From: Fibrobacter succinogenes
GTDB taxonomy: Bacteria; Fibrobacterota; Fibrobacteria; Fibrobacterales; Fibrobacteraceae
Length of the DNA stretch: 64,000 nucleotides
Direction: 5' to 3'
Assembly: GCA_902776765.1 (NCBI GenBank)
Contig: CACYRP010000027.1
Span: forward strand, 1-64,000
Under the pieces are notes generated by a model that saw nothing but the letters and a program-made list of their open reading frames with translations, was not told the origin of the DNA and ran no database searches. The position numbers and the translations under genes are program-made. Positions 1-64,000 of this stretch are shown in pieces (positions within the stretch are counted from its first letter, which is position 1; the number at the start of each line of letters is the position of its first letter).

Positions 1-2
1 TC

Positions 3-80
3 CAGCGGCTTAACCTTGCTTGTCCACGAAGTATCCTGGTCGAGGCACTCGATAGACTAAAAGTTGCGTTCAATACATAG
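3..80 (+). CDS. 3' end of an unidentified gene (partial)
   Basis: Frame 3 is open from the window edge to a TAG at 78-80, giving 25 residues (ending RLKVAFNT). It stops 15 nt before a strong terminator, as a gene end would. Codons such as CGA, AGA, CTA and TGT are less usual in the neighbouring genes, so it could be the tail of a transferred gene such as a transposase, but no family can be called from so short a piece. It could also be chance open frame. Confidence 0.3.
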   Translation, partial: QRLNLACPRSILVEALDRLKVAFNT

Positions 81-95
81 GCTACGCACATCGAG

Positions 96-135
96 AAGCC
101 CCCAGGAAGCCTAGAATCCACCTGGGGGTTTCTTC
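96..135 (+). terminator. Rho-independent terminator
   Basis: An 11-bp stem (96-106 pairing with 121-131, core CCCCCAGG/CCTGGGGG, one G-T pair) with a 14-nt loop is followed by a T-rich tract. It ends whatever transcript enters the window from the left. Confidence 0.8.
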
Positions 136-184
136 TATTTTTAATATTCCTACAACACATATAGGATTAGAAACCAAAAATTTT

Positions 185-190
185 TATATT
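185..190 (+). promoter_or_regulatory. -10 box for the LysR gene
   Basis: TATATT followed by TACC lies 35 nt before the LysR-gene ATG. The same TATATT/TATCTT box recurs before many genes in this window (for example 15780, 17190, 20595, 28768). No convincing -35 hexamer is visible. Confidence 0.45.
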
Positions 191-225
191 TACCGTGTCA
201 CATCAATTTTAGGGATTAAAAAACC

Positions 226-1170
226 ATGACATTACAACAATTACGCTACGCCATCGGGATCTCTAAAGTCGGTTCCTTCAACAAGGCTGCCGAATCTTTA
301 TTCATTTCCCAGCCTTCCTTGACAACCGCCATCCACGACCTCGAAGACGAAATCGGCATCACGATTTTCAATCGCACGAGCCGCGGTGTGACACTCACGC
401 CCGAAGGCGAAGAATTCATCGCCCGTGCAAACGAACTTTACAACCACTACACTTCCGTTATCGAACGCTACAGCAAAGAAGAACAGAAGAAAAAGCGCTT
501 CGCCGTTTCAACGCAACACTACTCTTTCGCTGTCAAGTCTTTCGTGAACATGGTGAAAAAGTTCAACATCGATGACTACGAATTTGCCCTCCGCGAAACC
601 AAAACGAAAGAAGTCATCGACGATGTGACAAGCCTTCGCAGTGAAATCGGCATCATCTACTTGAGCGATTTTAACCGCAAGTACATCACCTATCTGCTGA
701 GAGAACACGATCTCGTTTTCCAGAAGTTGATTGATTGCAACGCATACGCTTACATGTGGAAGAACAATCCGCTCGCCAAGAAACCTTACGTCAATCTCGA
801 AGACCTTTCGGAATACCCGTGCCTTTCTTTTGAACAGGGCGAAAGCGGCAACTACTACTTCGCCGAAGAAATCTTAAGTACGAACGAATACCACAGAACC
901 ATCAAGGCGAACGATCGCGCCACCATGTTGAATTTGATGGTGGGCCTCAACGGTTACACGCTCTGCTCCGGCATCATCAGCGAAGAAATCAACGGCTCCG
1001 ATTACGTGGCCGTGCCCTTCAAGGACGCCAAGGGAGAAAATGACCGCAAGATGGAAATCGGCTACATCACCAAGAAGAACTTCATGCTCAGCACGATCTG
1101 CCGCATTTACATCCGCGAGATGGAAGAATACCTAAGCGCTTACACTTCTGAACATCGTTCGGAACAATAG
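226..1170 (+). CDS. LysR-family transcriptional regulator
   Basis: This 314-residue protein has the usual LysR length and layout. The N-terminal winged helix-turn-helix occupies about residues 1-60 (MTLQQLRYAIGISKVGSFNK, then the recognition helix around SQPSLTTAIHDLE and the wing at TLTPEGEEF). The effector-binding domain follows from about residue 90 to the end. The family usually binds a small-molecule co-inducer and controls itself or a nearby gene. No divergent partner is visible in the window, because only a gene tail and a terminator lie upstream, so the regulon and ligand are unknown. It ends in a strong terminator at 1177-1199 and forms a single-gene unit. Confidence 0.9.
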   Translation: MTLQQLRYAIGISKVGSFNKAAESLFISQPSLTTAIHDLEDEIGITIFNRTSRGVTLTPEGEEFIARANELYNHYTSVIERYSKEEQKKKRFAVSTQHYSFAVKSFVNMVKKFNIDDYEFALRETKTKEVIDDVTSLRSEIGIIYLSDFNRKYITYLLREHDLVFQKLIDCNAYAYMWKNNPLAKKPYVNLEDLSEYPCLSFEQGESGNYYFAEEILSTNEYHRTIKANDRATMLNLMVGLNGYTLCSGIISEEINGSDYVAVPFKDAKGENDRKMEIGYITKKNFMLSTICRIYIREMEEYLSAYTSEHRSEQ

Positions 1171-1176
1171 CATTAC

Positions 1177-1199
1177 CCCGGTTCTATGAACCGGGATTT
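1177..1199 (+). terminator. Rho-independent terminator after the LysR gene
   Basis: A perfect 8-bp stem (CCCGGTTC/GAACCGGG) with a TAT loop is followed by ATTTTCT. It sits only 15 nt before the tcdA start codon, so tcdA must have a promoter in or just after it. Confidence 0.85.
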
Positions 1200-1201
1200 T
1201 C

Positions 1202-1207
1202 TATAAT
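1202..1207 (+). promoter_or_regulatory. -10 box of tcdA implying a leaderless transcript
   Basis: A perfect TATAAT ends 6 nt before the tcdA ATG at 1214. The expected transcription start coincides with the A of the ATG. There is no Shine-Dalgarno sequence and no room for a leader after the upstream terminator. Confidence 0.55.
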
Positions 1208-1213
1208 TGTTTT

Positions 1214-2044
1214 ATGTCCCTTAGCTCTAGCATTTTCAACCGTACATCGCTCCTGCTCGGCGACGATGTCATGGAAAACATCTATAAAAAGCGAGTCATC
1301 ATTTTTGGACTCGGCGGTGTCGGTAGCTGGTGTGCCGAAAGCCTTATCCGTTCAGGAATACAAGAACTTGTTCTCGTTGATTCAGACCGAGTTTGCATCA
1401 CCAATGTAAACCGCCAACTGATGGCAACCCCCAAAACCGTTGGCCAAGTCAAAGTCGAAGTCCTCAAGAAACGCCTTCTCGAAATCAATCCGCACGCCAA
1501 AATTATCGCGCTGCAAGACATCTACGAAGCTGCGAATACTGAAAAATTTGAGCTAGACACATTCGACTACATCATCGACGCCATCGACAGCCTCGAAAAC
1601 AAGATGCAGTTGCTGTATCACGCATCCAAAACTAAAGCAACCGTATTTTCTTCGATGGGAGCCGCCCTCAAGATGGATCCCACACGAATCAAGGTCGCCG
1701 AATTCTGGAAAGTTTCCGGATGCCCTCTCGGACGCGCTCTCCGCGACAAGTTCAAGCGCAAAAAACTTTTCCCGAAAAAGAAAATCATGTGCGTCTATAG
1801 CGACGAACTCCTGAAAAATCGCGGGAAAAGCACCTCTTGCGGAACTGACGCTTGCATGTGCCCCAAAGTCCGTCACGAGCGTAGCGAAGCGGAACTTCAA
1901 AATGAAAACCTCGTCGATCACGAATGGTGCAGCACCAAGGCGCAAATCAACGGAACCATGGCGCACGCCACCGCCATTTTCGGATTCATGATTGCCGGCC
2001 TTGTGATGCAAGACATTTATCAAAAAGCAACATCGCAGCAATAA
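1214..2044 (+). CDS. tcdA: tRNA threonylcarbamoyladenosine dehydratase (TcdA)
   Basis: This E1-like enzyme of the ThiF/MoeB/HesA superfamily uses ATP to cyclise the t6A37 modification of tRNA to ct6A. The nucleotide-binding loop is GLGGVGSWCAESLIRSG at about residues 32-48, followed by the acidic strand LVLVDSDRVCITNVNRQL. Late cysteines (SCGTDACMCP) and the motif HEWCSTKAQINGTM are typical of the TcdA branch rather than ThiF. The length of 276 residues is normal. The stretch coded at 1868-1895 (RHERSEAELQ) resembles the dispersed GAGCGTAGCGAAG palindromic element and may be an in-frame insertion. The start is supported by a TATAAT box 6 nt upstream. Confidence 0.9.
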   Translation: MSLSSSIFNRTSLLLGDDVMENIYKKRVIIFGLGGVGSWCAESLIRSGIQELVLVDSDRVCITNVNRQLMATPKTVGQVKVEVLKKRLLEINPHAKIIALQDIYEAANTEKFELDTFDYIIDAIDSLENKMQLLYHASKTKATVFSSMGAALKMDPTRIKVAEFWKVSGCPLGRALRDKFKRKKLFPKKKIMCVYSDELLKNRGKSTSCGTDACMCPKVRHERSEAELQNENLVDHEWCSTKAQINGTMAHATAIFGFMIAGLVMQDIYQKATSQQ

Positions 2045-2090
2045 GAATTGTCTTCCTGGATTTGGATTCTATTCCGAAAACAGTATTAAC

Positions 2091-2120
2091 GTCATCCTGA
2101 ACATAGTGAAGGATCCAGTG
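2091..2120. repeat. Dispersed palindromic element, GTCATCCTGA...AAGGATCCAGTG type
   Basis: It begins GTCATCCTGA and ends GAAGGATCCAGTG. The same design is seen at 8358-8391 and, in the other orientation, at 61321-61348. Confidence 0.55.
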
Positions 2121-2274
2121 ATATTCTTACAACATTAACTGGATTCCGCTCCTACGAACCTAACTCTACTAGGGGGCTAAAGCCCCAAGTATCGTATATC
2201 GTCCTTTCAGTCCTCGGAATGACGAAAGCACTTGGCTATAGAAAAATTCTATAAAGCGCCCTAAAAACAAAGTA

Positions 2275-2304
2275 TTGGACAAACTCATAAACGCCTTCTA
2301 TATT
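2275..2304 (+). promoter_or_regulatory. Promoter of the DUF4418-ABC operon
   Basis: TTGGAC (2275-2280) and TATATT (2299-2304) are 18 bp apart. An AGGAGG ribosome binding site at 2323-2328 precedes the ATG at 2334. This is one of the few good -35 boxes in the window. Confidence 0.6.
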
Positions 2305-2333
2305 TGGCATCGAACAAAGACTAGGAGGCATTT

Positions 2334-2762
2334 ATGACAAACGGCATATTTTTTGGAACTATAACAGTTTTATTAGGCACCATCACTTCGTTACTCTCAT
2401 TCGTTTTGCTTCCTTTTTGCAAGCCTACGGAGGACTTCGTCATGCGATGCCATTACACCTCCATCACTGACGGATTCGTAGGCATCGCAATCGCTCTTGT
2501 CGGCATCGCTTACCTGTTGTTACCCAAAGCACAGAAAGCATTGTCATTTGTAGTAATCGGTCTGGGAGTTTTAACATCGCTCGTCCCCACAGTCATTGTT
2601 GGCGTTTGTTCGCACCCGCACATGCACTGTCATTCCATCTCGTCCCCAGTCCTTCAATTGATCGGTATCGCGATTGCACTTTTCGGAGTCGCAAACATCG
2701 CATTTTTGGCAAGTCGCAACTTTGAATCGGAGAATTTCACTAATGAAATATACAACGCTTAA
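2334..2762 (+). CDS. DUF4418-family membrane protein
   Basis: This small (142-residue) integral membrane protein has four predicted hydrophobic segments (about residues 5-30, 48-66, 72-95 and 106-128). The short loops carry CHYT and HCHS cysteine-histidine motifs typical of DUF4418. It has a consensus ribosome binding site. Its 3' end overlaps the following permease start by 20 nt. DUF4418 genes often lie beside MacB/LolC-type ABC exporters, as here, so it probably works with that transporter. Its molecular function is unknown, and the Cys/His pairs could bind a metal. Confidence 0.75.
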   Translation: MTNGIFFGTITVLLGTITSLLSFVLLPFCKPTEDFVMRCHYTSITDGFVGIAIALVGIAYLLLPKAQKALSFVVIGLGVLTSLVPTVIVGVCSHPHMHCHSISSPVLQLIGIAIALFGVANIAFLASRNFESENFTNEIYNA

Positions 2763-3933
2763 AATTATATATACCAATTTTTGGAGCCATCCTGTACGTA
2801 GCCTCGGCCTCGTGATTTTAACAGCCATCGCTTCGGCAACATTGCTTTCAGGTGTCATTTTTTCAAAAAGTCTTGACGCCGGATTCGAACAACTTTCGTC
2901 CCGCATGGGCGCCGATTTGCTTATCGTCCCATTCGGCAGCGAAGCTAAAAACCAGTCCGTTCTTTTGCAAGGCGACTTGAGCCACAAAACGCTCCCACGC
3001 GAAGTATTGGACTTCACCCGCAAACTTCCAGGAGTAAGCGCCGCATCACCACAATTCTACTTTACAACGCTCAGCGCCAGCTGCTGCGACAAAAAAGTGA
3101 ACATCATCGGTTTTGACCCCAAGACGGATTTTACCATCAAGCCATGGATCCGTAGAACCTACAAAAAAGACTTTGTTCCCGGTTCTGTCATCGTTGGTAA
3201 CGACATCAACATTGAAGAAGGCGGCTTCATCAAATTTTTCGGCAAGGAATTTATCGTTGTCGGAACGCTTGAACCGCTTGGCAACAAGTTGGACCAAGCC
3301 GTTTTTGCCGATGTCGAGACTATCGAAATTCTACGCAAGTCAGCCGCAGAAGTTGGATATAATTTCATCTCTGAAGGCGAACCCTCCGCAATTCTCGCCA
3401 ACCTTGAAAAAGATGCTGACTTCGAAAAAATTTCGCAAACGATTCACGAGCATTTCGACAACTTGCATGTCATTCCGCGCAAAAACATGTTCGATAGCGT
3501 TATAGCAACCGCAGGCTCTTTCAAAATTGCAGTCTGGATTATTTCTGGATTCTTCTTGCTCATCGTGATTGCCGTGGTCTATATTGCATTCTCGGTTTCG
3601 ACAAACGAACGCAAACGTGAATTTGCAACGCTCTTGGTTATCGGGGCTACACGCAAAAAGCTCACCAACATCGTTCTTGGAGAATCCTTGATCGCCAGCG
3701 GGAGCGGAGCCTTCGCCGGAACGCTATTTGGAACGGTCGCCATCATCTCATTCCGTTTTTTAATCCAAGAAAACTTGCAAATACCCTTTTCACTCCCTAA
3801 CGCATCAACCATTCTTTTAACGATTGTCGGAGCTTTGTTCATCCCCGCCATTGCTGGGATAGGAGCATCATACCACATCGCTAGAAAAGTCGGAAACATT
3901 GATGTTTACACCGCATTAAAGGAGGACGCTTAA
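2743..3933 (+). CDS. ABC transporter permease, FtsX/MacB type
   Basis: The chosen start is the ATG at 2743 (MKYTTLKIIYTNFWSHPVRS), which overlaps the DUF4418 stop and gives 396 residues. An upstream in-frame ATG at 2674 would code an unlikely soluble extension inside DUF4418. The protein has one N-terminal transmembrane helix (about residues 18-38), a large periplasmic domain of about 220 residues, then three C-terminal helices, the standard FtsX/MacB layout. The periplasmic part contains a vicinal cysteine pair (SASCCDKK). With the ATPase it should form a type VII mechanotransmission ABC complex. The substrate is unknown. Confidence 0.88.
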   Translation: MKYTTLKIIYTNFWSHPVRSLGLVILTAIASATLLSGVIFSKSLDAGFEQLSSRMGADLLIVPFGSEAKNQSVLLQGDLSHKTLPREVLDFTRKLPGVSAASPQFYFTTLSASCCDKKVNIIGFDPKTDFTIKPWIRRTYKKDFVPGSVIVGNDINIEEGGFIKFFGKEFIVVGTLEPLGNKLDQAVFADVETIEILRKSAAEVGYNFISEGEPSAILANLEKDADFEKISQTIHEHFDNLHVIPRKNMFDSVIATAGSFKIAVWIISGFFLLIVIAVVYIAFSVSTNERKREFATLLVIGATRKKLTNIVLGESLIASGSGAFAGTLFGTVAIISFRFLIQENLQIPFSLPNASTILLTIVGALFIPAIAGIGASYHIARKVGNIDVYTALKEDA

Positions 3934-4616
3934 TGATACTTAATGGAAACAACATAACAAAACAATATATACGACGTGGCGAAAAATTTAATGCGGTCAA
4001 CAACGCTGATTTCTTCGCTTGGTCAGGGGATTTCACCGTCATCTTCGGAGAATCCGGAAGTGGCAAGAGTACACTCTTGAATGCACTCGCAGGCGTTACC
4101 GCACCGACATCAGGAAACATCGAAATTGACGGACAGCCACTCTTTAAATTAAACGACGAAGACCTCGCCCGTTTACGCAACGAACGCATCGGTTACATTC
4201 CGCAAAATGCAGCAAGCCTTTCTGCATTTACCGTTGCCGAAAACATCACTTTGACTTCGACCTTGTACAACAAGAAAATCGACAAGGAACATATCAAAGC
4301 GCTATTGAACAAGCTTGGCATTGCGCACCTCGCCAATGAACACCCGCAAAATCTTTCCGGTGGTGAATTGCGCCGCGTCGCAATCGCTCGTGCTCTCGCC
4401 AACAAGCCGGACTTGATTATTGCCGACGAACCGACAAGCAATCTCGACGAAGAAAACAGCCGCAAGGTTTACAGCCTTTTCGCAAGGCTTGCGCGGACAG
4501 GAGTTGCCGTCGTCATTGCCACGCACGATAAAAACGCATTCGGTTACAGCAATCGCATTTACCACATGAAATCAGGCGCGCTCGTGCCCGACATTGGAGA
4601 ATACGGCAATCTGTAA
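3933..4616 (+). CDS. ABC transporter ATP-binding protein (MacB/LolD type)
   Basis: This 227-residue ATPase overlaps the permease stop by one base (TAATG) behind an AAAGGAGG site. Walker A is GESGSGKST (about residue 35), the Q-loop is YIPQNAASLSAF, the signature is LSGGELRRVAIARAL, Walker B is LIIADEPTSNLD, and the switch histidine is in IATHD. It is a canonical, intact nucleotide-binding subunit that works with the preceding permease and probably DUF4418. Confidence 0.92.
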   Translation: MILNGNNITKQYIRRGEKFNAVNNADFFAWSGDFTVIFGESGSGKSTLLNALAGVTAPTSGNIEIDGQPLFKLNDEDLARLRNERIGYIPQNAASLSAFTVAENITLTSTLYNKKIDKEHIKALLNKLGIAHLANEHPQNLSGGELRRVAIARALANKPDLIIADEPTSNLDEENSRKVYSLFARLARTGVAVVIATHDKNAFGYSNRIYHMKSGALVPDIGEYGNL

Positions 4617-4648
4617 AATTTCTATTTTTACTATCGTTAAAACAAACA

Positions 4649-4680
4649 TGTCATTCCCGCCATCGCGCGGGAATCTCCTT
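4649..4680. repeat. Dispersed palindromic element, TGTCATTCCCGC type
   Basis: An 8-bp perfect stem ATTCCCGC/GCGGGAAT (4653-4660 with 4667-4674) is flanked by TGTC and CTCCTT. It fills most of the gap between the ABC operon and the symporter. Confidence 0.6.
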
Positions 4681-4691
4681 TTTTAGCAATT

Positions 4692-6113
4692 ATGAAACTT
4701 CTCATCATCTACTTTCTCGTCCTTGGATTCATTTGCATCCGCGACTTGTTCAAGGTCAAGAATTTCGACGATTATGTTGTTGCAGGTCGTAAGCAAAGCA
4801 GCCCATTCGTTTTCATGAGCCTCATGGCCACTGTTCTTGGGGCATCTGCAACAGTGGGCATTGCCGCACGCGCCGAAAGCATCGGCTTCGCCGCATTCTG
4901 GTGGCTTGGCGTTGGTGCAATCGGTTTCTGGTTCCAGGCTGCATTCCTGAGCAAGCCCGTTCACGATCTTGATGTGAGAACGCTCCCTGAAATTGCAGAG
5001 AAGACCGTCGGGAAAACAGGGCGAAAACTTGTCGCATTTATCATCGCTATTTCGTGGATTGGGATTATCGCAGCGCAGTTCGCTGCCGTCGCAGGATTCA
5101 TCGGACTTGTGCTAGGGCATGATGCAGGCACGCAATCGGTTTTGATTACCGCAGTCATCGTGATTGTCTATACGCTATTGGGCGGGCAACTTTCTGTTGT
5201 CCGTACCGATGCACTGCAATTCGGAATTTTGACACTTGGATTTTTCGCCGCCGCTATTTATCTGTTCGGCGGATTTTCCGGTGCGGAAAATGCGGTACTC
5301 CAAACTGTGCAAAACATCGTTGACGGAGCAGCCGCAATTGCGAATGGAACTGCCGCGCATTCCGCAGGCCTTGCGACATTCGGAGACTTTTCGCTGTTAA
5401 ACGAAAAATTCGGATTCGCCGATTTAGCGATAATGCTATTCACCATCGGCGGCGCGTACTTCCTCGGCCCTGACGTGATTTCGAGAAACCTCGTTGCCAA
5501 AGATTCTTCATCTGCACGCAGGGCTGTTGTTGCCGGTAGTTTCGCCATACTCGTCTTTAGCGTGGTAATCGTTTTGCTTGGCATGTGGGCAGCCACTTAC
5601 GCCCCGAATGCCACAGGCACCAGCGTGAATCCTTTGTTCCGCCTCGCCTCCGGCGTGCTCCCGCTTCCACTTGCTGCCCTCCTATCCGTTGGACTTTTAT
5701 CGGCCCTGCTTTCGTCGGCAGACACATGCCTTATCAATTCCGCCGCCATTTTCGGAAGCGACATTCTAAACACGCGCCGCATTTCCATCGTGCGATTGCT
5801 CGTTGTCGCTATCGGCATCATCGCTACATTCCTCGCGCTCCAAGGCAAAGACATCATCGGGCTTTTAACAATGGCGTATTCCGTCTACACGCCGGGAATC
5901 GTCGCCCCGCTTGCAGTCGCCATCATCGCGCACAAAAAATTCAACATCAAAAAATCGCTTTGGTACGCCGGCGTGATTATCGGCGGACTCTTCGGGCTCA
6001 TCCCAGCAATCCTCGCCTCTACCGCAAAAATCCAAAGCCCTGCTTACTTGCCGCTTGTCGGAATTGCAATATCGCTAGTGTTCGCGCTGGCGAGCTTAAG
6101 AAAGAAATCCTAA
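4692..6113 (+). CDS. Sodium:solute symporter family protein
   Basis: This 473-residue protein is almost entirely hydrophobic with about 12-13 membrane helices and the fold order of the SSS family. The early segment FDDYVVAGRKQSSPFVFMSL matches the family's conserved region after the first helix, and the LLSALLSSADTCLINSAAIF segment matches the SSADT region that lines the sodium site. The substrate cannot be read from the sequence. It has no good Shine-Dalgarno sequence and appears to be a single gene that converges on glnN. Confidence 0.85.
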   Translation: MKLLIIYFLVLGFICIRDLFKVKNFDDYVVAGRKQSSPFVFMSLMATVLGASATVGIAARAESIGFAAFWWLGVGAIGFWFQAAFLSKPVHDLDVRTLPEIAEKTVGKTGRKLVAFIIAISWIGIIAAQFAAVAGFIGLVLGHDAGTQSVLITAVIVIVYTLLGGQLSVVRTDALQFGILTLGFFAAAIYLFGGFSGAENAVLQTVQNIVDGAAAIANGTAAHSAGLATFGDFSLLNEKFGFADLAIMLFTIGGAYFLGPDVISRNLVAKDSSSARRAVVAGSFAILVFSVVIVLLGMWAATYAPNATGTSVNPLFRLASGVLPLPLAALLSVGLLSALLSSADTCLINSAAIFGSDILNTRRISIVRLLVVAIGIIATFLALQGKDIIGLLTMAYSVYTPGIVAPLAVAIIAHKKFNIKKSLWYAGVIIGGLFGLIPAILASTAKIQSPAYLPLVGIAISLVFALASLRKKS

Positions 6114-6146
6114 AGGGAGATGCCCGATCGGTGTCGGGCATGACAT
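6112..6146. repeat. Dispersed palindromic element, GGAGATGCCCG...CGGGCATGACA type
   Basis: The 8-bp stem ATGCCCGA/TCGGGCAT is flanked by AAAGGGAG and GACA. Near-identical copies are at 60380-60412 and, inverted, at 13392-13425. Confidence 0.65.
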
Positions 6147-6178
6147 AAAAAAGTCGCGAGGCATTCCCGCGACTTTCC
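6145..6178 (-). terminator. Terminator of glnN, possibly bidirectional
   Basis: The 8-bp stem AAGTCGCG (6151-6158) pairs with CGCGACTT (6168-6175). On the minus strand it is followed by a six-T run, so it fits the end of glnN. On the plus strand only TTT follows, but it may also stop the symporter transcript. Confidence 0.8.
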
Positions 6179-6206
6179 CTGTCTACTTCTAACTTCCTAC
6201 TGTCTA

Positions 6207-8324
6207 CTAGTATATAAACAGCATCTCCCTGTACTTCGGCAAAGGCCAAAGTTCGTCAGAGACAAGCTTTTCCAAGCCATCGACTTCCTTGCGGAGCGCA
6301 GCAATTGCATCAACGATGCCTTCATGGAGTCCGCCAAGAGCGTTTTCCATCACATCGATTGCAGCCGTCAAACGAGTCAAGCCTTCGCCAAGAGATTTTG
6401 CGTAACCGTCAAGGCCTGGGAATCCCTGGTTCAAAGCCATTTCGTTTGTCTTGAGTGCATTGGAGTAAGCTTCGACAACCTTCGGCAAGATGATATTCTT
6501 TGCCATATCGCGAGCGATTTCACCTTCGATATGGATGCGCTTGTGGTAATCTTCCACATTCACTTCGTAACGAGAAACCATTTCGGCACGGTTCATCACG
6601 CCATACTTTTCGAAGAGGGCAATATTTTCTTCCTTCGTCAAAGCCTTGAGCGCTTCCATCGAAGTGCGGATATTCGGGAGGCCACGCTTTTCGGCTTCCT
6701 TTACCCATTCTTCCGTATAGCCATTTCCGTTGTACAAAATGCGCTTGTGTTCCTTCACGATTTTTTGCAAGATCTTTTGCAAGCCCGTGTGGAAATTCTT
6801 ATCGTCAAGCTTTTCAAGTTGTTCAGCAATCATATCGAAAGCTTCAGCAACAATCGTATTTAGAACAACATTTGGTTCAGAGCAGCTTTGGCTAGAACCC
6901 GGTGCGCGGAATTCAAACTTGTTGCCCGTAAATGCAAACGGCGAAGTTCTGTTGCGGTCCGTAGCATCACGCGGGAGCGGCGGAAGCGTATCAGAACCAA
7001 GCTTCATAGCACCAGCCTGCTTGCTGGACTTCGGCACGCCTTGTTCGAGCTGTTCAATCACGTCCGTGAGCTGATCGCCAAGGTAAATGGAGATAATCGC
7101 CGGAGGAGCTTCGTGAGCGCCAAGACGATGATCGTTACCAGCACCAGCGCAAGTCATACGGAGCAAATCAGCATGCGTATCGACTGCATACATGATGGCA
7201 CAAATTGCAGTGAGGAACACGGCATTTTGATGCGGGTCCTTACCCGGATTGAGCAAATTGCCCTTGCCGTAAGAAAGGCTCCAGTTGTTGTGCTTGCCAG
7301 AACCGTTCACGCCAGCAAAGGGCTTTTCGTGCAACAGGCAAACGAGACCATAGCGGTCAGCCACATTGCGGAGCGTTTCCATCACAAGCATGTTGTGGTC
7401 GCAAGCGAGGTTCACTTCTTCAAAGAGCGGGGCAAGTTCGAACTGAGCCGGAGCCACTTCATTGTGTCGAGTCTTTGCCGGGATGCCAAGCTTCCACAGT
7501 TCCTTTTCCACATCGTTCATAAAATTCAAGATGCGGCTCGGGATGCTACCGAAGTAATGGTCATTCATTTGTTGGTGCTTTGCTGGAGTAGCACCAAAAA
7601 TAGTGCGGCCGGCCTGATACAAATCCGGGCGTTGCAGATAAAATCTCTTATCGATCAGGAAGTATTCCTGTTCGGCGCCGAGCGTAACGGTCGTCTTTTT
7701 CGGACCGGCCTTGAAGCAAGTCATAAGGCGGCGAGTCGACTTGGAAAGAGCCTGCAAGCTGCGGAGGAGCGGAGTCTTCTTGTCAAGAGCTTCACCCGTG
7801 TAGCTGCAAAAAGCCGTCGGGATGCAGAGCGTAGCGCCATTGCCGTGACGCTTGATAAATGCCGGGCTTGTCGGGTCCCAAGCGGTATAGCCGCGGGCTT
7901 CGAACGTAGAACGAAGTCCGCCACTCGGGAAGCTCGAAGCGTCCGGTTCGCCGACAATCAAGTTCTTGCCGCTGAACGTCATGATAGCCTTGCAGCCAGA
8001 CGGTTCAAGGAAAGAATCGTGCTTTTCAGCAGTAGAACCGGTCAAAGGCTGGAACCAATGCGTAAAGTGCGTTGCGCCGCGATCCATCGCCCAGCGCTTC
8101 ATAGCATGCGCGACATCGCCAGCAATACTCGGGTCAAGTGCAACACCTTCGTCGATTGTTGCGAGAAGCTTTTCGCAAATGTCTTTCGGGAGGTAGATGC
8201 GCATGGCATCGGCATTGAAAACGTCTTCGCCATAGAAATCGACGTTCGCAGGAGCGGCAGGCAACACGGCGCTCACCGGAGCGGTCGCGATATCGTAGAT
8301 GGCTTTGTTACGACTACTATTCAT
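6207..8324 (-). CDS. glnN: Glutamine synthetase type III
   Basis: It makes glutamine from glutamate, ammonia and ATP. The length (705 residues from the chosen start MNSSRNKAIYDIA) is typical of the large GSIII class and well above GSI/GSII. Visible motifs are GAEQEYFLID (metal-binding glutamates), NGSGKHNNWSLSYG, and the late segment NRTSPFAFTGNKFEFRAPGS. The ATG at 8324 is preferred over the in-frame ATG at 8363, because the extra 13 codons would run into a dispersed palindromic repeat (8358-8391). The gene is divergent from a sigma-54-type activator at 8619, which is a likely regulator. A strong terminator follows at 6145-6178. Confidence 0.95.
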   Translation of the reverse strand: MNSSRNKAIYDIATAPVSAVLPAAPANVDFYGEDVFNADAMRIYLPKDICEKLLATIDEGVALDPSIAGDVAHAMKRWAMDRGATHFTHWFQPLTGSTAEKHDSFLEPSGCKAIMTFSGKNLIVGEPDASSFPSGGLRSTFEARGYTAWDPTSPAFIKRHGNGATLCIPTAFCSYTGEALDKKTPLLRSLQALSKSTRRLMTCFKAGPKKTTVTLGAEQEYFLIDKRFYLQRPDLYQAGRTIFGATPAKHQQMNDHYFGSIPSRILNFMNDVEKELWKLGIPAKTRHNEVAPAQFELAPLFEEVNLACDHNMLVMETLRNVADRYGLVCLLHEKPFAGVNGSGKHNNWSLSYGKGNLLNPGKDPHQNAVFLTAICAIMYAVDTHADLLRMTCAGAGNDHRLGAHEAPPAIISIYLGDQLTDVIEQLEQGVPKSSKQAGAMKLGSDTLPPLPRDATDRNRTSPFAFTGNKFEFRAPGSSQSCSEPNVVLNTIVAEAFDMIAEQLEKLDDKNFHTGLQKILQKIVKEHKRILYNGNGYTEEWVKEAEKRGLPNIRTSMEALKALTKEENIALFEKYGVMNRAEMVSRYEVNVEDYHKRIHIEGEIARDMAKNIILPKVVEAYSNALKTNEMALNQGFPGLDGYAKSLGEGLTRLTAAIDVMENALGGLHEGIVDAIAALRKEVDGLEKLVSDELWPLPKYREMLFIY

Positions 8325-8357
8325 GTTTTTTCCAGTCTTTTTAAAGTGATTACTTAA

Positions 8358-8391
8358 CGTCATGCTGAGTGAAACGAAGCATCCAGTGACA
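8358..8391. repeat. Dispersed palindromic element in the glnN leader
   Basis: GTCATGCTGAGTG...AAGCATCCAGTGAC is the same design as 2091-2120 with a compensated change (CCTGA/GGATC becomes GCTGA/GCATC on both arms). It lies in the probable 5' leader of glnN. Confidence 0.55.
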
Positions 8392-8469
8392 TTTTACTTA
8401 AGCACACAGAAAATTAGCAACCCAAAACACGCTTTGCATTGAAAAAATCGCCTATTTTTTGCCCGTTTC

Positions 8470-8514
8470 ATTACATTTTTGTAAAATTAATTCAGTTTAT
8501 TACATTTTTGTAAA
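8470..8514. promoter_or_regulatory. Paired palindromic operator between glnN and its divergent regulator
   Basis: The 16-bp sequence ATTACATTTTTGTAAA occurs twice, exactly, at 8470-8485 and 8499-8514. Each copy contains the inverted repeat TTACA-N4-TGTAA. The copies are 29 bp apart, close to three helical turns, so two dimers could bind the same face. The right copy is centred about 40 bp upstream of the predicted start of the regulator gene. Binding protein unknown. Confidence 0.65.
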
Positions 8515-8531
8515 GCAGATGACAAAATATT

Positions 8532-8540
8532 TGCTATATT
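8532..8540 (+). promoter_or_regulatory. Extended -10 promoter of the sigma-54-type activator gene
   Basis: TGCTATATT matches the extended -10 pattern TGnTATAAT. No -35 box is needed in such promoters, and the paired operator ends 18 bp upstream. The predicted start (about 8547) gives a leader of roughly 70 nt. Confidence 0.5.
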
Positions 8541-8562
8541 AAACCCGTTCATCTCTCCTAGA

Positions 8563-8594
8563 GCTGCGTCGGGCAACAGCAGGCCCGGCGCAGC
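8563..8594 (+). promoter_or_regulatory. 12-bp hairpin in the activator mRNA leader
   Basis: GCTGCGTCGGGC (8563-8574) pairs with GCCCGGCGCAGC (8583-8594) with a single G-U pair and an 8-nt loop. No T-run follows, so it is not an intrinsic terminator. It ends 24 nt before the start codon and could affect translation or mRNA stability. Confidence 0.55.
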
Positions 8595-8618
8595 AACAGA
8601 GATTCCCCGAAATGCAAA

Positions 8619-9758
8619 ATGGATATCGAAGCTCTTGAAAACACGACTTTCGCGGCCATTGTCGAGAAAATCCAGAAGGTTCGCAAGCGTGGCGAACTTC
8701 TCGAAAGCATTCAAGGGATTTTAAAAAAGAACTTTGAATCCGTCGAAATCCAGCACCAAATCGAATGCCAGAAAATCCGCAACGTCATTGAAGGCATTCC
8801 AGGCGAACTCGTCGGCAACACCCGTGAAATGCGCGAAGTAAGCAAGCTCGTGCGTCAAATCGCCCCCACAAACGCAACAGTGCTTATCCGCGGCAGGGCC
8901 GGCACCGGCAAGGAATACGTCGCCCGCAGCATCCACGAACTTTCGGACCGCAAACAGAGCCCGTTCATCGCACTCAACTGCGACGCCTTAAGCGAAGGCG
9001 CCAATTCCTTTGAAAGCGAGCTTTTCGGCTTTGAACGCGGAGCATTCACAGGCGCCACCAACAGGCACATTGGCAAAGCCGAACAAGCAAACGGCGGCAC
9101 ACTCTTTTTAGATGAAGTCGCCGACCTCCCGCTCACTGCGCAAATAAAACTTTTGCAGTTCATTCAAGACCAAACATTCAACCGTTTGGGTAGCAATATC
9201 GTCCAGCGCAGCAACGTGCGCCTCATCGCAAGCACTGGCAAGAACCTCGAAGCCATGATGCAGCGCGGCACCTTCCGCGAAGACCTTTACTACCGCTTAA
9301 ACATTTTCCAGATTTCGCTCCCCGAACTTATACAACGTAAAACAGATATTTTGCTATTGGCCGATCATTTCATCGAAAAGATGAATTTGAAATACGGCAA
9401 GAAAATTTTGCGTTTAAGCACGCCCGCCATCGACATGCTCATGAGCTACCATTGGCCCGGTAACGTACGCGAACTAGAAAACTGCATTGAACACGCATGC
9501 CTTGCCACAACAGACGTCTGCATCAACGCCTACGATTTGCCGCCCACGCTGCAAACAGACGTCACGTCAGGCACCTCCGTACTCCCCGAAGGCAACAGCC
9601 CTCTCGCCACGCTGATGGATAGCTACGAACGCGAAATCCTAAGCGAAGCACTCCGCCGTCATGACGGTAACATGAGCGCCGCCGGCCGCGACCTTTCCGT
9701 AAGCCCGCGCATGATGCTATACAAAATAAGGCGGCTAGGAATAGCCGCCTCGAATTAG
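8619..9758 (+). CDS. Sigma-54-interacting AAA+ transcriptional activator
   Basis: This 379-residue enhancer-binding protein has a short N-terminal region (about 1-65, charged, with no recognisable receiver or GAF domain), an AAA+ domain (about 70-300) and a Fis-type helix-turn-helix at the end (GNMSAAGRDLSVSPRMMLYK). Walker A is GRAGTGKEYVARSIH, the sigma-54 contact loop GAFTGA is intact in FERGAFTGATNRH, Walker B is GGTLFLDEVADLP, and WPGNVRELENC is present. The absence of a sensor domain suggests control by expression level or a partner protein. Its position opposite glnN suggests nitrogen control. I could not find a good -24/-12 promoter before glnN. Confidence 0.9.
   Translation: MDIEALENTTFAAIVEKIQKVRKRGELLESIQGILKKNFESVEIQHQIECQKIRNVIEGIPGELVGNTREMREVSKLVRQIAPTNATVLIRGRAGTGKEYVARSIHELSDRKQSPFIALNCDALSEGANSFESELFGFERGAFTGATNRHIGKAEQANGGTLFLDEVADLPLTAQIKLLQFIQDQTFNRLGSNIVQRSNVRLIASTGKNLEAMMQRGTFREDLYYRLNIFQISLPELIQRKTDILLLADHFIEKMNLKYGKKILRLSTPAIDMLMSYHWPGNVRELENCIEHACLATTDVCINAYDLPPTLQTDVTSGTSVLPEGNSPLATLMDSYEREILSEALRRHDGNMSAAGRDLSVSPRMMLYKIRRLGIAASN
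9729..9750 (+). other. Perfect 9-bp hairpin inside the end of the activator gene
   Basis: AGGCGGCTA-GGAA-TAGCCGCCT lies within the last codons (RRLGIAASN). A GNRA-type loop makes it stable. No T-run follows directly, so it is more likely an mRNA 3'-end structure than a terminator. Confidence 0.5.
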
Positions 9759-9760
9759 CC

Positions 9761-9783
9761 CCTCGATCAGGTCGAGGATGACA
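9761..9783. repeat. Dispersed palindromic element, CCTCGA...TCGAGGATGACA
   Basis: A 6-bp stem is followed by the shared ATGACA tail. It lies immediately after the activator stop codon and 4 bp from the next element. Confidence 0.55.
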
Positions 9784-9787
9784 AAAA

Positions 9788-9813
9788 GTCATTCCCGCGT
9801 AAGCGAGAATCCA
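9788..9813. repeat. Dispersed palindromic element, GTCATTCCCGC...GAGAATCCA
   Basis: This is an imperfect version of the element at 4649-4680, placed tail-to-tail with the preceding copy between two convergent genes. Confidence 0.5.
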
Positions 9814-9827
9814 TTATTTCTCGTTAC

Positions 9828-10904
9828 TTATCTCACGATAGCAATGCTGTAAACCGGGAGCATGGCCTTCGGAGATTCAATCTTTGTGACCTTGCCTTCG
9901 TCATACTTGAAGAGGCCTCCCTTTGCGCCACGGTCACCGACGTAGAGCACGCCGTCGACATCGTCAAAGTAGAGGGAACCTTCGGCATCGGCAATGTCAG
10001 AAACCGTCTTAACGGACTTTTCAGAAAGGTCAACCTTTGCGAGAGGAACATCGCCAAAACCCTTGTAGATAGCGGCAAAAGCAACACCTTCCGGGTCAAC
10101 AGCAAATGCATAGACGCCACCGCCAAGCTTTTTGCCATCAACGACTACAGAGGTATTCTTCTTGCCGAAATCTACAACTTCAATGCCGCGCTTGTCGTCA
10201 GCATCTGTGCCATAGCTTTCGTTGTATTCGCCCTGAGAAGCAACATAGAGCTTACCCTTTGCAAAGCCCATTGCCATCGGATTCTTCTTGGCAAGCTTAA
10301 TCGTGTCGAGGAGATCGCCGTTGCTAAGCTTGTACAAAGCGAGAAGGCCCGGAGCCGGATAAGCGTAATTTTCAGAGCGCTGGAAGAGAGCGAACAACGT
10401 ATCACCGCTCACCTCCAAATCAACGAGGTTCGGAGTCGTGGCCTTGCCCTGATTGAACTTTTTCGTTTCAACAGTCTTCGTAATCTTGCCATCCTTAACA
10501 GCAACCTTCACAAACTTAGCAGCGCCTTCCAAAGCCACCCAGACTTCGTCCTTATTCGCCTTCACGACATCGCTCGGATTGGCACCATCATCCAATTCGA
10601 CCTGCCACTTGACCTTGTTTTCCGAAGCATCAACAAGAGAAAGGTTATCAGCACCAAGCCTTTCGAGGACGAAAAGATTGCCATCGATACCGACAATCTT
10701 GGAATCCTGATTGAACTGTACAGACTTATCAGAGACGCCGTCTTCGTTAACCCAGCGAAGTTCGCCAGTCTTGTAATCAGAGCCGAAAACGTAGACCGAA
10801 GCCGGCTTCAGCGGATCATCATCGGCAGAAGTGGAGTTGTCCGAGCAAGCCATCATGTAGAGAGCAAGGGACGATGCCGTTGCAAGCATAAGAAATTTTT
10901 TCAT
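9828..10904 (-). CDS. YncE/BtuG-like beta-propeller lipoprotein
   Basis: The 358-residue protein starts MKKFLMLATASSLALYMMAC, a lipoprotein signal with its cysteine at residue 20. The mature part shows successive beta-rich blades of about 45 residues (SVYVFGSDYKTGELRWV, GNLFVLE..., DEVWVALEGA, GKLYVASQGEY, DGVLYVGDRG), as in YncE-type seven-bladed propellers. It lies 70 bp downstream of the riboswitch-led TonB receptor gene on the same strand, with its own GGAAC ribosome binding site. In Bacteroides the BtuG surface propeller lipoprotein sits on BtuB and captures vitamin B12. By position and fold this could be the Fibrobacter counterpart. That role is inference. Confidence 0.8.
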   Translation of the reverse strand: MKKFLMLATASSLALYMMACSDNSTSADDDPLKPASVYVFGSDYKTGELRWVNEDGVSDKSVQFNQDSKIVGIDGNLFVLERLGADNLSLVDASENKVKWQVELDDGANPSDVVKANKDEVWVALEGAAKFVKVAVKDGKITKTVETKKFNQGKATTPNLVDLEVSGDTLFALFQRSENYAYPAPGLLALYKLSNGDLLDTIKLAKKNPMAMGFAKGKLYVASQGEYNESYGTDADDKRGIEVVDFGKKNTSVVVDGKKLGGGVYAFAVDPEGVAFAAIYKGFGDVPLAKVDLSEKSVKTVSDIADAEGSLYFDDVDGVLYVGDRGAKGGLFKYDEGKVTKIESPKAMLPVYSIAIVR

Positions 10905-10974
10905 AGTGGTTCCTTTTTATGTTTTTCGCAGACGATGTGAATTACAGATTTTGCAAGTCCCATTCTGCGCGGGG

Positions 10975-13068
10975 TTAAAACCCCTGTGTTAATGTTAATT
11001 TGTATTCCCGCCCCGGAGTTGGGAATGATATATAGGGATTTCTATAAGTTTCATCCGTCAAGTTCCGGAGCGCAAAAACAAGTCGTGTTTTTTCAAAAGG
11101 TGCATAGCCCAACACAAAGTGGTGCAAGTCCACCGCGGGTTGCTTTATGCGATTCGCCCGATCATCATAAATTTCAGTACGGTATTCCGACGTCCATGTA
11201 AAATCGAGATGGTGTGGAAGGTCAAAGCGAGCCTCGGCATAATACGAGCGCGCAGGCTCATTCGGGAGTTGCTTGCCGTGATAATACGTTTCATCGCTAC
11301 GGTCTTCCGCATTTTGGAACGTCGCACGTAAAATTACGGAAAGCCATTTTTTCGGTTTACTTTCAAGCTCAGCTTCAAAGCCACGCACATGCGATTCACC
11401 AATATTGACCGGTTTCGAAAAGCCTCCGCTCACAAGCCAATAAATTCCATTTTCCACATGAGTTTCAAAATACGTTGCACGAATGGCGGTATTGCTTTTT
11501 GGAATCATGTAATAGCCACCGACTTCAAAACGCAACGCCGATTCATCTTTCAAATCCGGATTCGAAAGCATCCCCGGATAAACACCATAGAGTTCCATCA
11601 ACTGCGGCATACGAGCAAAGCGGCCAAAGCTTACGTTGCCACCGTACCTAGAATTTGGAGCATCATAACGTACAAAGCCGCGACTTGTCCAAGAAACGCT
11701 TCGAACATTCTCCGTTTTCAACGTCTTCGCTGTCGTCGGCTGCACAAACTTTCCACCATGCACATCGTCTTTAACAATCGACGCCGAAGCTTCACCACCA
11801 ACAGAAAGATTCTTAATAATATCATAGGACACATCACCAGAGATATTCGTCGCAATACGCATCAAGTTCCATTTGCTCGACGAAGTTCCTCTTTTTTCGT
11901 AATAGGCTGCATCCATAGACAAACGCACATTGGCATCAAGACGTTCAGCAGAATAACTTGCAACAATCTCAGGAACAAGAGTATAACCCGCAGCGCCATA
12001 TTCCTGAACACCCGGCAAATCATAGCCCAAATGATCTAGCGGATAATACGAATGCGAAGTCGCCTTTTCGTACTTTCCCGTCAACGAGAGTTCCAACCAA
12101 AGCCAGCCGAGCAACTGCGGAAGTTCTGCACGATATGTTGTCTGCGCAAATTCGCCCTTGTAGCCCGCCACAGACGTCTGGTAATCATCGCGTCCAGGGT
12201 TACCGCCTTCCGAACGGCTAAAGTTCATATTCAACGTCGAGAACACACCATTTGAATGCAGAACGCGAGCCTTGAAAAGCCCCGAGTATTCTGTAAATTC
12301 CGCATTACGGCGTTTGTCCGAAAAATCGTCATCGGGATTGTAAGGTGTTCCGTTTTGGCTTTTAAATTCGTAATCGTTATCGCTGTGACGCGCCGATAAA
12401 GAAGCACTCACCGAAGCGCTATCTGTCAAGCGAGAAAGCAATTGCGTCGAAGCTTCCCACGTGTTATGGCTTCCATAACTCAAAAGCACGCGGCCCGATT
12501 TTTTTTCTTCAGGCTTGAGCACCGTTTCGGCAGGCTTCGAACCTTTCGTGACAAAGTTAATGGCGCCGCCAATACCGCGACCGCCAAATTTTGCAGGGAC
12601 ACGGTCCTTGTAAACTTCAATCTTTTCGACTTGATTCAGGTCAATCGTCCCTAAATCAACAGCTCCGCCCGAGGCATCGTTCAGCGGGACACCGTCAATG
12701 CACACGACTATGTTCTTTGCAGATACACCGCGGATGCTCACCGTCTGAAAACTCCCGACACCGCCCTGACGCGTGTACTGCACGCCCGGAAGCGACGCCA
12801 AGACCTCGGCTGCCGAAAGCCCGCGACCTTCCCAAGCCTCCGGCTTCACCTCGGCGTAGCTCGAAGAAGCCTGCAAAGGCTTTTCAACACTCGTCGTCTC
12901 GTAAACAGAGGACTCGCCTAAATCTTGGATAAACTCTTCGGAAAAAGAAAGAACGCTTGCAAGCAGAACGCCCGCGCACACGCGAACGCCAACACGACTG
13001 TAAATACCTCCGCACACAGTCAAACACCCACGCAAACGCGTGGCTATGCAAAGCGATGTCTTTCGCAC
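10975..13068 (-). CDS. TonB-dependent outer membrane receptor, BtuB-like
   Basis: The 697-residue protein has a signal-like hydrophobic segment (about residues 25-42), a plug domain (about 55-175: LSAAEVLASLPGVQYTRQGG, VSIRGVSAKNIVVCIDGVPL, GGAINFVTKGS) and a 22-strand-type barrel ending TLTQGF, an aromatic C-terminus as expected. Size and plug fit BtuB/cobalamin receptors. The upstream cobalamin riboswitch supports cobalamin or a corrinoid as ligand. The start is GTG at 13068 with no good Shine-Dalgarno sequence, so an unusual start or riboswitch-controlled initiation is possible. It is probably co-transcribed with the beta-propeller lipoprotein gene. Confidence 0.92.
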   Translation of the reverse strand: MRKTSLCIATRLRGCLTVCGGIYSRVGVRVCAGVLLASVLSFSEEFIQDLGESSVYETTSVEKPLQASSSYAEVKPEAWEGRGLSAAEVLASLPGVQYTRQGGVGSFQTVSIRGVSAKNIVVCIDGVPLNDASGGAVDLGTIDLNQVEKIEVYKDRVPAKFGGRGIGGAINFVTKGSKPAETVLKPEEKKSGRVLLSYGSHNTWEASTQLLSRLTDSASVSASLSARHSDNDYEFKSQNGTPYNPDDDFSDKRRNAEFTEYSGLFKARVLHSNGVFSTLNMNFSRSEGGNPGRDDYQTSVAGYKGEFAQTTYRAELPQLLGWLWLELSLTGKYEKATSHSYYPLDHLGYDLPGVQEYGAAGYTLVPEIVASYSAERLDANVRLSMDAAYYEKRGTSSSKWNLMRIATNISGDVSYDIIKNLSVGGEASASIVKDDVHGGKFVQPTTAKTLKTENVRSVSWTSRGFVRYDAPNSRYGGNVSFGRFARMPQLMELYGVYPGMLSNPDLKDESALRFEVGGYYMIPKSNTAIRATYFETHVENGIYWLVSGGFSKPVNIGESHVRGFEAELESKPKKWLSVILRATFQNAEDRSDETYYHGKQLPNEPARSYYAEARFDLPHHLDFTWTSEYRTEIYDDRANRIKQPAVDLHHFVLGYAPFEKTRLVFALRNLTDETYRNPYISFPTPGREYKLTLTQGF

Positions 13069-13097
13069 CGTTTAACAACCCGTGGCGCCAAGCGCCC

Positions 13098-13330
13098 GTT
13101 GTGCCTTACAGTTCTTCTGACTCGGGAATCACTCTACTCCCAGCCCCTTCACACCCGCCTTTGCAAAGCCGACATTCCGTTTTTAGAACGCACGACCCTC
13201 GACGAGCATTGGTTTATGCTGGTTTCGTCCTCCCTTACAGCGGCGAGACCGTTCCCGGATTTGCAGCCCTTCGGGCGATACAGCACGGGATTCTCTTATA
13301 TCACGTCCATGGCGAACGCGACACAGCGTT
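13098..13330 (-). ncRNA. Cobalamin riboswitch
   Basis: Read on the minus strand, the 5' part has GAGAATCCCGTGC (13293-13281). It is followed by AAATCCGGGAACGGTC and CGCCGCTGTAA, the highly conserved central core of the AdoCbl/MeCbl riboswitch. The 3' part has GATTCCCGAGTCAGAAGAAC then TGTAAGGCAC, matching the conserved GAGTCAGGAGACCTGCC region. It ends about 30 nt before the TonB receptor start. Exact ends are approximate. The downstream GGGCGCTTGGCGCC hairpin (about 13081-13096) may belong to the expression platform. Confidence 0.9.
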
Positions 13331-13391
13331 TTACCGCATAAGGCATTTCCGACAAAAAATATAGTAAACAATTCGGGGCATTGTCACCCCA

Positions 13392-13425
13392 TGTCATGCC
13401 CGTCACCGAACGGGCATCTCCCTTT
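13392..13425. repeat. Dispersed palindromic element, inverted TGTCATGCCCG...CGGGCATCTCC
   Basis: This is the reverse complement of the type seen at 6112-6146 and 60380-60412. It sits between the EamA gene end and the riboswitch promoter. Confidence 0.6.
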
Positions 13426-13434
13426 CATGAAATC

Positions 13435-14397
13435 TTACTTTCGCGGTTTCCATTCTGCGAGCACCATGCCCGCAACGATAGCCACCGCACCAATCAAAGC
13501 GACGGCTGTTATTTTTTCTCCGAGTGCAATCACGGCGGTAATAATCGTCACCAGCGGAATTGCATAAATGTAGTTGCTTGCGAGGACTGTCCCGATTTGC
13601 TTTAAAACTTTATTCCAAATCAAGTAGCCAAATAGCGACGAGAACACCGTAAGGCAAAGGAAGTTGAGAGACACCACCGGTTCTGCAAAGTTCTGCCACG
13701 GGACTCCAAGAAAGTGTCCAACACCAGCCTCATTTGGAGCAAGAGCTGTTTCACCCAACATAATGATTATTGACGAAAGCGCCCCATAAAAGAACATCTT
13801 GCGCGTTATGAAAAGCGTAGAATACTTTTCATTCAGCGGACGCACAATCAAAGAATAAATCGTCCACATGCACGCCGAGCTGAACGCGAGCAAATCGCCA
13901 ACCGGCGAAAGCTTCAGAATAAACTTTCCATTCAACACAACAAGCACCATCCCGATAAACGTAATCACACACCCGAGAATCTGTCGCTTGCAAAGGCGTT
14001 CGCTCTTGTAAATGAGCCCGCCAAAAATCATCGTCAAAAGTGGATTCGTGCAGACAATCAGCGAGACATTGCTCGACGGCGAAATCGTAAGCGCCGTATT
14101 CTCAGCCCAAAAGTAAAGCGTACAGCCCGTGAGTCCGCACAAGCACAAAACCAACTCGTGTTTCCAATTCTCGCAGCGAAACTTTTTATGCGTCACCGCC
14201 AGCAACAACAAGTACGTCACTGTAAAGCGCAACGTAAAAATCTGCACCGCCGAAAAGCCGTGATTCAACAGCACCTTCGTGCTCACAAAACTCGTGCCCC
14301 AAAACGCAATCGTTCCAATCGCAAGCACATGCCAAAGCGCAAGACCGCGCGAAGCGTTTGCAGAAGATTCAAAATCTTTAATCAGAGCCGGTTTCAT
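13435..14397 (-). CDS. EamA/DMT-family transporter
   Basis: The 320-residue protein has ten predicted membrane helices in two homologous EamA halves (about residues 20-155 and 165-315), typical of drug/metabolite exporters such as RhaT/YdcZ-like permeases. The conserved FWGTSFVSTKVLL segment of the first helix and WAENTALTISPSSNVSLIVC before the half boundary are visible. The substrate is unknown. The start has no Shine-Dalgarno sequence, and TATCTT ends 8 nt before the ATG, so it may be leaderless. Confidence 0.85.
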   Translation of the reverse strand: MKPALIKDFESSANASRGLALWHVLAIGTIAFWGTSFVSTKVLLNHGFSAVQIFTLRFTVTYLLLLAVTHKKFRCENWKHELVLCLCGLTGCTLYFWAENTALTISPSSNVSLIVCTNPLLTMIFGGLIYKSERLCKRQILGCVITFIGMVLVVLNGKFILKLSPVGDLLAFSSACMWTIYSLIVRPLNEKYSTLFITRKMFFYGALSSIIIMLGETALAPNEAGVGHFLGVPWQNFAEPVVSLNFLCLTVFSSLFGYLIWNKVLKQIGTVLASNYIYAIPLVTIITAVIALGEKITAVALIGAVAIVAGMVLAEWKPRK

Positions 14398-14427
14398 CGA
14401 AACGAAAGATAGTTTTTTCTAAAGCAG

Positions 14428-15579
14428 TCAGTCTATAACGGTTGGTTCCCCATATAGCAATGGTTCCACGCTATCAACATCTTTATTCGACAAAAGGCAA
14501 TCGATTGTTTCCCTCGTAGCATTGCTAAGAATGACAGATCTATCCAATGAAGCATCCTCGCCCTTGCAAGCCTTCACAATTTCTTTACAAGAATCCATTG
14601 GGACATCATCCCAGCAGCCGACAACAATTTCAAGAGACACATCTTCAACAACCCAATGCGCCCCCGTGTAGTCAAATTCCAGCTTCGTCGTATCATTGAC
14701 ACTGAACGTGTTATACAGCCCATCAATACGAGAATCAATAGCCACCTTTTCAATATCCTTTTCTGATTTTGCAAAGCAAATGTTCATATCTAAGTTATCC
14801 GTATGAAGAGCAGAACAATTCACAATATCAACGCCTACACCCTTTAGCGACTCGCGTTCAGCCTTTTCCATGGGGTAATCCTTGATAATCCAAAAACGTC
14901 CTGCCACTTGCGTCATAAGCGAATCATCATCAATCCTCTTGACAAGAGTTTCTTTACCGCGAGAACTATATACAATACCATCCGCAACAGACTCATCAGC
15001 ATCATACGTATTGTACACCTCATCAACTAAAGACATGATGGTCATTTTTTCAACATCCTTATCAGCTTTCATCAGACAAAGATCCATATAGGAATATTCA
15101 CTTCTATAACCACTATATTCAAAAAGATAATGAATGGAACCGCTGTAGCAACGCAGTCTATGAATTCCAATTTTTTCAAGAGATTCTGTTTCGGATTTAT
15201 CAAGATTGCCTGACATTAACAACCAAAAACGTCCGGCAGACTGCGTCATTTCAGGATCCGCATCGAATCTTTGGACAATTTCTTTTTTGTCTCCATTTTT
15301 TATGACAATGCCATTGACTGTAAACGACGAACTCGATTTAGCTTCGGGAGCACTCGATGATGACAATTCACTCGATGAAGAAAGGACACTTGAAGAAGAA
15401 ATCTCTAGAGACGAAACGCCCTCGATAGAACTGCTAGAAGATATTACCACCTCAGAAGACATTGAACCGTTCGATTCAGGCTCCGTCAAAAAATCACTCG
15501 ACGATGCGGAATCATCCCCACAAGAAGCAAAATAAAATGCAATACAGAATAATGAAATTGCGAGTTTAACGTTCCGCAT
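14428..15579 (-). CDS. Lipoprotein with serine-rich linker, two internal repeats
   Basis: The start at 15579 (MRNVKLAISLFCIAFYFASC) is chosen because an AAGGAGA site lies 6 nt upstream. It gives 383 residues and a lipobox cysteine at residue 20. A serine-rich linker (about residues 25-85) follows, of the type used by Fibrobacter exported proteins. The body contains two related units of about 100 residues, each with NGDKKEIVQRFDADPEMTQ- or KETLVKRIDDDSLMTQ-like openings and the shared AGRFW element (residues about 90-290). A third, diverged C-terminal part contains several cysteines. The function is unknown. It is probably anchored in the outer membrane. Confidence 0.75.
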   Translation of the reverse strand: MRNVKLAISLFCIAFYFASCGDDSASSSDFLTEPESNGSMSSEVVISSSSSIEGVSSLEISSSSVLSSSSELSSSSAPEAKSSSSFTVNGIVIKNGDKKEIVQRFDADPEMTQSAGRFWLLMSGNLDKSETESLEKIGIHRLRCYSGSIHYLFEYSGYRSEYSYMDLCLMKADKDVEKMTIMSLVDEVYNTYDADESVADGIVYSSRGKETLVKRIDDDSLMTQVAGRFWIIKDYPMEKAERESLKGVGVDIVNCSALHTDNLDMNICFAKSEKDIEKVAIDSRIDGLYNTFSVNDTTKLEFDYTGAHWVVEDVSLEIVVGCWDDVPMDSCKEIVKACKGEDASLDRSVILSNATRETIDCLLSNKDVDSVEPLLYGEPTVID

Positions 15580-15822
15580 ACGGTCTCCTTTTCTTGTTCT
15601 TAATATACAAACTAAAAGGACAAAACGAAAAACCGCAACAAAGCCCAAAGTTACGTTTGAACCATCTTTTATAGCTTAAAACTATTACCATCTATAACTT
15701 TTCCCTAATTACACTCATACTTTCCAACTTTCATCCATTTTCGAAAATCTTTTTACTAGACCACGTTATAGAATCTAACTATATTACGAGCTATAAAAAA
15801 TTTATAAAGGATTCTAAAAAAA
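15580..15822. other. Divergent promoter region, no gene
   Basis: This AT-rich 243-bp region separates the lipoprotein gene and metY. TATATT at 15780-15785 is the likely metY -10 box. I searched it by eye for a SAM riboswitch or S-box and saw none. Confidence 0.5.
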
Positions 15823-17100
15823 ATGTCCAAGATCGAAACTCTTTGCATTCAGGGCGGCTGGCAGCCGAAAAACGGCGAACCGCGCGTCCTCCCCATCTAC
15901 CAGAGCACCACTTTCAAGTACGAAACCACCAATGACATGGCGGACCTGTTCGACTTGAAGGCTTCGGGCTACTTCTACACCCGTCTGCAGAACCCGACTA
16001 ACGACGCCGTCGCCAACAAAATCGCCGCTCTCGAAGGCGGTGTCGCCGCCATGCTCACCAGCTCCGGTCAGGCCGCAAACTTCTACGCCGTTTTCAACAT
16101 CTGCGAATCCGGCGACCACTTCATCAGCACTTCTGCTATTTACGGCGGTACGAGTAACCTCTTCAGCGTTACGATGAAGAAGCTCGGCATCGAATGCACG
16201 TTTGTCGATCAGGACGCATCCGACGAAGAAATTGAAAAGGCTTTCCGCCCGAACACCAAGTGCGTCTTCGGCGAAACCGTCGCAAACCCGGCAGGCAAGG
16301 TCTTGGACCTCAAGCGCTTTGCCGATCTCGCCCACAAGCACGGCGTTCCGATGATTGTTGATAACACCTTCCCGACCCCGATTCTCTGCCGTCCGATTGA
16401 ATTCGGCGTTGACATCGTGACGCATTCCACCACCAAGTACATGGACGGCCATGCTACTGCTGTGGGCGGCTGCATTGTCGATAGCGGCAACTTCGACTGG
16501 GAAGCAAACCACGACCGTTTCAAGGGCCTCACCGAACCAGATCCGAGCTACCACGGCCTCGCCTACACGAAGGCTTTCGGCAAGGGCGCTTACATCACGA
16601 AGGCTACCGCACAGCTCATGCGCGACTTTGGTTCTATCCAGTCTCCGCAGAATGCATTTCTCCTGAACCTCGGCCTCGAAACGCTTCACCTCCGCATGCC
16701 GCGCCACTGCGAAAACGCTCTCGCCTGCGCCAAGTTCCTCAAGAACCACCCGAAGGTGGCTTGGGTCAACTACGCCGGTCTCGAAGGCGACAAGTACTAT
16801 GAACTCTCCCAGAAGCAGTTCAAGGGTGGCCTCCCGTGCGGTGTGCTCACGTTCGGCATCAAGGGCGGTCGTGAAAAGTCCATCCAGTTCATGGACAGCC
16901 TCAAGATGATCTGCATCGTGACCCACGTGGCCGACGCCCGCAGCTGCGTGCTCCACCCGGCTAGCCACACCCACCGTCAGCTCACCGACGAACAGCTCAT
17001 TGAAGCAGGCGTTGCACCGGACCTCATCCGCTTCAGCGTGGGTATCGAGAACGTCGAAGACATTATCGCCGACCTCACGCAGGCTTTGGACAAAGTCTAA
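15823..17100 (+). CDS. metY: O-acetylhomoserine sulfhydrylase (MetY)
   Basis: This PLP enzyme of the Cys/Met metabolism family makes homocysteine from O-acetylhomoserine and sulfide. The 425-residue length matches the OAH/OAS sulfhydrylase branch, which is longer than cystathionine gamma-synthase. Visible are the substrate loop FYTRLQNPTNDAVANKIAAL, the SSGQAAN pocket, VDNTFPTPILCRPIEFGVDI, the PLP lysine in THSTTKYMDGHATAVGG (about residue 205), and the late FSVGIENVEDIIADL. It has high GC and optimised codons, suggesting strong expression. An AAGGA site lies 11 nt before the ATG, and a terminator follows. Confidence 0.93.
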   Translation: MSKIETLCIQGGWQPKNGEPRVLPIYQSTTFKYETTNDMADLFDLKASGYFYTRLQNPTNDAVANKIAALEGGVAAMLTSSGQAANFYAVFNICESGDHFISTSAIYGGTSNLFSVTMKKLGIECTFVDQDASDEEIEKAFRPNTKCVFGETVANPAGKVLDLKRFADLAHKHGVPMIVDNTFPTPILCRPIEFGVDIVTHSTTKYMDGHATAVGGCIVDSGNFDWEANHDRFKGLTEPDPSYHGLAYTKAFGKGAYITKATAQLMRDFGSIQSPQNAFLLNLGLETLHLRMPRHCENALACAKFLKNHPKVAWVNYAGLEGDKYYELSQKQFKGGLPCGVLTFGIKGGREKSIQFMDSLKMICIVTHVADARSCVLHPASHTHRQLTDEQLIEAGVAPDLIRFSVGIENVEDIIADLTQALDKV

Positions 17101-17127
17101 ACAATTGTATTACACCTCAATACATCA

Positions 17128-17160
17128 AAAACGGCGCTGACCAATCAGCGCCGTTTTCTT
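17128..17160 (+). terminator. Terminator of metY
   Basis: A perfect 13-bp stem (AAAACGGCGCTGA/TCAGCGCCGTTTT) with a CCAA loop is followed by CTTTTC. It is among the strongest hairpins in the window and could work in both directions. Confidence 0.92.
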
Positions 17161-17224
17161 TTCATCTAGCCACATCCTGCGCATATGCCTATATTTAAGG
17201 CGCTTCAAAAAGAAGGGTTAAACC

Positions 17225-18220
17225 ATGCTCAATTTAATCAAGGCTGTTAGCCGATTTTTATCGACATACACATCTCTTTTCGTCATCGCATGCGCAATTA
17301 TCGCGTTTTTTGCCCCGATGCTCTTCGGCTGGGTTCACGGGAACACGAGTTCCATCATTCTCGGCATCATCATGCTCAGCATGGGCCTTACCATTACCAT
17401 GGACGACGTCCGCAACTTGATGAAACGCCCCGGCGACATTTTCCTTGGCGCGGTCGCGCAATACACCATCATGCCGCTTGTGGCATTTACGCTCACCAAG
17501 ATTTTCGGACTTGACCCATATTTAGCGATTGGCATTGTGCTTGTCGGTTGCTGCCCGGGCGGCGTTTCCAGCAATGTGATGAGTTTCTTGGCGAAAGGCG
17601 ACGTGACCTACTCCGTGAGCATGACGATGGCAAGCACGCTCCTCGCTCCGCTCATGACTCCGGTTTTAGTGCTTTGGCTTGCCGACACGAGCATCGAAGT
17701 GAACGCCGTCGGCATGTTCCTCAACATCCTTTACGTGACGGTTTTCCCGATTGCCATCGGATTCACTTGCAACTACTTCTTCGGCAAGCGCGCGGGATTC
17801 AAGGAATTCCAGGCAAATATGCCTGCCGTGAGCGTCATCGGCCTCGCACTGATTGTCGGCGGCGTGATCGTGACCGTACGTCCGCAGCTCTTGACGAACG
17901 GCATGGGGCTTATCGCACTCGTGCTCGCCGTGGTGTTCTTGCATAACGCTCTCGGTTACGTGCTCGGTTACAATGTCGGTCGCCTGTTCAAGTTCAACAC
18001 CGCTAAGAAGCGCACCATTTCCATCGAAGTCGGCGTGCAGAACGCAGGCATGGCAACAGTCCTCGCCGGCGCATTCTTCGCCAACCCGGAGAACCTCGCC
18101 ATCCACCCGGAAGCAGCCCTTTGCGTGGTACCGTGCGCCATCAGCTGCGCCTACCATTCCATCAGCGGAACAATCCTCGCCGGAATCTTTGCGCACTTGG
18201 ATAAAAAGAAAGAAGCATAA
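17225..18220 (+). CDS. Bile acid:sodium symporter family (BASS) protein
   Basis: The 331-residue protein has about nine membrane helices. The conserved BASS segments are clear: MLSMGLTITMDDVRNLMKRP, GIVLVGCCPGGVSSNVMSFL with the cation-binding CCPGGxxSN motif, and EVGVQNAGMATVLAGAFF with the ExGxQNxxL-like motif. It is a sodium-driven organic anion importer. The substrate in bacteria is often pantoate, pyruvate or sulfonates and cannot be decided here. A GAAGGG site and a TATATT box at 17190 support the start. Confidence 0.9.
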   Translation: MLNLIKAVSRFLSTYTSLFVIACAIIAFFAPMLFGWVHGNTSSIILGIIMLSMGLTITMDDVRNLMKRPGDIFLGAVAQYTIMPLVAFTLTKIFGLDPYLAIGIVLVGCCPGGVSSNVMSFLAKGDVTYSVSMTMASTLLAPLMTPVLVLWLADTSIEVNAVGMFLNILYVTVFPIAIGFTCNYFFGKRAGFKEFQANMPAVSVIGLALIVGGVIVTVRPQLLTNGMGLIALVLAVVFLHNALGYVLGYNVGRLFKFNTAKKRTISIEVGVQNAGMATVLAGAFFANPENLAIHPEAALCVVPCAISCAYHSISGTILAGIFAHLDKKKEA

Positions 18221-18740
18221 GAATCCGCCCAAGTCCGGTTCAAAATAATTTGTACAAAACGCACCTTCTGAGGTCCGTTTTGCATTTTTTGCCATTTTTT
18301 ACGTAACAAATGACAAAAAATTTAAATTTTTGACGTAATTTTTAGTACAAATTATTCAATATCCAGTAAAAACCAACGCATTTATTAACTTTCGAAGCAA
18401 TTTTTCACCTCAACAAAGCCCCATACCCACAATTTCCGCCCTCATAGACCAAGAAACACACCCAAAAGTGCAAAAACAATACAGACAACATTAAAATTTT
18501 ACGTAAGAAAAGCCCTGAAAAGCCCCATTTTGACGTAAATTTCGCCATTTTTCGAATTTCTCCGCACACATCCCCAGGCGAGACAATTCTCCATGTTGAA
18601 AAGGGCGGCCCTTTCGAGCCACCCTTTGTTATGACCAGGAAAACGTATGTCAATACAACAAAACCAAAAATCCTCAAGCATCCTCGCGGCATTCCTTGAA
18701 CACTAACCATCCATCAAGGAGCCGCGCACAAATCATTCCG
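18221..18740. other. 520-bp AT-rich region without a gene
   Basis: It begins with a terminator (18256-18290) flanked by a perfect 12-bp inverted repeat (AATAATTTGTAC at 18244-18255, GTACAAATTATT at 18345-18356). Four copies of the short word TACGTAA or GACGTAA are spread through it, and a GC-rich hairpin AAAGGG-CGG-CCCTTT occurs near 18600. Short open frames exist but none has a plausible start or protein-like sequence. Confidence 0.5.
18256..18290 (+). terminator. Terminator of the BASS gene
   Basis: AAAACG-c-ACCT pairs with AGGT-c-CGTTTT across a TCTG loop, and a six-T run follows shortly. Confidence 0.7.
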
Positions 18741-20405
18741 TCACGATATCAGCAGTATCGCCAGCACCTGACCGCTCAAAATTCTAAGCAACATCGTGAG
18801 CGGGTAAACAGAGGCATAACCGATGTTCGTTGCTTCGGAATTGCTGAGCCCGTTCGCAAAAGCAAGTGCCGGAGGGTCTGTCGTTGCACCCGCAAGCACA
18901 CCGCAAAGCGAGAGGTAATTGACCTTGAACACAGCCTTACCCACAATCGCCACAATCATCAGCGGAACAAATGTGATAATCGCCGAAAGCGCCATGTAGT
19001 AAAAACCGTCGCCATTCAAAAGCACATCGAAGAACTTGATGCCCGCATTGAGGCCCACGCAGCTGAGGAAAATCGTAATGCCAAGTTCGCGCAGCATGAG
19101 GTTTGCACTGTTTGCCATAAAGAAGTTGAGCGGTCCCATCTTGCGTTTACGGCTAAGGATAATCGCTACAATCAGCGGACCGCCAGCAAGCCCGAGTTTA
19201 AGCGGAGTCGGCATGCCAGGAATCGCAACAGGAATGCTTCCGACAATCACGCCGAGGAAAATTCCGAGGAATGCCGGCAAAATTTCCGGATGGTCAAGCG
19301 CCGTGAGCGAGTCGCCCAATTCCTTTGCCGCAGCAGCAATTGCATCCGGCGTACCCACAACAAGCAATTTGTCAGCAAACTTCACGCGGATATCGAGGCG
19401 CCCGGTGAACTTGAACCCGCCACGCGTCACACGGCTCACTGTCACACCAAAGCGGTCGTTCAACGCAAGCTGCTGGATGCTCTTTCCAAGAATTTTCTTG
19501 TTCGTCACGAGAATCGTCTTGACCGTCAAATTCGATTTTTGGAGCGTAATCGGCGTAGCCTGTTTTTCGCCAATAATCTTTTCCAAGCCCTCAATCGCCT
19601 CGGGCATACCGACCACATGCACCAAGTCGCCAAGTTCCAGCGTCAAATCGTCCTTCGGCATATTGATTACCTGATGGCGAGCATGCCTTGTCACCACGGC
19701 GCCCGTCGAAATGAGCCCCGGAATGTCCTTGATTTTGCAGCCCACAAGATTTGCGTTATCAACCCGAAGCGTGCAAGACATGATTTCCTTGGATTGCTCC
19801 GCAATTTCCTTCTGGTATTCCGCAGCCGCCAAATCCGGTTTCTGCTTAAAGAACACGCGCACAAGAATCATCACAAGAATAATGCCAATCACACCGAAAG
19901 GATACGCCACCGCATAGCCCACGCCCGTCAAAGAAGCATCGACACCCGCAGCCGTGAGCGCCGAATTTGCGGCACCAAGCGATGGAGTGTTCGTCACTGC
20001 ACCGCAAAGCATCCCGATCAGCACCGGAACATTGTCATGCATACTAGTCGTAAAGTAAATAAGGACGGTAGCAAGTACGCCCAGAAGGACAATGCCTACT
20101 GCGAGAATATTAAGCACCAACCCATGCCTTTTTAGGGAGTCTATAAAGCCCGGGCCTACCTGCATACCGATTGTATAAACAAATAAAATAAGGCCAAATT
20201 CTTGCATAAAATGGAGTACGCTGGGCTCAATCCGCATTCCGATATGACCTAGAAGGATTCCTACGAAAAGAGCTCCAGCTCCTCCAAGGCTAACACCTTT
20301 AACCTTGATTTTCCCCACCATGATACCAATGGCGGCCGTGAGGGAAATTGCCAAAACCTGTTGTCCGACGGAAGGTTTAACGAGTAAATCAATAAGCCAA
20401 TCCAT
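18741..20405 (-). CDS. Aspartate:alanine exchanger-family transporter (YidE/YbjL type)
   Basis: The 554-residue protein has two membrane domains of about five to six helices (residues about 5-180 and 375-550) separated by two TrkA-C/RCK_C modules (about 200-285 and 290-370). This is the defining architecture of the AAEx/AspT-YidE family. Each membrane half carries the duplicated pattern (GILLGHIG..., FVYTIGMQVGPGF, TNTPSLGAANSAL versus LGLAGGPLIVAIIL, TTDPPALAFANGL). The substrate is unknown. An AAGGATGG ribosome binding site precedes the ATG. Confidence 0.88.
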   Translation of the reverse strand: MDWLIDLLVKPSVGQQVLAISLTAAIGIMVGKIKVKGVSLGGAGALFVGILLGHIGMRIEPSVLHFMQEFGLILFVYTIGMQVGPGFIDSLKRHGLVLNILAVGIVLLGVLATVLIYFTTSMHDNVPVLIGMLCGAVTNTPSLGAANSALTAAGVDASLTGVGYAVAYPFGVIGIILVMILVRVFFKQKPDLAAAEYQKEIAEQSKEIMSCTLRVDNANLVGCKIKDIPGLISTGAVVTRHARHQVINMPKDDLTLELGDLVHVVGMPEAIEGLEKIIGEKQATPITLQKSNLTVKTILVTNKKILGKSIQQLALNDRFGVTVSRVTRGGFKFTGRLDIRVKFADKLLVVGTPDAIAAAAKELGDSLTALDHPEILPAFLGIFLGVIVGSIPVAIPGMPTPLKLGLAGGPLIVAIILSRKRKMGPLNFFMANSANLMLRELGITIFLSCVGLNAGIKFFDVLLNGDGFYYMALSAIITFVPLMIVAIVGKAVFKVNYLSLCGVLAGATTDPPALAFANGLSNSEATNIGYASVYPLTMLLRILSGQVLAILLIS

Positions 20406-20639
20406 ATACCATCCTTATTTTGCGCCCCAAATGTAGCATTGGTAATTAATAATGACTAATAGATTATTTATATTGTATTAATAACGAAAAATGATAGATA
20501 ACGCACTTGCATCACTCACTCCCCTTATAAAGCTATTTATTAATATAATTCAGCCCACCAAAAACGGCAAATGACATCAGACGGCTTTCATTTCTATATT
20601 ATTGCACAAGAAAGACAATTTAACACAAGCGGAGCAATA

Positions 20640-21188
20640 ATGCCAGAAGAAATAATCGACATCCTGAACAGCGACGGAACTCCGGCGGGATATTCACGCG
20701 GTAGAACGGAAGTTCACGCCAAGGGCCTTTGGCACCGCACGGTCCACATTTGGGCATTCGACACTCACGGCAGAATCGTTTTCCAGCTCCGCAGCCACCT
20801 CAAGGAAAACAACCCGAACCTGCTCGACACCAGCTGCGCAGGGCATATTACCGCAGGCGACGACAGCCGCAACGCCGCCATTCGAGAACTGCACGAAGAA
20901 ATGGGGGTTGACAAGCGCCCAGACGACCTCGAATACCTTTTTGAAGCGACTCACGAGAACGTTCTGAACAACGGGACGTATTTTGACAACGAATATTATG
21001 ATACTTATAAGATTATTTTGTCCGACAGTGAGGCTGCAAATTTAGTTCCGCAACCGGGCGAAGTTGACGATTTCGTATGGATGACACCTGCCGAATTTCT
21101 TGAAAAACACGCTAAAAACCCCGAAAAATTCGTAGACCACCCCAAAGATTACTCGTGGATACAGTCAATACAAAATGCACAAAAATAA
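20640..21188 (+). CDS. NUDIX hydrolase, isopentenyl-diphosphate-isomerase-like
   Basis: The start at 20640 (MPEEIIDILNSDGTPAGYSR) gives 182 residues. It is chosen because a TATATT box lies at 20595-20600, downstream of the other in-frame ATG at 20571, and because a GCGGAG site precedes it. The NUDIX box reads GHITAGDDSRNAAIRELHEE. RELHEE is intact, while the first conserved glutamate of the box (position 7) is aspartate. The opening EIIDILNSDGTPAG and WHRTVHIWAFD are typical of the Idi/YfcD-like branch. The substrate is unknown. Confidence 0.88.
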   Translation: MPEEIIDILNSDGTPAGYSRGRTEVHAKGLWHRTVHIWAFDTHGRIVFQLRSHLKENNPNLLDTSCAGHITAGDDSRNAAIRELHEEMGVDKRPDDLEYLFEATHENVLNNGTYFDNEYYDTYKIILSDSEAANLVPQPGEVDDFVWMTPAEFLEKHAKNPEKFVDHPKDYSWIQSIQNAQK

Positions 21189-21250
21189 GCATTAAATAGC
21201 TAAAACAAGTCCACATTTTATATACATTCTTTTAATGGATTCGGGTTGAT

Positions 21251-22147
21251 ATGTTAGGAATTTCACGGGGGATGGCATCCATGAAGTACAAAAATACAGC
21301 CATTGTTGTCGAAGGCGGCGGTTTACGAGGCTCGTATTCTGGCGGTATCCTCGACATTCTTGCAGACAAAGAAATAAAATTTGGAGGCGCTGTAGGCACA
21401 TCTGCAGGCGCAATTCATTTGTGCAGTTTTTTGTCAGGGCAAATCGGGCGCAACTTCCGCGTCGATACGATTCACTCTAAAAGTCCACGTTACATGAGCT
21501 TACGCAACCTGTTGTTCACAGGTGATTACTTCGCTTTTGACTATTGTTACAAACAAATTCCATACAAGATTGATCCATTCGAATTTGATAAGTTCACCGA
21601 GCAATGCCAAGAAACCGAATTCCATGTTTGCATAACGGATGTGGAAACGGGATTAGCCGAATACCCGCGCATTACCGACTATCGCAACGAGGACGAGATG
21701 AATTGCATCCGCGCCTCCGCGAGCATGCCGATTTTGAGCAAGATCGTCGAAATTCACGGGAAAAAATTCCTTGACGGCGGCATTGCCGACAGCATCCCGT
21801 TCGAACAGATGTTCAAAAAAGGATTTGAACGCGCCGTAGTGATTCTGACACGCCCGCTCGGCTACCGCAAAAAAATCAACAAAGCTCTCCCGCTTGTAAA
21901 ACTCGCCTACCGCCATTACCCCAAATTTGTCGAAGCGGTTGCCACGCGCCATATCCGCTACAACCAGGCGCTCGACAAACTTGCACAACTCGAAGCCGAT
22001 GGCAAGGTGTTCATATTCCGCCCAAGCAGGCTCATCAAGATTTCGGATATCGAATCGAACAAGAAGAAAATTGCAAACCTTTACGAGCTCGGGAAAGAAG
22101 ACGCTCACACCAAGATGCCAGAATTGCTGAAGTTCCTTGAGGGGTAA
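21251..22147 (+). CDS. Patatin-like phospholipase
   Basis: The 298-residue protein has the patatin fold. The oxyanion hole is GGGLRG (about residues 23-28), the nucleophile serine is in GTSAG (GAVGTSAGAIH), and the catalytic aspartate is in the DGG motif (FLDGGIADSIP). It belongs to the YjjU/RssA-like bacterial group that hydrolyses lipid acyl esters. The start is uncertain: 21251, or the ATG at 21281 (MKYKNTAIVVEGGG), which most family members would support. No signal peptide is visible, so it is probably cytoplasmic. Confidence 0.87.
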   Translation: MLGISRGMASMKYKNTAIVVEGGGLRGSYSGGILDILADKEIKFGGAVGTSAGAIHLCSFLSGQIGRNFRVDTIHSKSPRYMSLRNLLFTGDYFAFDYCYKQIPYKIDPFEFDKFTEQCQETEFHVCITDVETGLAEYPRITDYRNEDEMNCIRASASMPILSKIVEIHGKKFLDGGIADSIPFEQMFKKGFERAVVILTRPLGYRKKINKALPLVKLAYRHYPKFVEAVATRHIRYNQALDKLAQLEADGKVFIFRPSRLIKISDIESNKKKIANLYELGKEDAHTKMPELLKFLEG

Positions 22148-22399
22148 AGCACTTAGCAATTAGGAATTGGCTCTAGTCATCCTCCGTTAGGAGGACCCAT
22201 ACGCCGCCGCAAGAGGCAATTGGGAGTTACTAGAGGCCGGCATTTTTCGAGCGCATTCAACTCGTTGAGGAACAAAAAGTTCCACCAAGGTGCAAATTTG
22301 GGCAAATTTCGGCTATTTGTTGAACATGTTGCAACGAAAAACAACAGATTCTCAACACTGAATCTCAACGCTTTAGGACAACTATGGTAAATTTATAGT
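22148..22399. other. 252-bp intergenic region with palindrome and low-complexity words
   Basis: It contains the palindromic GTCATCCTCCGTTAGGAGGA at 22176-22195 and reiterated AATTAGGAATTGG/AATTGGGAGTT words like those at other gene boundaries. TAAATT at 22388-22393 ends 6 nt before the next gene's ATG and could be a leaderless -10 box. Confidence 0.45.
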
Positions 22400-23266
22400 A
22401 TGCCTGAAGTATTAGACTATTTGGAGTACCGTGAGTACCTGAAGGACTGGTTTGTCGAGACTAAAAAAGACAACCCGTTTACTTCGTACCGCTATCTCGG
22501 CCAGAAAACCGGAGTTGACCCGGCCTGGCTTGTCCGCGTTTTCCAAAAAGAAGGCCATCTGAACGAGAGCACGCTTCCCGTGTTCATCAGAATTTGCGGT
22601 CTCGATGACCGTCGCGCCGAATACTTCAAGACCCTTTACAGGTTCAACAAGACCAAGGCTAAGCAGACACTTTCCGAGCTCTATTACAAGCTCTTGGAGC
22701 TCCGCTCGCTCGAAACACGCGTGCTTTCGGAACCGGAACTCGCCTACTTCGGCAGTTGGGCTTGCGCAGCCCTCCGCGCCCTTATCGGCATCACGAAGGA
22801 CACGAGCGACATCACGAGCCTTGGCAAGCATTTGAACCCGCCTATTTCGCAGGACGATGCCCGCAACGCGCTTGGTATTTTAAAGCAACTTGGACTCGTA
22901 GTTCCTGACGGTACTGGCGGCTGGAATATCACCGACCAGATTATCAGCACCGGAGGCGAAGTCAAGAGTTCCGCAGTTCGCAGCTTCCACAGGCATACGA
23001 TGGAGCTTGCGCAAGAATCGCTGGACCGTCACAAACCCGACGAACGAGACATTTCGAGCGTCGTATTCACCGCTGACGAATCCGACTTGCCCGAAATCAA
23101 GCATAAAATTGAGGAATTCCGCCGAGGACTCCTGCAATTTGCCCGCAAGAGCGAACGCGCCGACCGTGTTTATGCATTGAACATAGCCATGTTCCCCCTC
23201 TCCGACAAGGTAGCCGACCCAGCAACAGGCCCTACCACGCCGCAAAACAACGGAGGTGGAAAATGA
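22400..23266 (+). CDS. TIGR02147-family (DUF4423) regulatory protein
   Basis: The 288-residue protein opens with the family hallmark VLDYLEYREYLKDWF, followed by a helix-turn-helix-like segment (SYRYLGQKTGVDPAWLVRVF, about residues 27-46) and an all-helical middle. The C-terminal part contains ERADRVYALNIAMFPLS, the conserved family end. TIGR02147 proteins are known almost only from Fibrobacter and relatives and are thought to regulate transcription. The gene overlaps the following lipoprotein gene by 4 bp (ATGA) behind a GGAGG site, so the two are translationally coupled. No Shine-Dalgarno sequence precedes this start. Confidence 0.85.
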   Translation: MPEVLDYLEYREYLKDWFVETKKDNPFTSYRYLGQKTGVDPAWLVRVFQKEGHLNESTLPVFIRICGLDDRRAEYFKTLYRFNKTKAKQTLSELYYKLLELRSLETRVLSEPELAYFGSWACAALRALIGITKDTSDITSLGKHLNPPISQDDARNALGILKQLGLVVPDGTGGWNITDQIISTGGEVKSSAVRSFHRHTMELAQESLDRHKPDERDISSVVFTADESDLPEIKHKIEEFRRGLLQFARKSERADRVYALNIAMFPLSDKVADPATGPTTPQNNGGGK

Positions 23267-24582
23267 TTTTCAAAAAGAAATTATATATTAAGGGTATGGA
23301 ATTGAAGCAGAACAAAACCAAACGCGTACTTACACTGATTGCGCCACTGGCAATCGGGTTTTCGCTATGCGCTTGCGGTTCTGACAATGTTGCAGGTGGC
23401 GGTCCGAGCGGTACAGAAGCCGGTAACGCCATCACAGCACAAATCCTTATAGCAAATGCACCGGCAGCAAACGCCCGAGTCAAGCTCGTCGAACACAACA
23501 GCCTGAGCGGTATCGAAGGTGGCTTCACAGCCATTGCAAACGATAACGGTTTTGTGACTATCGAAAAGGTTCCTGTCGGCAACTACACAATGGAAGCCAC
23601 ACTCAACGAGTCTGCCGTCCAATTGTCTGTTGACATCAAGGACACCATAAACGATGTTGATCTGGGTGCACACAGCTTGCAAAAGTCCGTCTACATTGGC
23701 GGTTCTGTAGCAAACTTCATTGCGGATTCCATCAGCGAAAACTTCAAGAACATGAACGGTTTCGTGAAATTCCGCGGTCTCGACCATTCTGCCACAATCA
23801 AGGATGGCAAATTCGAAGTCAAGGGACTCCCTGCTGGAAATCTGAACTTGGTATTCATTCCAGCAAACGCAACCGACACGGTTTATGTACCGATAACGAC
23901 GGATGCCGGCGACTCGATAACCACGCTTAAGCCACAAGATTCTATCCCGGAAAACAAGAATGAAACGCTCCTCATCGATGACTTTGAAGATGGGGACAAC
24001 CTCCACCTTTATGGTTCAGATTTCAAGGACCCTATTAACATATTTGATCCTAGCGGTGGATGGACTTTGTTAGCAACCAATTATGGTCCTAAAGCAAAGG
24101 TCAATATTTATCCAGAGTATAGCGCATCAGAAAACTCCGGCCATCCATTCCTCGTAGTTATCCAAGGCGATGAAAACGGAGGCAATGAAGTCAATGTGAA
24201 CTTTGATTTCCCGGATTCAGCAGATAGCAGTTTCGTTGCTATAATAATGTTATACATCGGCAAACAATATACAACATACGATTTAAGCTCAGTCGATTCA
24301 ATAGCCTTTGACGCCTGGGGTTCTGGGGATGCAGAAATCCAAATCGTGGACGGTTCTCGAAAGGACATTACAGGTATCGGCTACACGACAGGGAAATACG
24401 CATTTACTCTTCCAAAAACGAAGACAAATCTCAAATTCGCTTGGGCAGATATTGTACCCAAAGCAGAAGATCGCAAGAGTGTAACTTCTATTTCTATCGT
24501 ATTCCACAACGATGCGAAACTCCACTTAGACAATCTTGAATTCATCGGCAAAGACCTGCTGAATATTTGGAAGCAGCAGTAA
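23263..24582 (+). CDS. Lipoprotein coupled to the TIGR02147 gene
   Basis: The 439-residue protein has an N-terminal signal ending in the lipobox LCAC (cysteine near residue 38) and then GGGPSGTEAGNAITAQI, a motif that recurs in lipoproteins encoded beside TIGR02147 genes. Two carboxypeptidase-regulatory-like beta domains follow (about 55-130 and 140-215). The C-terminal half starts with LLIDDFEDGDNLHLYGSDF and resembles a jelly-roll carbohydrate-binding domain (about 235-435). The start at 23263 has a strong GGAGG site and overlaps the upstream stop. The sugar-binding role is inference from fold-like pattern only. Confidence 0.75.
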   Translation: MIFKKKLYIKGMELKQNKTKRVLTLIAPLAIGFSLCACGSDNVAGGGPSGTEAGNAITAQILIANAPAANARVKLVEHNSLSGIEGGFTAIANDNGFVTIEKVPVGNYTMEATLNESAVQLSVDIKDTINDVDLGAHSLQKSVYIGGSVANFIADSISENFKNMNGFVKFRGLDHSATIKDGKFEVKGLPAGNLNLVFIPANATDTVYVPITTDAGDSITTLKPQDSIPENKNETLLIDDFEDGDNLHLYGSDFKDPINIFDPSGGWTLLATNYGPKAKVNIYPEYSASENSGHPFLVVIQGDENGGNEVNVNFDFPDSADSSFVAIIMLYIGKQYTTYDLSSVDSIAFDAWGSGDAEIQIVDGSRKDITGIGYTTGKYAFTLPKTKTNLKFAWADIVPKAEDRKSVTSISIVFHNDAKLHLDNLEFIGKDLLNIWKQQ

Positions 24583-24584
24583 CA

Positions 24585-25451
24585 ATGCCGGGTGCAAATT
24601 CCGTAACATCGAATCAAGAAACGATTCACAAAGATCTTGAAGAAGTTGTCCGCAAATATGCGCGGACAACTTTTTTGCGTCCTATTGCAGACCATACCCG
24701 CGAGGCATTTGCCGAAGCGGAAGAATTCGTGCGGATGTTTTATGGGAACGCAGGAACTGCGCCGAGCGCTGTAATTCTAGATTCCGGATGCGGCACAGGA
24801 GAAAGCACAATCCATATCGCCCGACGCTTCCCGAATATTCCGGTCATCGGGATAGACAAGTCTTGCGCTCGTCTCAACAAAGCAGGCAATCCTTCGCAAA
24901 CAGCAGGCGAAGAAGTCCCTGCAAACGCATTCTGGATTCGCGCAGAGCTTTTGGATTTTTGGCGACTGGCACTTGACCGTGTAAAATCCGGCGAATGGAC
25001 AATCCCATACCACGCGGTGTATTACCCGAACCCGTGGCCCAAGCAGAGCGAAGCCACCAGGCGCTTCCACATGCACCCGATTTTTCCGACGCTTCTTGCA
25101 CTCGGGAATACAATTGAGCTGCGCACGAACTGGGAAATCTATGCCCGCGAATTTGCAGAAGCCGCGAGAATCGTGTTTGAAGAACGCACAAGCATAGCCT
25201 CGAAAGAACTTTATGGATCCCCTTCCTCGCTTCGTTCGGCCGAGGATGACAGCAAGAATGGTCATTCGGCCGAAGTGGACAAAAAGGGAGGTTCCCGCTT
25301 GCTTGGACTGCGTTCAACACAGGCTCTGGCGGAAACGACAATTAAGTGCGAAAGTTTCGACCCGAGCCCCCCCGAAACCGCCTTCGAACGCAAATACAAA
25401 GAAGCCCGCCAATCACTCTGGCGGGTAGTAGTTGGTAAGCTTAGTTGGTAG
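24585..25451 (+). CDS. trmB: tRNA (guanine-N7-)-methyltransferase (TrmB)
   Basis: It methylates G46 in the tRNA variable loop using SAM. The SAM pocket is LDSGCGTGESTIHIARRFP with GIDKS, and the family motif YYPNPWPKQSEATRRFH holds the catalytic region. ELRTNWEIYAREF is also characteristic. The start at 24585 follows the lipoprotein stop by 2 nt and has GGAAG 11 nt upstream, giving 289 residues. The C-terminal third carries an insertion coded at about 25216-25290 that is a dispersed palindromic element read in frame (SSLRSAEDDSKNGHSAEV). Such an insertion is odd, but the fold core lies before it. Confidence 0.88.
   Translation: MPGANSVTSNQETIHKDLEEVVRKYARTTFLRPIADHTREAFAEAEEFVRMFYGNAGTAPSAVILDSGCGTGESTIHIARRFPNIPVIGIDKSCARLNKAGNPSQTAGEEVPANAFWIRAELLDFWRLALDRVKSGEWTIPYHAVYYPNPWPKQSEATRRFHMHPIFPTLLALGNTIELRTNWEIYAREFAEAARIVFEERTSIASKELYGSPSSLRSAEDDSKNGHSAEVDKKGGSRLLGLRSTQALAETTIKCESFDPSPPETAFERKYKEARQSLWRVVVGKLSW
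25216..25252. repeat. Dispersed palindromic element inside trmB
   Basis: GGATCCCCTTCCTCGC...CGAGGATGACA has the same ends as intergenic copies (28554-28576, 61321-61348). A perfect palindrome TTCGGCCGAA follows at 25265-25274. It is translated as part of TrmB without breaking the frame. Confidence 0.6.
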
Positions 25452-25493
25452 AACTTAGATATTTTCTAAGCTCTAAGTTCTAAGCTCTAAGTT

Positions 25494-26705
25494 CTACTTC
25501 CTATCCTTCATCCAATTTGCGATGAACTTGAGGTTTCTCGTAAACTTGACATCCATTTCGGCACCGGGCACCACGATAAATTCCGTGAGTCCGTACTTGT
25601 CGCCCTTGCTGCCCCAGTCATACGTATAACCCAAACGAGTCCACGGGCGGGCATCCGGCCCTTCATAACTCTTAGATGCACGAGCATCAAACCAGTTCTT
25701 GAACCACATGATGCGTTCAGAAACTTCTGTATCGTTTCCGTATTCACCTTCAAATGCCGTTCGCATATCAAAAGCCTTCACATCGGGCACATACGCCGGT
25801 CGCATCAAGTCTTCCGGGCTTACCCACAAGAATGCCATGTGCGTTACGTTAGAAGTTCTCGGCTCGCCAAACAACTGCTTGAATCTCAGATCCCAATTAC
25901 GCACGCCTTCATTGTGATCATGGAACCAGCTCAAAAGTTCTTTTTCGTTCACGACCCAGACAACGCTATCGGACTTGACCAGTTCGCCATCCTTATAAGT
26001 ATCAGCATCCGACGTAAGCGTCACCACGAGGAGTTTCGACTTGTCCGCATTCCACGTGACCTTGTCGCTGTATTCATCAAGCGTCACAATCGTGTACTTT
26101 TCTTCTTCAAGCGCTTCGGCGGCATCCTTCACAGCAGCGGCAAATTTCACGTCCAAAATGGAATCGCGATTGACCATCGAGACTTTTTGGCCCTTGTTAT
26201 CGCGAATTTCGCAATACGGAATGCTATCCGTATTCACGGCGACCTCGGCCTTTGCAAACTGGTCGCTCAAGATATCCCCGTTATATGAGAAAAGCTTATC
26301 CCCTTCCACAAACGAAATCACGACCTTGCAAAATCCCTTTTCAGGAATCACGACCGACGTAGGGAAACGCTCGTTTCCGGCACCAGCCGAATCAAGCGAC
26401 ATCTTGTTTTCATTTTCGCCGCAAGTGTAATTGTATTCCGTAAGGGTCGCAACCCCCGGCTTCATTTCGCTAAAGAACACATTTTCTTGTTCACTGCTAA
26501 AGGCCGGTTTTACTACGATGGATGTGCCACCAAGCATAATCGTATGCGGAATGCCCTCGCCACAGTAATATGCCGGTTGACGGAACACACCGATAATACC
26601 CGTTTTTCCCTGGAAATTTTCAGCCTTGGAGACACCGCTCTTTGTGAGCGAACAGCCAAACAACGCAAGAGCAAAAGCGCTCCCCAATAAATAAATGTTC
26701 TTCAT
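25494..26705 (-). CDS. Lipoprotein of unknown function
   Basis: The start at 26705 (MKNIYLLGSAFALALFGCSL) has GAGG 6 nt upstream and gives 403 residues with a lipobox cysteine at residue 18. The in-frame ATG 12 nt earlier lacks a ribosome binding site. The mature part is beta-rich in its first half and contains two tryptophan-rich segments near the end (NEGVRNWDLRFKQLF; MWFKNWFDARASKSYEG). I do not recognise the family. It is followed on the same strand by nothing, and upstream by the M6-protease gene end 87 bp from its convergent neighbour trmB. Confidence 0.65.
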   Translation of the reverse strand: MKNIYLLGSAFALALFGCSLTKSGVSKAENFQGKTGIIGVFRQPAYYCGEGIPHTIMLGGTSIVVKPAFSSEQENVFFSEMKPGVATLTEYNYTCGENENKMSLDSAGAGNERFPTSVVIPEKGFCKVVISFVEGDKLFSYNGDILSDQFAKAEVAVNTDSIPYCEIRDNKGQKVSMVNRDSILDVKFAAAVKDAAEALEEEKYTIVTLDEYSDKVTWNADKSKLLVVTLTSDADTYKDGELVKSDSVVWVVNEKELLSWFHDHNEGVRNWDLRFKQLFGEPRTSNVTHMAFLWVSPEDLMRPAYVPDVKAFDMRTAFEGEYGNDTEVSERIMWFKNWFDARASKSYEGPDARPWTRLGYTYDWGSKGDKYGLTEFIVVPGAEMDVKFTRNLKFIANWMKDRK

Positions 26706-26791
26706 CCGATTCCTCATCCTGCAAACGTAATTGTTAAGCGATTATCTATATTCGATAATATAGCTAACTCGCCATTTTTTGCAGGATATTT

Positions 26792-28483
26792 TTAGCGGAA
26801 CACCACTCGTTTTGCAAGCAAGAGACTACCGTTCAAATCAAGTTGCACAAAGGCGGAACGATTCCACCCAGAAACATCGATGGACGCAGACGAGCCTTCG
26901 AACGTATGCGAACCGAGATTGTTCCCTAGAGCATCGTAAAAACGGAGCGTCTTTCTGCCCGACATGGGGACATCGACATTCAGCATTCCACGAGACACGT
27001 GAATTTTCGTTTGCGGCAAAGTAGTCTGCACAAGCGAAGTGGTGCCACTGCTTGAAGAAACTGAACTTGATGACGCGATTGAATTAGAGGATGTTTTCGA
27101 ATTTGACGACGAACTCGACTGCGGCACAGAACTCGAAGAGGCGATAACTTTTTCAGGGCACTTGTCCAACTTTTTGGATTTATTCACCGTAAAGCAAACG
27201 CGGTCATCACCGTCAAACACGAGATTGAAAATACCATCAATTTTCGCCTTGCCGTTTTTATTGACAAAGTCAAATTTTGCAAAAGATTCCTGATCTTTGC
27301 TAAGCACCGTGCGAACTTCAACACGCTGGTGGTTTTCATCCCCGTTCGGGTCATTGCTGAAAAAGGCACTATAGTCATAATCAATGTACCAAATCATGAC
27401 TCCGTTCTTGCCCTGTTTGCCGCTATAAGACGAGCTCCCGATTTTGGAATCAAAGCCCACCGCCGGGCGATATTCAATTAAAAAATATTCATCCGATTTA
27501 TTCGGGTTCGACACTGCATACGCCTGCATTCCCGAAAGATTTTTCAGTTCATAAACACTATCGGCATTTACAATTTCAGTCGGCTTGAGCCAACCCACCG
27601 CTTCGCGTTCAAACGCAGAAAATGTTGGCGGATACCCGCCATTCCCGTTGCGCAGCCCAAGCGCCATCACGTCATACGGCAAAGGACCAATAGTGGCATA
27701 GCCTCTGGAATCATTGCTATATGTATCCTGAAGTCCAATCACATGGCTAAACTCATGGACAAAGGTGCCAAGCATGTTGACATCTTTTGAGCTTGTCGAA
27801 GACTCCTTCCCTTCGGCCTTCTGCGATATAAACGCATAGTTATTAAACTTGTAGCCGTTTTTAGAATAAACTTGTTTCGCACTGTATTGAAGCTTATACT
27901 GATGGTTGAAAAAATCACTGCAATACGAAGTAGCCTTATCTCTTGAAAGCGGATGCAAAATGACAAACGGGATTTCTTTTTCGTACTTACTTGCGCGCGC
28001 CTTGAAATCGGATCGTTCAACAAGGATATCAATTGCAGGCAAAATAAATTCGCTATCGCTTTTGTAGCTGCTAAAATTTTTCGGAAGCGTTATGGGATAA
28101 ATATCGAAAGTCGGCTGGAATTGTCCACCAGAACTTTCGACAAAATAATCGTGCACGCTGCCATAATTGCTGTTATCCTTGAAGCCTTTTTCGTTGAACA
28201 TTCTGTACATGAATGCAGAATCCAAAGCCTTGTAATCCGTTGTCGATACAAGCATCACTGGAAAATAGCGTTCACCCGAAGAATACACTTCAGCGTCGTT
28301 GCCGGAACGTATTTTCGACATTCCGCTTGGAGTGCGCGCAGGGAGCATATCTTCGGAGTAAATAATTTTCTCCATCACAATGTTTTCTTCAGATGACAAC
28401 GTTTCCGCCCACGTCAAAGAAGCACAGGACACGCAAACCCCAAACAGGCTAACCCCAAATGTCGAATGTAAGAACCAACTCAT
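26792..28483 (-). CDS. Secreted M6-family metalloprotease with C-terminal sorting-like domain
   Basis: The start at 28483 (MSWFLHSTFGVSLFGVCVSC) is supported by a TATATT box ending 7 nt upstream and gives a signal peptide; a GTG 27 nt earlier would place coding sequence over that promoter. The zinc site is FVHEFSHVIGLQD at about residue 243, with HExxH, as in InhA-like M6 peptidases. A serine-rich linker (about residues 460-490) leads to a roughly 75-residue C-terminal domain (GRKTLRFYDALGNNLG, VQLDLNGSLLLAKRVVFR) that looks like the terminal secretion domains on Fibrobacter extracellular enzymes. It is likely exported to the cell surface or medium. Confidence 0.87.
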   Translation of the reverse strand: MSWFLHSTFGVSLFGVCVSCASLTWAETLSSEENIVMEKIIYSEDMLPARTPSGMSKIRSGNDAEVYSSGERYFPVMLVSTTDYKALDSAFMYRMFNEKGFKDNSNYGSVHDYFVESSGGQFQPTFDIYPITLPKNFSSYKSDSEFILPAIDILVERSDFKARASKYEKEIPFVILHPLSRDKATSYCSDFFNHQYKLQYSAKQVYSKNGYKFNNYAFISQKAEGKESSTSSKDVNMLGTFVHEFSHVIGLQDTYSNDSRGYATIGPLPYDVMALGLRNGNGGYPPTFSAFEREAVGWLKPTEIVNADSVYELKNLSGMQAYAVSNPNKSDEYFLIEYRPAVGFDSKIGSSSYSGKQGKNGVMIWYIDYDYSAFFSNDPNGDENHQRVEVRTVLSKDQESFAKFDFVNKNGKAKIDGIFNLVFDGDDRVCFTVNKSKKLDKCPEKVIASSSSVPQSSSSSNSKTSSNSIASSSSVSSSSGTTSLVQTTLPQTKIHVSRGMLNVDVPMSGRKTLRFYDALGNNLGSHTFEGSSASIDVSGWNRSAFVQLDLNGSLLLAKRVVFR

Positions 28484-28490
28484 GGTAATG

Positions 28491-28496
28491 AATATA
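28491..28496 (-). promoter_or_regulatory. -10 box of the M6 protease gene, leaderless type
   Basis: TATATT on the minus strand ends 7 nt before the ATG at 28483, and no Shine-Dalgarno sequence is present. Confidence 0.5.
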
Positions 28497-28553
28497 AATA
28501 ATAAAAACACAAAAAAGGAGAAGCCTCTAATACAAATGCAAACAAAACTGTAT

Positions 28554-28576
28554 GGATCCTCCTAACGGAGGATGAC
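28554..28576. repeat. Dispersed palindromic element GGATCCTCC...GGAGGATGAC
   Basis: The perfect 6-bp stem TCCTCC/GGAGGA with loop TAAC has the same GGATCC and ATGAC ends as other copies. It abuts the 40-bp tandem repeat. Confidence 0.6.
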
Positions 28577-28579
28577 TGG

Positions 28580-28700
28580 GCATGACATTTTTAAAAAAGG
28601 ATATGTTCGTTCGATGGTGGGCATGACATTTTGCAGAAGGATGCATTCGTTCGATGGCGAGCATGACATTTTCCAAAAGGATGCATTCGTTTGATGGTGA
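28580..28700. repeat. Three tandem copies of a 40-bp unit upstream of hisE
   Basis: Units at 28580-28620, 28621-28660 and 28661-28700 all begin GCATGACATTTT and contain GGAT(A/G)(T/C)(A/G)TTCGTT. They differ at a few positions and the first is 1 bp longer. The unit contains the ATGACA tail of the palindromic elements. There are no spacers, so it is not a CRISPR array. Confidence 0.8.
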
Positions 28701-28801
28701 GCGCGGCAAATCGACGATTTACCAGTATTTTCACAGAATGCGCCGGTACAAGCGATTCCTAAATTTCTATCTTTACCCGCGTAAAACTAAAGAGGTCAAA
28801 A

Positions 28802-29062
28802 ATGACGTTTGAAGAAATGTACGCTCTGGCTTGCCAGCGCAAAAAAGACATGCCGGAAGGCAAGGGCACCACGGAACTTTTCAAGAAGGGTCCGCATGGC
28901 ATCGGCAAGAAGCTCGTCGAAGAAGCCGCCGAAAGCTGGATGGCCGCCCGCTTTGAATCGCGCGATGCCCAGTGCCTCGAACTTTCTCAGGTGCTTTATT
29001 ACGTTGCCGTCATGATGGCAGAAAAAGGTCTCACCCTCGAAGAAGTGTACGCAAAACTATGA
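28802..29062 (+). CDS. hisE: Phosphoribosyl-ATP pyrophosphohydrolase (HisE)
   Basis: It performs the second step of histidine synthesis, converting PR-ATP to PR-AMP. The 86-residue protein is a compact all-alpha MazG-fold enzyme. The conserved regions are KKGPHGIGKKLVEEAAESWM (about residues 29-48, with the metal-binding EEAAE) and a late tyrosine-containing helix (SQVLYYVAVMMAEKGLTL). It overlaps hisG by 4 bp (ATGA), so the first two pathway steps are coupled. A GAGG site and TATCTT box (28768-28773) define the start. Confidence 0.9.
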   Translation: MTFEEMYALACQRKKDMPEGKGTTELFKKGPHGIGKKLVEEAAESWMAARFESRDAQCLELSQVLYYVAVMMAEKGLTLEEVYAKL

Positions 29063-29931
29063 TTAAGGTAGCTCTCCCCAACAAGGGCATGCTCTTTGAG
29101 CCCACGCAGGAACTCCTCAAGGCCTGCGGTTACAAGGCATCCAAGCCCTACAAGACTTTGACCCAGATCGATTCCAAGAACGGTATCGAATTCTTCTTCC
29201 TGCGCCCAAGCGACATCCCGATGTATGTGGGTCGCGGTATCATTGACGCAGGTATCACGGGTATTGATTTTAACGCCGAAGCCAAGAGCCCGGCCGTGAA
29301 AGTTTTGGACCTCCCCTTTGGAGCATCCAAGCTCTGCGCCGCAGTCCCGAACGAGAGCCCGATCCAGAGCCTCGCCGACTTGAAGGACGCAACGATTGCT
29401 ACAAGCTTCCCGAATATCGTGGAAAGCTATTACAAGAAGCCGATGGATTTCGTGGTGCTCGAAGGCGCTGTCGAAATTTCGGTAAGCCTTGGTGTCGCAA
29501 ACGCCATCGTGGACGTGGTCGAAACAGGTACGACCTTAAAGCAGGCTGGGCTGCGCATTATTGGCGAACCGCTCTTCCGCTCTAACGCCGCCATTTTCTG
29601 CAACCCGCAGAAGACCGAACTCGAAGAAGTCAACACGCTCATCCGTCGCATCCAGGGCAAGCTCGTCGCCCAGACGTACATGATGATCGAGTACGACTGC
29701 CCCTCCGAACTCCTCTCGAAGGCTTGCGAAATGACTCCGGGTCTCGATGCCCCGACCGTCACAAAGCTCCACGGCCGCGAATGGTATTCCGTGAAGGCCA
29801 TGGTGCCCCGCGAAGAAGCCAACGCCATCATGGACAAGCTCTGGGACGCAGGCGCAAGGAGCATCCTCCTGTTCGGCATCGAAAGCGCACAGGTTATAGG
29901 GATAAAAATCACGCGCAAAGCGCATCTATAA
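29059..29931 (+). CDS. hisG: ATP phosphoribosyltransferase, long form (HisG)
   Basis: It catalyses the committed step of histidine synthesis (ATP + PRPP to PR-ATP). The start MIKVALPNKGMLFEPTQELL at 29059 overlaps the hisE stop. The 290-residue length is the long form: a periplasmic-binding-protein-like catalytic part (GRGIIDAGITGIDFNAE; the PRPP loop IVDVVETGTTLKQAGL) and a C-terminal ACT-like regulatory domain from about residue 215 (APTVTKLHGREWYSVKAMVP) that gives histidine feedback inhibition. No hisZ is therefore needed. Confidence 0.95.
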   Translation: MIKVALPNKGMLFEPTQELLKACGYKASKPYKTLTQIDSKNGIEFFFLRPSDIPMYVGRGIIDAGITGIDFNAEAKSPAVKVLDLPFGASKLCAAVPNESPIQSLADLKDATIATSFPNIVESYYKKPMDFVVLEGAVEISVSLGVANAIVDVVETGTTLKQAGLRIIGEPLFRSNAAIFCNPQKTELEEVNTLIRRIQGKLVAQTYMMIEYDCPSELLSKACEMTPGLDAPTVTKLHGREWYSVKAMVPREEANAIMDKLWDAGARSILLFGIESAQVIGIKITRKAHL

Positions 29932-29991
29932 CAATGGCGTAGCCACAAATAAATTCCTAAAACCTAACACCTATTACCTAAGACCTAAACC

Positions 29992-30903
29992 ATGCATTCA
30001 CTCGCTTACTTGGCACGTCAACCGATTCTAGACCGCGATGGAAATATCTTCGCGTATGAATTGCTATTCCGAGACTCGCCAAATAGCGTTACCGCCATCA
30101 TTGCAAGCGATGTGCAGGCTACCGCTCAGGTGCTAGAGAACGTCCTCAACAGTATCGGGCTTGAGCGTCTTGTCGGGGGCAAAAAGGCATTTGTCAATTG
30201 CAGCCGCGAGATGCTTTTGGACAACTTGTTTGGACTTTTAGATCCCAACAATTTCGTCCTTGAAATTCTCGAAGATGTTACCGTCGATAGAGCGCTTATC
30301 CGAGCCATTGAACGGCATAAGTCCCGCGGTTTTGAACTTGCGCTAGACGACTTTATCATGAGCGACGAGTTCATAAAGCGCTTCGAGCCATTATTCAAGC
30401 ACGTTTCGTACGTCAAAATGGACTTGGTCGATAACACGCCCGAAGCGATGGAAAAAGCAGCCAAGTTCTTCAAAGAAAAAAACATCAAGATCCTCGCCGA
30501 AAAAGTCGAAGACGAAGAAACATTCAAGCACTGCAAAGATGCAGGCTACGAGTACTTCCAAGGATTTTTCTTTGCAAAGCCGGAACTTGTAACGGGGCAA
30601 AAGATAGACGCGACTTCGGCCGCCATACTCAAAATCATTCAACTGCTGCGCACGCGACCGACTCTCGAAAGACTCTGCGATGAACTCGACAAGCAGCCGG
30701 ACATTGCAGCGAACCTCATGCAATTCGTGAATTCTGATGTGCGGGACAAACCCGCTATCGAAACGGTCAAAGGCGCCATCGTCTGGGTGGGCATGAAGAA
30801 AATCCAGGAGTGGCTAAAGCTCATGCTTTACGCCCGCATCGGAACGATTTTTGAACTGAAACTGAACAGCACGCAACGATACGTAAGCATCGACGATGCA
30901 TAA
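29992..30903 (+). CDS. EAL-HDOD signalling protein with shortened HDOD domain
   Basis: The 303-residue protein has a YuxH-type EAL-like domain (about residues 1-200) starting YLARQPILDRDGNIFAYELL. The EAL signature is replaced by ELLFRDS and the catalytic metal ligands are largely missing, so it should not hydrolyse c-di-GMP. The HDOD part (about 205-303: IIQLLRTRPTLERLCDELD, GAIVWVGMKKIQEWLKLML) is only about 100 residues, roughly half the normal size, and ends 10 nt before recR. The family takes part in signalling or motility control. No start-site ribosome binding site is obvious. Confidence 0.82.
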   Translation: MHSLAYLARQPILDRDGNIFAYELLFRDSPNSVTAIIASDVQATAQVLENVLNSIGLERLVGGKKAFVNCSREMLLDNLFGLLDPNNFVLEILEDVTVDRALIRAIERHKSRGFELALDDFIMSDEFIKRFEPLFKHVSYVKMDLVDNTPEAMEKAAKFFKEKNIKILAEKVEDEETFKHCKDAGYEYFQGFFFAKPELVTGQKIDATSAAILKIIQLLRTRPTLERLCDELDKQPDIAANLMQFVNSDVRDKPAIETVKGAIVWVGMKKIQEWLKLMLYARIGTIFELKLNSTQRYVSIDDA

Positions 30904-30913
30904 GCACTAGCAT

Positions 30914-31506
30914 ATGAACGTTGAACCGCAAAGTCTGGAAAATTTGATTTCCGAATTCGCCTCTCTCCCGGGAATCGGCTTAAAGACGGCTCGCCGCCTT
31001 GCCTACCATATGCTCTCGCGCCGCAAGAGCGATGTAGAACGCTTTGCCAACAGTTTGATGCAGGCCGCCGAAAAAGTCCACCCGTGCCCGCGTTGCCACG
31101 CCTTTACCGACGAAGAAATCTGCCCAACATGCAGGGCCCGCGAAGGCGCCAAGTCCATTTGCGTTGTCGAAAAAAATTCAGACATTTTACCTTTTGAACG
31201 TTCGTCCGTCCACAAGGGTCTTTACTTTGTCCTTGGCGGTGTAATTTCCCCGCTCGACGGCATTGGCCCCGAAGCACTCCACCTGCCGCAACTCGTAGAA
31301 CGCATCAAGCAAGAAAATATCGAAGAACTCGTCCTAGCCTTGGGCTCTAGCCCCGAAGCCGACAGTACAGCTCTCATGATAGACCGCATGCTAGACGGCG
31401 TCAACGTCAAGCGCACCCGCCTTGCCCGCGGAATCCCGATGGGCAGCGATCTGGAATTCATCGACGAAGTCACCATGCTTCGCGCATTCGAAGGGAGAGT
31501 TTCCTT

Positions 31507-31510
<4 letters not shown>
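30914..31510 (+). CDS. recR: Recombination protein RecR
   Basis: This 198-residue DNA repair protein acts with RecF and RecO at gaps. It contains a helix-hairpin-helix (LPGIGLKTARRLAYHML, about 16-32), a C4 zinc finger (CPRC...CPTC, about 57-75) and a Toprim domain (SICVVEKNSDIL..., LALGSSPEADSTALMID). Length and motifs are canonical. Its last codons overlap engB by 4 bp. Confidence 0.96.
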
Positions 31511-32134
<624 letters not shown>

Positions 32135-32154
<20 letters not shown>

Positions 32155-33013
32155 AAACTGGCAAAAGATGACTCCCATCGGGCGTTTGTTTCACACGCTC
32201 GGGATTTTCATCTTGAAAAGGAGAATAGGGCAACTGATAGCCTTGTTCTTCCGCACCGTTGCATCTCTTTTCGACAAAAGCCACAACTTCAAGAGCGACT
32301 CCCGCAATATCATTTTGCAGACTTTCTTTACGGGTGTCGAAATTATTATTCCGCTATTCATTGTCGCCACGTTGTTCGGAACAGTCGTCATCATCGAAGT
32401 GCTTTCGCTCATGGGCAAAATGGGCTTCTCGGATATCGTGGGCAACCTCATGGTCGTGGTCATCATCCGCGAATTAAGCCCGATTCTCACAGCGTTTCTC
32501 ATCGCCGGCCGTTCAGGTTCTTCGCTCACGACCTACATCGGTAGCATGGTTATTGATTCCGAAGTGGACGCACTCGCCACCATGGGCATCAACCCCATCC
32601 GTTACTTGGTCATGCCCAGCGTTATCGGCGGCACAATCGCAACGATTATTTCGAACATCATCTTTAGTGCAAGCGCAATCGGAGCTGGCTTCCTCGTCAC
32701 GAAGGGAATCATATTTATCACAGGTAACGCGCCCAACTTGCAAATCACCTGGAATTACCTTTCCACCGAAATCATCAAGGCGCTTACCATTCCCGACTTT
32801 GTCTTTGCAATTGTAAAACCGTTTGTCTTTGGCATTATCATCACCATCAACGCATGCTACCAGGCGCTGAACATCAAACGCGATATCCGCCTCGTGCCCA
32901 AAGCGACATCGCGTTCGGTCATTACTTCTTTCCTCTATATCGTTTTTGCTGACGTTGTGCTCTCGTTGTTCTACTTTATCAGCTACATGCAAAACCTTTC
33001 AACGATTATCTAA
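32135..33013 (+). CDS. MlaE-family ABC transporter permease
   Basis: The 292-residue membrane protein has about six hydrophobic segments and the MlaE core: IELLSLMGK-like region (VIIEVLSLMGKMGFSDIVGN), RELSPILTAFLIAGRSGSSL and EVDALATMGINPIRYLVMP. The family moves phospholipids or hydrophobic substrates between membranes. The partner ATPase follows 3 nt later, but no MlaD/MCE protein gene follows; pyrC does. The start may be 32135 or 32168, as neither has a clear ribosome binding site. Confidence 0.9.
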
Positions 33014-33016
33014 GAT

Positions 33017-33841
33017 ATGCTAGACGAAGCCCTCAGACTTGAAGATATATACCTTTCGACAAGTGAACTATCGGGAACTCTTTTCTCGATACCGAGAGCC
33101 GTGAGCTATTTTGAAAATATCAGGTCGAGCGAAAGTAACGAAGACTACCAACTCATCGCAGGCGCCAACCTTTCATTAAAACTTGGCGAAACCATTTGTA
33201 TTGGCGGGCCATCTGGTAAAGGCAAGAGCGCTATTCTCCGCATGATTGCAGGGCTTGCACGCCCCCTCAAAGGGCACATCTATTATTTTGGCGAATACAT
33301 TCCAGCAGAACGGCTCGATGCACTTGAAGTTGCTAAACGCCAAGTCGGTTTTGTCCTCCAGAACGCGGCACTCATCTCGAACTTGAGAGTTGTAGACAAC
33401 ATCGCTCTTCCGCTTCGCTACCACAAAATGGGCACGGACGAAGAAATCACGAAAAAAGTCAACATGGCTATGGACTTGATGCGCGTCCGCAATTTCGCAA
33501 ACATGTTCCCGCACGAACTGAGCGTGGGCATGCAAAAGCGTGTGGCCATCGCTAGGTCGTGGGCCATGGACCCGAAACTTTTGCTCATGGACGAACCAAC
33601 CGCAGGCCTCGATAATTACAACCGCCGTAACTTGCTGCCGTTGATTGACAACATGCGAACCATGTTCAAGACGACCATCATCATCGTCACGCACGACCTC
33701 ATGATTGCAAAAGAACTGGACTGCAACCTCGTATTTTTGCACAAGAAAAAATTTACCGAACCGCATTCTTTTGATTACTGGCTCCACTCGGATAGCGAAA
33801 TTTCGAAGGACCAGTTCCGCGATCTACAATCCAACGAATAA
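33017..33841 (+). CDS. ABC transporter ATP-binding protein, MlaF-like
   Basis: The 274-residue ATPase pairs with the preceding MlaE-type permease. Walker A is GGPSGKGKSAIL, the Q-loop FVLQNAALISNL, Walker B LLLMDEPTAGLD and the H-loop IVTHD. The signature is LSVGMQKRVAIAR instead of LSGGQ, a change also seen in MlaF-type proteins. A 55-residue N-terminal extension (to about LIAGANLSLKLGE) precedes the core. Confidence 0.9.
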   Translation: MLDEALRLEDIYLSTSELSGTLFSIPRAVSYFENIRSSESNEDYQLIAGANLSLKLGETICIGGPSGKGKSAILRMIAGLARPLKGHIYYFGEYIPAERLDALEVAKRQVGFVLQNAALISNLRVVDNIALPLRYHKMGTDEEITKKVNMAMDLMRVRNFANMFPHELSVGMQKRVAIARSWAMDPKLLLMDEPTAGLDNYNRRNLLPLIDNMRTMFKTTIIIVTHDLMIAKELDCNLVFLHKKKFTEPHSFDYWLHSDSEISKDQFRDLQSNE

Positions 33842-33898
33842 TTCAGATTTCTGAATTTACAGCATAATTTAGAATTGACATCTTTTTAGAGAACCAAA

Positions 33899-34942
33899 AT
33901 GAACACTCCCAATTCCGAACTCCGAATTCCGAACTCCGAATTAACACTCCCTTTACCAGATGATTTTCATGCGCATTTGCGTCAGGGCGAACTCATGCTC
34001 GGTTATGTCCGCGATCTCGTGAGCCAGTTTGGCCGCGCCATCATCATGCCAAACACTGTCCCTGCCATGACAAGCGCAGCCGCAATTGCCGATTACAAAA
34101 AGCAGATTCTCGAAGCTGCCGCTCCTGTGCGCCCCGATTTTGAACCGCTCATGACATTCAAGCTGAACCCGAATTACACGGAACAAGACTTGAAGGACAT
34201 GATGGCTGTAGGCGTTGTCGCCGGCAAGTATTACCCCGCAGGCGTCACCACCAACAGTGCCGACGGCATCAGCGATTTCGAAGCCGTATTCCCCGTTATC
34301 GCGATGATGGAAAAGCTCGGCCTTGTGCTGTGCGTCCACGGCGAAGAACCGGGCGAATTTTGCCTGGACCGCGAACCCGCATTTATCAAGCGAGTGGAAA
34401 CACTTGCCGAAAAGTTCCCGAAACTCCGCATTGTCTTTGAGCACCTGAGCAGCGCTAAATCCGTCGAAGCGGTAAAACGCCTCCCTGCAAACGTTGCCGC
34501 CACATTCACAGTGCACCACCTGATGATGACTCTCGACGATATCGTTGGCGATGCGCTCCGCCCGCACCATTTCTGCAAGCCGCTCCCCAAGCGCCCCGAA
34601 GACCGCAAAGCCATCCGCGAAGCTGCCTTCAGCGGAAACCCGAAGTTCTTCCTCGGTACCGATTCCGCACCCCACCAGCAAGGCAAAAAGGAATGCCCAT
34701 GCGGAGCCGCCGGCGTTTACAGCGCTCCCGTCGCCATCCCGCTTCTGGTGCAGGAATTTGATCGTGCAGGCGCACTCGACAAGCTCCCCAACTTCATCGC
34801 TGGATTCGGTGCCGACTTTTACGGTTTACCGCGCACAACAAAGCAAATCAAGGTTGTCAAGGAATCGTGGACCGTGCCCGCCATCGTGAACGGAGTCGTT
34901 CCGCTCGCTGCCGGGCAAACGCTCGAATGGAAGCTGAAATAA
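33899..34942 (+). CDS. pyrC: Dihydroorotase, type II (PyrC)
   Basis: It closes carbamoyl aspartate to dihydroorotate in pyrimidine synthesis. Zinc-binding DDFHAHLRQGEL (about residues 21-32), the carbamylated lysine in VVAGKYYPAGVTTNS, histidines in VLCVHGEE and IVFEHLSS, and the catalytic aspartate in LGTDSAPH are all present. The 347-residue length matches PyrC of the E. coli class. The first about 16 residues (NSELRIPNSEL) are coded by a tandem repeat of CCGAATTCCGAACT-like DNA, so either the start lies later or a boundary repeat has been captured. Confidence 0.94.
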   Translation: MNTPNSELRIPNSELTLPLPDDFHAHLRQGELMLGYVRDLVSQFGRAIIMPNTVPAMTSAAAIADYKKQILEAAAPVRPDFEPLMTFKLNPNYTEQDLKDMMAVGVVAGKYYPAGVTTNSADGISDFEAVFPVIAMMEKLGLVLCVHGEEPGEFCLDREPAFIKRVETLAEKFPKLRIVFEHLSSAKSVEAVKRLPANVAATFTVHHLMMTLDDIVGDALRPHHFCKPLPKRPEDRKAIREAAFSGNPKFFLGTDSAPHQQGKKECPCGAAGVYSAPVAIPLLVQEFDRAGALDKLPNFIAGFGADFYGLPRTTKQIKVVKESWTVPAIVNGVVPLAAGQTLEWKLK

Positions 34943-34979
34943 CGCTTTTTTCGTTAAAAAAAGCCATTTTTTATACAAA

Positions 34980-35008
34980 AATTCGCCGTAAAAGGCGAAT
35001 TTTTTTTA
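34980..35008 (+). terminator. Terminator of pyrC
   Basis: An 8-bp stem AATTCGCC/GGCGAATT with a 6-nt loop is followed by eight T. Confidence 0.92.
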
Positions 35009-35047
35009 TACATATAAAAAAATTTTTCCTTATTTACTTTTTTTACT

Positions 35048-35053
35048 TATATT
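35048..35053 (+). promoter_or_regulatory. -10 box of the OmpA-like lipoprotein gene
   Basis: TATATT lies 52 nt before the ATG in a very AT-rich tract, with a GGAGG ribosome binding site at 35092-35096. Confidence 0.45.
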
Positions 35054-35104
35054 AGAAAAGCTAATCCAAAGGAATCATACCATATTTCAATCGGAGGTTT
35101 CATA

Positions 35105-35719
35105 ATGAATTTGGTAAAAACAATTGGTCGTTTTCTTCCGGTAGCCCTTTCTCTCGCAGTACTTGTAGCCTGCGGCGATAAAAAAACTGAAAAGCCCGCT
35201 CCAGTAAAGCAGCCAGAACCGGTAAAGGTCGAAGCTCCGGCACCGGAACCAGAACAGCCGGCACCGTTTGACTTCTCCAAGTTTGCCGCCATCAAGAACA
35301 ACTCTCAGGTATTCTTGACCACCCGTGGCGAAGTAGCTGCATTCCTTAACGACGCTTTTGCCAAGGTTGAAAAAGGTCAGGCCTCTGCAATTGAATTCCC
35401 GAACGTAAGCAGCCTCTTTGAACTTGCCAGCGCAGAACTCAGCAGCGAAGGCCGCGCCATCATCGCTGAACTTGCACCGAAGTTCGCACAGACCAACATG
35501 GAAGCAACAATTCTCGTCGAAGGCTATACCTGCGACCTCGGTGGAGTTGCTTACAACGATGAACTTTCTCAGCGCCGCGCCGAAACCGTCAAGGCTGAAA
35601 TCGCCAAGTACATTCCGGCTTCCAAGATTACCGCTAAGTGGTATGGCAAGCGCATGTTCAAGAAGTTCAAGTACGGCACCAGAGAAGAATACCGCCGCGT
35701 GAACATCCGCATCCAGTAA
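35105..35719 (+). CDS. OmpA-family lipoprotein
   Basis: The 204-residue protein has a lipoprotein signal with the lipobox LVAC (cysteine at residue 24), a Pro/Glu-rich spacer (about 30-60) and an OmpA/Pal-type peptidoglycan-binding domain (about 100-204). The binding motif appears as YNDELSQRRAETVKAEI with RRVNIRIQ at the end. It should tie the outer membrane to peptidoglycan. Promoter, ribosome binding site and terminator are all strong, suggesting high expression. Confidence 0.9.
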   Translation: MNLVKTIGRFLPVALSLAVLVACGDKKTEKPAPVKQPEPVKVEAPAPEPEQPAPFDFSKFAAIKNNSQVFLTTRGEVAAFLNDAFAKVEKGQASAIEFPNVSSLFELASAELSSEGRAIIAELAPKFAQTNMEATILVEGYTCDLGGVAYNDELSQRRAETVKAEIAKYIPASKITAKWYGKRMFKKFKYGTREEYRRVNIRIQ

Positions 35720-35746
35720 TTCTTCTTTACGGATAAACGTTACAGA

Positions 35747-35775
35747 AAAGGTCCCGCTCGATGGCGGGACTTTTT
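35747..35775 (+). terminator. Terminator of the OmpA-like gene
   Basis: The 7-bp stem GTCCCGC/GCGGGAC (35751-35757 with 35764-35770) is followed by five T and preceded by AAAAG. Confidence 0.9.
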
Positions 35776-35863
35776 CGTTATAAACTTCTGAGATAAATAA
35801 GGCGCGTGAACAAGACGCAGCACAGGCGCGCGAGAAGCCACGCTGGAGAATGCCGCAAAAGTA

Positions 35864-37894
35864 CTAGTATTTAAATGCCGACATCTTGGTGATATTGCCA
35901 TCCGCATCGAAAGTTATATCGAAATAACCTTTACCTTCAAGAGTGCTCACATAAAGCGGAACCGCCTTTGAAGCGAATGCAGATTGCTTATCAAAAGTGA
36001 CATCAATATTTTCGCCATTCAAAACGACTGACGATGCAAGCATCGCATCTTTACTATTCAGTTCACCGAACGAGAAGAACGGATTCAACGCCACCAAGGA
36101 TCTCGGGAAATGGAACACCATTTTCTTTGATCCAACCATGCTACTCAGCAAGCCCTCTTTTTCTTTCATTTCGTACGAGCAACCTGTAGTAAGCTGATAG
36201 AGCGTTGCTTTACTAAAGCGCTTACCGCCCATCTTTTTCGAAATATTCGTACGCTTGATTTTGTCTTCATCGACCCAGATAATCAAGCTATCCGTCATGA
36301 TAATCGCTCTTGCAGAAACAATATCTTCAACGCTATTCTTCTGCTTCCCGTACAATTCGTAATTCAATTGGAGTTTCCCGAAGCTAGCCTTGGAATAGGG
36401 TTCGATGTTATTGATTGTCGTTTCCATTTTCTTCACCAAATAATCATCGGCATACATATCGGTCATATGCAAGCAGATAAACAGGCGAACATTCGAAAGG
36501 CGCTTGTCGGAACGGTTTTCAATTTCAATGGCAAGCTTATCCGAGAACGAGAGCGTCGGATTGTACGTCTGCAAATCCAAGAAAGAATGTTCTTCAAAAA
36601 TCATGTCCAAGATTTTGGGCATATAGCATTCCACAAACTTCATGTCAGAAATCAAGTAATCATACACTTCTTGATTTCCGCGACGGAAAAAGTGTTTTAA
36701 AATTTCTTCTTTAGCATTGGCGAATTTTCCTTTGTTGTAAGCGACCATTGCCTTTTGGAAGTTCGGCGAATAAAATCCAAAGCCTTCCATCATGGATTTG
36801 TAATGTTCCAAAACTACATGGCCTTCTTTGGACTTCAAAATATAATTGCGGTAGTTGTAGGAATTGTACATGTCCAACAATTTTTCCGCTTCGCGAGGAT
36901 ATTCTACAGAAGACTGATCAAACAAAGTGGCGGCCTTCGTATCGTCACCCAGCAACGTGTAATAGGTTCCCAACAAAAGCAATGCTGGCGCCGCTCTATC
37001 AGGATGATTCGCAATGTATTGGTTGAGGATATCCCTTGCATTGTCCGCATTTTGCTTATCATTAGAAACTTCTACACCTTGTTCCGCTTTATAAAGCAAG
37101 CAAAATGATTTCAGCAATTGCGATTCTGAATCAGTAGGATACTTCTGTAGCACCGCATTGAGCGATTCCAGCGCGCCATCAATATCGCCATTGTTGATGG
37201 CAAGGTACGCCTTATCGCGCAGCAAGCACATTTCATTCCACATCGCCAAGTATTTCAAATAAAGTACCGTATATTCGCTTAAATAGCTTAAGTAAGCTTC
37301 TTTATTTTCTTCAAGAGCCTTTTTTGCGCTTTTTTCAATTTCATCGTTTCTTTGAATTTCGCTATAAAAATTCGTTCCCGAAGTAAGGCCCATTGTTGCA
37401 AGCGATACAAAAGCGGTAGGATCAAAACCTCCAGTTGCAGCGATTTGCGCAATCGGAGATGTTACCGTCTTAAGATCTACAGAATTTTTTATAGCGCCCC
37501 AATAACGCCTCTTTTGCGTTTCATTCAAATCATATTCGGCCGTGCGAATGCCCTTGTAAAGAGGGAGCAATTTCTTTTCCGCTTCGAGGACTTCATCCGG
37601 AATGCCGCTATAATCTTGAGCCGCCAAGAATTGCAAATACTCGAACATGCTCTTCGTTGTCGAATACCCATCGTTCAAAATATGGAACAGGCGGATTGTC
37701 TTTTCAAGATCAAGTGGTTTAGATTCTCGCGGCTCGGGAGATTTATGTTCCTCTTTTTCCGCATTTTCAAAAACAGTCTCGACCGAATCAATTTCTTTTT
37801 GAATCTCGACTTTTTTCGAATGATTCGAGATCAAAAGATACGTGACAGGAACCGCAATTGCAACAACCAGAAATAGCAAACAACCTTTTTTCAT
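35864..37894 (-). CDS. Membrane-anchored TPR-like protein of unknown function
   Basis: The start MKKGCLLFLVVAIAVPVTYLL at 37894 gives 676 residues; an ATG 9 nt upstream is equally possible. One N-terminal membrane helix (about 5-23) is followed by a charged segment and a long helical region. TPR-like pairs are visible at about 220-330 (YLAINNGDIDGALESLNAVL, LLLGTYYTLLGDDTKAATLF). The last about 230 residues are beta-rich. It is probably exposed to the periplasm. No family recognised. Confidence 0.7.
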   Translation of the reverse strand: MKKGCLLFLVVAIAVPVTYLLISNHSKKVEIQKEIDSVETVFENAEKEEHKSPEPRESKPLDLEKTIRLFHILNDGYSTTKSMFEYLQFLAAQDYSGIPDEVLEAEKKLLPLYKGIRTAEYDLNETQKRRYWGAIKNSVDLKTVTSPIAQIAATGGFDPTAFVSLATMGLTSGTNFYSEIQRNDEIEKSAKKALEENKEAYLSYLSEYTVLYLKYLAMWNEMCLLRDKAYLAINNGDIDGALESLNAVLQKYPTDSESQLLKSFCLLYKAEQGVEVSNDKQNADNARDILNQYIANHPDRAAPALLLLGTYYTLLGDDTKAATLFDQSSVEYPREAEKLLDMYNSYNYRNYILKSKEGHVVLEHYKSMMEGFGFYSPNFQKAMVAYNKGKFANAKEEILKHFFRRGNQEVYDYLISDMKFVECYMPKILDMIFEEHSFLDLQTYNPTLSFSDKLAIEIENRSDKRLSNVRLFICLHMTDMYADDYLVKKMETTINNIEPYSKASFGKLQLNYELYGKQKNSVEDIVSARAIIMTDSLIIWVDEDKIKRTNISKKMGGKRFSKATLYQLTTGCSYEMKEKEGLLSSMVGSKKMVFHFPRSLVALNPFFSFGELNSKDAMLASSVVLNGENIDVTFDKQSAFASKAVPLYVSTLEGKGYFDITFDADGNITKMSAFKY

Positions 37895-37955
37895 TTCCAC
37901 CATTCAAATCTTCATTTTTAATTCTTAATTTTTCATTCTTAATTTTTAACTCCAC

Positions 37956-39602
37956 TCACCCGTTCATAATGTATTCGGCATTTTCGAGAATGTACGAATC
38001 TTTCATTTTCAATTCTTCGGGCAAGCGGTCAAACGGAATGATATCGTGACGCGTGAACGTTCTTTCGTCAGTTGGCCCCGAGCGATAGCCCATCAAAAGC
38101 ATGGACATCATCCAGCGTCGATGTTCCGCATCGCGCAACAGAGAATCGTCATCCGTGATTTCAAAGCAACGTTTACGGAGCGGCAATGCATTGGCGCAGT
38201 AAATGGCAGCCGTTTTGTCAGCTTCGCTTAGGCGGTACCACATTTTTTCTTCGGTGTCGCGAGTATCGGGATTTAAGCGACGTTCACGAACATAATTCGC
38301 ACGCTGCCCACGCTCCACACGCCTGGAATGCACAAATTCCTTCATTTCATCAATATCGCCCATGATGCGCACATAGCCATACATTCCGCTTTCGTTGATA
38401 TGCTTGATGATATCGTCATTCGCTTCGCGCCAATACACCGCAATGTCCGCATTATCGTAAACAGCACGCGGCAAATGCACGAGCGTCGAAATCGCCTTGG
38501 ATGCATCTTCCTTGCAAATGCAAACGACAAGACGTTCCTTGGGGCTCGCCGCCACAGCCGCAATAAAGTTACGTGCCAAATCCGCTTCGCAGTAGGCATC
38601 TACAAAATTCCATTCTACGTCAAGGTAATCGCCGCGCGTTGTCTCAGGGTCATGAGTTACTTTATTTCCATTTGCATCGACATACGTGTACCTTGAAAGT
38701 CTAAAAAGTCCCATGCGAGAGACGACCAAACGATCCACCCACTTTTCGCAATCTTCATCAACAAACGTGATGCAAGTCTTCAAATTCGTCCGCTTAAAAT
38801 TCGGGTAATGGCAGACGTTCGCCACGGCAAACGCGACCGCCTGTGCAATCGGGCCTGTTCCAATCAGCACCACATGCAAGCGTTCATTTTCAGCTTCGCG
38901 AATTGTCGGCAAAAAATCCGTCCCGACAAGCAACTGCTCCGACATGAATTCGTATTCGTTAAAGACATCGACTAGCAAATGGCCCTTGTTCTGTTCTGGA
39001 GCCTTCAAATACCGTAAAATTTCAGATGTCGAAGGATCACTCAGCAACAAATGGCAATGGATATCGCGCAACGCCTTTTCGCTGATGCTGCGCAGAACTT
39101 CAATGCAATGCAAGTTACGAGAATCGCGTTCAGGTCCATCTTCGCCAATCACGAGAATCATATCCGCCAAAAGCGCACCCGCATAAAGCAAATCTTCTTC
39201 GTTCTCGTAATCCTTCTTGTAATGAATAAAACGCCCTTCAATATCGCGACGGCTCATCACAACGATCGGACGCTTATCGCCTTTGAGCGCACGCAAAATA
39301 CTTTTGAGCTGATGGCCAGCGCCAAGCACAAGCACATGACCGCGAACATCGACATGCTTTTTGCCTTCGCGCATGGACTCCGACGTATTCTTGAACACAT
39401 TGATCATGACGCTGATAAACAGCACCGCAAAAACAACATAGCCCGACAAAAAACCTTTCCACCCGAGGGACTTTTCGCCAAGCACCCACGAGCCAAGCAT
39501 TACGCCAATAACAAAAATGATGAGCGATAGAACCAACAAAATCAGAAGTTTCTTGGCGATTCCATTGGACCACGCGCCTGTTATTAGACTTTTAAAATTC
39601 AT
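37956..39602 (-). CDS. Membrane protein with two Rossmann (RCK-like) domains and a RyR domain
   Basis: The 548-residue protein has two N-terminal membrane helices (about 18-40 and 50-70). A first nucleotide-fold domain follows (GHVLVLGAGHQLKSILRAL, about 88-235), then a second with an intact GxGxxA loop (HVVLIGTGPIAQAVAFAVAN, about 243-420). The C-terminal part (about 450-520) shows WYRLSEADKTAAIYCANAL and AEHRRWMMSMLLMGYRSG, the pattern of bacterial RyR domains. The layout is like CASTOR/POLLUX channels but lacks a pore filter. The function is unknown. A GGGG site precedes the ATG. Confidence 0.75.
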   Translation of the reverse strand: MNFKSLITGAWSNGIAKKLLILLVLSLIIFVIGVMLGSWVLGEKSLGWKGFLSGYVVFAVLFISVMINVFKNTSESMREGKKHVDVRGHVLVLGAGHQLKSILRALKGDKRPIVVMSRRDIEGRFIHYKKDYENEEDLLYAGALLADMILVIGEDGPERDSRNLHCIEVLRSISEKALRDIHCHLLLSDPSTSEILRYLKAPEQNKGHLLVDVFNEYEFMSEQLLVGTDFLPTIREAENERLHVVLIGTGPIAQAVAFAVANVCHYPNFKRTNLKTCITFVDEDCEKWVDRLVVSRMGLFRLSRYTYVDANGNKVTHDPETTRGDYLDVEWNFVDAYCEADLARNFIAAVAASPKERLVVCICKEDASKAISTLVHLPRAVYDNADIAVYWREANDDIIKHINESGMYGYVRIMGDIDEMKEFVHSRRVERGQRANYVRERRLNPDTRDTEEKMWYRLSEADKTAAIYCANALPLRKRCFEITDDDSLLRDAEHRRWMMSMLLMGYRSGPTDERTFTRHDIIPFDRLPEELKMKDSYILENAEYIMNG

Positions 39603-39671
39603 GATACGCCCCTGATAAATCCGGTAATGTTATTATAGTTTTTTTTATGCAGAATGACAAAAGAAATGATG

Positions 39672-39760
39672 TTGACACCGGCACGGAGGCCCGCGTGACC
39701 GCAGTAGGTTACTACAGAACGCTAGCACGGCACTTTAGCTTTTGACACCGGCACCGCTAA
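39672..39760. repeat. Imperfect duplication of the sbcC 3' end
   Basis: TTGACACCGGCAC occurs at 39673-39685 and again at 39743-39755, where it forms the last codons of sbcC (GAGVKS). The sequence around each copy (GCGG...CC) is also partly alike, indicating a decayed 70-bp-spaced duplication just after the stop codon. Confidence 0.5.
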
Positions 39761-42700
39761 GGACGCTGCGGCCACCGCAAGGCGTAACTTCGATATGTGT
39801 CGGGAGTTCGCTTTTGACCAAATCCACATGCGTGATGACACCAAGGAGTTTACCCTTTTCCTGCTGCATTTTCTGGAGCACTATGACGGTTTCTTGAAGC
39901 ATCTTGGAATCAAGCGTACCGAAGCCTTCGTCGAGGAACATGGAATCAATGCGCACATTGCGGCTAGCGAGTGTCGAAATCCCAAGCGCAAGCGAGAGGC
40001 TCACCAAAAAGCCTTCGCCACCAGAAATGTTGTCAATCGGGCGCACGGCATCGCTGTTGTCATGATCCACAAGCTGGATGTTGAGCGTGTTCGGCTCGGT
40101 TACCATTTCATACCGCGGGAACATATCGCATAAGTAGCCATTTGCGATTTTCAGCAAATTGCGGAGCGTAATCGTCTGGATGAATCGAACGAACACATCG
40201 CCATTACCCGTGTCAAGTCTGTTGCCGTTGAACCAGCGTTGCATTTGTTCCCAATCCGCACGTTTCGACTTGAGTTTTGCAAGTTCCGCCTGCATGTCGT
40301 TGAACTTTTGGCGGAGCAAATCATCATTCTTTTTCTGTTCCGTCCATGTAGCAAGATTCACGGTGCATTCGTTCAATTTTGCCTTTGTAGAATCGCGGCC
40401 CTGCAACGCGACATCTTCAGTTTCTTCGAAGTTGCGCTTTTGCTGATGCTCCACTAGCTGGTCGTTAAAATTTTTGACCGATGTTTGCGCCGTCACCAAA
40501 TTATCGTCCACATTTTTTTGCAACTGCTGGAGCGATTTACGTTCCGCTTCAGGAAGTTTTGCAGCAGCAAATTCCTGCTCATCCGCAAAACCTTTCATTG
40601 AAAGATTTTCTAGGAACTGAGCCTGCGATTGTGTAAGCTTCGGCTCTGTTTCTGCAATGCGGCCTTCAAGTTCTGCGATAGAATTGTCAAGAGCCATTTT
40701 CGTTTCGCGCATTTGCTGCTCTTTGCGAAGCGACTCGTTTGCCCAACTTTCCGCAGACTCGCGTAAAGTTCGCGCCTTACGGCGTTCCTCTTCTACAGAC
40801 TTCTCACCAAAAATTTCTTTGCGTTTTGTATCGAGCGCATCGAGATTTTGCTGGATTTCATTTTGTTTAGTGGTTGCCTCATCTCGGCGCATTTTTGCCT
40901 GCGAAAGATTTTCTTGATATTGATTTTTCGCAGAACGATCCATGTTCAAGTCATTTTCGACCTTGATCTTTTTCTCTTGCGCCTTTTTCCACCAAGAATT
41001 CTTCTTTTCAAGTTCGGCAAGCAGCGCATCAACATCTTCCATGCGAATGTTCGAGAACCATTCTGCAAGAGCCGTTTCAATTTCCTGAAAAATTTTTTGC
41101 AATTTAGATTGAGATTTTTTTAGCGATTCTTCGGCGGCATTAGCTTCACCCACAAGGCCCGCACGATTTACTGCAGCGCGATTGACATCGTTCTGCAAAG
41201 CATCGGCTTTTTCCTTTTTTTGCAAGTAGGCGTTCTTCAATTCAGAAAGGTCTTGCAAAGTTACACGCACCGTTTCAAGCGTTGCAGATTTTTTCCAAGG
41301 TTCGAGTTTTGCATTCAGCTGTTCCAGCGCATTCAATTCCGCATCTGATTCTTCTTTTTGCTTTTGCGAACTTTCGCTGATGACTTCTTCAAAATGATTC
41401 TGTTGCGTTGCAAAGCTATCCAAAGAACGCTGGAGTTCTTCCATCTCCCCATTGATTTTACGCAATTTATCTGCAAAACCATTAAGGCTATTCGCGCCAT
41501 TTTCAATCTTTACGGATTCCTCGCAAGAGAGGTGCTCGCGAGAACCGCAGACAGGGCAAGGTTCGTGAGGCTTCAAGTTACGGCGCAATTCCGCGACAAC
41601 AACAGGAATATCTTCTTGAATAATCGTTTCTTTATTTTTTTGCAAAGCGGTTAGTTTTTTATGAATCTGCGAACATTCGGCCTTCACATTTTCGAGTTGC
41701 TTTTGCTTTGCAGCGATTTCAATTCGTAAGCGCACCAATTCTTTATGATGGCGTTCCACATCATTTGCCAAACCGTTCATTTCCGGGAGAACATTCACAA
41801 GTCCCGCATCCGCCTGATGTTCCGTCAAATATTCCTGCAGCGATTGCAAATCCAGCTTTTGCTTTTCAAAATCCGCATCAAAATCCTGCAAAGCTTTTTT
41901 CAGAACTTCTAGTTTTTGCACTTCGACAGAAACATTTTCGCTTTCATTTTTCCATTCTGCGATCTGCGATTTCAAAAGCGAAAGTTGACCATCAATCGAT
42001 TCGTCTTTCTGATTTTCGGCAATGTACTTTTCCACTTTTTCCAAAGCCAGTTCATTATCAGAAAGCCGCTTGTCCGTGTCGCTAATTTTCTTTTGCGTTT
42101 CTTCGGCTTCGCCCGCTATCTTTGCAACAGCATCCTTTGCGTTCTTCAACTGCACACGAGCATTGCGAATATCAGCATCAATTGAAGAAACCTGTTCCCA
42201 AATGGATTCATTCGCAGAATATTCCGCCTTGCACTTTTCAAAAGTAGCCTGAGCCTCGCGATTTTGGGCAGAAGCCTTTTCAAGATTTTTCGCAACCGTA
42301 GGGAGATTCTTCTTATTCTCTTCAAGTTGCGATTTCATGCGTGCAAGATTATCGCGAATTGATTTGAACTCCACAAACGAAGATTCCACTTCTTGAGCAT
42401 GCAACGCACGTTCCAGTTTTTTTCGATTCGGTTCGAATTCCGCTTGCGCGCATTTCGCTTTTTCTAGTTGATTTTGCGCATCCGACAAAAGCTTTTCAAA
42501 GCCATGCAGATTTTCAAACCATGTGCAAATATAAAGGAGGCGTTCTGCATCTTCGGCAAGTGTTTTCTTTTGCTGTTCGGCATCCTTGATTTTCGTGTTC
42601 AATTCAGCCAGTTCTTCATCGCTCAACAAACTCACATTGCCAATTTTAACTTCAATATCCTCGACCGCACGATTTGCACTCGCATACAAATCATGAACGG

Positions 42701-43262
42701 CTACGGCAATCTTTCTGTAAATTCCATCGCCCGTGAGTTTTTCGAGAATTGCAGCGCGTTCATTCTCATTGCATTTTAAAAACTTATTGAATTCACCCTG
42801 GGCAAGCATCATCGACTTGGTAAACTGGCCGAAATCTAGGCCAATCACGCGCGTCATCGTCGCTTCGATTTCGGACTGTTTCGAAAACGAAGCTTCCACC
42901 GTTTGCGAAGTTTCATTCGTCAGCACCCAAGAATATTTTTGGAGTTTATTCGTCCTTACAGAACGATGCTGGTCCCAACGCGCAGAGTAAACAGTACCGC
43001 CACATTCAAAAGTCACCTTGGCGTAGCAATTCTTGGCGCCATAAGTCATCACCTCATTCGTATCGCCCACAATGGCGCCCAAGCGCGGCGTTTTACCGTA
43101 CAAGCCAAGGCAAATGGCATCAAGAATCGAAGTTTTTCCAGAACCTGTCGGCCCCGAAATGCAAAACATACCGCTCTTCGCAAAATCAGGGGATTCAAAA
43201 TCAATCGTCCATTCATGAGCAAGGGAGTTGATATTGCAAAATTCAATCTTCTTAATTTTCAT
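39735..43262 (-). CDS. sbcC: Exonuclease subunit SbcC (Rad50-like ATPase)
   Basis: The 1175-residue SMC-like ATPase works with SbcD to cut hairpins and DNA ends. Walker A is GPTGSGKTSILDAICLGLYG (about residue 36). Two long coiled coils flank a zinc hook with CPVC (about residue 569). The C-terminal signature ISGGEGFLVSLSLAL and Walker B MFLDEGFGTLD complete the ATPase. It lies directly downstream of sbcD, 9 nt apart. Confidence 0.96.
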   Translation of the reverse strand: MKIKKIEFCNINSLAHEWTIDFESPDFAKSGMFCISGPTGSGKTSILDAICLGLYGKTPRLGAIVGDTNEVMTYGAKNCYAKVTFECGGTVYSARWDQHRSVRTNKLQKYSWVLTNETSQTVEASFSKQSEIEATMTRVIGLDFGQFTKSMMLAQGEFNKFLKCNENERAAILEKLTGDGIYRKIAVAVHDLYASANRAVEDIEVKIGNVSLLSDEELAELNTKIKDAEQQKKTLAEDAERLLYICTWFENLHGFEKLLSDAQNQLEKAKCAQAEFEPNRKKLERALHAQEVESSFVEFKSIRDNLARMKSQLEENKKNLPTVAKNLEKASAQNREAQATFEKCKAEYSANESIWEQVSSIDADIRNARVQLKNAKDAVAKIAGEAEETQKKISDTDKRLSDNELALEKVEKYIAENQKDESIDGQLSLLKSQIAEWKNESENVSVEVQKLEVLKKALQDFDADFEKQKLDLQSLQEYLTEHQADAGLVNVLPEMNGLANDVERHHKELVRLRIEIAAKQKQLENVKAECSQIHKKLTALQKNKETIIQEDIPVVVAELRRNLKPHEPCPVCGSREHLSCEESVKIENGANSLNGFADKLRKINGEMEELQRSLDSFATQQNHFEEVISESSQKQKEESDAELNALEQLNAKLEPWKKSATLETVRVTLQDLSELKNAYLQKKEKADALQNDVNRAAVNRAGLVGEANAAEESLKKSQSKLQKIFQEIETALAEWFSNIRMEDVDALLAELEKKNSWWKKAQEKKIKVENDLNMDRSAKNQYQENLSQAKMRRDEATTKQNEIQQNLDALDTKRKEIFGEKSVEEERRKARTLRESAESWANESLRKEQQMRETKMALDNSIAELEGRIAETEPKLTQSQAQFLENLSMKGFADEQEFAAAKLPEAERKSLQQLQKNVDDNLVTAQTSVKNFNDQLVEHQQKRNFEETEDVALQGRDSTKAKLNECTVNLATWTEQKKNDDLLRQKFNDMQAELAKLKSKRADWEQMQRWFNGNRLDTGNGDVFVRFIQTITLRNLLKIANGYLCDMFPRYEMVTEPNTLNIQLVDHDNSDAVRPIDNISGGEGFLVSLSLALGISTLASRNVRIDSMFLDEGFGTLDSKMLQETVIVLQKMQQEKGKLLGVITHVDLVKSELPTHIEVTPCGGRSVLSGAGVKS

Positions 43263-43271
43263 CGTACTACC

Positions 43272-44603
43272 CTATTCGTGCGCCTTGCTTACAGCCTCAT
43301 TGAACAAACTAATAAACTTATCGTATTGATTTTTTACAGCAGCCGATTCATCGTTTTCTTGAAGATTCGAAGCAATCAACATTCTAAAATAATCTTCTTT
43401 CGAGTACTGCTTTGTCGATTCCACGCATTCATCAAAGCCAGTCGCACCGCGCAAAACATCGCGAGAAATGCGGTGGCGCTTGACCACAAAATGTTTGCCC
43501 GTTTCTTCCTTTTCCAGAGCATCATTCAAGCTCACAAAATCACCCGATGTCAAAAGCAAATCGACATAAGTTTCCACCGGATTCGCAACTAGTTCTTTTT
43601 CCAAGTTGCGCAATTTCAATTTAAGCGTTTCGATATCGCCCTTGAACTGTTCAAAGCGCATAGCCTTCGGAACTTCAATTTTTTCGACAACAGGAACCGC
43701 ACCTTGCGCCACATCAACCGCAAGCACATAGCGTTTGCAATTCGCTTCATCAAAGCCCATCACGAATGGCGAACCAGAATAGCGCACTTTCGGATTCTTG
43801 GCAACCATAGACGTATAGTGAATATGTCCCAGCGCCACGTAATCGAGTTCACTCGGGAACGTAGAAACGTCAACATTGCCAAGCGTTCCAATAACTTCAC
43901 GAACACCGTCATCAACGGAAGTTTCAGGCATCACAGCATTTTCACCAGCAAATGCATTTTCTGCGATGCCGGCATTTTCCGCATTCTCCGCATTTTCTGC
44001 ATCGCGGCCCGAAAGATTCGACGCATACAAATGTCCCGTGGCAATAACGGGAATGTTGCGATCCCCGCGCAATTCAACAGCATAGCGATGCGCATCCGCA
44101 TAAAGGCGCTTTAACAAATCACCATCAGCATTATTCGCGTATTCACCATCATCAGAATTTTTATAAAACTGTTCCAATTCCAAATCGCGCATAAACGGCA
44201 ACGCACAGCAAATGCCGATTGCATTTCCCTGAGCATCCTTTAATTCAAAAACAAAATCATCGATTTTGCGATTATTGATGGAGCCAACAACTTTAATGTT
44301 CAAAGCATCGAGAATGCCCGCCGGCGCATCAAGTAGCGTTCCAGAATCATGGTTTCCGCCGACAACAACAACATTGGAGCATTCCGTTTTAAGGAGCGAT
44401 GCCAAAAACTTGTAGTACTGCGTCTTTGCCATGTTCGAAGGATTCACCACATCGAAGATATCACCCGCAATAACAAGAGCCTGAGCGCCAACCGTTTCAA
44501 TTTCCGATTCAAGCCATTCTAAAAATGCACCCGTTTCTCGCGTGCGATCAATATCGTGCATCGTATTGCCAAGATGCCAGTCTGCGGTATGGATAAACTT
44601 CAT
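43272..44603 (-). CDS. sbcD: Exonuclease subunit SbcD (Mre11-like nuclease)
   Basis: The 443-residue protein has the metallophosphoesterase motifs in order: FIHTADWHLGNT, VIAGDIFDV, VVVGGNHDSGT, ATGHLYAS and ALGHIHYTS, so the two-metal site is intact. An unusual alanine/asparagine/glutamate tract (NAENAENAGIAENAFAGENA, about residues 205-225) is inserted between phosphoesterase motifs IV and V. It comes from a short in-frame DNA repeat of GCATTTTC-type units. An AGAGGCG site supports the start. Confidence 0.95.
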   Translation of the reverse strand: MKFIHTADWHLGNTMHDIDRTRETGAFLEWLESEIETVGAQALVIAGDIFDVVNPSNMAKTQYYKFLASLLKTECSNVVVVGGNHDSGTLLDAPAGILDALNIKVVGSINNRKIDDFVFELKDAQGNAIGICCALPFMRDLELEQFYKNSDDGEYANNADGDLLKRLYADAHRYAVELRGDRNIPVIATGHLYASNLSGRDAENAENAENAGIAENAFAGENAVMPETSVDDGVREVIGTLGNVDVSTFPSELDYVALGHIHYTSMVAKNPKVRYSGSPFVMGFDEANCKRYVLAVDVAQGAVPVVEKIEVPKAMRFEQFKGDIETLKLKLRNLEKELVANPVETYVDLLLTSGDFVSLNDALEKEETGKHFVVKRHRISRDVLRGATGFDECVESTKQYSKEDYFRMLIASNLQENDESAAVKNQYDKFISLFNEAVSKAHE

Positions 44604-44640
44604 TATAAAACGCCTCTATTCTACACAATAATAGTTTTTT

Positions 44641-45774
44641 CTACTTTAACTTTTCATTCACGGCCTTAGTGCTTGTAATCCCAAGTTGCTTCATGGCCTC
44701 AAAACGGCTAAGGATATTGCCCTTGCCGTCCTTCAACTGCGCAAGCGCATCGGCGTATGTCGTTTGTACCACACTCAACTGACGCCCCACCTTCACAAAG
44801 TTGTCCGTAAAACCGCAGAATTTTTCATAAAGGCCCTCTGCCGTTTTCATGATATTCACGCAATTTTCTTCTTGCCGCGTATTCTGCCACGTGAGCAAAA
44901 TCAGATTCAGAGCCAACATCAAATTTGTCGGATTGATAATAAGCACACCCTTGCGATACGCCTTTTGCGCAATGGCAGGATCCTTGTTCACCGCCAAAAT
45001 GTAACTACCTTCATTCGGCACAAACATGAGCACATAAGGCACCGCATGCGGCACCACCTTCGGATAATTTTTGCTCGCAAGTTCATCGACATGTTTTACG
45101 ATACTAGCCAAATTTTCCTTGCATGCAGCCTCACGCGCTTCGTCGTTTTCTGCCGAGACATAATCCGTGTAAGCCGTAAGCGATACCTTCGAATCGACAA
45201 TCACATTCGATCCATCGGAACATTTCACGACAACATCCGGGCGCAATTCACGACCGTTTTCATCCGTATAGCTTTTTTGCGTAAAGTATTCCAAATTTTC
45301 GCGCAAGCCGCTGTCGCTTAAAATATTCGCAAGCACAACTTCACCCCAATCGCCTTGCACCTTGCCTCGATTCTTGAGTGCATCAGCAAGATTTTCGGCG
45401 TCGATCCCAAGCTTTCTGGATTGCTCAACCATCGTCTTGATAGCGCCATTCAGTTCCGCAATATTCTTATCGTTACCTTCTTTTGCACGCCCGAGCATTT
45501 CGCGCATGTTGTCGAGTTCCTTCATCAAAGGCTTTGTAAACGCTTCCATGTGCTCGCGATTTTCGCCTTTAAATTCCTCACTGCGATCCTTGAGAAGTCG
45601 TGCAGAAACAGCCTCAAATTGCGACTTCATCGCCGAAAGTTCCGCATTGAATAGCGCCTCACGATCCGCATGGACAGAACGCCCCATTTTATGCGCCACA
45701 AGCGCCCCTACCATAGCCCCAACCGCAAAAGCAAAAACTGCAACAGCCGCAACAATCAAAGAAGTCATATCCAT
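44641..45774 (-). CDS. rmuC: DNA recombination protein RmuC
   Basis: The 377-residue protein has one N-terminal membrane helix (about 6-28), a coiled coil (about 35-125) and the RmuC nuclease-like domain (about 135-330: KVQGDWGEVVLANILSDSGL, LRPDVVVKCSDGSNVIVDSK). The conserved VIVDSKVSLTAY segment carries the PD-(D/E)XK-like core. It limits inversions at short repeats. It lies next to sbcDC but has its own GAGG site and TATATTT box upstream. Confidence 0.94.
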   Translation of the reverse strand: MDMTSLIVAAVAVFAFAVGAMVGALVAHKMGRSVHADREALFNAELSAMKSQFEAVSARLLKDRSEEFKGENREHMEAFTKPLMKELDNMREMLGRAKEGNDKNIAELNGAIKTMVEQSRKLGIDAENLADALKNRGKVQGDWGEVVLANILSDSGLRENLEYFTQKSYTDENGRELRPDVVVKCSDGSNVIVDSKVSLTAYTDYVSAENDEAREAACKENLASIVKHVDELASKNYPKVVPHAVPYVLMFVPNEGSYILAVNKDPAIAQKAYRKGVLIINPTNLMLALNLILLTWQNTRQEENCVNIMKTAEGLYEKFCGFTDNFVKVGRQLSVVQTTYADALAQLKDGKGNILSRFEAMKQLGITSTKAVNEKLK

Positions 45775-45935
45775 CGTTTTACCTCAGCCCAAATATATAA
45801 ATAGTTAATGTCTAATTCTGACAATATACGCAGTCTGCAAAACCTAGAATAATTCAGATTTTGAAATTAGATTTCAAGATTCCGACTCGCAGGCCGAAAT
45901 GACGATGCAGAAAGCTACAGTTTAGGCAGATGGTT

Positions 45936-45955
45936 CCTCGCGTACGCGAGGATGA
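45936..45955. repeat. Palindromic element CCTCGCGTACGCGAGGATGA
   Basis: A perfect 16-bp palindrome with the GGATGA tail lies in the gap between rmuC and the next gene. Confidence 0.55.
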
Positions 45956-46032
45956 AAGTCAAGATTGACGGCTCGGGATGACGCACAGAACAATCTCCAT
46001 CCTCTAACATCCAATAGCCAACTACAATTAAC

Positions 46033-46038
46033 TATCTT
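46033..46038 (+). promoter_or_regulatory. -10 box of the 46046 gene, leaderless type
   Basis: TATCTT ends 7 nt before the ATG. No Shine-Dalgarno sequence is present. Confidence 0.45.
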
Positions 46039-46045
46039 TATTGCA

Positions 46046-46447
46046 ATGGATTACGAATATAGCGTCATGGGTTCTATTTTCTGCAACGCAGACACACTTA
46101 CCGCCTCTGCGGATTCCGAATTTACGTACAAAAGCTACATTTTCGCACTCCGCAAATTAAACAATCGCATAAGCGTAAGCCTCCGCGGCCTTACAAGTAG
46201 CACTACCGACAGCATTCCAGATGCAGCGAGCGCAATCAACATCAGCACCATCTGTCAAAGTATCCCCGAAGCAGAAGTCACCGCCGTTTGCAAGTTCCTT
46301 TCTGAAAAATACGCCTGCAAAGCTTCCATGCGCAAAGGCTACGAAGTTTACGGCAACGCCAACGTTTTCAACGGTGGCTCCGACTACGAAGTTATCGAGG
46401 AAAAATGGTTTACCGTTGAATTCGACAACGGCATTCCAAAAAGCTAA
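46046..46447 (+). CDS. Hypothetical protein
   Basis: The start MDYEYSVMGSIFCNADTLTA at 46046 gives 133 residues. An earlier in-frame ATG at 45965 would place the TATCTT box and low-complexity boundary words inside the gene. The protein is a small alternating beta/alpha domain with a hydrophobic centre (AINISTICQSIPEAEVTAVC). No signal peptide or known motif is visible. Its stop overlaps the end of the convergent histidine kinase gene by 4 bp. Confidence 0.65.
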   Translation: MDYEYSVMGSIFCNADTLTASADSEFTYKSYIFALRKLNNRISVSLRGLTSSTTDSIPDAASAINISTICQSIPEAEVTAVCKFLSEKYACKASMRKGYEVYGNANVFNGGSDYEVIEEKWFTVEFDNGIPKS

Positions 46448-49400
46448 CGGAAGAATTTCGCAAGAGTCGCACAAAGCACTTCAACATCTACAGGCTTTGC
46501 CACGTGATCGTTCATGCCAGCATCCATTGCGGCTCGTTTATCTTCTTCAAACGCATTCGCTGTCATTGCAATAATCGGCACATTGGCAATATCGGGATTT
46601 TCCAACTTACGAATCTGGCGCGTAGCCTCGTAACCATCTATACCCGGCATCTGAATATCCATCAAAACGGCATCGTACTTGACTGTTGAATACTTGAGCT
46701 TTTCTACCGCAAGGTCTCCACGCTCCATCGCAGTCACTTCAACGCCTCGATCCTCAAGAATCTCTGTCGAAATTTCGCGGTTGAGTATGTTGTCTTCAAC
46801 AAGCATCACCTTTCGACCCGAAAAGTCGTATTTTTTAGGCTCATCCGATAACGATTCATAATCATGTCTCAAATCTGAAGAACTACCACAGAACTTCTGC
46901 AAAATGCTATGCAAATCCGACGGGAACAAAGGCTTTGCAAAGAACGATGTCACGCCTGCTTCAAGCGCTTCTTTCTCGATATCAATCCAATCGTACGAAG
47001 TCAGCACTACAACCGGTACAGCCATTCCAACAACTTTGCGGATTTGTCGCGTAATCTGAATACCCTTCATTTCAGGCATATTCCAGTCCACAAGAATCAA
47101 ACAATAATCATCGTTTGCTGCACGCGATTTTTCAATATAGGCAAGAGCCTCGTCGCCCGACATACACAAATCAAAACGCAAACCTTCTTTCTTTAACGCG
47201 GCATCTACAGTCCTACAAATTTTAGGACGATCGTTTATAATCAAGCAATGGACCCCTGCAAACTTTCCACTTGTCGCTAAAGCAACAGGCTTATTACAAA
47301 GCTTAAACTTAAAGGTCATGAAAACTTCCGTTCCCACCTGTTCTCGGCTCGAAATTTCAATGGTTCCACCCATCATATCCACTATATTCTTCGTGATGGA
47401 CATGCCAAGGCCAGTTCCCTGAATGCCGCTTACCGTCGAAGAATTCACACGGGTAAACGGTGCAAAAATTTGCTTCAAGAACTCTTCATTCATGCCGATA
47501 CCATTGTCTTTAACCATAAATTCATAAATGGCGTAACCCGGCTCAGCAGACACTTCCTTGATGTTCATCAAGACGATTCCCTTTTCGGGCGTGTACTTGA
47601 TTGCATTAGAAACAACATTCAACAAGACTTGATTCAGGCGCAATTTATCGCACATGATCATTTCATTATGAACATTTTCAAGTTCAACAACAAATTGCTG
47701 CCCACGAGTGCGAACATCCGAAAGAACAATTCCCTTTAGCGTATGGATCATATCCGAAAGACTTTCTGGACGATCCGTTATATTCATCTTTCCAGACTCA
47801 ATGCGGCTCATATCAAGAACATCATTGATGAGCGAAAGCAAATGTTCCGAAGAGCGACTGATTTTTGAAAGATAATCAATCACTTGTTCCTTATTGTCAA
47901 TATGCTCCGTTGCAAGTCCCGTAAAACCAATGATAGCGTTCATCGGTGTTCGAATATCATGGCTCATATTGTTGAGGAAGGTCGTCTTGGCGCGGCTTGC
48001 AGAATTAGCCATTAAAAGCGCTTTTTCCAAAGCCTCCTTATCTTTTTTCTGTTTGCGCGTTTCCTCATCAACGCTATGGAAACCCGCAACAATTTGCACC
48101 GGATTCGTCGCCGTCAGCACAAATTTAATTTGCCAATATTCAATATGCCCTAAAACATCTGCCTTGAAATTGACATAATAAGCATTTTTACTTTTGAGGT
48201 TTTCAAGAATTACATCTCTACGGGTGGACTTCAGGAACAATTCGTAATCGTCTTTACATACAAACTTTTCAACAATTACACCAAGACGTTCATTAAAGCC
48301 CTTAATTTTATCCCACTCCGGGAATACACGCGAGAAAAGATCTGTACAGCGGTAAACATTTTCACGCATAGAAACAGCATCAATATAGCACACCAAATCA
48401 AAATCTTCTGCAAGGCCCTGAATCACAGCCTGCTGCTGAATTTCCTTGCGCAAAACATCATCCTTATCGGCAAAACCAAGCGCCGCAAATTTCGGATGAT
48501 CCGAATCGCCCACTTTCACAAACTTCATTTCGCAATAGCGATTGAGGAAGTTCACGTACATGGTCTCAAAGCTCTTTCGTTTCGAAAGTTGCTCGCGAAT
48601 ATTCTTGATGGATCCGGCCTGGAGCATTCGATTCTTGTAAATGCCGCTCACAAACTTATCTACATAAACAGAATACGCCGCCGAATACTTGACATTGCGC
48701 TTGAACGTTTCGCCAAAAGAATTCGCAGTCGTCTTATTCATGGAATAAGGCGTGATTTCTTCTGTTTCGAGATTGATGTAATAAACCGATGTGTATTCAG
48801 CAGAAAGCGCTTCAATAATGGAAATATTGCGTTCCAGTTCTTCTTTCTGTTCTGCAATTTTCTTGTTCAGCTGAATCTTTTCGACGCGTTTCTTATCCAC
48901 AACAGAAAACGTCATAATGACAAGAGTCGCGACACCATTCCGACGTTCCACAACCTGCATTACAAAACTCAGCCAAGGATCATTAAAGCAAGAGGCCTTA
49001 AAGAGCAATTCACGACGGTCATCATGAGCCAGCAATCGTTGGATATACTGAGGACTAGCAAGACGGAGCCATTCATCCTTGTACTCGCTATCGACAAGTT
49101 GCACCATTCTGTAAGCACGATAAGAACAAGTGCTACGCTGCCTTTTATCGCCAAAATCAACTTTCTTCGATGGCAAAATTTCACGGGCGGTATCATTCGA
49201 CAAATCGCAAAGGAGAATGGCCTCGTATTCCGCCATAATTTTTTCATGCACAAAACGAGCACTGACTTCTTCATCGCGGTCAGCAAAAGCAACAACCATA
49301 GCCGTCGGCTCTTCGTTCACAGCATTGACCTTTACAAACTTCATTTCGCTGTAACGCACTTGTCCAGCGAGATTCGAACGAAAAAGAGCAACATACGTCT

Positions 49401-50943
49401 TATTATTTCTAAGGAAAGCCTTGATATTTTTAATATCGCCGGCCTCTAGCATTCTCTCTTTATCGGCATCATAAACAAAATCATGTACAAAATGCAAATA
49501 TGCATCATTATACTTTGTTCCATCTTTTAACATTGCACCGTAATAATGCCTTGACATCTCGTTCATGGAATACGGAATCACTTCATCCGTTAAAAGATTG
49601 ATATACATGACCGATGAATATTCTGACGCCAGCACATCGATAATCGAAAGGTTGACTTCCAATTCCTTTTTCTGGTATTCTAGCTTTTCGTTCATGCTAA
49701 GACGTTCAGATTGGTCCCTATCCACCGAAGTACTCGTCAACACGAGCGTTACCGGAACACCATCAATCCTATCAAGAACTCTAAATACACTTCGGCACCA
49801 AAAGAAAGATCCATCTTCAGTCAAATGCTTAAAGATCAACTCACGACTATCATCTTTTGCAAATAGTTGCTTTAGGTAATTGACATCACCCAATTTTTTC
49901 CATTGTTCATGATGATCTTTGTGAACAAAAGTCAGCGCATTGCTAAAGGCTTCACCATAACTATAAACTTCCTTAGCTTTATCAATCGTGTTATACTTAG
50001 ACTGGCGAACTACATGGACCAAAACTTCTTCAAGATCAATAAGGTAAATACTTGCAAATTCATCACGTACTTTTTCATTAATTTTTTGGGTAATGACTTC
50101 TTCATTTTTATTGACAAAACCCACCAAAAATTCGTTTTCTTCGCCAATGTCAAAACGCATCACGCGGACTTCGTACCAGCGAGCATACCCAAGCGCTACA
50201 TCACGGAACAAATAACGGAAGCTGTGTTCGTGAGAAAGGCGTTCAAGAATACGTTTCCTATCAAGACCTTCACGTATCATCTTACGATCGGCCGGATGGA
50301 TTACGTTCATTGCAACAAATTCACCTGTTCCTTCCAAGTTCCCTTCGAGCGGAAAAAAACCTTTAAGTTCTTCCTTGCAATAAAGCGTTCTAAACGTATT
50401 CCTTGTCGGATTAAAGACAAACACAGATTCCACTTGCTCGCCAAACTTCATGACAATGCTTTCGTTGAGATGGCGATCCAGTTCGTAGCGCTGTTTTGAA
50501 CGAATGTCACGGTCAACATTGCGCAGTCTCATCACAATCCCTTTAAGCACTTTGGATTCATCACGGTCAGCAAAGAAGCCCATTTGGAAATACACTTCTT
50601 TGCCGTCAATATCACACTTAAAAGGAACTACATACTGCGTTTTCTTTTCAAGATTTTCTAGAATAATTTCACGACGAGTACTTTTATAAAAAACTTCGCG
50701 ATCACTATCACAAACAAAATTATTGCAAAGAATATCCAAACGTTTATGGAAATTGCACTCACCCTGAAGAGCAGGAACACGAGTCACAAGAAACGGGCTT
50801 ATATGAAAGATTTCAACATCGTCATCTTCAGGATTTTTTTTCAAGTCAACGTAGCAAACACAATCATATTCATCCGCTATGGATTCAATGATTGCGTTAC
50901 CCTTCTCAATCCAAGACTGTTGGTTCAAATCTTTTCTTATCAT
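46444..50943 (-). CDS. Hybrid sensor histidine kinase with seven tandem PAS-like modules and two receiver domains
   Basis: The 1499-residue protein has no membrane helix. About seven PAS-like modules of 125-150 residues fill residues 1-980. The pairs at about 290-565 and 565-830 are copies of each other, and the first module resembles the last (KSTRREIILENLEKK versus KSTRRDVILENLKSK). Kinase motifs are complete: H-box MSHDIRTPMNAIIGF (His about 995), N-box VVSNAIKYTPEKG and G-boxes DNGIGM and GTGLGM. Two receivers follow, with aspartates at about 1284 (LVDWNMP) and 1427 (LMDIQMP). The output is unknown; phosphotransfer to a separate HPt is likely. A GATGGGG site precedes the ATG. Confidence 0.93.
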   Translation of the reverse strand: MIRKDLNQQSWIEKGNAIIESIADEYDCVCYVDLKKNPEDDDVEIFHISPFLVTRVPALQGECNFHKRLDILCNNFVCDSDREVFYKSTRREIILENLEKKTQYVVPFKCDIDGKEVYFQMGFFADRDESKVLKGIVMRLRNVDRDIRSKQRYELDRHLNESIVMKFGEQVESVFVFNPTRNTFRTLYCKEELKGFFPLEGNLEGTGEFVAMNVIHPADRKMIREGLDRKRILERLSHEHSFRYLFRDVALGYARWYEVRVMRFDIGEENEFLVGFVNKNEEVITQKINEKVRDEFASIYLIDLEEVLVHVVRQSKYNTIDKAKEVYSYGEAFSNALTFVHKDHHEQWKKLGDVNYLKQLFAKDDSRELIFKHLTEDGSFFWCRSVFRVLDRIDGVPVTLVLTSTSVDRDQSERLSMNEKLEYQKKELEVNLSIIDVLASEYSSVMYINLLTDEVIPYSMNEMSRHYYGAMLKDGTKYNDAYLHFVHDFVYDADKERMLEAGDIKNIKAFLRNNKTYVALFRSNLAGQVRYSEMKFVKVNAVNEEPTAMVVAFADRDEEVSARFVHEKIMAEYEAILLCDLSNDTAREILPSKKVDFGDKRQRSTCSYRAYRMVQLVDSEYKDEWLRLASPQYIQRLLAHDDRRELLFKASCFNDPWLSFVMQVVERRNGVATLVIMTFSVVDKKRVEKIQLNKKIAEQKEELERNISIIEALSAEYTSVYYINLETEEITPYSMNKTTANSFGETFKRNVKYSAAYSVYVDKFVSGIYKNRMLQAGSIKNIREQLSKRKSFETMYVNFLNRYCEMKFVKVGDSDHPKFAALGFADKDDVLRKEIQQQAVIQGLAEDFDLVCYIDAVSMRENVYRCTDLFSRVFPEWDKIKGFNERLGVIVEKFVCKDDYELFLKSTRRDVILENLKSKNAYYVNFKADVLGHIEYWQIKFVLTATNPVQIVAGFHSVDEETRKQKKDKEALEKALLMANSASRAKTTFLNNMSHDIRTPMNAIIGFTGLATEHIDNKEQVIDYLSKISRSSEHLLSLINDVLDMSRIESGKMNITDRPESLSDMIHTLKGIVLSDVRTRGQQFVVELENVHNEMIMCDKLRLNQVLLNVVSNAIKYTPEKGIVLMNIKEVSAEPGYAIYEFMVKDNGIGMNEEFLKQIFAPFTRVNSSTVSGIQGTGLGMSITKNIVDMMGGTIEISSREQVGTEVFMTFKFKLCNKPVALATSGKFAGVHCLIINDRPKICRTVDAALKKEGLRFDLCMSGDEALAYIEKSRAANDDYCLILVDWNMPEMKGIQITRQIRKVVGMAVPVVVLTSYDWIDIEKEALEAGVTSFFAKPLFPSDLHSILQKFCGSSSDLRHDYESLSDEPKKYDFSGRKVMLVEDNILNREISTEILEDRGVEVTAMERGDLAVEKLKYSTVKYDAVLMDIQMPGIDGYEATRQIRKLENPDIANVPIIAMTANAFEEDKRAAMDAGMNDHVAKPVDVEVLCATLAKFFR

Positions 50944-51049
50944 GTCTGCCCCATCCTACAAAATATATGAAAAAAAGCAAAAAAGCTAAGATTTTCCAAC
51001 AGAACATGCGACAAGCGTCACAAATACTTTAAAGTCTGTTTTTTGCGCC

Positions 51050-51265
51050 TTAAAAGTCCATTTTTTCTAGCATTTTTTCGTCGCGATTGTCTTCTAAATG
51101 ACGCTCTGCGGCCTCTGCTATTTTGGCGTTATGACCACGTAAAGCAGCAAACGGGCTAAATATTTTAGCACGAGATTCAATCGACATTCGCGGATGCTTC
51201 ATCAAGAAGTTCCAGTCATCTCGCGGATACGGCAAATCAATTATGTCTTTGTAGTTGTCGAGCAT
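51050..51265 (-). CDS. YolD-like small protein next to a Y-family polymerase
   Basis: This 71-residue protein reads LDNYKDIIDLPYPRDDWNFL then MSIESRAKIFSPFAALRGH. The core (MS...RA..FSPFAAL.G) is the pattern of YolD-like proteins found beside UmuC/DinB-type polymerases in Firmicutes and others. It lies downstream of the polymerase on the same strand, 271 bp away across a low-complexity region. It probably takes part in translesion synthesis as an accessory factor. Confidence 0.75.
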   Translation of the reverse strand: MLDNYKDIIDLPYPRDDWNFLMKHPRMSIESRAKIFSPFAALRGHNAKIAEAAERHLEDNRDEKMLEKMDF

Positions 51266-51536
51266 AATGCAGTGATTAGTGGTTAGTAAACAGTATGCAG
51301 TGGTTAGTGATTAGTGGTTATTTTTAGACGAGAGACGAAAGACGAGAGAGAGAAATAATCGTGGTTTCGGCGCAGTTACCAGATGTTAGTTAGTAGTTAA
51401 TAGTTAGTAGTTACTAGAGATTCTTTAGTTACTAGAATTCTTAATATGAAATTCTCTAGTAACTAGTAACTCGGAACTCATAACTGTTGCGAAGCAACCT
51501 CAGTAACTCCAAACTCAAAACCGCGGCAAAGCCGCA
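51266..51536. other. Low-complexity intergenic region made of reiterated short words
   Basis: It contains repeated GTGGTTAGT/GTTAGTAGTTA words (51280-51400), GACGAGAGACGAAAGACGAG (51334-51353) and TTACTAG words (about 51395-51470). The same GACGAGA word family reappears translated in the gene at 61395. I see no gene. Confidence 0.55.
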
Positions 51537-52937
51537 TCATGCCTTGTGCCCTCCGATTTGTTCGTTGCGTTCACGAGTTGTGGCTCCTTCCTGCATATCC
51601 ATGCCCTTGAAAATCGCATTCTTGCCAAAGCGCTTTTTTATCGCAATTTGCGCAAGCATCATCTTCTTTTCGCGTTCCACTTTTTTCACATCCGTGAACA
51701 AGTCATAGCTCTCTTGTGTTGCGCTTAAAACATTATTCGCCGTCAAGTTCAAGCGTTTCACAGTGAGCATCGGATTCATAATGCGGTCGGCAAGTTTCAT
51801 CACCGCCTCGGCAATCGTCGATACCGACGAAGTGTAATTCATGAGCGGTGCGGTTCCGTGCGCAGGCTTTGGAATTGTACGGCCATAACCATCAACGACA
51901 GTCTCGCCATGATATATTCCTTTATCCACATTTTCGCGGTCGTAGCCCACATGGAGCGTAAGGCCATTCGTCACAAGGCCTTTTTCAACAAGGTCCAGCG
52001 CCAGCGTCTCGACCATTTCGCGAATAACAATTTTCGCTTTGGCAGAGTCGTAAGCGCAGCTCAGCACTTGCCCACCGCCAATGCTATGCGTCTTGGATTT
52101 GTAGCGTTTAATTTCGGCAATGCCGCATGGTTCATAGCCCCATGCATGGTCAATTAAAATTTCTGCGTTCACGCCAAACATCTTGTAAAGCGCATCAGGA
52201 TTCTTGACGCTCACACGTGCAAGATCCCCCATCGTATAAATGCCACGACCATTATTCAGATAACAATGCTCCAAGCGCTCCGCAATGCCGCGCCCCAACT
52301 GCCAAAAACTCGTCAACGGTCGATGGCCCCACATCTCTTTGCGATACGTCATCTCGTCAAGTTCCGCGATGCGTACACCATCAGCATCCGGCGCCACATG
52401 TTTCGCCATCACATCCATCGCGATTTTGCAAAGGTAAAGGTTTGTCCCGAGGCCCGCCGTTGCTGTAATTCCCGTCGTTTCAAACACATCGCGGATCATA
52501 TCCTTCGCCAGTTCACGCGCCGATTTTTTGTACAGCGAAAGGTAATGTGTCAAGTCGATAAAGCATTCGTCAATCGAATAAACATGAATATCTTCTTCGC
52601 TCACGTATTTCAAATAAACTTCATAAATGCGAGTAGAATATTCCACATACTTCGCCATTTGCGGAGGTGCCACAATGTACTGGATTTCTTCGCCAGTCCG
52701 TCGCTTGACTTCACGCACTTTCTGGATAACTTCGAACAAACGCGCACGCCCAGGAATTCCATACGCCTTAAGGCTCGGCGTCACAGCCAAGCAAATCGTT
52801 TTCTCCGTTCGGCTCGCATCGGCAACCACCAAATTCGTCTTTAGCGGATCAAGCCCGCGCAGTACGCACTCCACAGACGCAAAAAACGACTTCAGGTCGA
52901 TAGCAACGTAAGTACGATTTTCGCGTGGCAGTCTCAT
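51537..52937 (-). CDS. Y-family DNA polymerase (UmuC/DinB-like)
   Basis: This 466-residue translesion polymerase has the catalytic motifs YVAIDLKSFFASVECVLRGL (first aspartate, about residue 14) and YSIDECFIDLT (DE pair, about 114). Helix-hairpin-helix and little-finger regions follow. It is of the longer UmuC-like type commonly paired with YolD-like proteins, as here. It has no Shine-Dalgarno sequence. TATATT ends 6 nt before the ATG. I saw no LexA-type box in the promoter. Confidence 0.93.
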   Translation of the reverse strand: MRLPRENRTYVAIDLKSFFASVECVLRGLDPLKTNLVVADASRTEKTICLAVTPSLKAYGIPGRARLFEVIQKVREVKRRTGEEIQYIVAPPQMAKYVEYSTRIYEVYLKYVSEEDIHVYSIDECFIDLTHYLSLYKKSARELAKDMIRDVFETTGITATAGLGTNLYLCKIAMDVMAKHVAPDADGVRIAELDEMTYRKEMWGHRPLTSFWQLGRGIAERLEHCYLNNGRGIYTMGDLARVSVKNPDALYKMFGVNAEILIDHAWGYEPCGIAEIKRYKSKTHSIGGGQVLSCAYDSAKAKIVIREMVETLALDLVEKGLVTNGLTLHVGYDRENVDKGIYHGETVVDGYGRTIPKPAHGTAPLMNYTSSVSTIAEAVMKLADRIMNPMLTVKRLNLTANNVLSATQESYDLFTDVKKVEREKKMMLAQIAIKKRFGKNAIFKGMDMQEGATTRERNEQIGGHKA

Positions 52938-52943
52938 ATTCTA

Positions 52944-52949
52944 AATATA
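52944..52949 (-). promoter_or_regulatory. -10 box of the Y-family polymerase gene, leaderless type
   Basis: TATATT on the minus strand ends 6 nt before the ATG at 52937, so the transcript should begin at or within a base of the start codon. Confidence 0.55.
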
Positions 52950-53027
52950 GAATTTTACTGCACAAAAATTCACTTAGCAATAAAATTAAAATACGGGCAT
53001 CGAGTGCACCGCAAAAGTTATAAGCCA

Positions 53028-53999
53028 CTACAGGCTCGCAAGGAGCGCCATCAGGCCCAAGAACATCCCTATTTTCACAGCGGTTTGAGCTCGCCTGTAA
53101 TTTTTCCTGTATGCTTGGTAAATTACATAGGCAAAGCAAGGCGTAAGCACTATGCCAGTGATATACAAAAACAGCGGTTGCATGCCCCAAAAGAACACCG
53201 GGATTGGTAGCGAAATCCAAGTAAAGAGGACAAACGCTCCGGCAAGGCGCCTTGCAGTTGCAGCACCAGCTATAAGCGGGAACGTCATAATGCCCGCCTT
53301 GAGATCCCCAGTTTCGTCTTCCAAGTCCTTGTAGATTTCACGTGCTGACGTCAGCAAAAACGCAAAGCCAATTGCAGGAAAAATTCTGGAGATAACATTT
53401 TCGGGGAACGGGTGCAAAAAGCCGTAGAAATTCTGTAGCGCAAAGAGCAAAGGTGTCGTGCACAGAATCGCAACCGTCATATTCTTTATAAGCGGAATAT
53501 GTTTGAGCCATCTATTGTAAGCAATCAGGAGCGCACCAAGAAGCGCGAAAAACCAAAGCGGAGATGTAGCCGCAACAAAGCCGTTCCAAAGTTTGTTGGA
53601 ATGATAGACAATATCTAGTTTATCTATCTGAATCTCGACTGATCCGAGATTCTGCCAAATGGTGTTGATAAACCCGCAGAGAAGCATCAAAACAAACATG
53701 ACAATCCAAACCCTACGTGCAACCCTGACCGGAACTTTTCCAGTCACAAGCGGGCGTTCCGGGCGGTTCATCTTGTCACTTTCCAAATCCAAAACATCGT
53801 TCTGAATGTTTGCAAAGCCAATGGCAAAAGCAAATCCCATCGCCTGTATCACCCATCCAAGGCGAAATACAGAATCGCCATACGTAATCATTATAAAGTA
53901 AGGATAGTTTGCACCAAGCAATTCATAACCAACAAGCAACGTAATCACAGCGATTGCGATATTGACAGGGCGGGTCATTTTGAGAAGGGCTGCAAGCAT
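53028..53999 (-). CDS. UbiA-family prenyltransferase
   Basis: The 323-residue membrane enzyme has about eight helices and both aspartate-rich motifs: NDVLDLESDKMNRPERPLV (about residues 62-80) and REIYKDLEDETGDLKAG (about 220). These bind the prenyl diphosphate via magnesium. The sequence resembles the geranylgeranylglycerol-phosphate/homogentisate-type branch more than MenA. The acceptor is unknown. It has no Shine-Dalgarno sequence, and TATATT lies 7 nt before the ATG. Confidence 0.85.
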   Translation of the reverse strand: MLAALLKMTRPVNIAIAVITLLVGYELLGANYPYFIMITYGDSVFRLGWVIQAMGFAFAIGFANIQNDVLDLESDKMNRPERPLVTGKVPVRVARRVWIVMFVLMLLCGFINTIWQNLGSVEIQIDKLDIVYHSNKLWNGFVAATSPLWFFALLGALLIAYNRWLKHIPLIKNMTVAILCTTPLLFALQNFYGFLHPFPENVISRIFPAIGFAFLLTSAREIYKDLEDETGDLKAGIMTFPLIAGAATARRLAGAFVLFTWISLPIPVFFWGMQPLFLYITGIVLTPCFAYVIYQAYRKNYRRAQTAVKIGMFLGLMALLASL

Positions 54000-54006
54000 C
54001 GTCTAA

Positions 54007-54012
54007 AATATA
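54007..54012 (-). promoter_or_regulatory. -10 box of the UbiA gene, leaderless type
   Basis: TATATT on the minus strand ends 7 nt before the ATG at 53999. Confidence 0.5.
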
Positions 54013-54039
54013 CAAAAGAAAACATTACAACACAAACAT

Positions 54040-54062
54040 GCCCCCTATTCGTAATAGGGGGC
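54040..54062. terminator. 10-bp hairpin between the GGDEF and UbiA genes
   Basis: A perfect stem GCCCCCTATT/AATAGGGGGC with a CGT loop. It is placed to end the minus-strand GGDEF transcript, although the T-run on that strand is weak. Confidence 0.6.
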
Positions 54063-54099
54063 AAAATCTTTTGCAATTGTATTTTCTTCGATTATTTTG

Positions 54100-55476
54100 T
54101 TACCGATACTTCAATTCGGGATGAGCTTCGTAATATGCGTTCTTGAACGCGTACATGCGCTCATCAGCAAGACGCATGGCCTTACGAATATCCTTCTTGC
54201 CATAGCAAATGCCGATTGAGAAGCGAACATATTCTGTTTTTCCCGACAAGAAATGAACACGAGCAACACGATTTTGCAACTCATCTTCATCAATATCATT
54301 CACAAGAATCATGAACTCGTCGCCACCAGCACGGTAAACAACGCCATCGTGGAATACAGCTTGCAATATCGAAGCGGCTTCACGCAACATGCTGTCGCCT
54401 GCGCTATGTCCTTGTTCATCGTTCACACGCTTGAGACCATTCAAATCCACAAACAGCACGGCTTGCGGTACAGGTTCGCTACCTTCAACAATCAAGTCGA
54501 CACGATTATTCATTTCATTTCTATTCTTGACATTTGTCAAGGAATCAATCGTGCTCATGATTTCTAGCTTATTCATAAGCTGATAGCTAGCCACTTCAGA
54601 AGCAAGGAAGAACGTCGTAACTTCCAGAGTTTCCTTAATCTTTATGGCCTCGGCGACATTAAAATTAAGCACCCACATATAACCGAGATGCTGCTTGCCA
54701 TGTCGGAGAGCGAATAACACGACACTATGGGCGTTCGTCTGTTCAAGCGATGCAGCCCATAGCGGGTTTTGTTCCCGCAACTTTTCCATATCATGTTCAT
54801 CTTTCAGGATGAGGCACGTACTGCCATCCAATGTGTCCGGCCACGTTTTTACAATTTCATAAAAACCATCGATGAAGTTCGATAACGGGAGTACGCTCGA
54901 GCCAGGGCGAATCGATTCTGCAAAATTTGTACAAATTTTCTTTTCATTATCCACAAGCATAATGCAGCAATGATCAGAACCACAAATTTCACGGATATCT
55001 CCAATAACATCTTGGAACGCCTGCCTGATATCATCCGAGCCACGCAGTTTGATGCAAGCCTTCAGCACATCCGACGCCGTTTCTGCAGAAAGGTCTGCCA
55101 TCGCAGAAGAGTCTGCCTTGGGGGCGACGTCGTAGCAATAAAAGCAATAACCGATATTTTCTTTATCAGAATCCAGCGGTAACAAGAACATGTTAAGCCA
55201 CAGATTCATCATATAAAGATTCACATAAGCATGAATTGGCTTGCCTTCGCGCGCACAATGGTAGCAGTGATCTTCGAAATTCGGATTCTTCGGGAAACAA
55301 GCCTCGTAAGGGCAGCCCGGAACAAACGGCTGATGGGTCAGGGCTTCGATGTCGGCACAATGAGCCTTGTTACCAGCAACAACGCGAATATTCCCATACG
55401 ATCCATCAGGGAAATATTCAATAGATATAATACAAGCCTTACCTCTGTGGTCCGACAGTAATTGATCAAAATTCAT
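54100..55476 (-). CDS. Diguanylate cyclase (GGDEF) with Cys-rich sensor and GAF-like domain
   Basis: The 458-residue protein has a C-terminal GGDEF domain (about 300-450) with an intact active site (YRAGGDEFMILV), so it should make c-di-GMP. The N-terminus (about 1-110) contains clustered cysteines (CPYEACF and HCYHCAREG), suggesting a redox or metal sensor. A GAF-like segment (about 130-290) follows. No membrane helix is visible. It lies immediately downstream of the GH5-GT2 fusion on the same strand (216 bp gap) and has its own GGGAG site. It may supply c-di-GMP for envelope polysaccharide control. Confidence 0.88.
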   Translation of the reverse strand: MNFDQLLSDHRGKACIISIEYFPDGSYGNIRVVAGNKAHCADIEALTHQPFVPGCPYEACFPKNPNFEDHCYHCAREGKPIHAYVNLYMMNLWLNMFLLPLDSDKENIGYCFYCYDVAPKADSSAMADLSAETASDVLKACIKLRGSDDIRQAFQDVIGDIREICGSDHCCIMLVDNEKKICTNFAESIRPGSSVLPLSNFIDGFYEIVKTWPDTLDGSTCLILKDEHDMEKLREQNPLWAASLEQTNAHSVVLFALRHGKQHLGYMWVLNFNVAEAIKIKETLEVTTFFLASEVASYQLMNKLEIMSTIDSLTNVKNRNEMNNRVDLIVEGSEPVPQAVLFVDLNGLKRVNDEQGHSAGDSMLREAASILQAVFHDGVVYRAGGDEFMILVNDIDEDELQNRVARVHFLSGKTEYVRFSIGICYGKKDIRKAMRLADERMYAFKNAYYEAHPELKYR

Positions 55477-55692
55477 ATAGATGCTCCCAGCCGTTTTGGG
55501 GTGAGTTGTTTATAAATATATATCAATTTCACAAAAAGATTTTACAAAAAAGCCGCCTACGCAAATCAAAAATGCCGCTTTTTAGCATAAAAAAAAGCAA
55601 TTAAAAAACAAAGCGAGTATTTCATTACCAATTTTCTCCTATATAGACAAAACCTATTTTTCAACATTAATGACACGGGCACCAATGGTCCG

Positions 55693-58600
55693 CTAAATTT
55701 TTATAATCCTTTGTCCAAGATTTTTCCAAAGATTGCCTAAGTAATCATCTCTTAGACGCAAACGCTGCGGTAAAGTCGGAGTGCGATCGTAAAGCATTTG
55801 CACATACTCATCTTTCTGCCCTGCAAAATCAAGAACCTCGACCGTATAAACGCTCGGAACTTTTGGATTATAAGAATGACGGATAGAGACAATCGCTCCC
55901 TTGATTTTCAAATCATAAGCTTCATTAGAGATTTCAAGAGCAACCGATTCTCCTAAATAAAGGACATCAACTTCATCCGTGAAAATATCGACAGAATGTT
56001 CCGTGAGCTTGGTCGTTACGCCTTCGACTTGTCGCCCATTGCTTTTGAAAAGCGTGATGAATTCGGCAGCAAACACTTTCACGTTTTCGCCATCGGAATC
56101 GCGGCCTATGCCAAGGAACAAACACATCGTCAAATAGTAAGTATTGCGGATCAGCCAGAACAGCACAGCCAAAATACCGATGTATTCAAACACCACCATC
56201 ATATACGTCATGCGCACAATTCCCGCAAGTGTCAGCACCAACAGAACAACAAACGGCATAAGGCTCCGCTTGTCAATAACGCGGCGAGTGCTCGACTTTT
56301 CTTTCTTGGTCACCTTGAATGTCGAAAGTGTAATTCCAAGCGATTCCTTGATAATCGGGAACAAGAGGAATGGCATCACGGAAGTCTCGTAAATACCGCT
56401 CCACTGCGCAGAAATCTTGCCTTGGCTCGTAATACGGAGCGCTATAATTTGTAACAAGTGCATCGGCAACCAGAAAAGAGCAAGGTCAATCAACGTGCAT
56501 TTAAAAATCGGGATGCAGAATACCGCAAACATCAACGGCGAAATCAAGTAAATCAAATTCTTGAGCGGCGAGAACCAATAAAGCACGGAACTCAAATAGC
56601 TCAACTTTTGCGAAACACTCAACTTGCGATTGCGCACAAATTTTAACTGTTTTGCCGTTGCAATCACGCCGCGCCCCCAACGGGTGCGCTGTTGCACATG
56701 TTCTTGGAACGAAGACGGAGCCACGCCCGAGGCTAAAGCCTCGGAAAGCCCAAGGCTCACATACCCCGCTGATTCAATCAGCATGCCCGTTGCAAAGTCC
56801 TCCGTGATAGACTTTGTATAAAATCCACCAATATCTTCGAGCGCCTTACGCGAAAGAATCGTATTGGAACCACCATAAATAACGCTGTTACTCGAAGTCT
56901 TTGCAGCTTCAATCACGTCATAAAAATAGTCCTGTTCATTCGGGACAATCCGTTCTGCAAAAAGATTATGCTGGAAGACATCGGGCGTGTAGAAACTTTG
57001 TGGAGTCTGGATAAAGCCAAGCGGACGACGGCGTTCTTCGGGCAAACTTGCATTGATGCGTTCGGCATCTATAAAATACGGAATCGTCTTGAGCAAGAAC
57101 TTGCGCTGCGGAATCATATCGGCATCAAATGTCACCACATACGGGGAATGGCTACGCGCAAGTGCAGCGTTCAAATTCCCTGCTTTAGCCCCTTCGTTAT
57201 CCGGGCGGTCAAAATAATTTACGCCAAGTTCCTCGGCAAGCACTCGCATTTCCGGGCGGCGGTGGTCATCACACAAGTAAATATGGACTTTCGATTTGTC
57301 CGGGTATTCCATGAACTTGCAGCCAATAATCGTCTTGCGCAAAAGTTCTACTGGTTCATTGTACGTCGAAATGAATATATCGACATCAGGAAAATCTTCA
57401 TCTGCAATTTCGGGCAACGGATGATCACGCAACTTGAGCATGCCACTGTAATGAATGAGCGATTCTCCAAAGCCCAAAATTTCAACTACGAGCAACACAA
57501 TACTACCAACAACGGCAATCCAACCATACGCAAACGGAATAGAACACGCCACGCGCCAGCAAAGGTAAACTAGCGTGCAAAACGTACTCAAGAAGAGGAA
57601 TAAATCCCCTAAAATAACTTTTCCCGGCTTGGCATTAAACTGTTTCGCCGCAGCGCTATCGCTATATTTGAGCAAGTCATCATACGTATAAATTCTTTTA
57701 TCCTTAAAACGTTTTTGGAACTTAAGAATTACAAATACAATGATAAGAACGGCAAACACAGGTACCGCAAAGATAACCCAGACCATGTAGGGTTCCGTTC
57801 GCGCTAGAATCTTGAAATTCGATGCCGGGCTATAAACAAGCGAAATTTCATCGACATTCTGCCCTTGAAAAAGCGCCCTCGCAAATTGCCCCGAAAGCGT
57901 CAAATCATCATCCGTCAACGATTCCACTGCTCGGGAATCGTCCTTGATCATTGCAGATTCTTCTTCCTTGTTCGAAAGGCTCCAAACCGTATAGCTCAAG
58001 TGCAAGGAATCGAGTAAGGCGTACCAGAGCTTTGCACTTTCAAAGTCAATTTTTCCATCGCCCGATTCTTCGCTGAGGCCACTTTCAGAAATAAAAATTG
58101 GCGTTCCTTGACGAATAACATCGCGAAGCTTCGTACGGAAATCATCCTTGTGCGACGAAACGTAGAAATGGAACGAGTACATGACGTTACCAAAGTTCAC
58201 CGGGTCCTTTGCCGGAAACTGGATTTCGCGAGAATAGTTCGGCGTACCGATAAGGATTAACGCATCGGGATTGCACCTGCGGATTACGGGAATGATGAGG
58301 CTTGCATATTCCTTGATATCTTCCCAAGTGCAGTCTCCATTTGGCTCATTGCAAATTTCAAAAATCACGTTCGGGACATTCGCATACTCCTTCGCCATCT
58401 GGTTGAAAAAATTTATCGCTTCGGCGAGATTCTCGTTCGGGTTATTGTCTTTGAGAATGTGCCAGTCCACAATCACATACATATCGTTTGCGATAGCATA
58501 TTCAACACCCTTGCGCAAAATTTCGAGATTCTTTTTGCGGTCGCCATGCACATAGTCATCCGAATACATCGCAAGGCGAATGAGGTTCGTATTCCATTCC

Positions 58601-58833
58601 GTACTAAGTTGCTTGAAAAGGCCGTTATTAACGTATTTCGGGAACCATGTAAGCCCGTGAGTGCTCGCGCCCTTGAGCACAACCATTTTTCCGTGTTCAT
58701 CGTGAAGCTCCGTCCCTACGACATGAAGCTTACCGCTCGTCGAAGGCCTTGCAGTAAAGTTCACCGCCGCAAATGACGGGGTCAAAAAAGCAAGCAACAA
58801 TGCCGCCCCAAAAAAGAGTTTCCATATACACAT
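55693..58833 (-). CDS. Fusion of a GH5 cellulase domain with a cellulose-synthase-like GT2 and a degenerate PilZ domain
   Basis: The 1046-residue protein starts with a signal peptide (1-22). A GH5 domain (about 30-325) has both catalytic glutamates: E163 in the NEP motif (FEICNEPNGD) and E250 in PIFISESGLS. A membrane helix (about 350-370) and two more (about 408-455) follow. The BcsA-like GT2 domain (about 480-740) has DD at 522-523, DAD at 570-572, TED at 677-679 and QRTRW at 715-719, then four to five helices. The end (about 950-1040) looks like PilZ, but the RxxxR and DxSxxG c-di-GMP motifs are not intact. Synthase and hydrolase are thus in one chain. The product could be cellulose or another beta-glucan or mannan. 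Confidence 0.92.
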   Translation of the reverse strand: MCIWKLFFGAALLLAFLTPSFAAVNFTARPSTSGKLHVVGTELHDEHGKMVVLKGASTHGLTWFPKYVNNGLFKQLSTEWNTNLIRLAMYSDDYVHGDRKKNLEILRKGVEYAIANDMYVIVDWHILKDNNPNENLAEAINFFNQMAKEYANVPNVIFEICNEPNGDCTWEDIKEYASLIIPVIRRCNPDALILIGTPNYSREIQFPAKDPVNFGNVMYSFHFYVSSHKDDFRTKLRDVIRQGTPIFISESGLSEESGDGKIDFESAKLWYALLDSLHLSYTVWSLSNKEEESAMIKDDSRAVESLTDDDLTLSGQFARALFQGQNVDEISLVYSPASNFKILARTEPYMVWVIFAVPVFAVLIIVFVILKFQKRFKDKRIYTYDDLLKYSDSAAAKQFNAKPGKVILGDLFLFLSTFCTLVYLCWRVACSIPFAYGWIAVVGSIVLLVVEILGFGESLIHYSGMLKLRDHPLPEIADEDFPDVDIFISTYNEPVELLRKTIIGCKFMEYPDKSKVHIYLCDDHRRPEMRVLAEELGVNYFDRPDNEGAKAGNLNAALARSHSPYVVTFDADMIPQRKFLLKTIPYFIDAERINASLPEERRRPLGFIQTPQSFYTPDVFQHNLFAERIVPNEQDYFYDVIEAAKTSSNSVIYGGSNTILSRKALEDIGGFYTKSITEDFATGMLIESAGYVSLGLSEALASGVAPSSFQEHVQQRTRWGRGVIATAKQLKFVRNRKLSVSQKLSYLSSVLYWFSPLKNLIYLISPLMFAVFCIPIFKCTLIDLALFWLPMHLLQIIALRITSQGKISAQWSGIYETSVMPFLLFPIIKESLGITLSTFKVTKKEKSSTRRVIDKRSLMPFVVLLVLTLAGIVRMTYMMVVFEYIGILAVLFWLIRNTYYLTMCLFLGIGRDSDGENVKVFAAEFITLFKSNGRQVEGVTTKLTEHSVDIFTDEVDVLYLGESVALEISNEAYDLKIKGAIVSIRHSYNPKVPSVYTVEVLDFAGQKDEYVQMLYDRTPTLPQRLRLRDDYLGNLWKNLGQRIIKI

Positions 58834-58972
58834 GACAATAATGTATCAAAATAAACAGAATATTGCAACATCTTTCTTTAGGCAAAAAGAACCATCAATG
58901 TTCTTCAAACTCCAAAGATGACTCCTTATCAGTATTTTGATAATTATCCAACAACGAAATACAGGCAAATAT

Positions 58973-58978
58973 TATATT
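58973..58978 (+). promoter_or_regulatory. -10 box of the 58985 gene, leaderless type
   Basis: TATATT ends 6 nt before the ATG at 58985. There is no Shine-Dalgarno sequence. Confidence 0.5.
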
Positions 58979-58984
58979 CTATGC

Positions 58985-59305
58985 ATGAAATTTTTGGCAA
59001 TTCTTATATTAAGCCTTTCGCTGCTAACCACAAGCACATTCGCCGTGTCGCTCACTCCTCCGCAGGTTTACGCCGTCAAAGAAGACCGATCAATGGCATC
59101 GAATGTGGACACATCAAACGCATTCTCTCCTTTAAACGCCTTAGTTGCAGGAACCTCTATCGGACTTACAGTGGGAGGGCTAGCATTCGCCCTCATAGGG
59201 GCCTCGTCTATTGGAGATAACAGTCCTCAGGACAGAGCTTTAATGGCAATAGGAGGACTTGGATTGATGGGTTTAGGAATCTTCGGTATGGTCTGGACAT
59301 TTTAA
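58985..59305 (+). CDS. Small exported membrane protein of unknown function
   Basis: The 106-residue protein MKFLAILILSLSLLTTSTFA has a clear signal peptide cleaved near residue 20. Two closely spaced glycine-rich membrane helices follow (about residues 52-72 and 86-104; LTVGGLAFALIGASS and GLGLMGLGIFGMVWTF). No family recognised. A TATATT box 6 nt before this ATG and the signal sequence support it over an upstream in-frame ATG at 58937. Confidence 0.7.
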   Translation: MKFLAILILSLSLLTTSTFAVSLTPPQVYAVKEDRSMASNVDTSNAFSPLNALVAGTSIGLTVGGLAFALIGASSIGDNSPQDRALMAIGGLGLMGLGIFGMVWTF

Positions 59306-59311
59306 AAAAAA

Positions 59312-59339
59312 GCGCTCCGCAATTGCGGAGTGCTTTTTT
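59312..59339 (+). terminator. Bidirectional terminator
   Basis: The 9-bp stem GCGCTCCGC/GCGGAGTGC (one G-T pair) with an AATT loop is flanked by eight A and six T. It serves the small plus-strand gene and the convergent lipoprotein gene. Confidence 0.92.
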
Positions 59340-59360
59340 ACATTACTCGATTGTTGGAGA

Positions 59361-60257
59361 TTATTTGTTGCCGCGGCGGAGCTTAGATCCGACAGCGCGG
59401 AGAATATCCTTGATTTGTTTTTCGGTCATCGTCGGTGTTGCAGCAGATTTGGCAAGACCCGTTCTATTATGGAAATTGCTAATCAAGTCAGTGAATTCGG
59501 AAGAAGCAGAGATGTCCTGATCATAGAGATCAAAATTGAAGAAGTCCTGCGTTTCGCCACTTTCATATTCCTGCTGATAATCCTTGAAAGCCTTTCGGCA
59601 GTCGTTTTCAACAAATGCATAACGGAAAGTCTGCTTGACATTGCTTGTCACGCCAGCATACGACACCGTATATTCAATAGACCCCTGCGTATGAGAGACA
59701 TAAGTCATTTCAAGACCTTCGATACTAAGCGTCTTGCAGCTCATGCTGATGGAACTCTTCGGCACCCCTGCAATCAGGGAGAGCGTTTCTTGCATTTCAC
59801 CAAAGTTTTCAAAAACGCAATCCGTATTGATATATACAACATCGCTGTAATACGGGTCTTCAAGAACAACACCTTGAATCAACGGATTGTTGAGAGTTGA
59901 GCTCTTGTAGAAATTGCCTTCCGGGAATTGTTCACCGGCAGCCACTCTAAATTCATAAGTATTCTTACCAGCGCCATCGCCCAAATCCATTTGAGCCGTG
60001 CCATTGCCGGCATCCGTCAAGGAGCCATTATGCGTAGTTTTTTTCCACACAACTTCATTTGCATAATCCGTGCAAGTCGCCTTGGTAACTTCCAAAGATC
60101 CATCGGTAGCATAGCTATATTCGCCCATTTCGGTGACGATAAAATCAGTCGGGAGCGCAGCCGGAGCCGGTGCAGCGGAGTTGGAATCATCGGAAGACGA
60201 CACGCAACCTGTCAAAGCAAGGGCGACCGCAGGGAGAACGTCAAAAACTTTTTTCAT
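59361..60257 (-). CDS. Lipoprotein of unknown function
   Basis: The 298-residue protein has a signal MKKVFDVLPAVALALTGC with the lipobox cysteine at residue 18, a Ser/Ala/Pro-rich spacer, and a mostly beta-strand body with four widely spaced cysteines (CTDYANE, DCVFENF, MSCKTL, NDCRKAF). These could form disulfides. A helical end (about 230-298) finishes with MTEKQIKDILRAVGSKLRRG. A GAGGAT site supports the start. No family recognised. Confidence 0.7.
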   Translation of the reverse strand: MKKVFDVLPAVALALTGCVSSSDDSNSAAPAPAALPTDFIVTEMGEYSYATDGSLEVTKATCTDYANEVVWKKTTHNGSLTDAGNGTAQMDLGDGAGKNTYEFRVAAGEQFPEGNFYKSSTLNNPLIQGVVLEDPYYSDVVYINTDCVFENFGEMQETLSLIAGVPKSSISMSCKTLSIEGLEMTYVSHTQGSIEYTVSYAGVTSNVKQTFRYAFVENDCRKAFKDYQQEYESGETQDFFNFDLYDQDISASSEFTDLISNFHNRTGLAKSAATPTMTEKQIKDILRAVGSKLRRGNK

Positions 60258-60379
60258 ATATCCTCTTTATTAAATTGCTCTTACTTAATGTACAATTTTT
60301 TTAAGCGTTACACAAGTAAAAGTGGGTACAAAGTGAAAATTTATTTACTTGAGTTGTAGAATCGCTAATAAAGGTTACT

Positions 60380-60412
60380 AAAGGAGATGCCCGCTCAGTG
60401 GCGGGCATGACA
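60380..60412. repeat. Dispersed palindromic element GGAGATGCCCGC...GCGGGCATGACA
   Basis: The 8-bp stem ATGCCCGC/GCGGGCAT has ends identical to 6112-6146. Confidence 0.65.
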
Positions 60413-60439
60413 AGTTGGCTATTAATTAGTTGAATCGTT

Positions 60440-60616
60440 GCCGTCGCGACTCTCGGCTTACCGGCTTTGCGCAGGCGCAAGACTCTGTGCCTCGGTCATG
60501 CCGGCAAGCAAGCTTGCCGTCGCGACTCTCGGCTTACCAGCTTTGCGCAGGCGCAAGACTCTGTGCCTCGGTCATGCCGGCAAGCAAGCTTGCCGTCGCG
60601 ACTCTCGGCTTACCAG
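60440..60616. repeat. 76-bp tandem repeat, 2.3 copies, overlapping a gene end
   Basis: Copies start at 60440, 60516 and 60592 (the last is partial, about 25 bp). The first two differ at one position (CCGG/CCAG). Each unit holds two palindromes, TTGCGC-AG-GCGCAA and GGCAAGC-AA-GCTTGCC. The third copy contains the stop codon (60610-60612) and last codons of the neighbouring minus-strand gene, so the repeat looks like serial duplication of that gene end. Confidence 0.85.
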
Positions 60617-61395
60617 TCTTTGGCAGGGCGGACTTGACCGCGGACAGGTTTCCATGGTTTGCGTTCGCCGTTCTGTTCGTCAAAGTCCTTGAGGAGCTGG
60701 GCAGCTTCTTCAGGGGTCATTTCACCAGGGGCAAGCGGCTGCTGTTCAGGTTCACCACCGTTGCTGTCACTAGAATTACCTTCGGACTGTTCCGGTTGCT
60801 GAGGCTGTTCGCCAGCGCCGCCATTGCTGTCGGAGCTTTGCCCACCTTGGCTACTGCTAGACTGACCACCATTCTGACCTTGATCCTGCTTATCTTGATT
60901 CTGGTCATTCTGAGCGCTAGAAGAACTCTGGTCGCCATTCTGGTTTTGATTTTGCTGATCCTGATTCTGCTGATTTTGTTGATCTTTATTCTGATCTTGG
61001 TTTTGCTTGTCCTGATCCTGGTTCTGGTCCTGATTATTTTGGTCTTGATTCTGATCGTTCTTAGGATCGTTCTTCTTATTTTCGTTCTGCTGCTCGTTTT
61101 TCGCTTCGTGAATACGATCGAGAAGCATCTGCAATTTCTGATCGTTCGGGTAGTATTGCAAGCCTTCGTTGCAAGTAATTTCTGCTGTCGGCAAACGATT
61201 TTCGATGTACTGGAACGCGGCATCGCCGTAATAAGCAGACGCCGACTTCGGAGCCGCAAATGCAGCGACAGACAACAACATCATGGTCCCTATCGCTACG
61301 CTCCAAGGTGACAACTTTCTGGATCCTTCGGCTCCGCTCAGGATGACACAATTCTCTCGTCTCTCGTCTTTCGTCTTTCGTCTCAGCATAGCCAT
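60610..61395 (-). CDS. Exported Gln/Asn/Asp-rich low-complexity protein (BatC-like)
   Basis: The 261-residue start at 61395 overlaps the upstream stop (TAATG) behind a perfect GGAGGTGATC site. The first about 30 residues are odd: they are coded by a GACGAAAGACGAGAG tandem word and a palindromic element (61321-61348) and precede the hydrophobic signal (VAIGTMMLLSVAAFAAPKSA). A short TPR-like part (about 55-95, YYGDAAFQYIENRLPTAEI) is followed by about 120 residues of N/Q/D repeats with SSSS runs. The end, MTPEEAAQLLKDFDEQNGER, resembles BatC-type proteins. Confidence 0.75.
   Translation of the reverse strand: MAMLRRKTKDERRENCVILSGAEGSRKLSPWSVAIGTMMLLSVAAFAAPKSASAYYGDAAFQYIENRLPTAEITCNEGLQYYPNDQKLQMLLDRIHEAKNEQQNENKKNDPKNDQNQDQNNQDQNQDQDKQNQDQNKDQQNQQNQDQQNQNQNGDQSSSSAQNDQNQDKQDQGQNGGQSSSSQGGQSSDSNGGAGEQPQQPEQSEGNSSDSNGGEPEQQPLAPGEMTPEEAAQLLKDFDEQNGERKPWKPVRGQVRPAKDW
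61321..61348. repeat. Dispersed palindromic element inside an exported-protein gene
   Basis: GGATCCTTCGGCTCCGCTCA followed by GGATGACA is read in frame on the minus strand as CVILSGAEGSRK near the N-terminus. A degenerate second copy (TATCGCTACGCTCCAAGG) lies just left, at about 61290-61310. Confidence 0.65.
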
Positions 61396-62144
61396 TAGAT
61401 CACCTCCAAATCGTTGTCGGTGTTGCTAGCGTCAATCTTCGCCTTGGGCTTACGGCCAGCTTTAATTTCGATAACGTCGTCAATGCGCTGCACATGACCG
61501 CCCAACTGACTTGCAGTTTCATCTTCGGCAATCAGGTTCTCAAGCATCTGCTTGCCTTCGGCATACTTGCCATCCTTACAAAGCTGGAGAGCACGAGCTA
61601 AAACCTGCTTTGCCTTTTCGCTCAGCGGAGGTTGTTTCTGGTCGTTCTGATTCTGGTTCTGGTCCTTATTTTCTTTTTGCTTGTCGAGTTCTTCCTTGAG
61701 CTTGCGCTGAACAATTTCGACGTTCTTTTTCGCATTTTCAAAATCGTTATCCAAGTCGATAGCCTTTTTCAGGTAAGCGACGGACTCGCGCCAAGCGGCA
61801 ATGCGGGCACTCGGTTCCTGAGCCTTTTCGCCAACACGGAAATGCGTGTTCGCCAAATTGTAGGCGGCCTTCGCGGCCATTGCCTTGTCCGGCATGCGCA
61901 CGGCACTTTCGAGTTCCTTTTTGGCTTCTTCGAAATTTCCAAGCTTGTACTGGCACGTTCCAATGTTGTAGAACAGAAGCGGATTTGCAGGTTCTCCTTC
62001 GCGGGCCTTCATATACTTTTCAAGCGCACCGGCATAGTCGCCAGCGGCATACAGCTTATTACCATCGTTAATGGGCCTTGCAAAACCCACCATAGCCATA
62101 AGCATCATCAACGAACATATCTTAGAAACAGTAGAAATTCGCAT
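61395..62144 (-). CDS. Exported TPR protein (BatC/BatE-like)
   Basis: The start MRISTVSKICSLMMLMAMVG at 62144 gives 249 residues and a signal peptide; the ORF extends 14 codons upstream without a ribosome binding site advantage. Two to three TPRs span about 25-130 (NKLYAAGDYAGALEKYMKAR, LLFYNIGTCQYKLGNFEEAK, AAYNLANTHFRVGEKAQ). A short K/Q/N-rich linker (QNQNQNDQKQ) and a final helical part follow. The domain order matches TPR proteins of Bat (aerotolerance) operons. It is coupled to the next gene. Confidence 0.8.
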   Translation of the reverse strand: MRISTVSKICSLMMLMAMVGFARPINDGNKLYAAGDYAGALEKYMKAREGEPANPLLFYNIGTCQYKLGNFEEAKKELESAVRMPDKAMAAKAAYNLANTHFRVGEKAQEPSARIAAWRESVAYLKKAIDLDNDFENAKKNVEIVQRKLKEELDKQKENKDQNQNQNDQKQPPLSEKAKQVLARALQLCKDGKYAEGKQMLENLIAEDETASQLGGHVQRIDDVIEIKAGRKPKAKIDASNTDNDLEVI

Positions 62145-62197
62145 ATTCAACTTCTTCAACTCTTTTTTCGAACACCAATATATCAAATTTCAACTTC

Positions 62198-63805
62198 TCA
62201 GAGTAATTTTGCGGGATAAGCAACAATATATTTTCCAAAATTTCGTACAGAAAACCCTTGTTGTTCAAACTGCGAAAGCCTAGAATCCTTATTTTCCAAA
62301 AGATAAATCGCATGACCATCAATTCTATCCACGTCAAATGTAAAGACATAGCGGTCAAATTCATGCACGTAAAGGAACGCACTCGGGAAATTAATGTAGC
62401 GGACAGTTGATAGGTACGAATTTAAATCCACCTTGCCATAAAAAAGCACACGCGGATAACTCACGTTCGGATCTACATAAATCTTGCCACCGGGTTTCAC
62501 CAGTGATTGAGCAAAATCCATCGCCTCGCCAACGCCTTCACAGAAATTCGAAGCGATTTGGTCCTTGTACGTTGTAAAATACGACCTTTCGAAATTTGCA
62601 AAACTCAAGAGGTACGCCACCAGCGGCACGTAAATCATCTTGGGATGGATATAGCTAAACGCCAAGACAATTCCCTGTGCAGCCATTACAATCATCGGGA
62701 TGAAAATCAAGTTTACGCGGTTCACATTGACGCTTATCAAAACGCCAATGGCAAAAGCGGCAAGCAACCAAGCGAGCATAAAAACAGAGAGCCCGAGCTT
62801 GCGCGCGCGGACATCACGGACTGCCTGCCAAATGTTTTCCACAAGGCCGACAAAGAAAAACGCAAGAGTCACCGGATAGAAAAGCCCAAAATTGTGGATG
62901 TAATTCCATGGGAGGCCATCCGATTGATTTTTCAGGATATTCCAAAGATTCATGAAATTTTCGGGAATCTTTTGGAACGAAATTTCACTTGCTCTGAAAT
63001 AGACCAACTTAGGAATGCTAATGAACGGCAAGCGAATTTCATTGATGACGTCCTTGTTCACGAGCATAAAAAGCATGAGCGGAAGCGCAAGCACAACAAG
63101 TACGCCAAGAGAAATCCAAGTATAACGATTGTTGTGTATTGACTTTGTCCAAAGCCCGTAAAGTACGCCCATCAAAACGATAAACGGAACCGCAATCCAG
63201 ATGGTCGCATAGGCATAAAGCGAAAGGCCATAACACACCGCCGATGCCACCAAGAACTTCGGCTTTTCAAGACCTTTCACAAAAAAGAAAAGTCCAAACA
63301 GCACAAATCCGGGAGCAAGGTTTGATTCGAGCGCCCAGCGCGAAAGCATCACATGCCATGGAGAAATCGCAAGCAAAAGCGTTGCAGCCAAAGCCATGCA
63401 TTCGCTAGAAAAGCGGCGCACTAAATAGTAAACCGCCACCAGCGACAAGAGCCCCACCAGAAGCATCGGCAATCGAATTACCCAGACATGCAAACCGAAA
63501 ATCGCCACAAACGGAATCATCAAATACGATTCAAGCGCGTTCATGCCGGAGCCCCAAGCGGTCAAGTAAACAGGCAAGCGATAGCCATAAGAATCAGTCG
63601 CATGGAGCAAAAGCGTGTAAGCATTATAGCCCGCAAAAGCTTCGTCCTGGTTGATGTCGCCCGGAACAGAACCGAACATATAGACTCGCGCAAAAACGCC
63701 AAGCAGCAAAACAATCACCAATGTAATTTGCGCTGCATTTATTCTAGCAAAAACTTTTTTTACAGCAACAACCGACTTCAAGCGTTCAAGAACTTTGTCC
63801 ATCAT
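62198..63805 (-). CDS. GT39/ArnT-like membrane glycosyltransferase
   Basis: The start MMDKVLERLKSVVAVKKVFA at 63805 overlaps the upstream stop (ATGATG) and gives 535 residues. There are about 10-12 membrane helices, and the extracytoplasmic loop after the first has the acidic motif INQDEAFAGYNAYTLL, as in PMT/ArnT-family enzymes that transfer sugars from polyprenyl phosphate. The C-terminal about 110 residues form a soluble domain. The acceptor is unknown. It is coupled to a gene coding an NPCBM domain, suggesting a cell-surface glycan role. Confidence 0.82.
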   Translation of the reverse strand: MMDKVLERLKSVVAVKKVFARINAAQITLVIVLLLGVFARVYMFGSVPGDINQDEAFAGYNAYTLLLHATDSYGYRLPVYLTAWGSGMNALESYLMIPFVAIFGLHVWVIRLPMLLVGLLSLVAVYYLVRRFSSECMALAATLLLAISPWHVMLSRWALESNLAPGFVLFGLFFFVKGLEKPKFLVASAVCYGLSLYAYATIWIAVPFIVLMGVLYGLWTKSIHNNRYTWISLGVLVVLALPLMLFMLVNKDVINEIRLPFISIPKLVYFRASEISFQKIPENFMNLWNILKNQSDGLPWNYIHNFGLFYPVTLAFFFVGLVENIWQAVRDVRARKLGLSVFMLAWLLAAFAIGVLISVNVNRVNLIFIPMIVMAAQGIVLAFSYIHPKMIYVPLVAYLLSFANFERSYFTTYKDQIASNFCEGVGEAMDFAQSLVKPGGKIYVDPNVSYPRVLFYGKVDLNSYLSTVRYINFPSAFLYVHEFDRYVFTFDVDRIDGHAIYLLENKDSRLSQFEQQGFSVRNFGKYIVAYPAKLL

Positions 63806-64000
63806 TTTTTCTTCGTCACGATGATGTTCAACCAATCCGCATGGTCATAAGCGTTATCGCCATCGGCATCGGCCTTGAGGATAATCGTCTGCTTACCGCC
63901 GATATAAACTTTACCCGATTGCGGTTTTCTATTGCCAAAGACCACATCGCCCTTCCAAAGCGTTTCTTCAGGGGTTGCAACGATAAAGCGTACAGAGCCA
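63802..64000 (-). CDS. Partial gene: C-terminal NPCBM-type carbohydrate-binding domain
   Basis: The frame is open from the window edge to a TGA at 63804-63802, coding 65 residues. The text GGKQTIILKADADGDNAYDH then ADWLNIIVTKKK is typical of the end of NPCBM domains (DGDN..DHADW). The 5' end lies outside the window. It overlaps the GT39-type gene start, so both are on one transcript. Confidence 0.75.
   Translation of the reverse strand, partial: GSVRFIVATPEETLWKGDVVFGNRKPQSGKVYIGGKQTIILKADADGDNAYDHADWLNIIVTKKK

Follow-up and report, generated by a model that had tools for sequence, protein, structure and literature searches.

The locus studied here lies in DNA of a rumen Fibrobacter, of which a stretch of 64,000 nucleotides was analysed (the window). 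A single uninterrupted reading frame on its minus strand, beginning with ATG, encodes a protein of 1046 amino acids in which a glycoside hydrolase of family GH5 precedes a BcsA-like glycosyltransferase of family GT2 (Table 1). In a Pfam search, residues 45-289 matched Cellulase (PF00150, E 2e-57) and residues 482-772 matched several GT2 models. Hydropathy gave the order signal peptide, GH5, a helix at about 351-369, two helices, GT2, four helices and a C-terminal domain. The preliminary description of this DNA had proposed a single-chain GH5-GT2 membrane protein, and the 1046-codon frame, the Pfam matches to both domains and the existence of full-length homologues bear this out. An AlphaFold model of the protein (mean pLDDT 82; pTM 0.64, a value at which the orientation of the domains is uncertain) has strands alternating with helices in the GH5 region, a GT2 surrounded by helix bundles and, at the C-terminus, a domain of six strands. 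Foldseek searches with this model returned BcsA structures first (9b8v, 4p00, 4hg6) and Cel5A next, and the folds predicted by the model are a Cel5A-like domain, a BcsA-like domain and a PilZ-like barrel.

Table 1. Features of the fusion gene and its neighbour, with positions in the window.
Feature	Coordinates	Strand	Basis
GH5_2-TM-GT2-PilZ-like fusion gene, 1046 aa	55693..58833	-	one open frame; full-length homologues in many genomes
Signal peptide, residues 1-23 (approximate)	58765..58833	-	hydrophobic segment 6-24, then SFAA; low pLDDT at 16-24 in the model
GH5_2 endo-beta-1,4-glucanase domain, residues 31-325	57859..58743	-	PF00150 E 2e-57; Cel5A-type structures nearest; 8 invariants
E163, predicted GH5 acid/base	58345..58347	-	NEP motif at 162; E in 33/33 fused proteins
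E250, predicted GH5 nucleophile	58084..58086	-	E in 33/33 fused proteins; following residue S/C, not W
Additional transmembrane helix between GH5 and the synthase core, residues 348-377	57703..57792	-	hydropathy 351-369; model helix 348-377
BcsA-like GT2 synthase with channel helices, residues 404-909	56107..57624	-	phmmer to BcsA 4hg6/7lby; Foldseek top match BcsA
DAD motif, residues 570-572	57118..57126	-	sequence and alignment of fused proteins
TED motif, residues 677-679	56797..56805	-	sequence and alignment of fused proteins
QRTRW motif, residues 715-719	56677..56691	-	sequence and alignment of fused proteins
PilZ-like beta-barrel, residues 920-1046	55696..56076	-	six model strands at 925-1002; RxxxR and [DN]xSxxG absent
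Neighbouring GGDEF gene, judged outside the system	54100..55476	-	same locus without fusion in eight genomes

All eight GH5 invariants (R86, H125, N162, E163, H222, Y224, E250 and W284) are conserved in the fused proteins. After the nucleophile, the fused proteins have S or C where the GH5 relatives encoded by adjacent genes have W. The closest PDB matches of the GH5 domain, by sequence and by fold, are Cel5A-type endoglucanases, fitting GH5 subfamily 2; against 1a3h (Cel5A), Foldseek gave a TM-score by target of 0.95 and an rmsd of 1.5. Since GH5_2 members are for the most part plain endo-beta-1,4-glucanases (PMC3526467), a product containing beta-1,4 linkages is likely. The synthase motifs D, DxD, TED and Q(Q/R)xRW are all present in the fusion GT2, with DAD at 570, TED at 677 and QRTRW at 715, and both GH5 glutamates lie where the preliminary description had placed them. 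The FFCGS motif of BcsA is replaced by IYGGS, a change that may mean that donor or acceptor handling differs from that of BcsA. The NCBIfam model CelA/TIGR03030, the BcsA/CelA equivalog, aligns at residues 411-950 with 349 bits, under its curated cut-off of 699 bits.

Comparison of close pairs gave dN/dS values of 0.00-0.18 for the GH5 domain, 0.04-0.10 for the GT2 and 0.06-0.19 for the C-terminal barrel, and in most of these pairs the linker was less constrained than the enzyme domains. All domains are under purifying selection. Compared with its homologue in L160, the gene in the window has a synonymous divergence of 0.15 in the GH5 part and 0.62 in the GT2 part, an unevenness that suggests recombination inside the fusion gene between Fibrobacter lineages.

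Of 80 Fibrobacter genomes, 23 have the GH5-GT2 architecture (14 of the 40 of high quality); it also occurs in three rumen Treponema and in nine Bacillota. Identity to these homologues is about 70-96% within Fibrobacter, and for two Treponema isolates from the rumen, sp. C6A8 and JC4, it is 72-73%. Matches from Lachnospiraceae, from Eubacteriales and from a single Oscillospirales genome are 49-52% identical over the whole protein, or 54-59% over the GT2 part. Two doubts that had been attached to the original proposal, a sequencing frameshift joining two genes and an architecture missing from relatives, are thereby removed: full-length open homologues from numerous independent assemblies, spanning three phyla, rule out a frameshift or assembly artefact. 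About 70% of the Fibrobacter genomes have no fusion gene and some have a decayed one, indicating that it is dispensable. We also noticed a GT2-only second copy of 444 amino acids in genome G014 (L120:8388-9722), a remnant retaining both ends of the gene in G022 (L121:8399-8860), a frameshift near residue 100 in the Treponema JC4 copy (L031:7995-11140) and a gene broken into three pieces in Treponema RUI115 (L041:7920-10649). A search of the plasmid database PLSDB returned only GT2 relatives of less than 60% identity, and the two inspected (Levilactobacillus and Enterococcus) have no annotated glucanase neighbour.

In a tree of GT2 domains the GH5-fused proteins formed a single clade (support 100/100), and in the GH5 tree the fused domains were likewise monophyletic (100/99), indicating that both halves travelled together. 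One fragment in the fused clade, labelled 'none' (L165), is a fused gene truncated by the end of its contig. Within the fused GT2 clade, Bacillota form one branch and Fibrobacter together with Treponema the other; Treponema is nested inside Fibrobacter in the GT2 tree and is its sister in the GH5 tree. Because two of the Treponema carriers are isolates of another phylum, transfer between phyla is indicated. The sister of the fused clade in the GT2 tree (100/99) is a Ruminococcus synthase in which GH44 (PF12891, E 5e-38) replaces GH5. It is known from one Ruminococcus MAG, with its N-terminus cut at a contig edge, and L043:2-3739 and L130:10422-14159 are the same gene. Two unrelated endoglucanases, GH5_2 and GH44, have been joined to this one synthase lineage.

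The more distant GT2 relatives are unfused. A GH5_2-like gene lies upstream of the synthase in three of them (L111, L112, L132) and downstream in two (L100, L176), and a GH5_4-type gene lies directly downstream in L099. Together, the GH44 fusion of the sister lineage and this GH5_4-type neighbour indicate that the clade has repeatedly been coupled to endo-beta-1,4-glucanases. In the GH5 tree, the enzymes encoded by adjacent genes come out as sister to the fused GH5 domains (98/97), which supports an operon-to-fusion route with changes of partner. MBOAT, DHHW/AlgX-like, CotH and DUF4956 genes found in the vicinity of L099 make this locus resemble the clostridial ccs locus (PMC7710045). More generally, the Lachnospirales synthases of L097-L100 cluster with CotH kinase, DUF4956, MBOAT and AlgX/DHHW-like genes and are possible acetylated-glucan loci related to ccs. 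Another cluster (L102, L103, L105-L110 and L191:4923-9835) combines a GtrA-type GT2 with a BcsA-like GT2 and with a membrane protein, about 600 amino acids long, that has no Pfam match, often with GGDEF genes present; a similar trio is carried by the conjugative plasmid pKB290-1 of Levilactobacillus brevis.

By hydropathy estimate, unfused synthase cores have, in the clearest cases, two helices ahead of the GT2; the GH5 fusions have one more than this and the GH44 fusion has five more. An odd number of added helices is what would keep the GT2 inside while the hydrolase lies outside. The GH5 domain is predicted, from hydropathy and the model, to lie outside the cytoplasm and to be linked by a transmembrane segment to a cytoplasmic GT2, in agreement with the earlier placement of GH5 on the periplasmic side.

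The PilZ-like end had been described as having lost its c-di-GMP motifs, and RxxxR and [D/N]xSxxG are indeed absent from it. None of 32 readable GH5 fusions has the pair, and every one of the 18 unfused relatives whose PilZ domain could be read has it: 16 without an adjacent GH5_2 gene and both relatives with GH5 downstream. A lone regular-expression match in L126 falls outside the motif position. The GH44 fusion likewise has neither motif, and in the relatives with GH5 upstream either the motifs or the PilZ domain itself are missing. Loss of the c-di-GMP switch, whether once or a few times, therefore accompanies direct coupling of the synthase to a glucanase at its N-terminus or upstream of it.

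The GGDEF gene beside the fusion exists as first described; its relevance to the fusion does not stand. In eight Fibrobacter genomes this locus is present but lacks the fusion, the order being lipoprotein-like/tm122 (where present), GGDEF, and DinB or UbiA; two of the eight (G483 and G027) have the fusion at another place in the genome. It follows that the GGDEF gene was long established at this site and that its presence is no evidence of regulation; a functional link between the two genes was rejected. Fusion and GGDEF gene adjoin each other in one Fibrobacter sublineage only. There is no conserved operon around the fused gene: its flanks differ among Fibrobacter sublineages, Treponema and Bacillota, and the neighbours identified (aconitase, TrkH, transketolase, HD domain, OmpA) are unrelated. 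The reported lack of bcsB and bcsC partners holds well beyond this locus, as BcsB was found in none of the 80 Fibrobacter genomes and no BcsC match in them reached the Pfam cut-off; a Pfam scan of window neighbours of the fusion gave no match to MBOAT/DHHW acetylation genes. Elsewhere in the window, 46444-50943 encodes a hybrid histidine kinase/response regulator of 1499 aa whose sensory segments are repeated; a DinB-type polymerase gene lies nearby, and the pair is conserved in several relatives.

The reading that we favour, at slightly better than even odds (roughly 0.55), is that the protein is a stand-alone, c-di-GMP-independent processive synthase of a beta-1,4-type glucan that would cut its own emerging chain. 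By homology to BcsA, the cytoplasmic GT2 would polymerise UDP-glucose and thread the chain through its own channel, and the GH5_2 domain, held just outside the cytoplasmic membrane on one extra helix, would cut the chain as it emerges. Cutting would limit chain length and release the synthase, so that GH5 would perform in cis the task of BcsZ or CcsZ in trans. The likeliest product would be a beta-1,4-type glucan, short or soluble, set free beyond the cytoplasmic membrane; for Fibrobacter this would be the periplasm. The donor sugar, the linkage, self-cutting and the location and role of the product are what we infer here. The probable ancestor of the gene is a synthase operon of clostridial type in which the glucanase had its own gene; both the c-di-GMP switch and the accessory genes would have been lost, and the lone gene would have moved between gut phyla. 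We are more tentative, at somewhat less than even odds, about the wider proposal of a horizontally mobile one-gene synthesise-and-cut machine that bypasses c-di-GMP and converts UDP-glucose to soluble cello-oligosaccharides or short glucan within a cellulose-degrading gut community. Counted against a self-cutting synthase are the replacement of FFCGS by IYGGS, the S or C after the GH5 nucleophile, the pTM of 0.64 and the patchy, decaying distribution of the gene; in addition, the GH5 domain could act mainly on imported plant cellodextrins.

The label 'cellulose' may itself be too specific, by analogy with Bacillota BcsA-like GT2s, which include a (1,3;1,4)-beta-glucan synthase (PMC10374906). 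On this alternative, which we regard as unlikely, the product is mixed-linkage (1,3;1,4)-beta-glucan or another beta-glycan and the synthesise-and-cut logic is unchanged. It is suggested by Romboutsia RiGT2, a BcsA-like GT2-PilZ protein whose product is (1,3;1,4)-beta-glucan and which does not depend on c-di-GMP (PMC10374906), by the IYGGS motif, and by the fact that bacterial relatives of the fusion are largely uncharacterised. However, any specific relationship between RiGT2 and the fusion would be conjectural, and the partner hydrolases found all come from families known mainly as endo-beta-1,4-glucanases.

We give still less credence to the possibility that the GH5 domain, instead of cutting the chain, remodels it by transglycosylation or cyclisation, giving a periplasmic cyclic or branched glucan, as proposed for the GH17 domain of the pseudomonad GH17-GT2 proteins. 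GH5 is a retaining family, which counts for this idea. With no BcsC match over the cut-off, the product may stay periplasmic, and the clade-specific change from W to S or C beside the nucleophile may alter acceptor use; domain order and topology are shared with the GH17-GT2 'Orphan'/NdvB proteins (PMC10237404). The prevalence of plain endo-beta-1,4-glucanases in GH5_2 (PMC3526467) argues the other way, as do the hydrolysis to which the GH44 and GH5_4 partners of relatives point and the occurrence of the fusion in Clostridia, which have no Gram-negative periplasm. Finally, the GH5 domain might be a membrane-anchored cellulase for imported plant cellodextrins, its attachment to a synthase being incidental. 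The host genus does degrade cellulose and has many GH5 enzymes (PMC3079729), and the gene is patchy and sometimes decayed. Nevertheless, the same GH5 lineage adjoins the synthase as a separate gene in relatives, the sister synthase is fused to GH44 and both halves are together under purifying selection, and we judge an incidental attachment to be very improbable.

Cellulose synthases and endoglucanases are normally separate proteins (BcsZ, CcsZ, plant KORRIGAN), and the contact between them is hard to study; the endoglucanase requirement of cellulose synthases is a long-standing question. The fusion fixes both enzymes 1:1 in one chain, so that GH5-dead and GT2-dead mutants of a single protein could reveal the effect of cutting on synthesis, chain length and release, and the GH5-fused, GH44-fused and adjacent-gene forms provide a natural comparison set. 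The fusion is also tied to the loss of c-di-GMP control. A glucan-making gene, its function being read from sequence, is a surprising find in a cellulose degrader.

Among the open-licence papers searched, we found no description of a GH5-GT2 or GT2-GH5 fusion. The protein shares with BcsA of the Bcs system the GT2 fold, the DAD, TED and Q(R)xRW motifs, the FxVTxK gating-loop motif, a PilZ-like end and an accompanying glucanase. In Bcs, however, that glucanase is BcsZ, a separate GH8 protein, whereas the hydrolase of the fusion is a GH5_2 domain in cis; the fusion has no BcsB and no BcsC over the cut-off, has lost the c-di-GMP motifs and carries IYGGS for FFCGS. Like RiGT2, it is of a stand-alone BcsA-like GT2-PilZ type with no clustered bcsB, but RiGT2 has the c-di-GMP motifs in its sequence and no fused hydrolase has been reported for it (PMC10374906). 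Fusions are known among cellulose-operon components of Zymomonas, BcsAB and BcsZC (PMC7112194), neither of which joins a hydrolase to a synthase.

The GH5 domain resembles Bacillus Cel5A (GH5_2), to which it is about 40% identical with all invariants retained; Cel5A-type enzymes are soluble and secreted, whereas the fusion domain is predicted to be membrane-tethered. An origin from CcsZ (GH5_25) was rejected, as Cel5A structures match the domain at 3e-67 or better and 6uje, a 320-aa endoglucanase structure that we take to be CcsZ, at only 4e-9. The clostridial locus ccsZABHI nevertheless offers a likeness, in that a BcsA-like GT2-PilZ synthase is partnered with a GH5 endoglucanase; CcsZ is a separate GH5_25 protein (PMC7710045), and the fusion holds GH5_2 in the same chain. 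MBOAT and DHHW genes occur in the ccs locus and beside the unfused relative L099 and were not found beside the fusion. The closest described architecture is that of the pseudomonad GH17-GT2 'Orphan'/NdvB proteins, in which an N-terminal extracytoplasmic hydrolase, membrane helices and a BcsA-like cytoplasmic GT2 form one chain (PMC10237404). Domain order, predicted topology and the lack of RxxxR are common to both; the GT2 motifs and the phyla differ, and in place of a GH17 glucanosyltransferase with a proposed cyclic beta-1,3-glucan product (PMC10237404) the fusion has a GH5_2 endo-beta-1,4-glucanase domain. The nearest precedents of the GH5-GT2 fusion are thus the 'Orphan'/NdvB proteins and clostridial CcsZ/CcsA.
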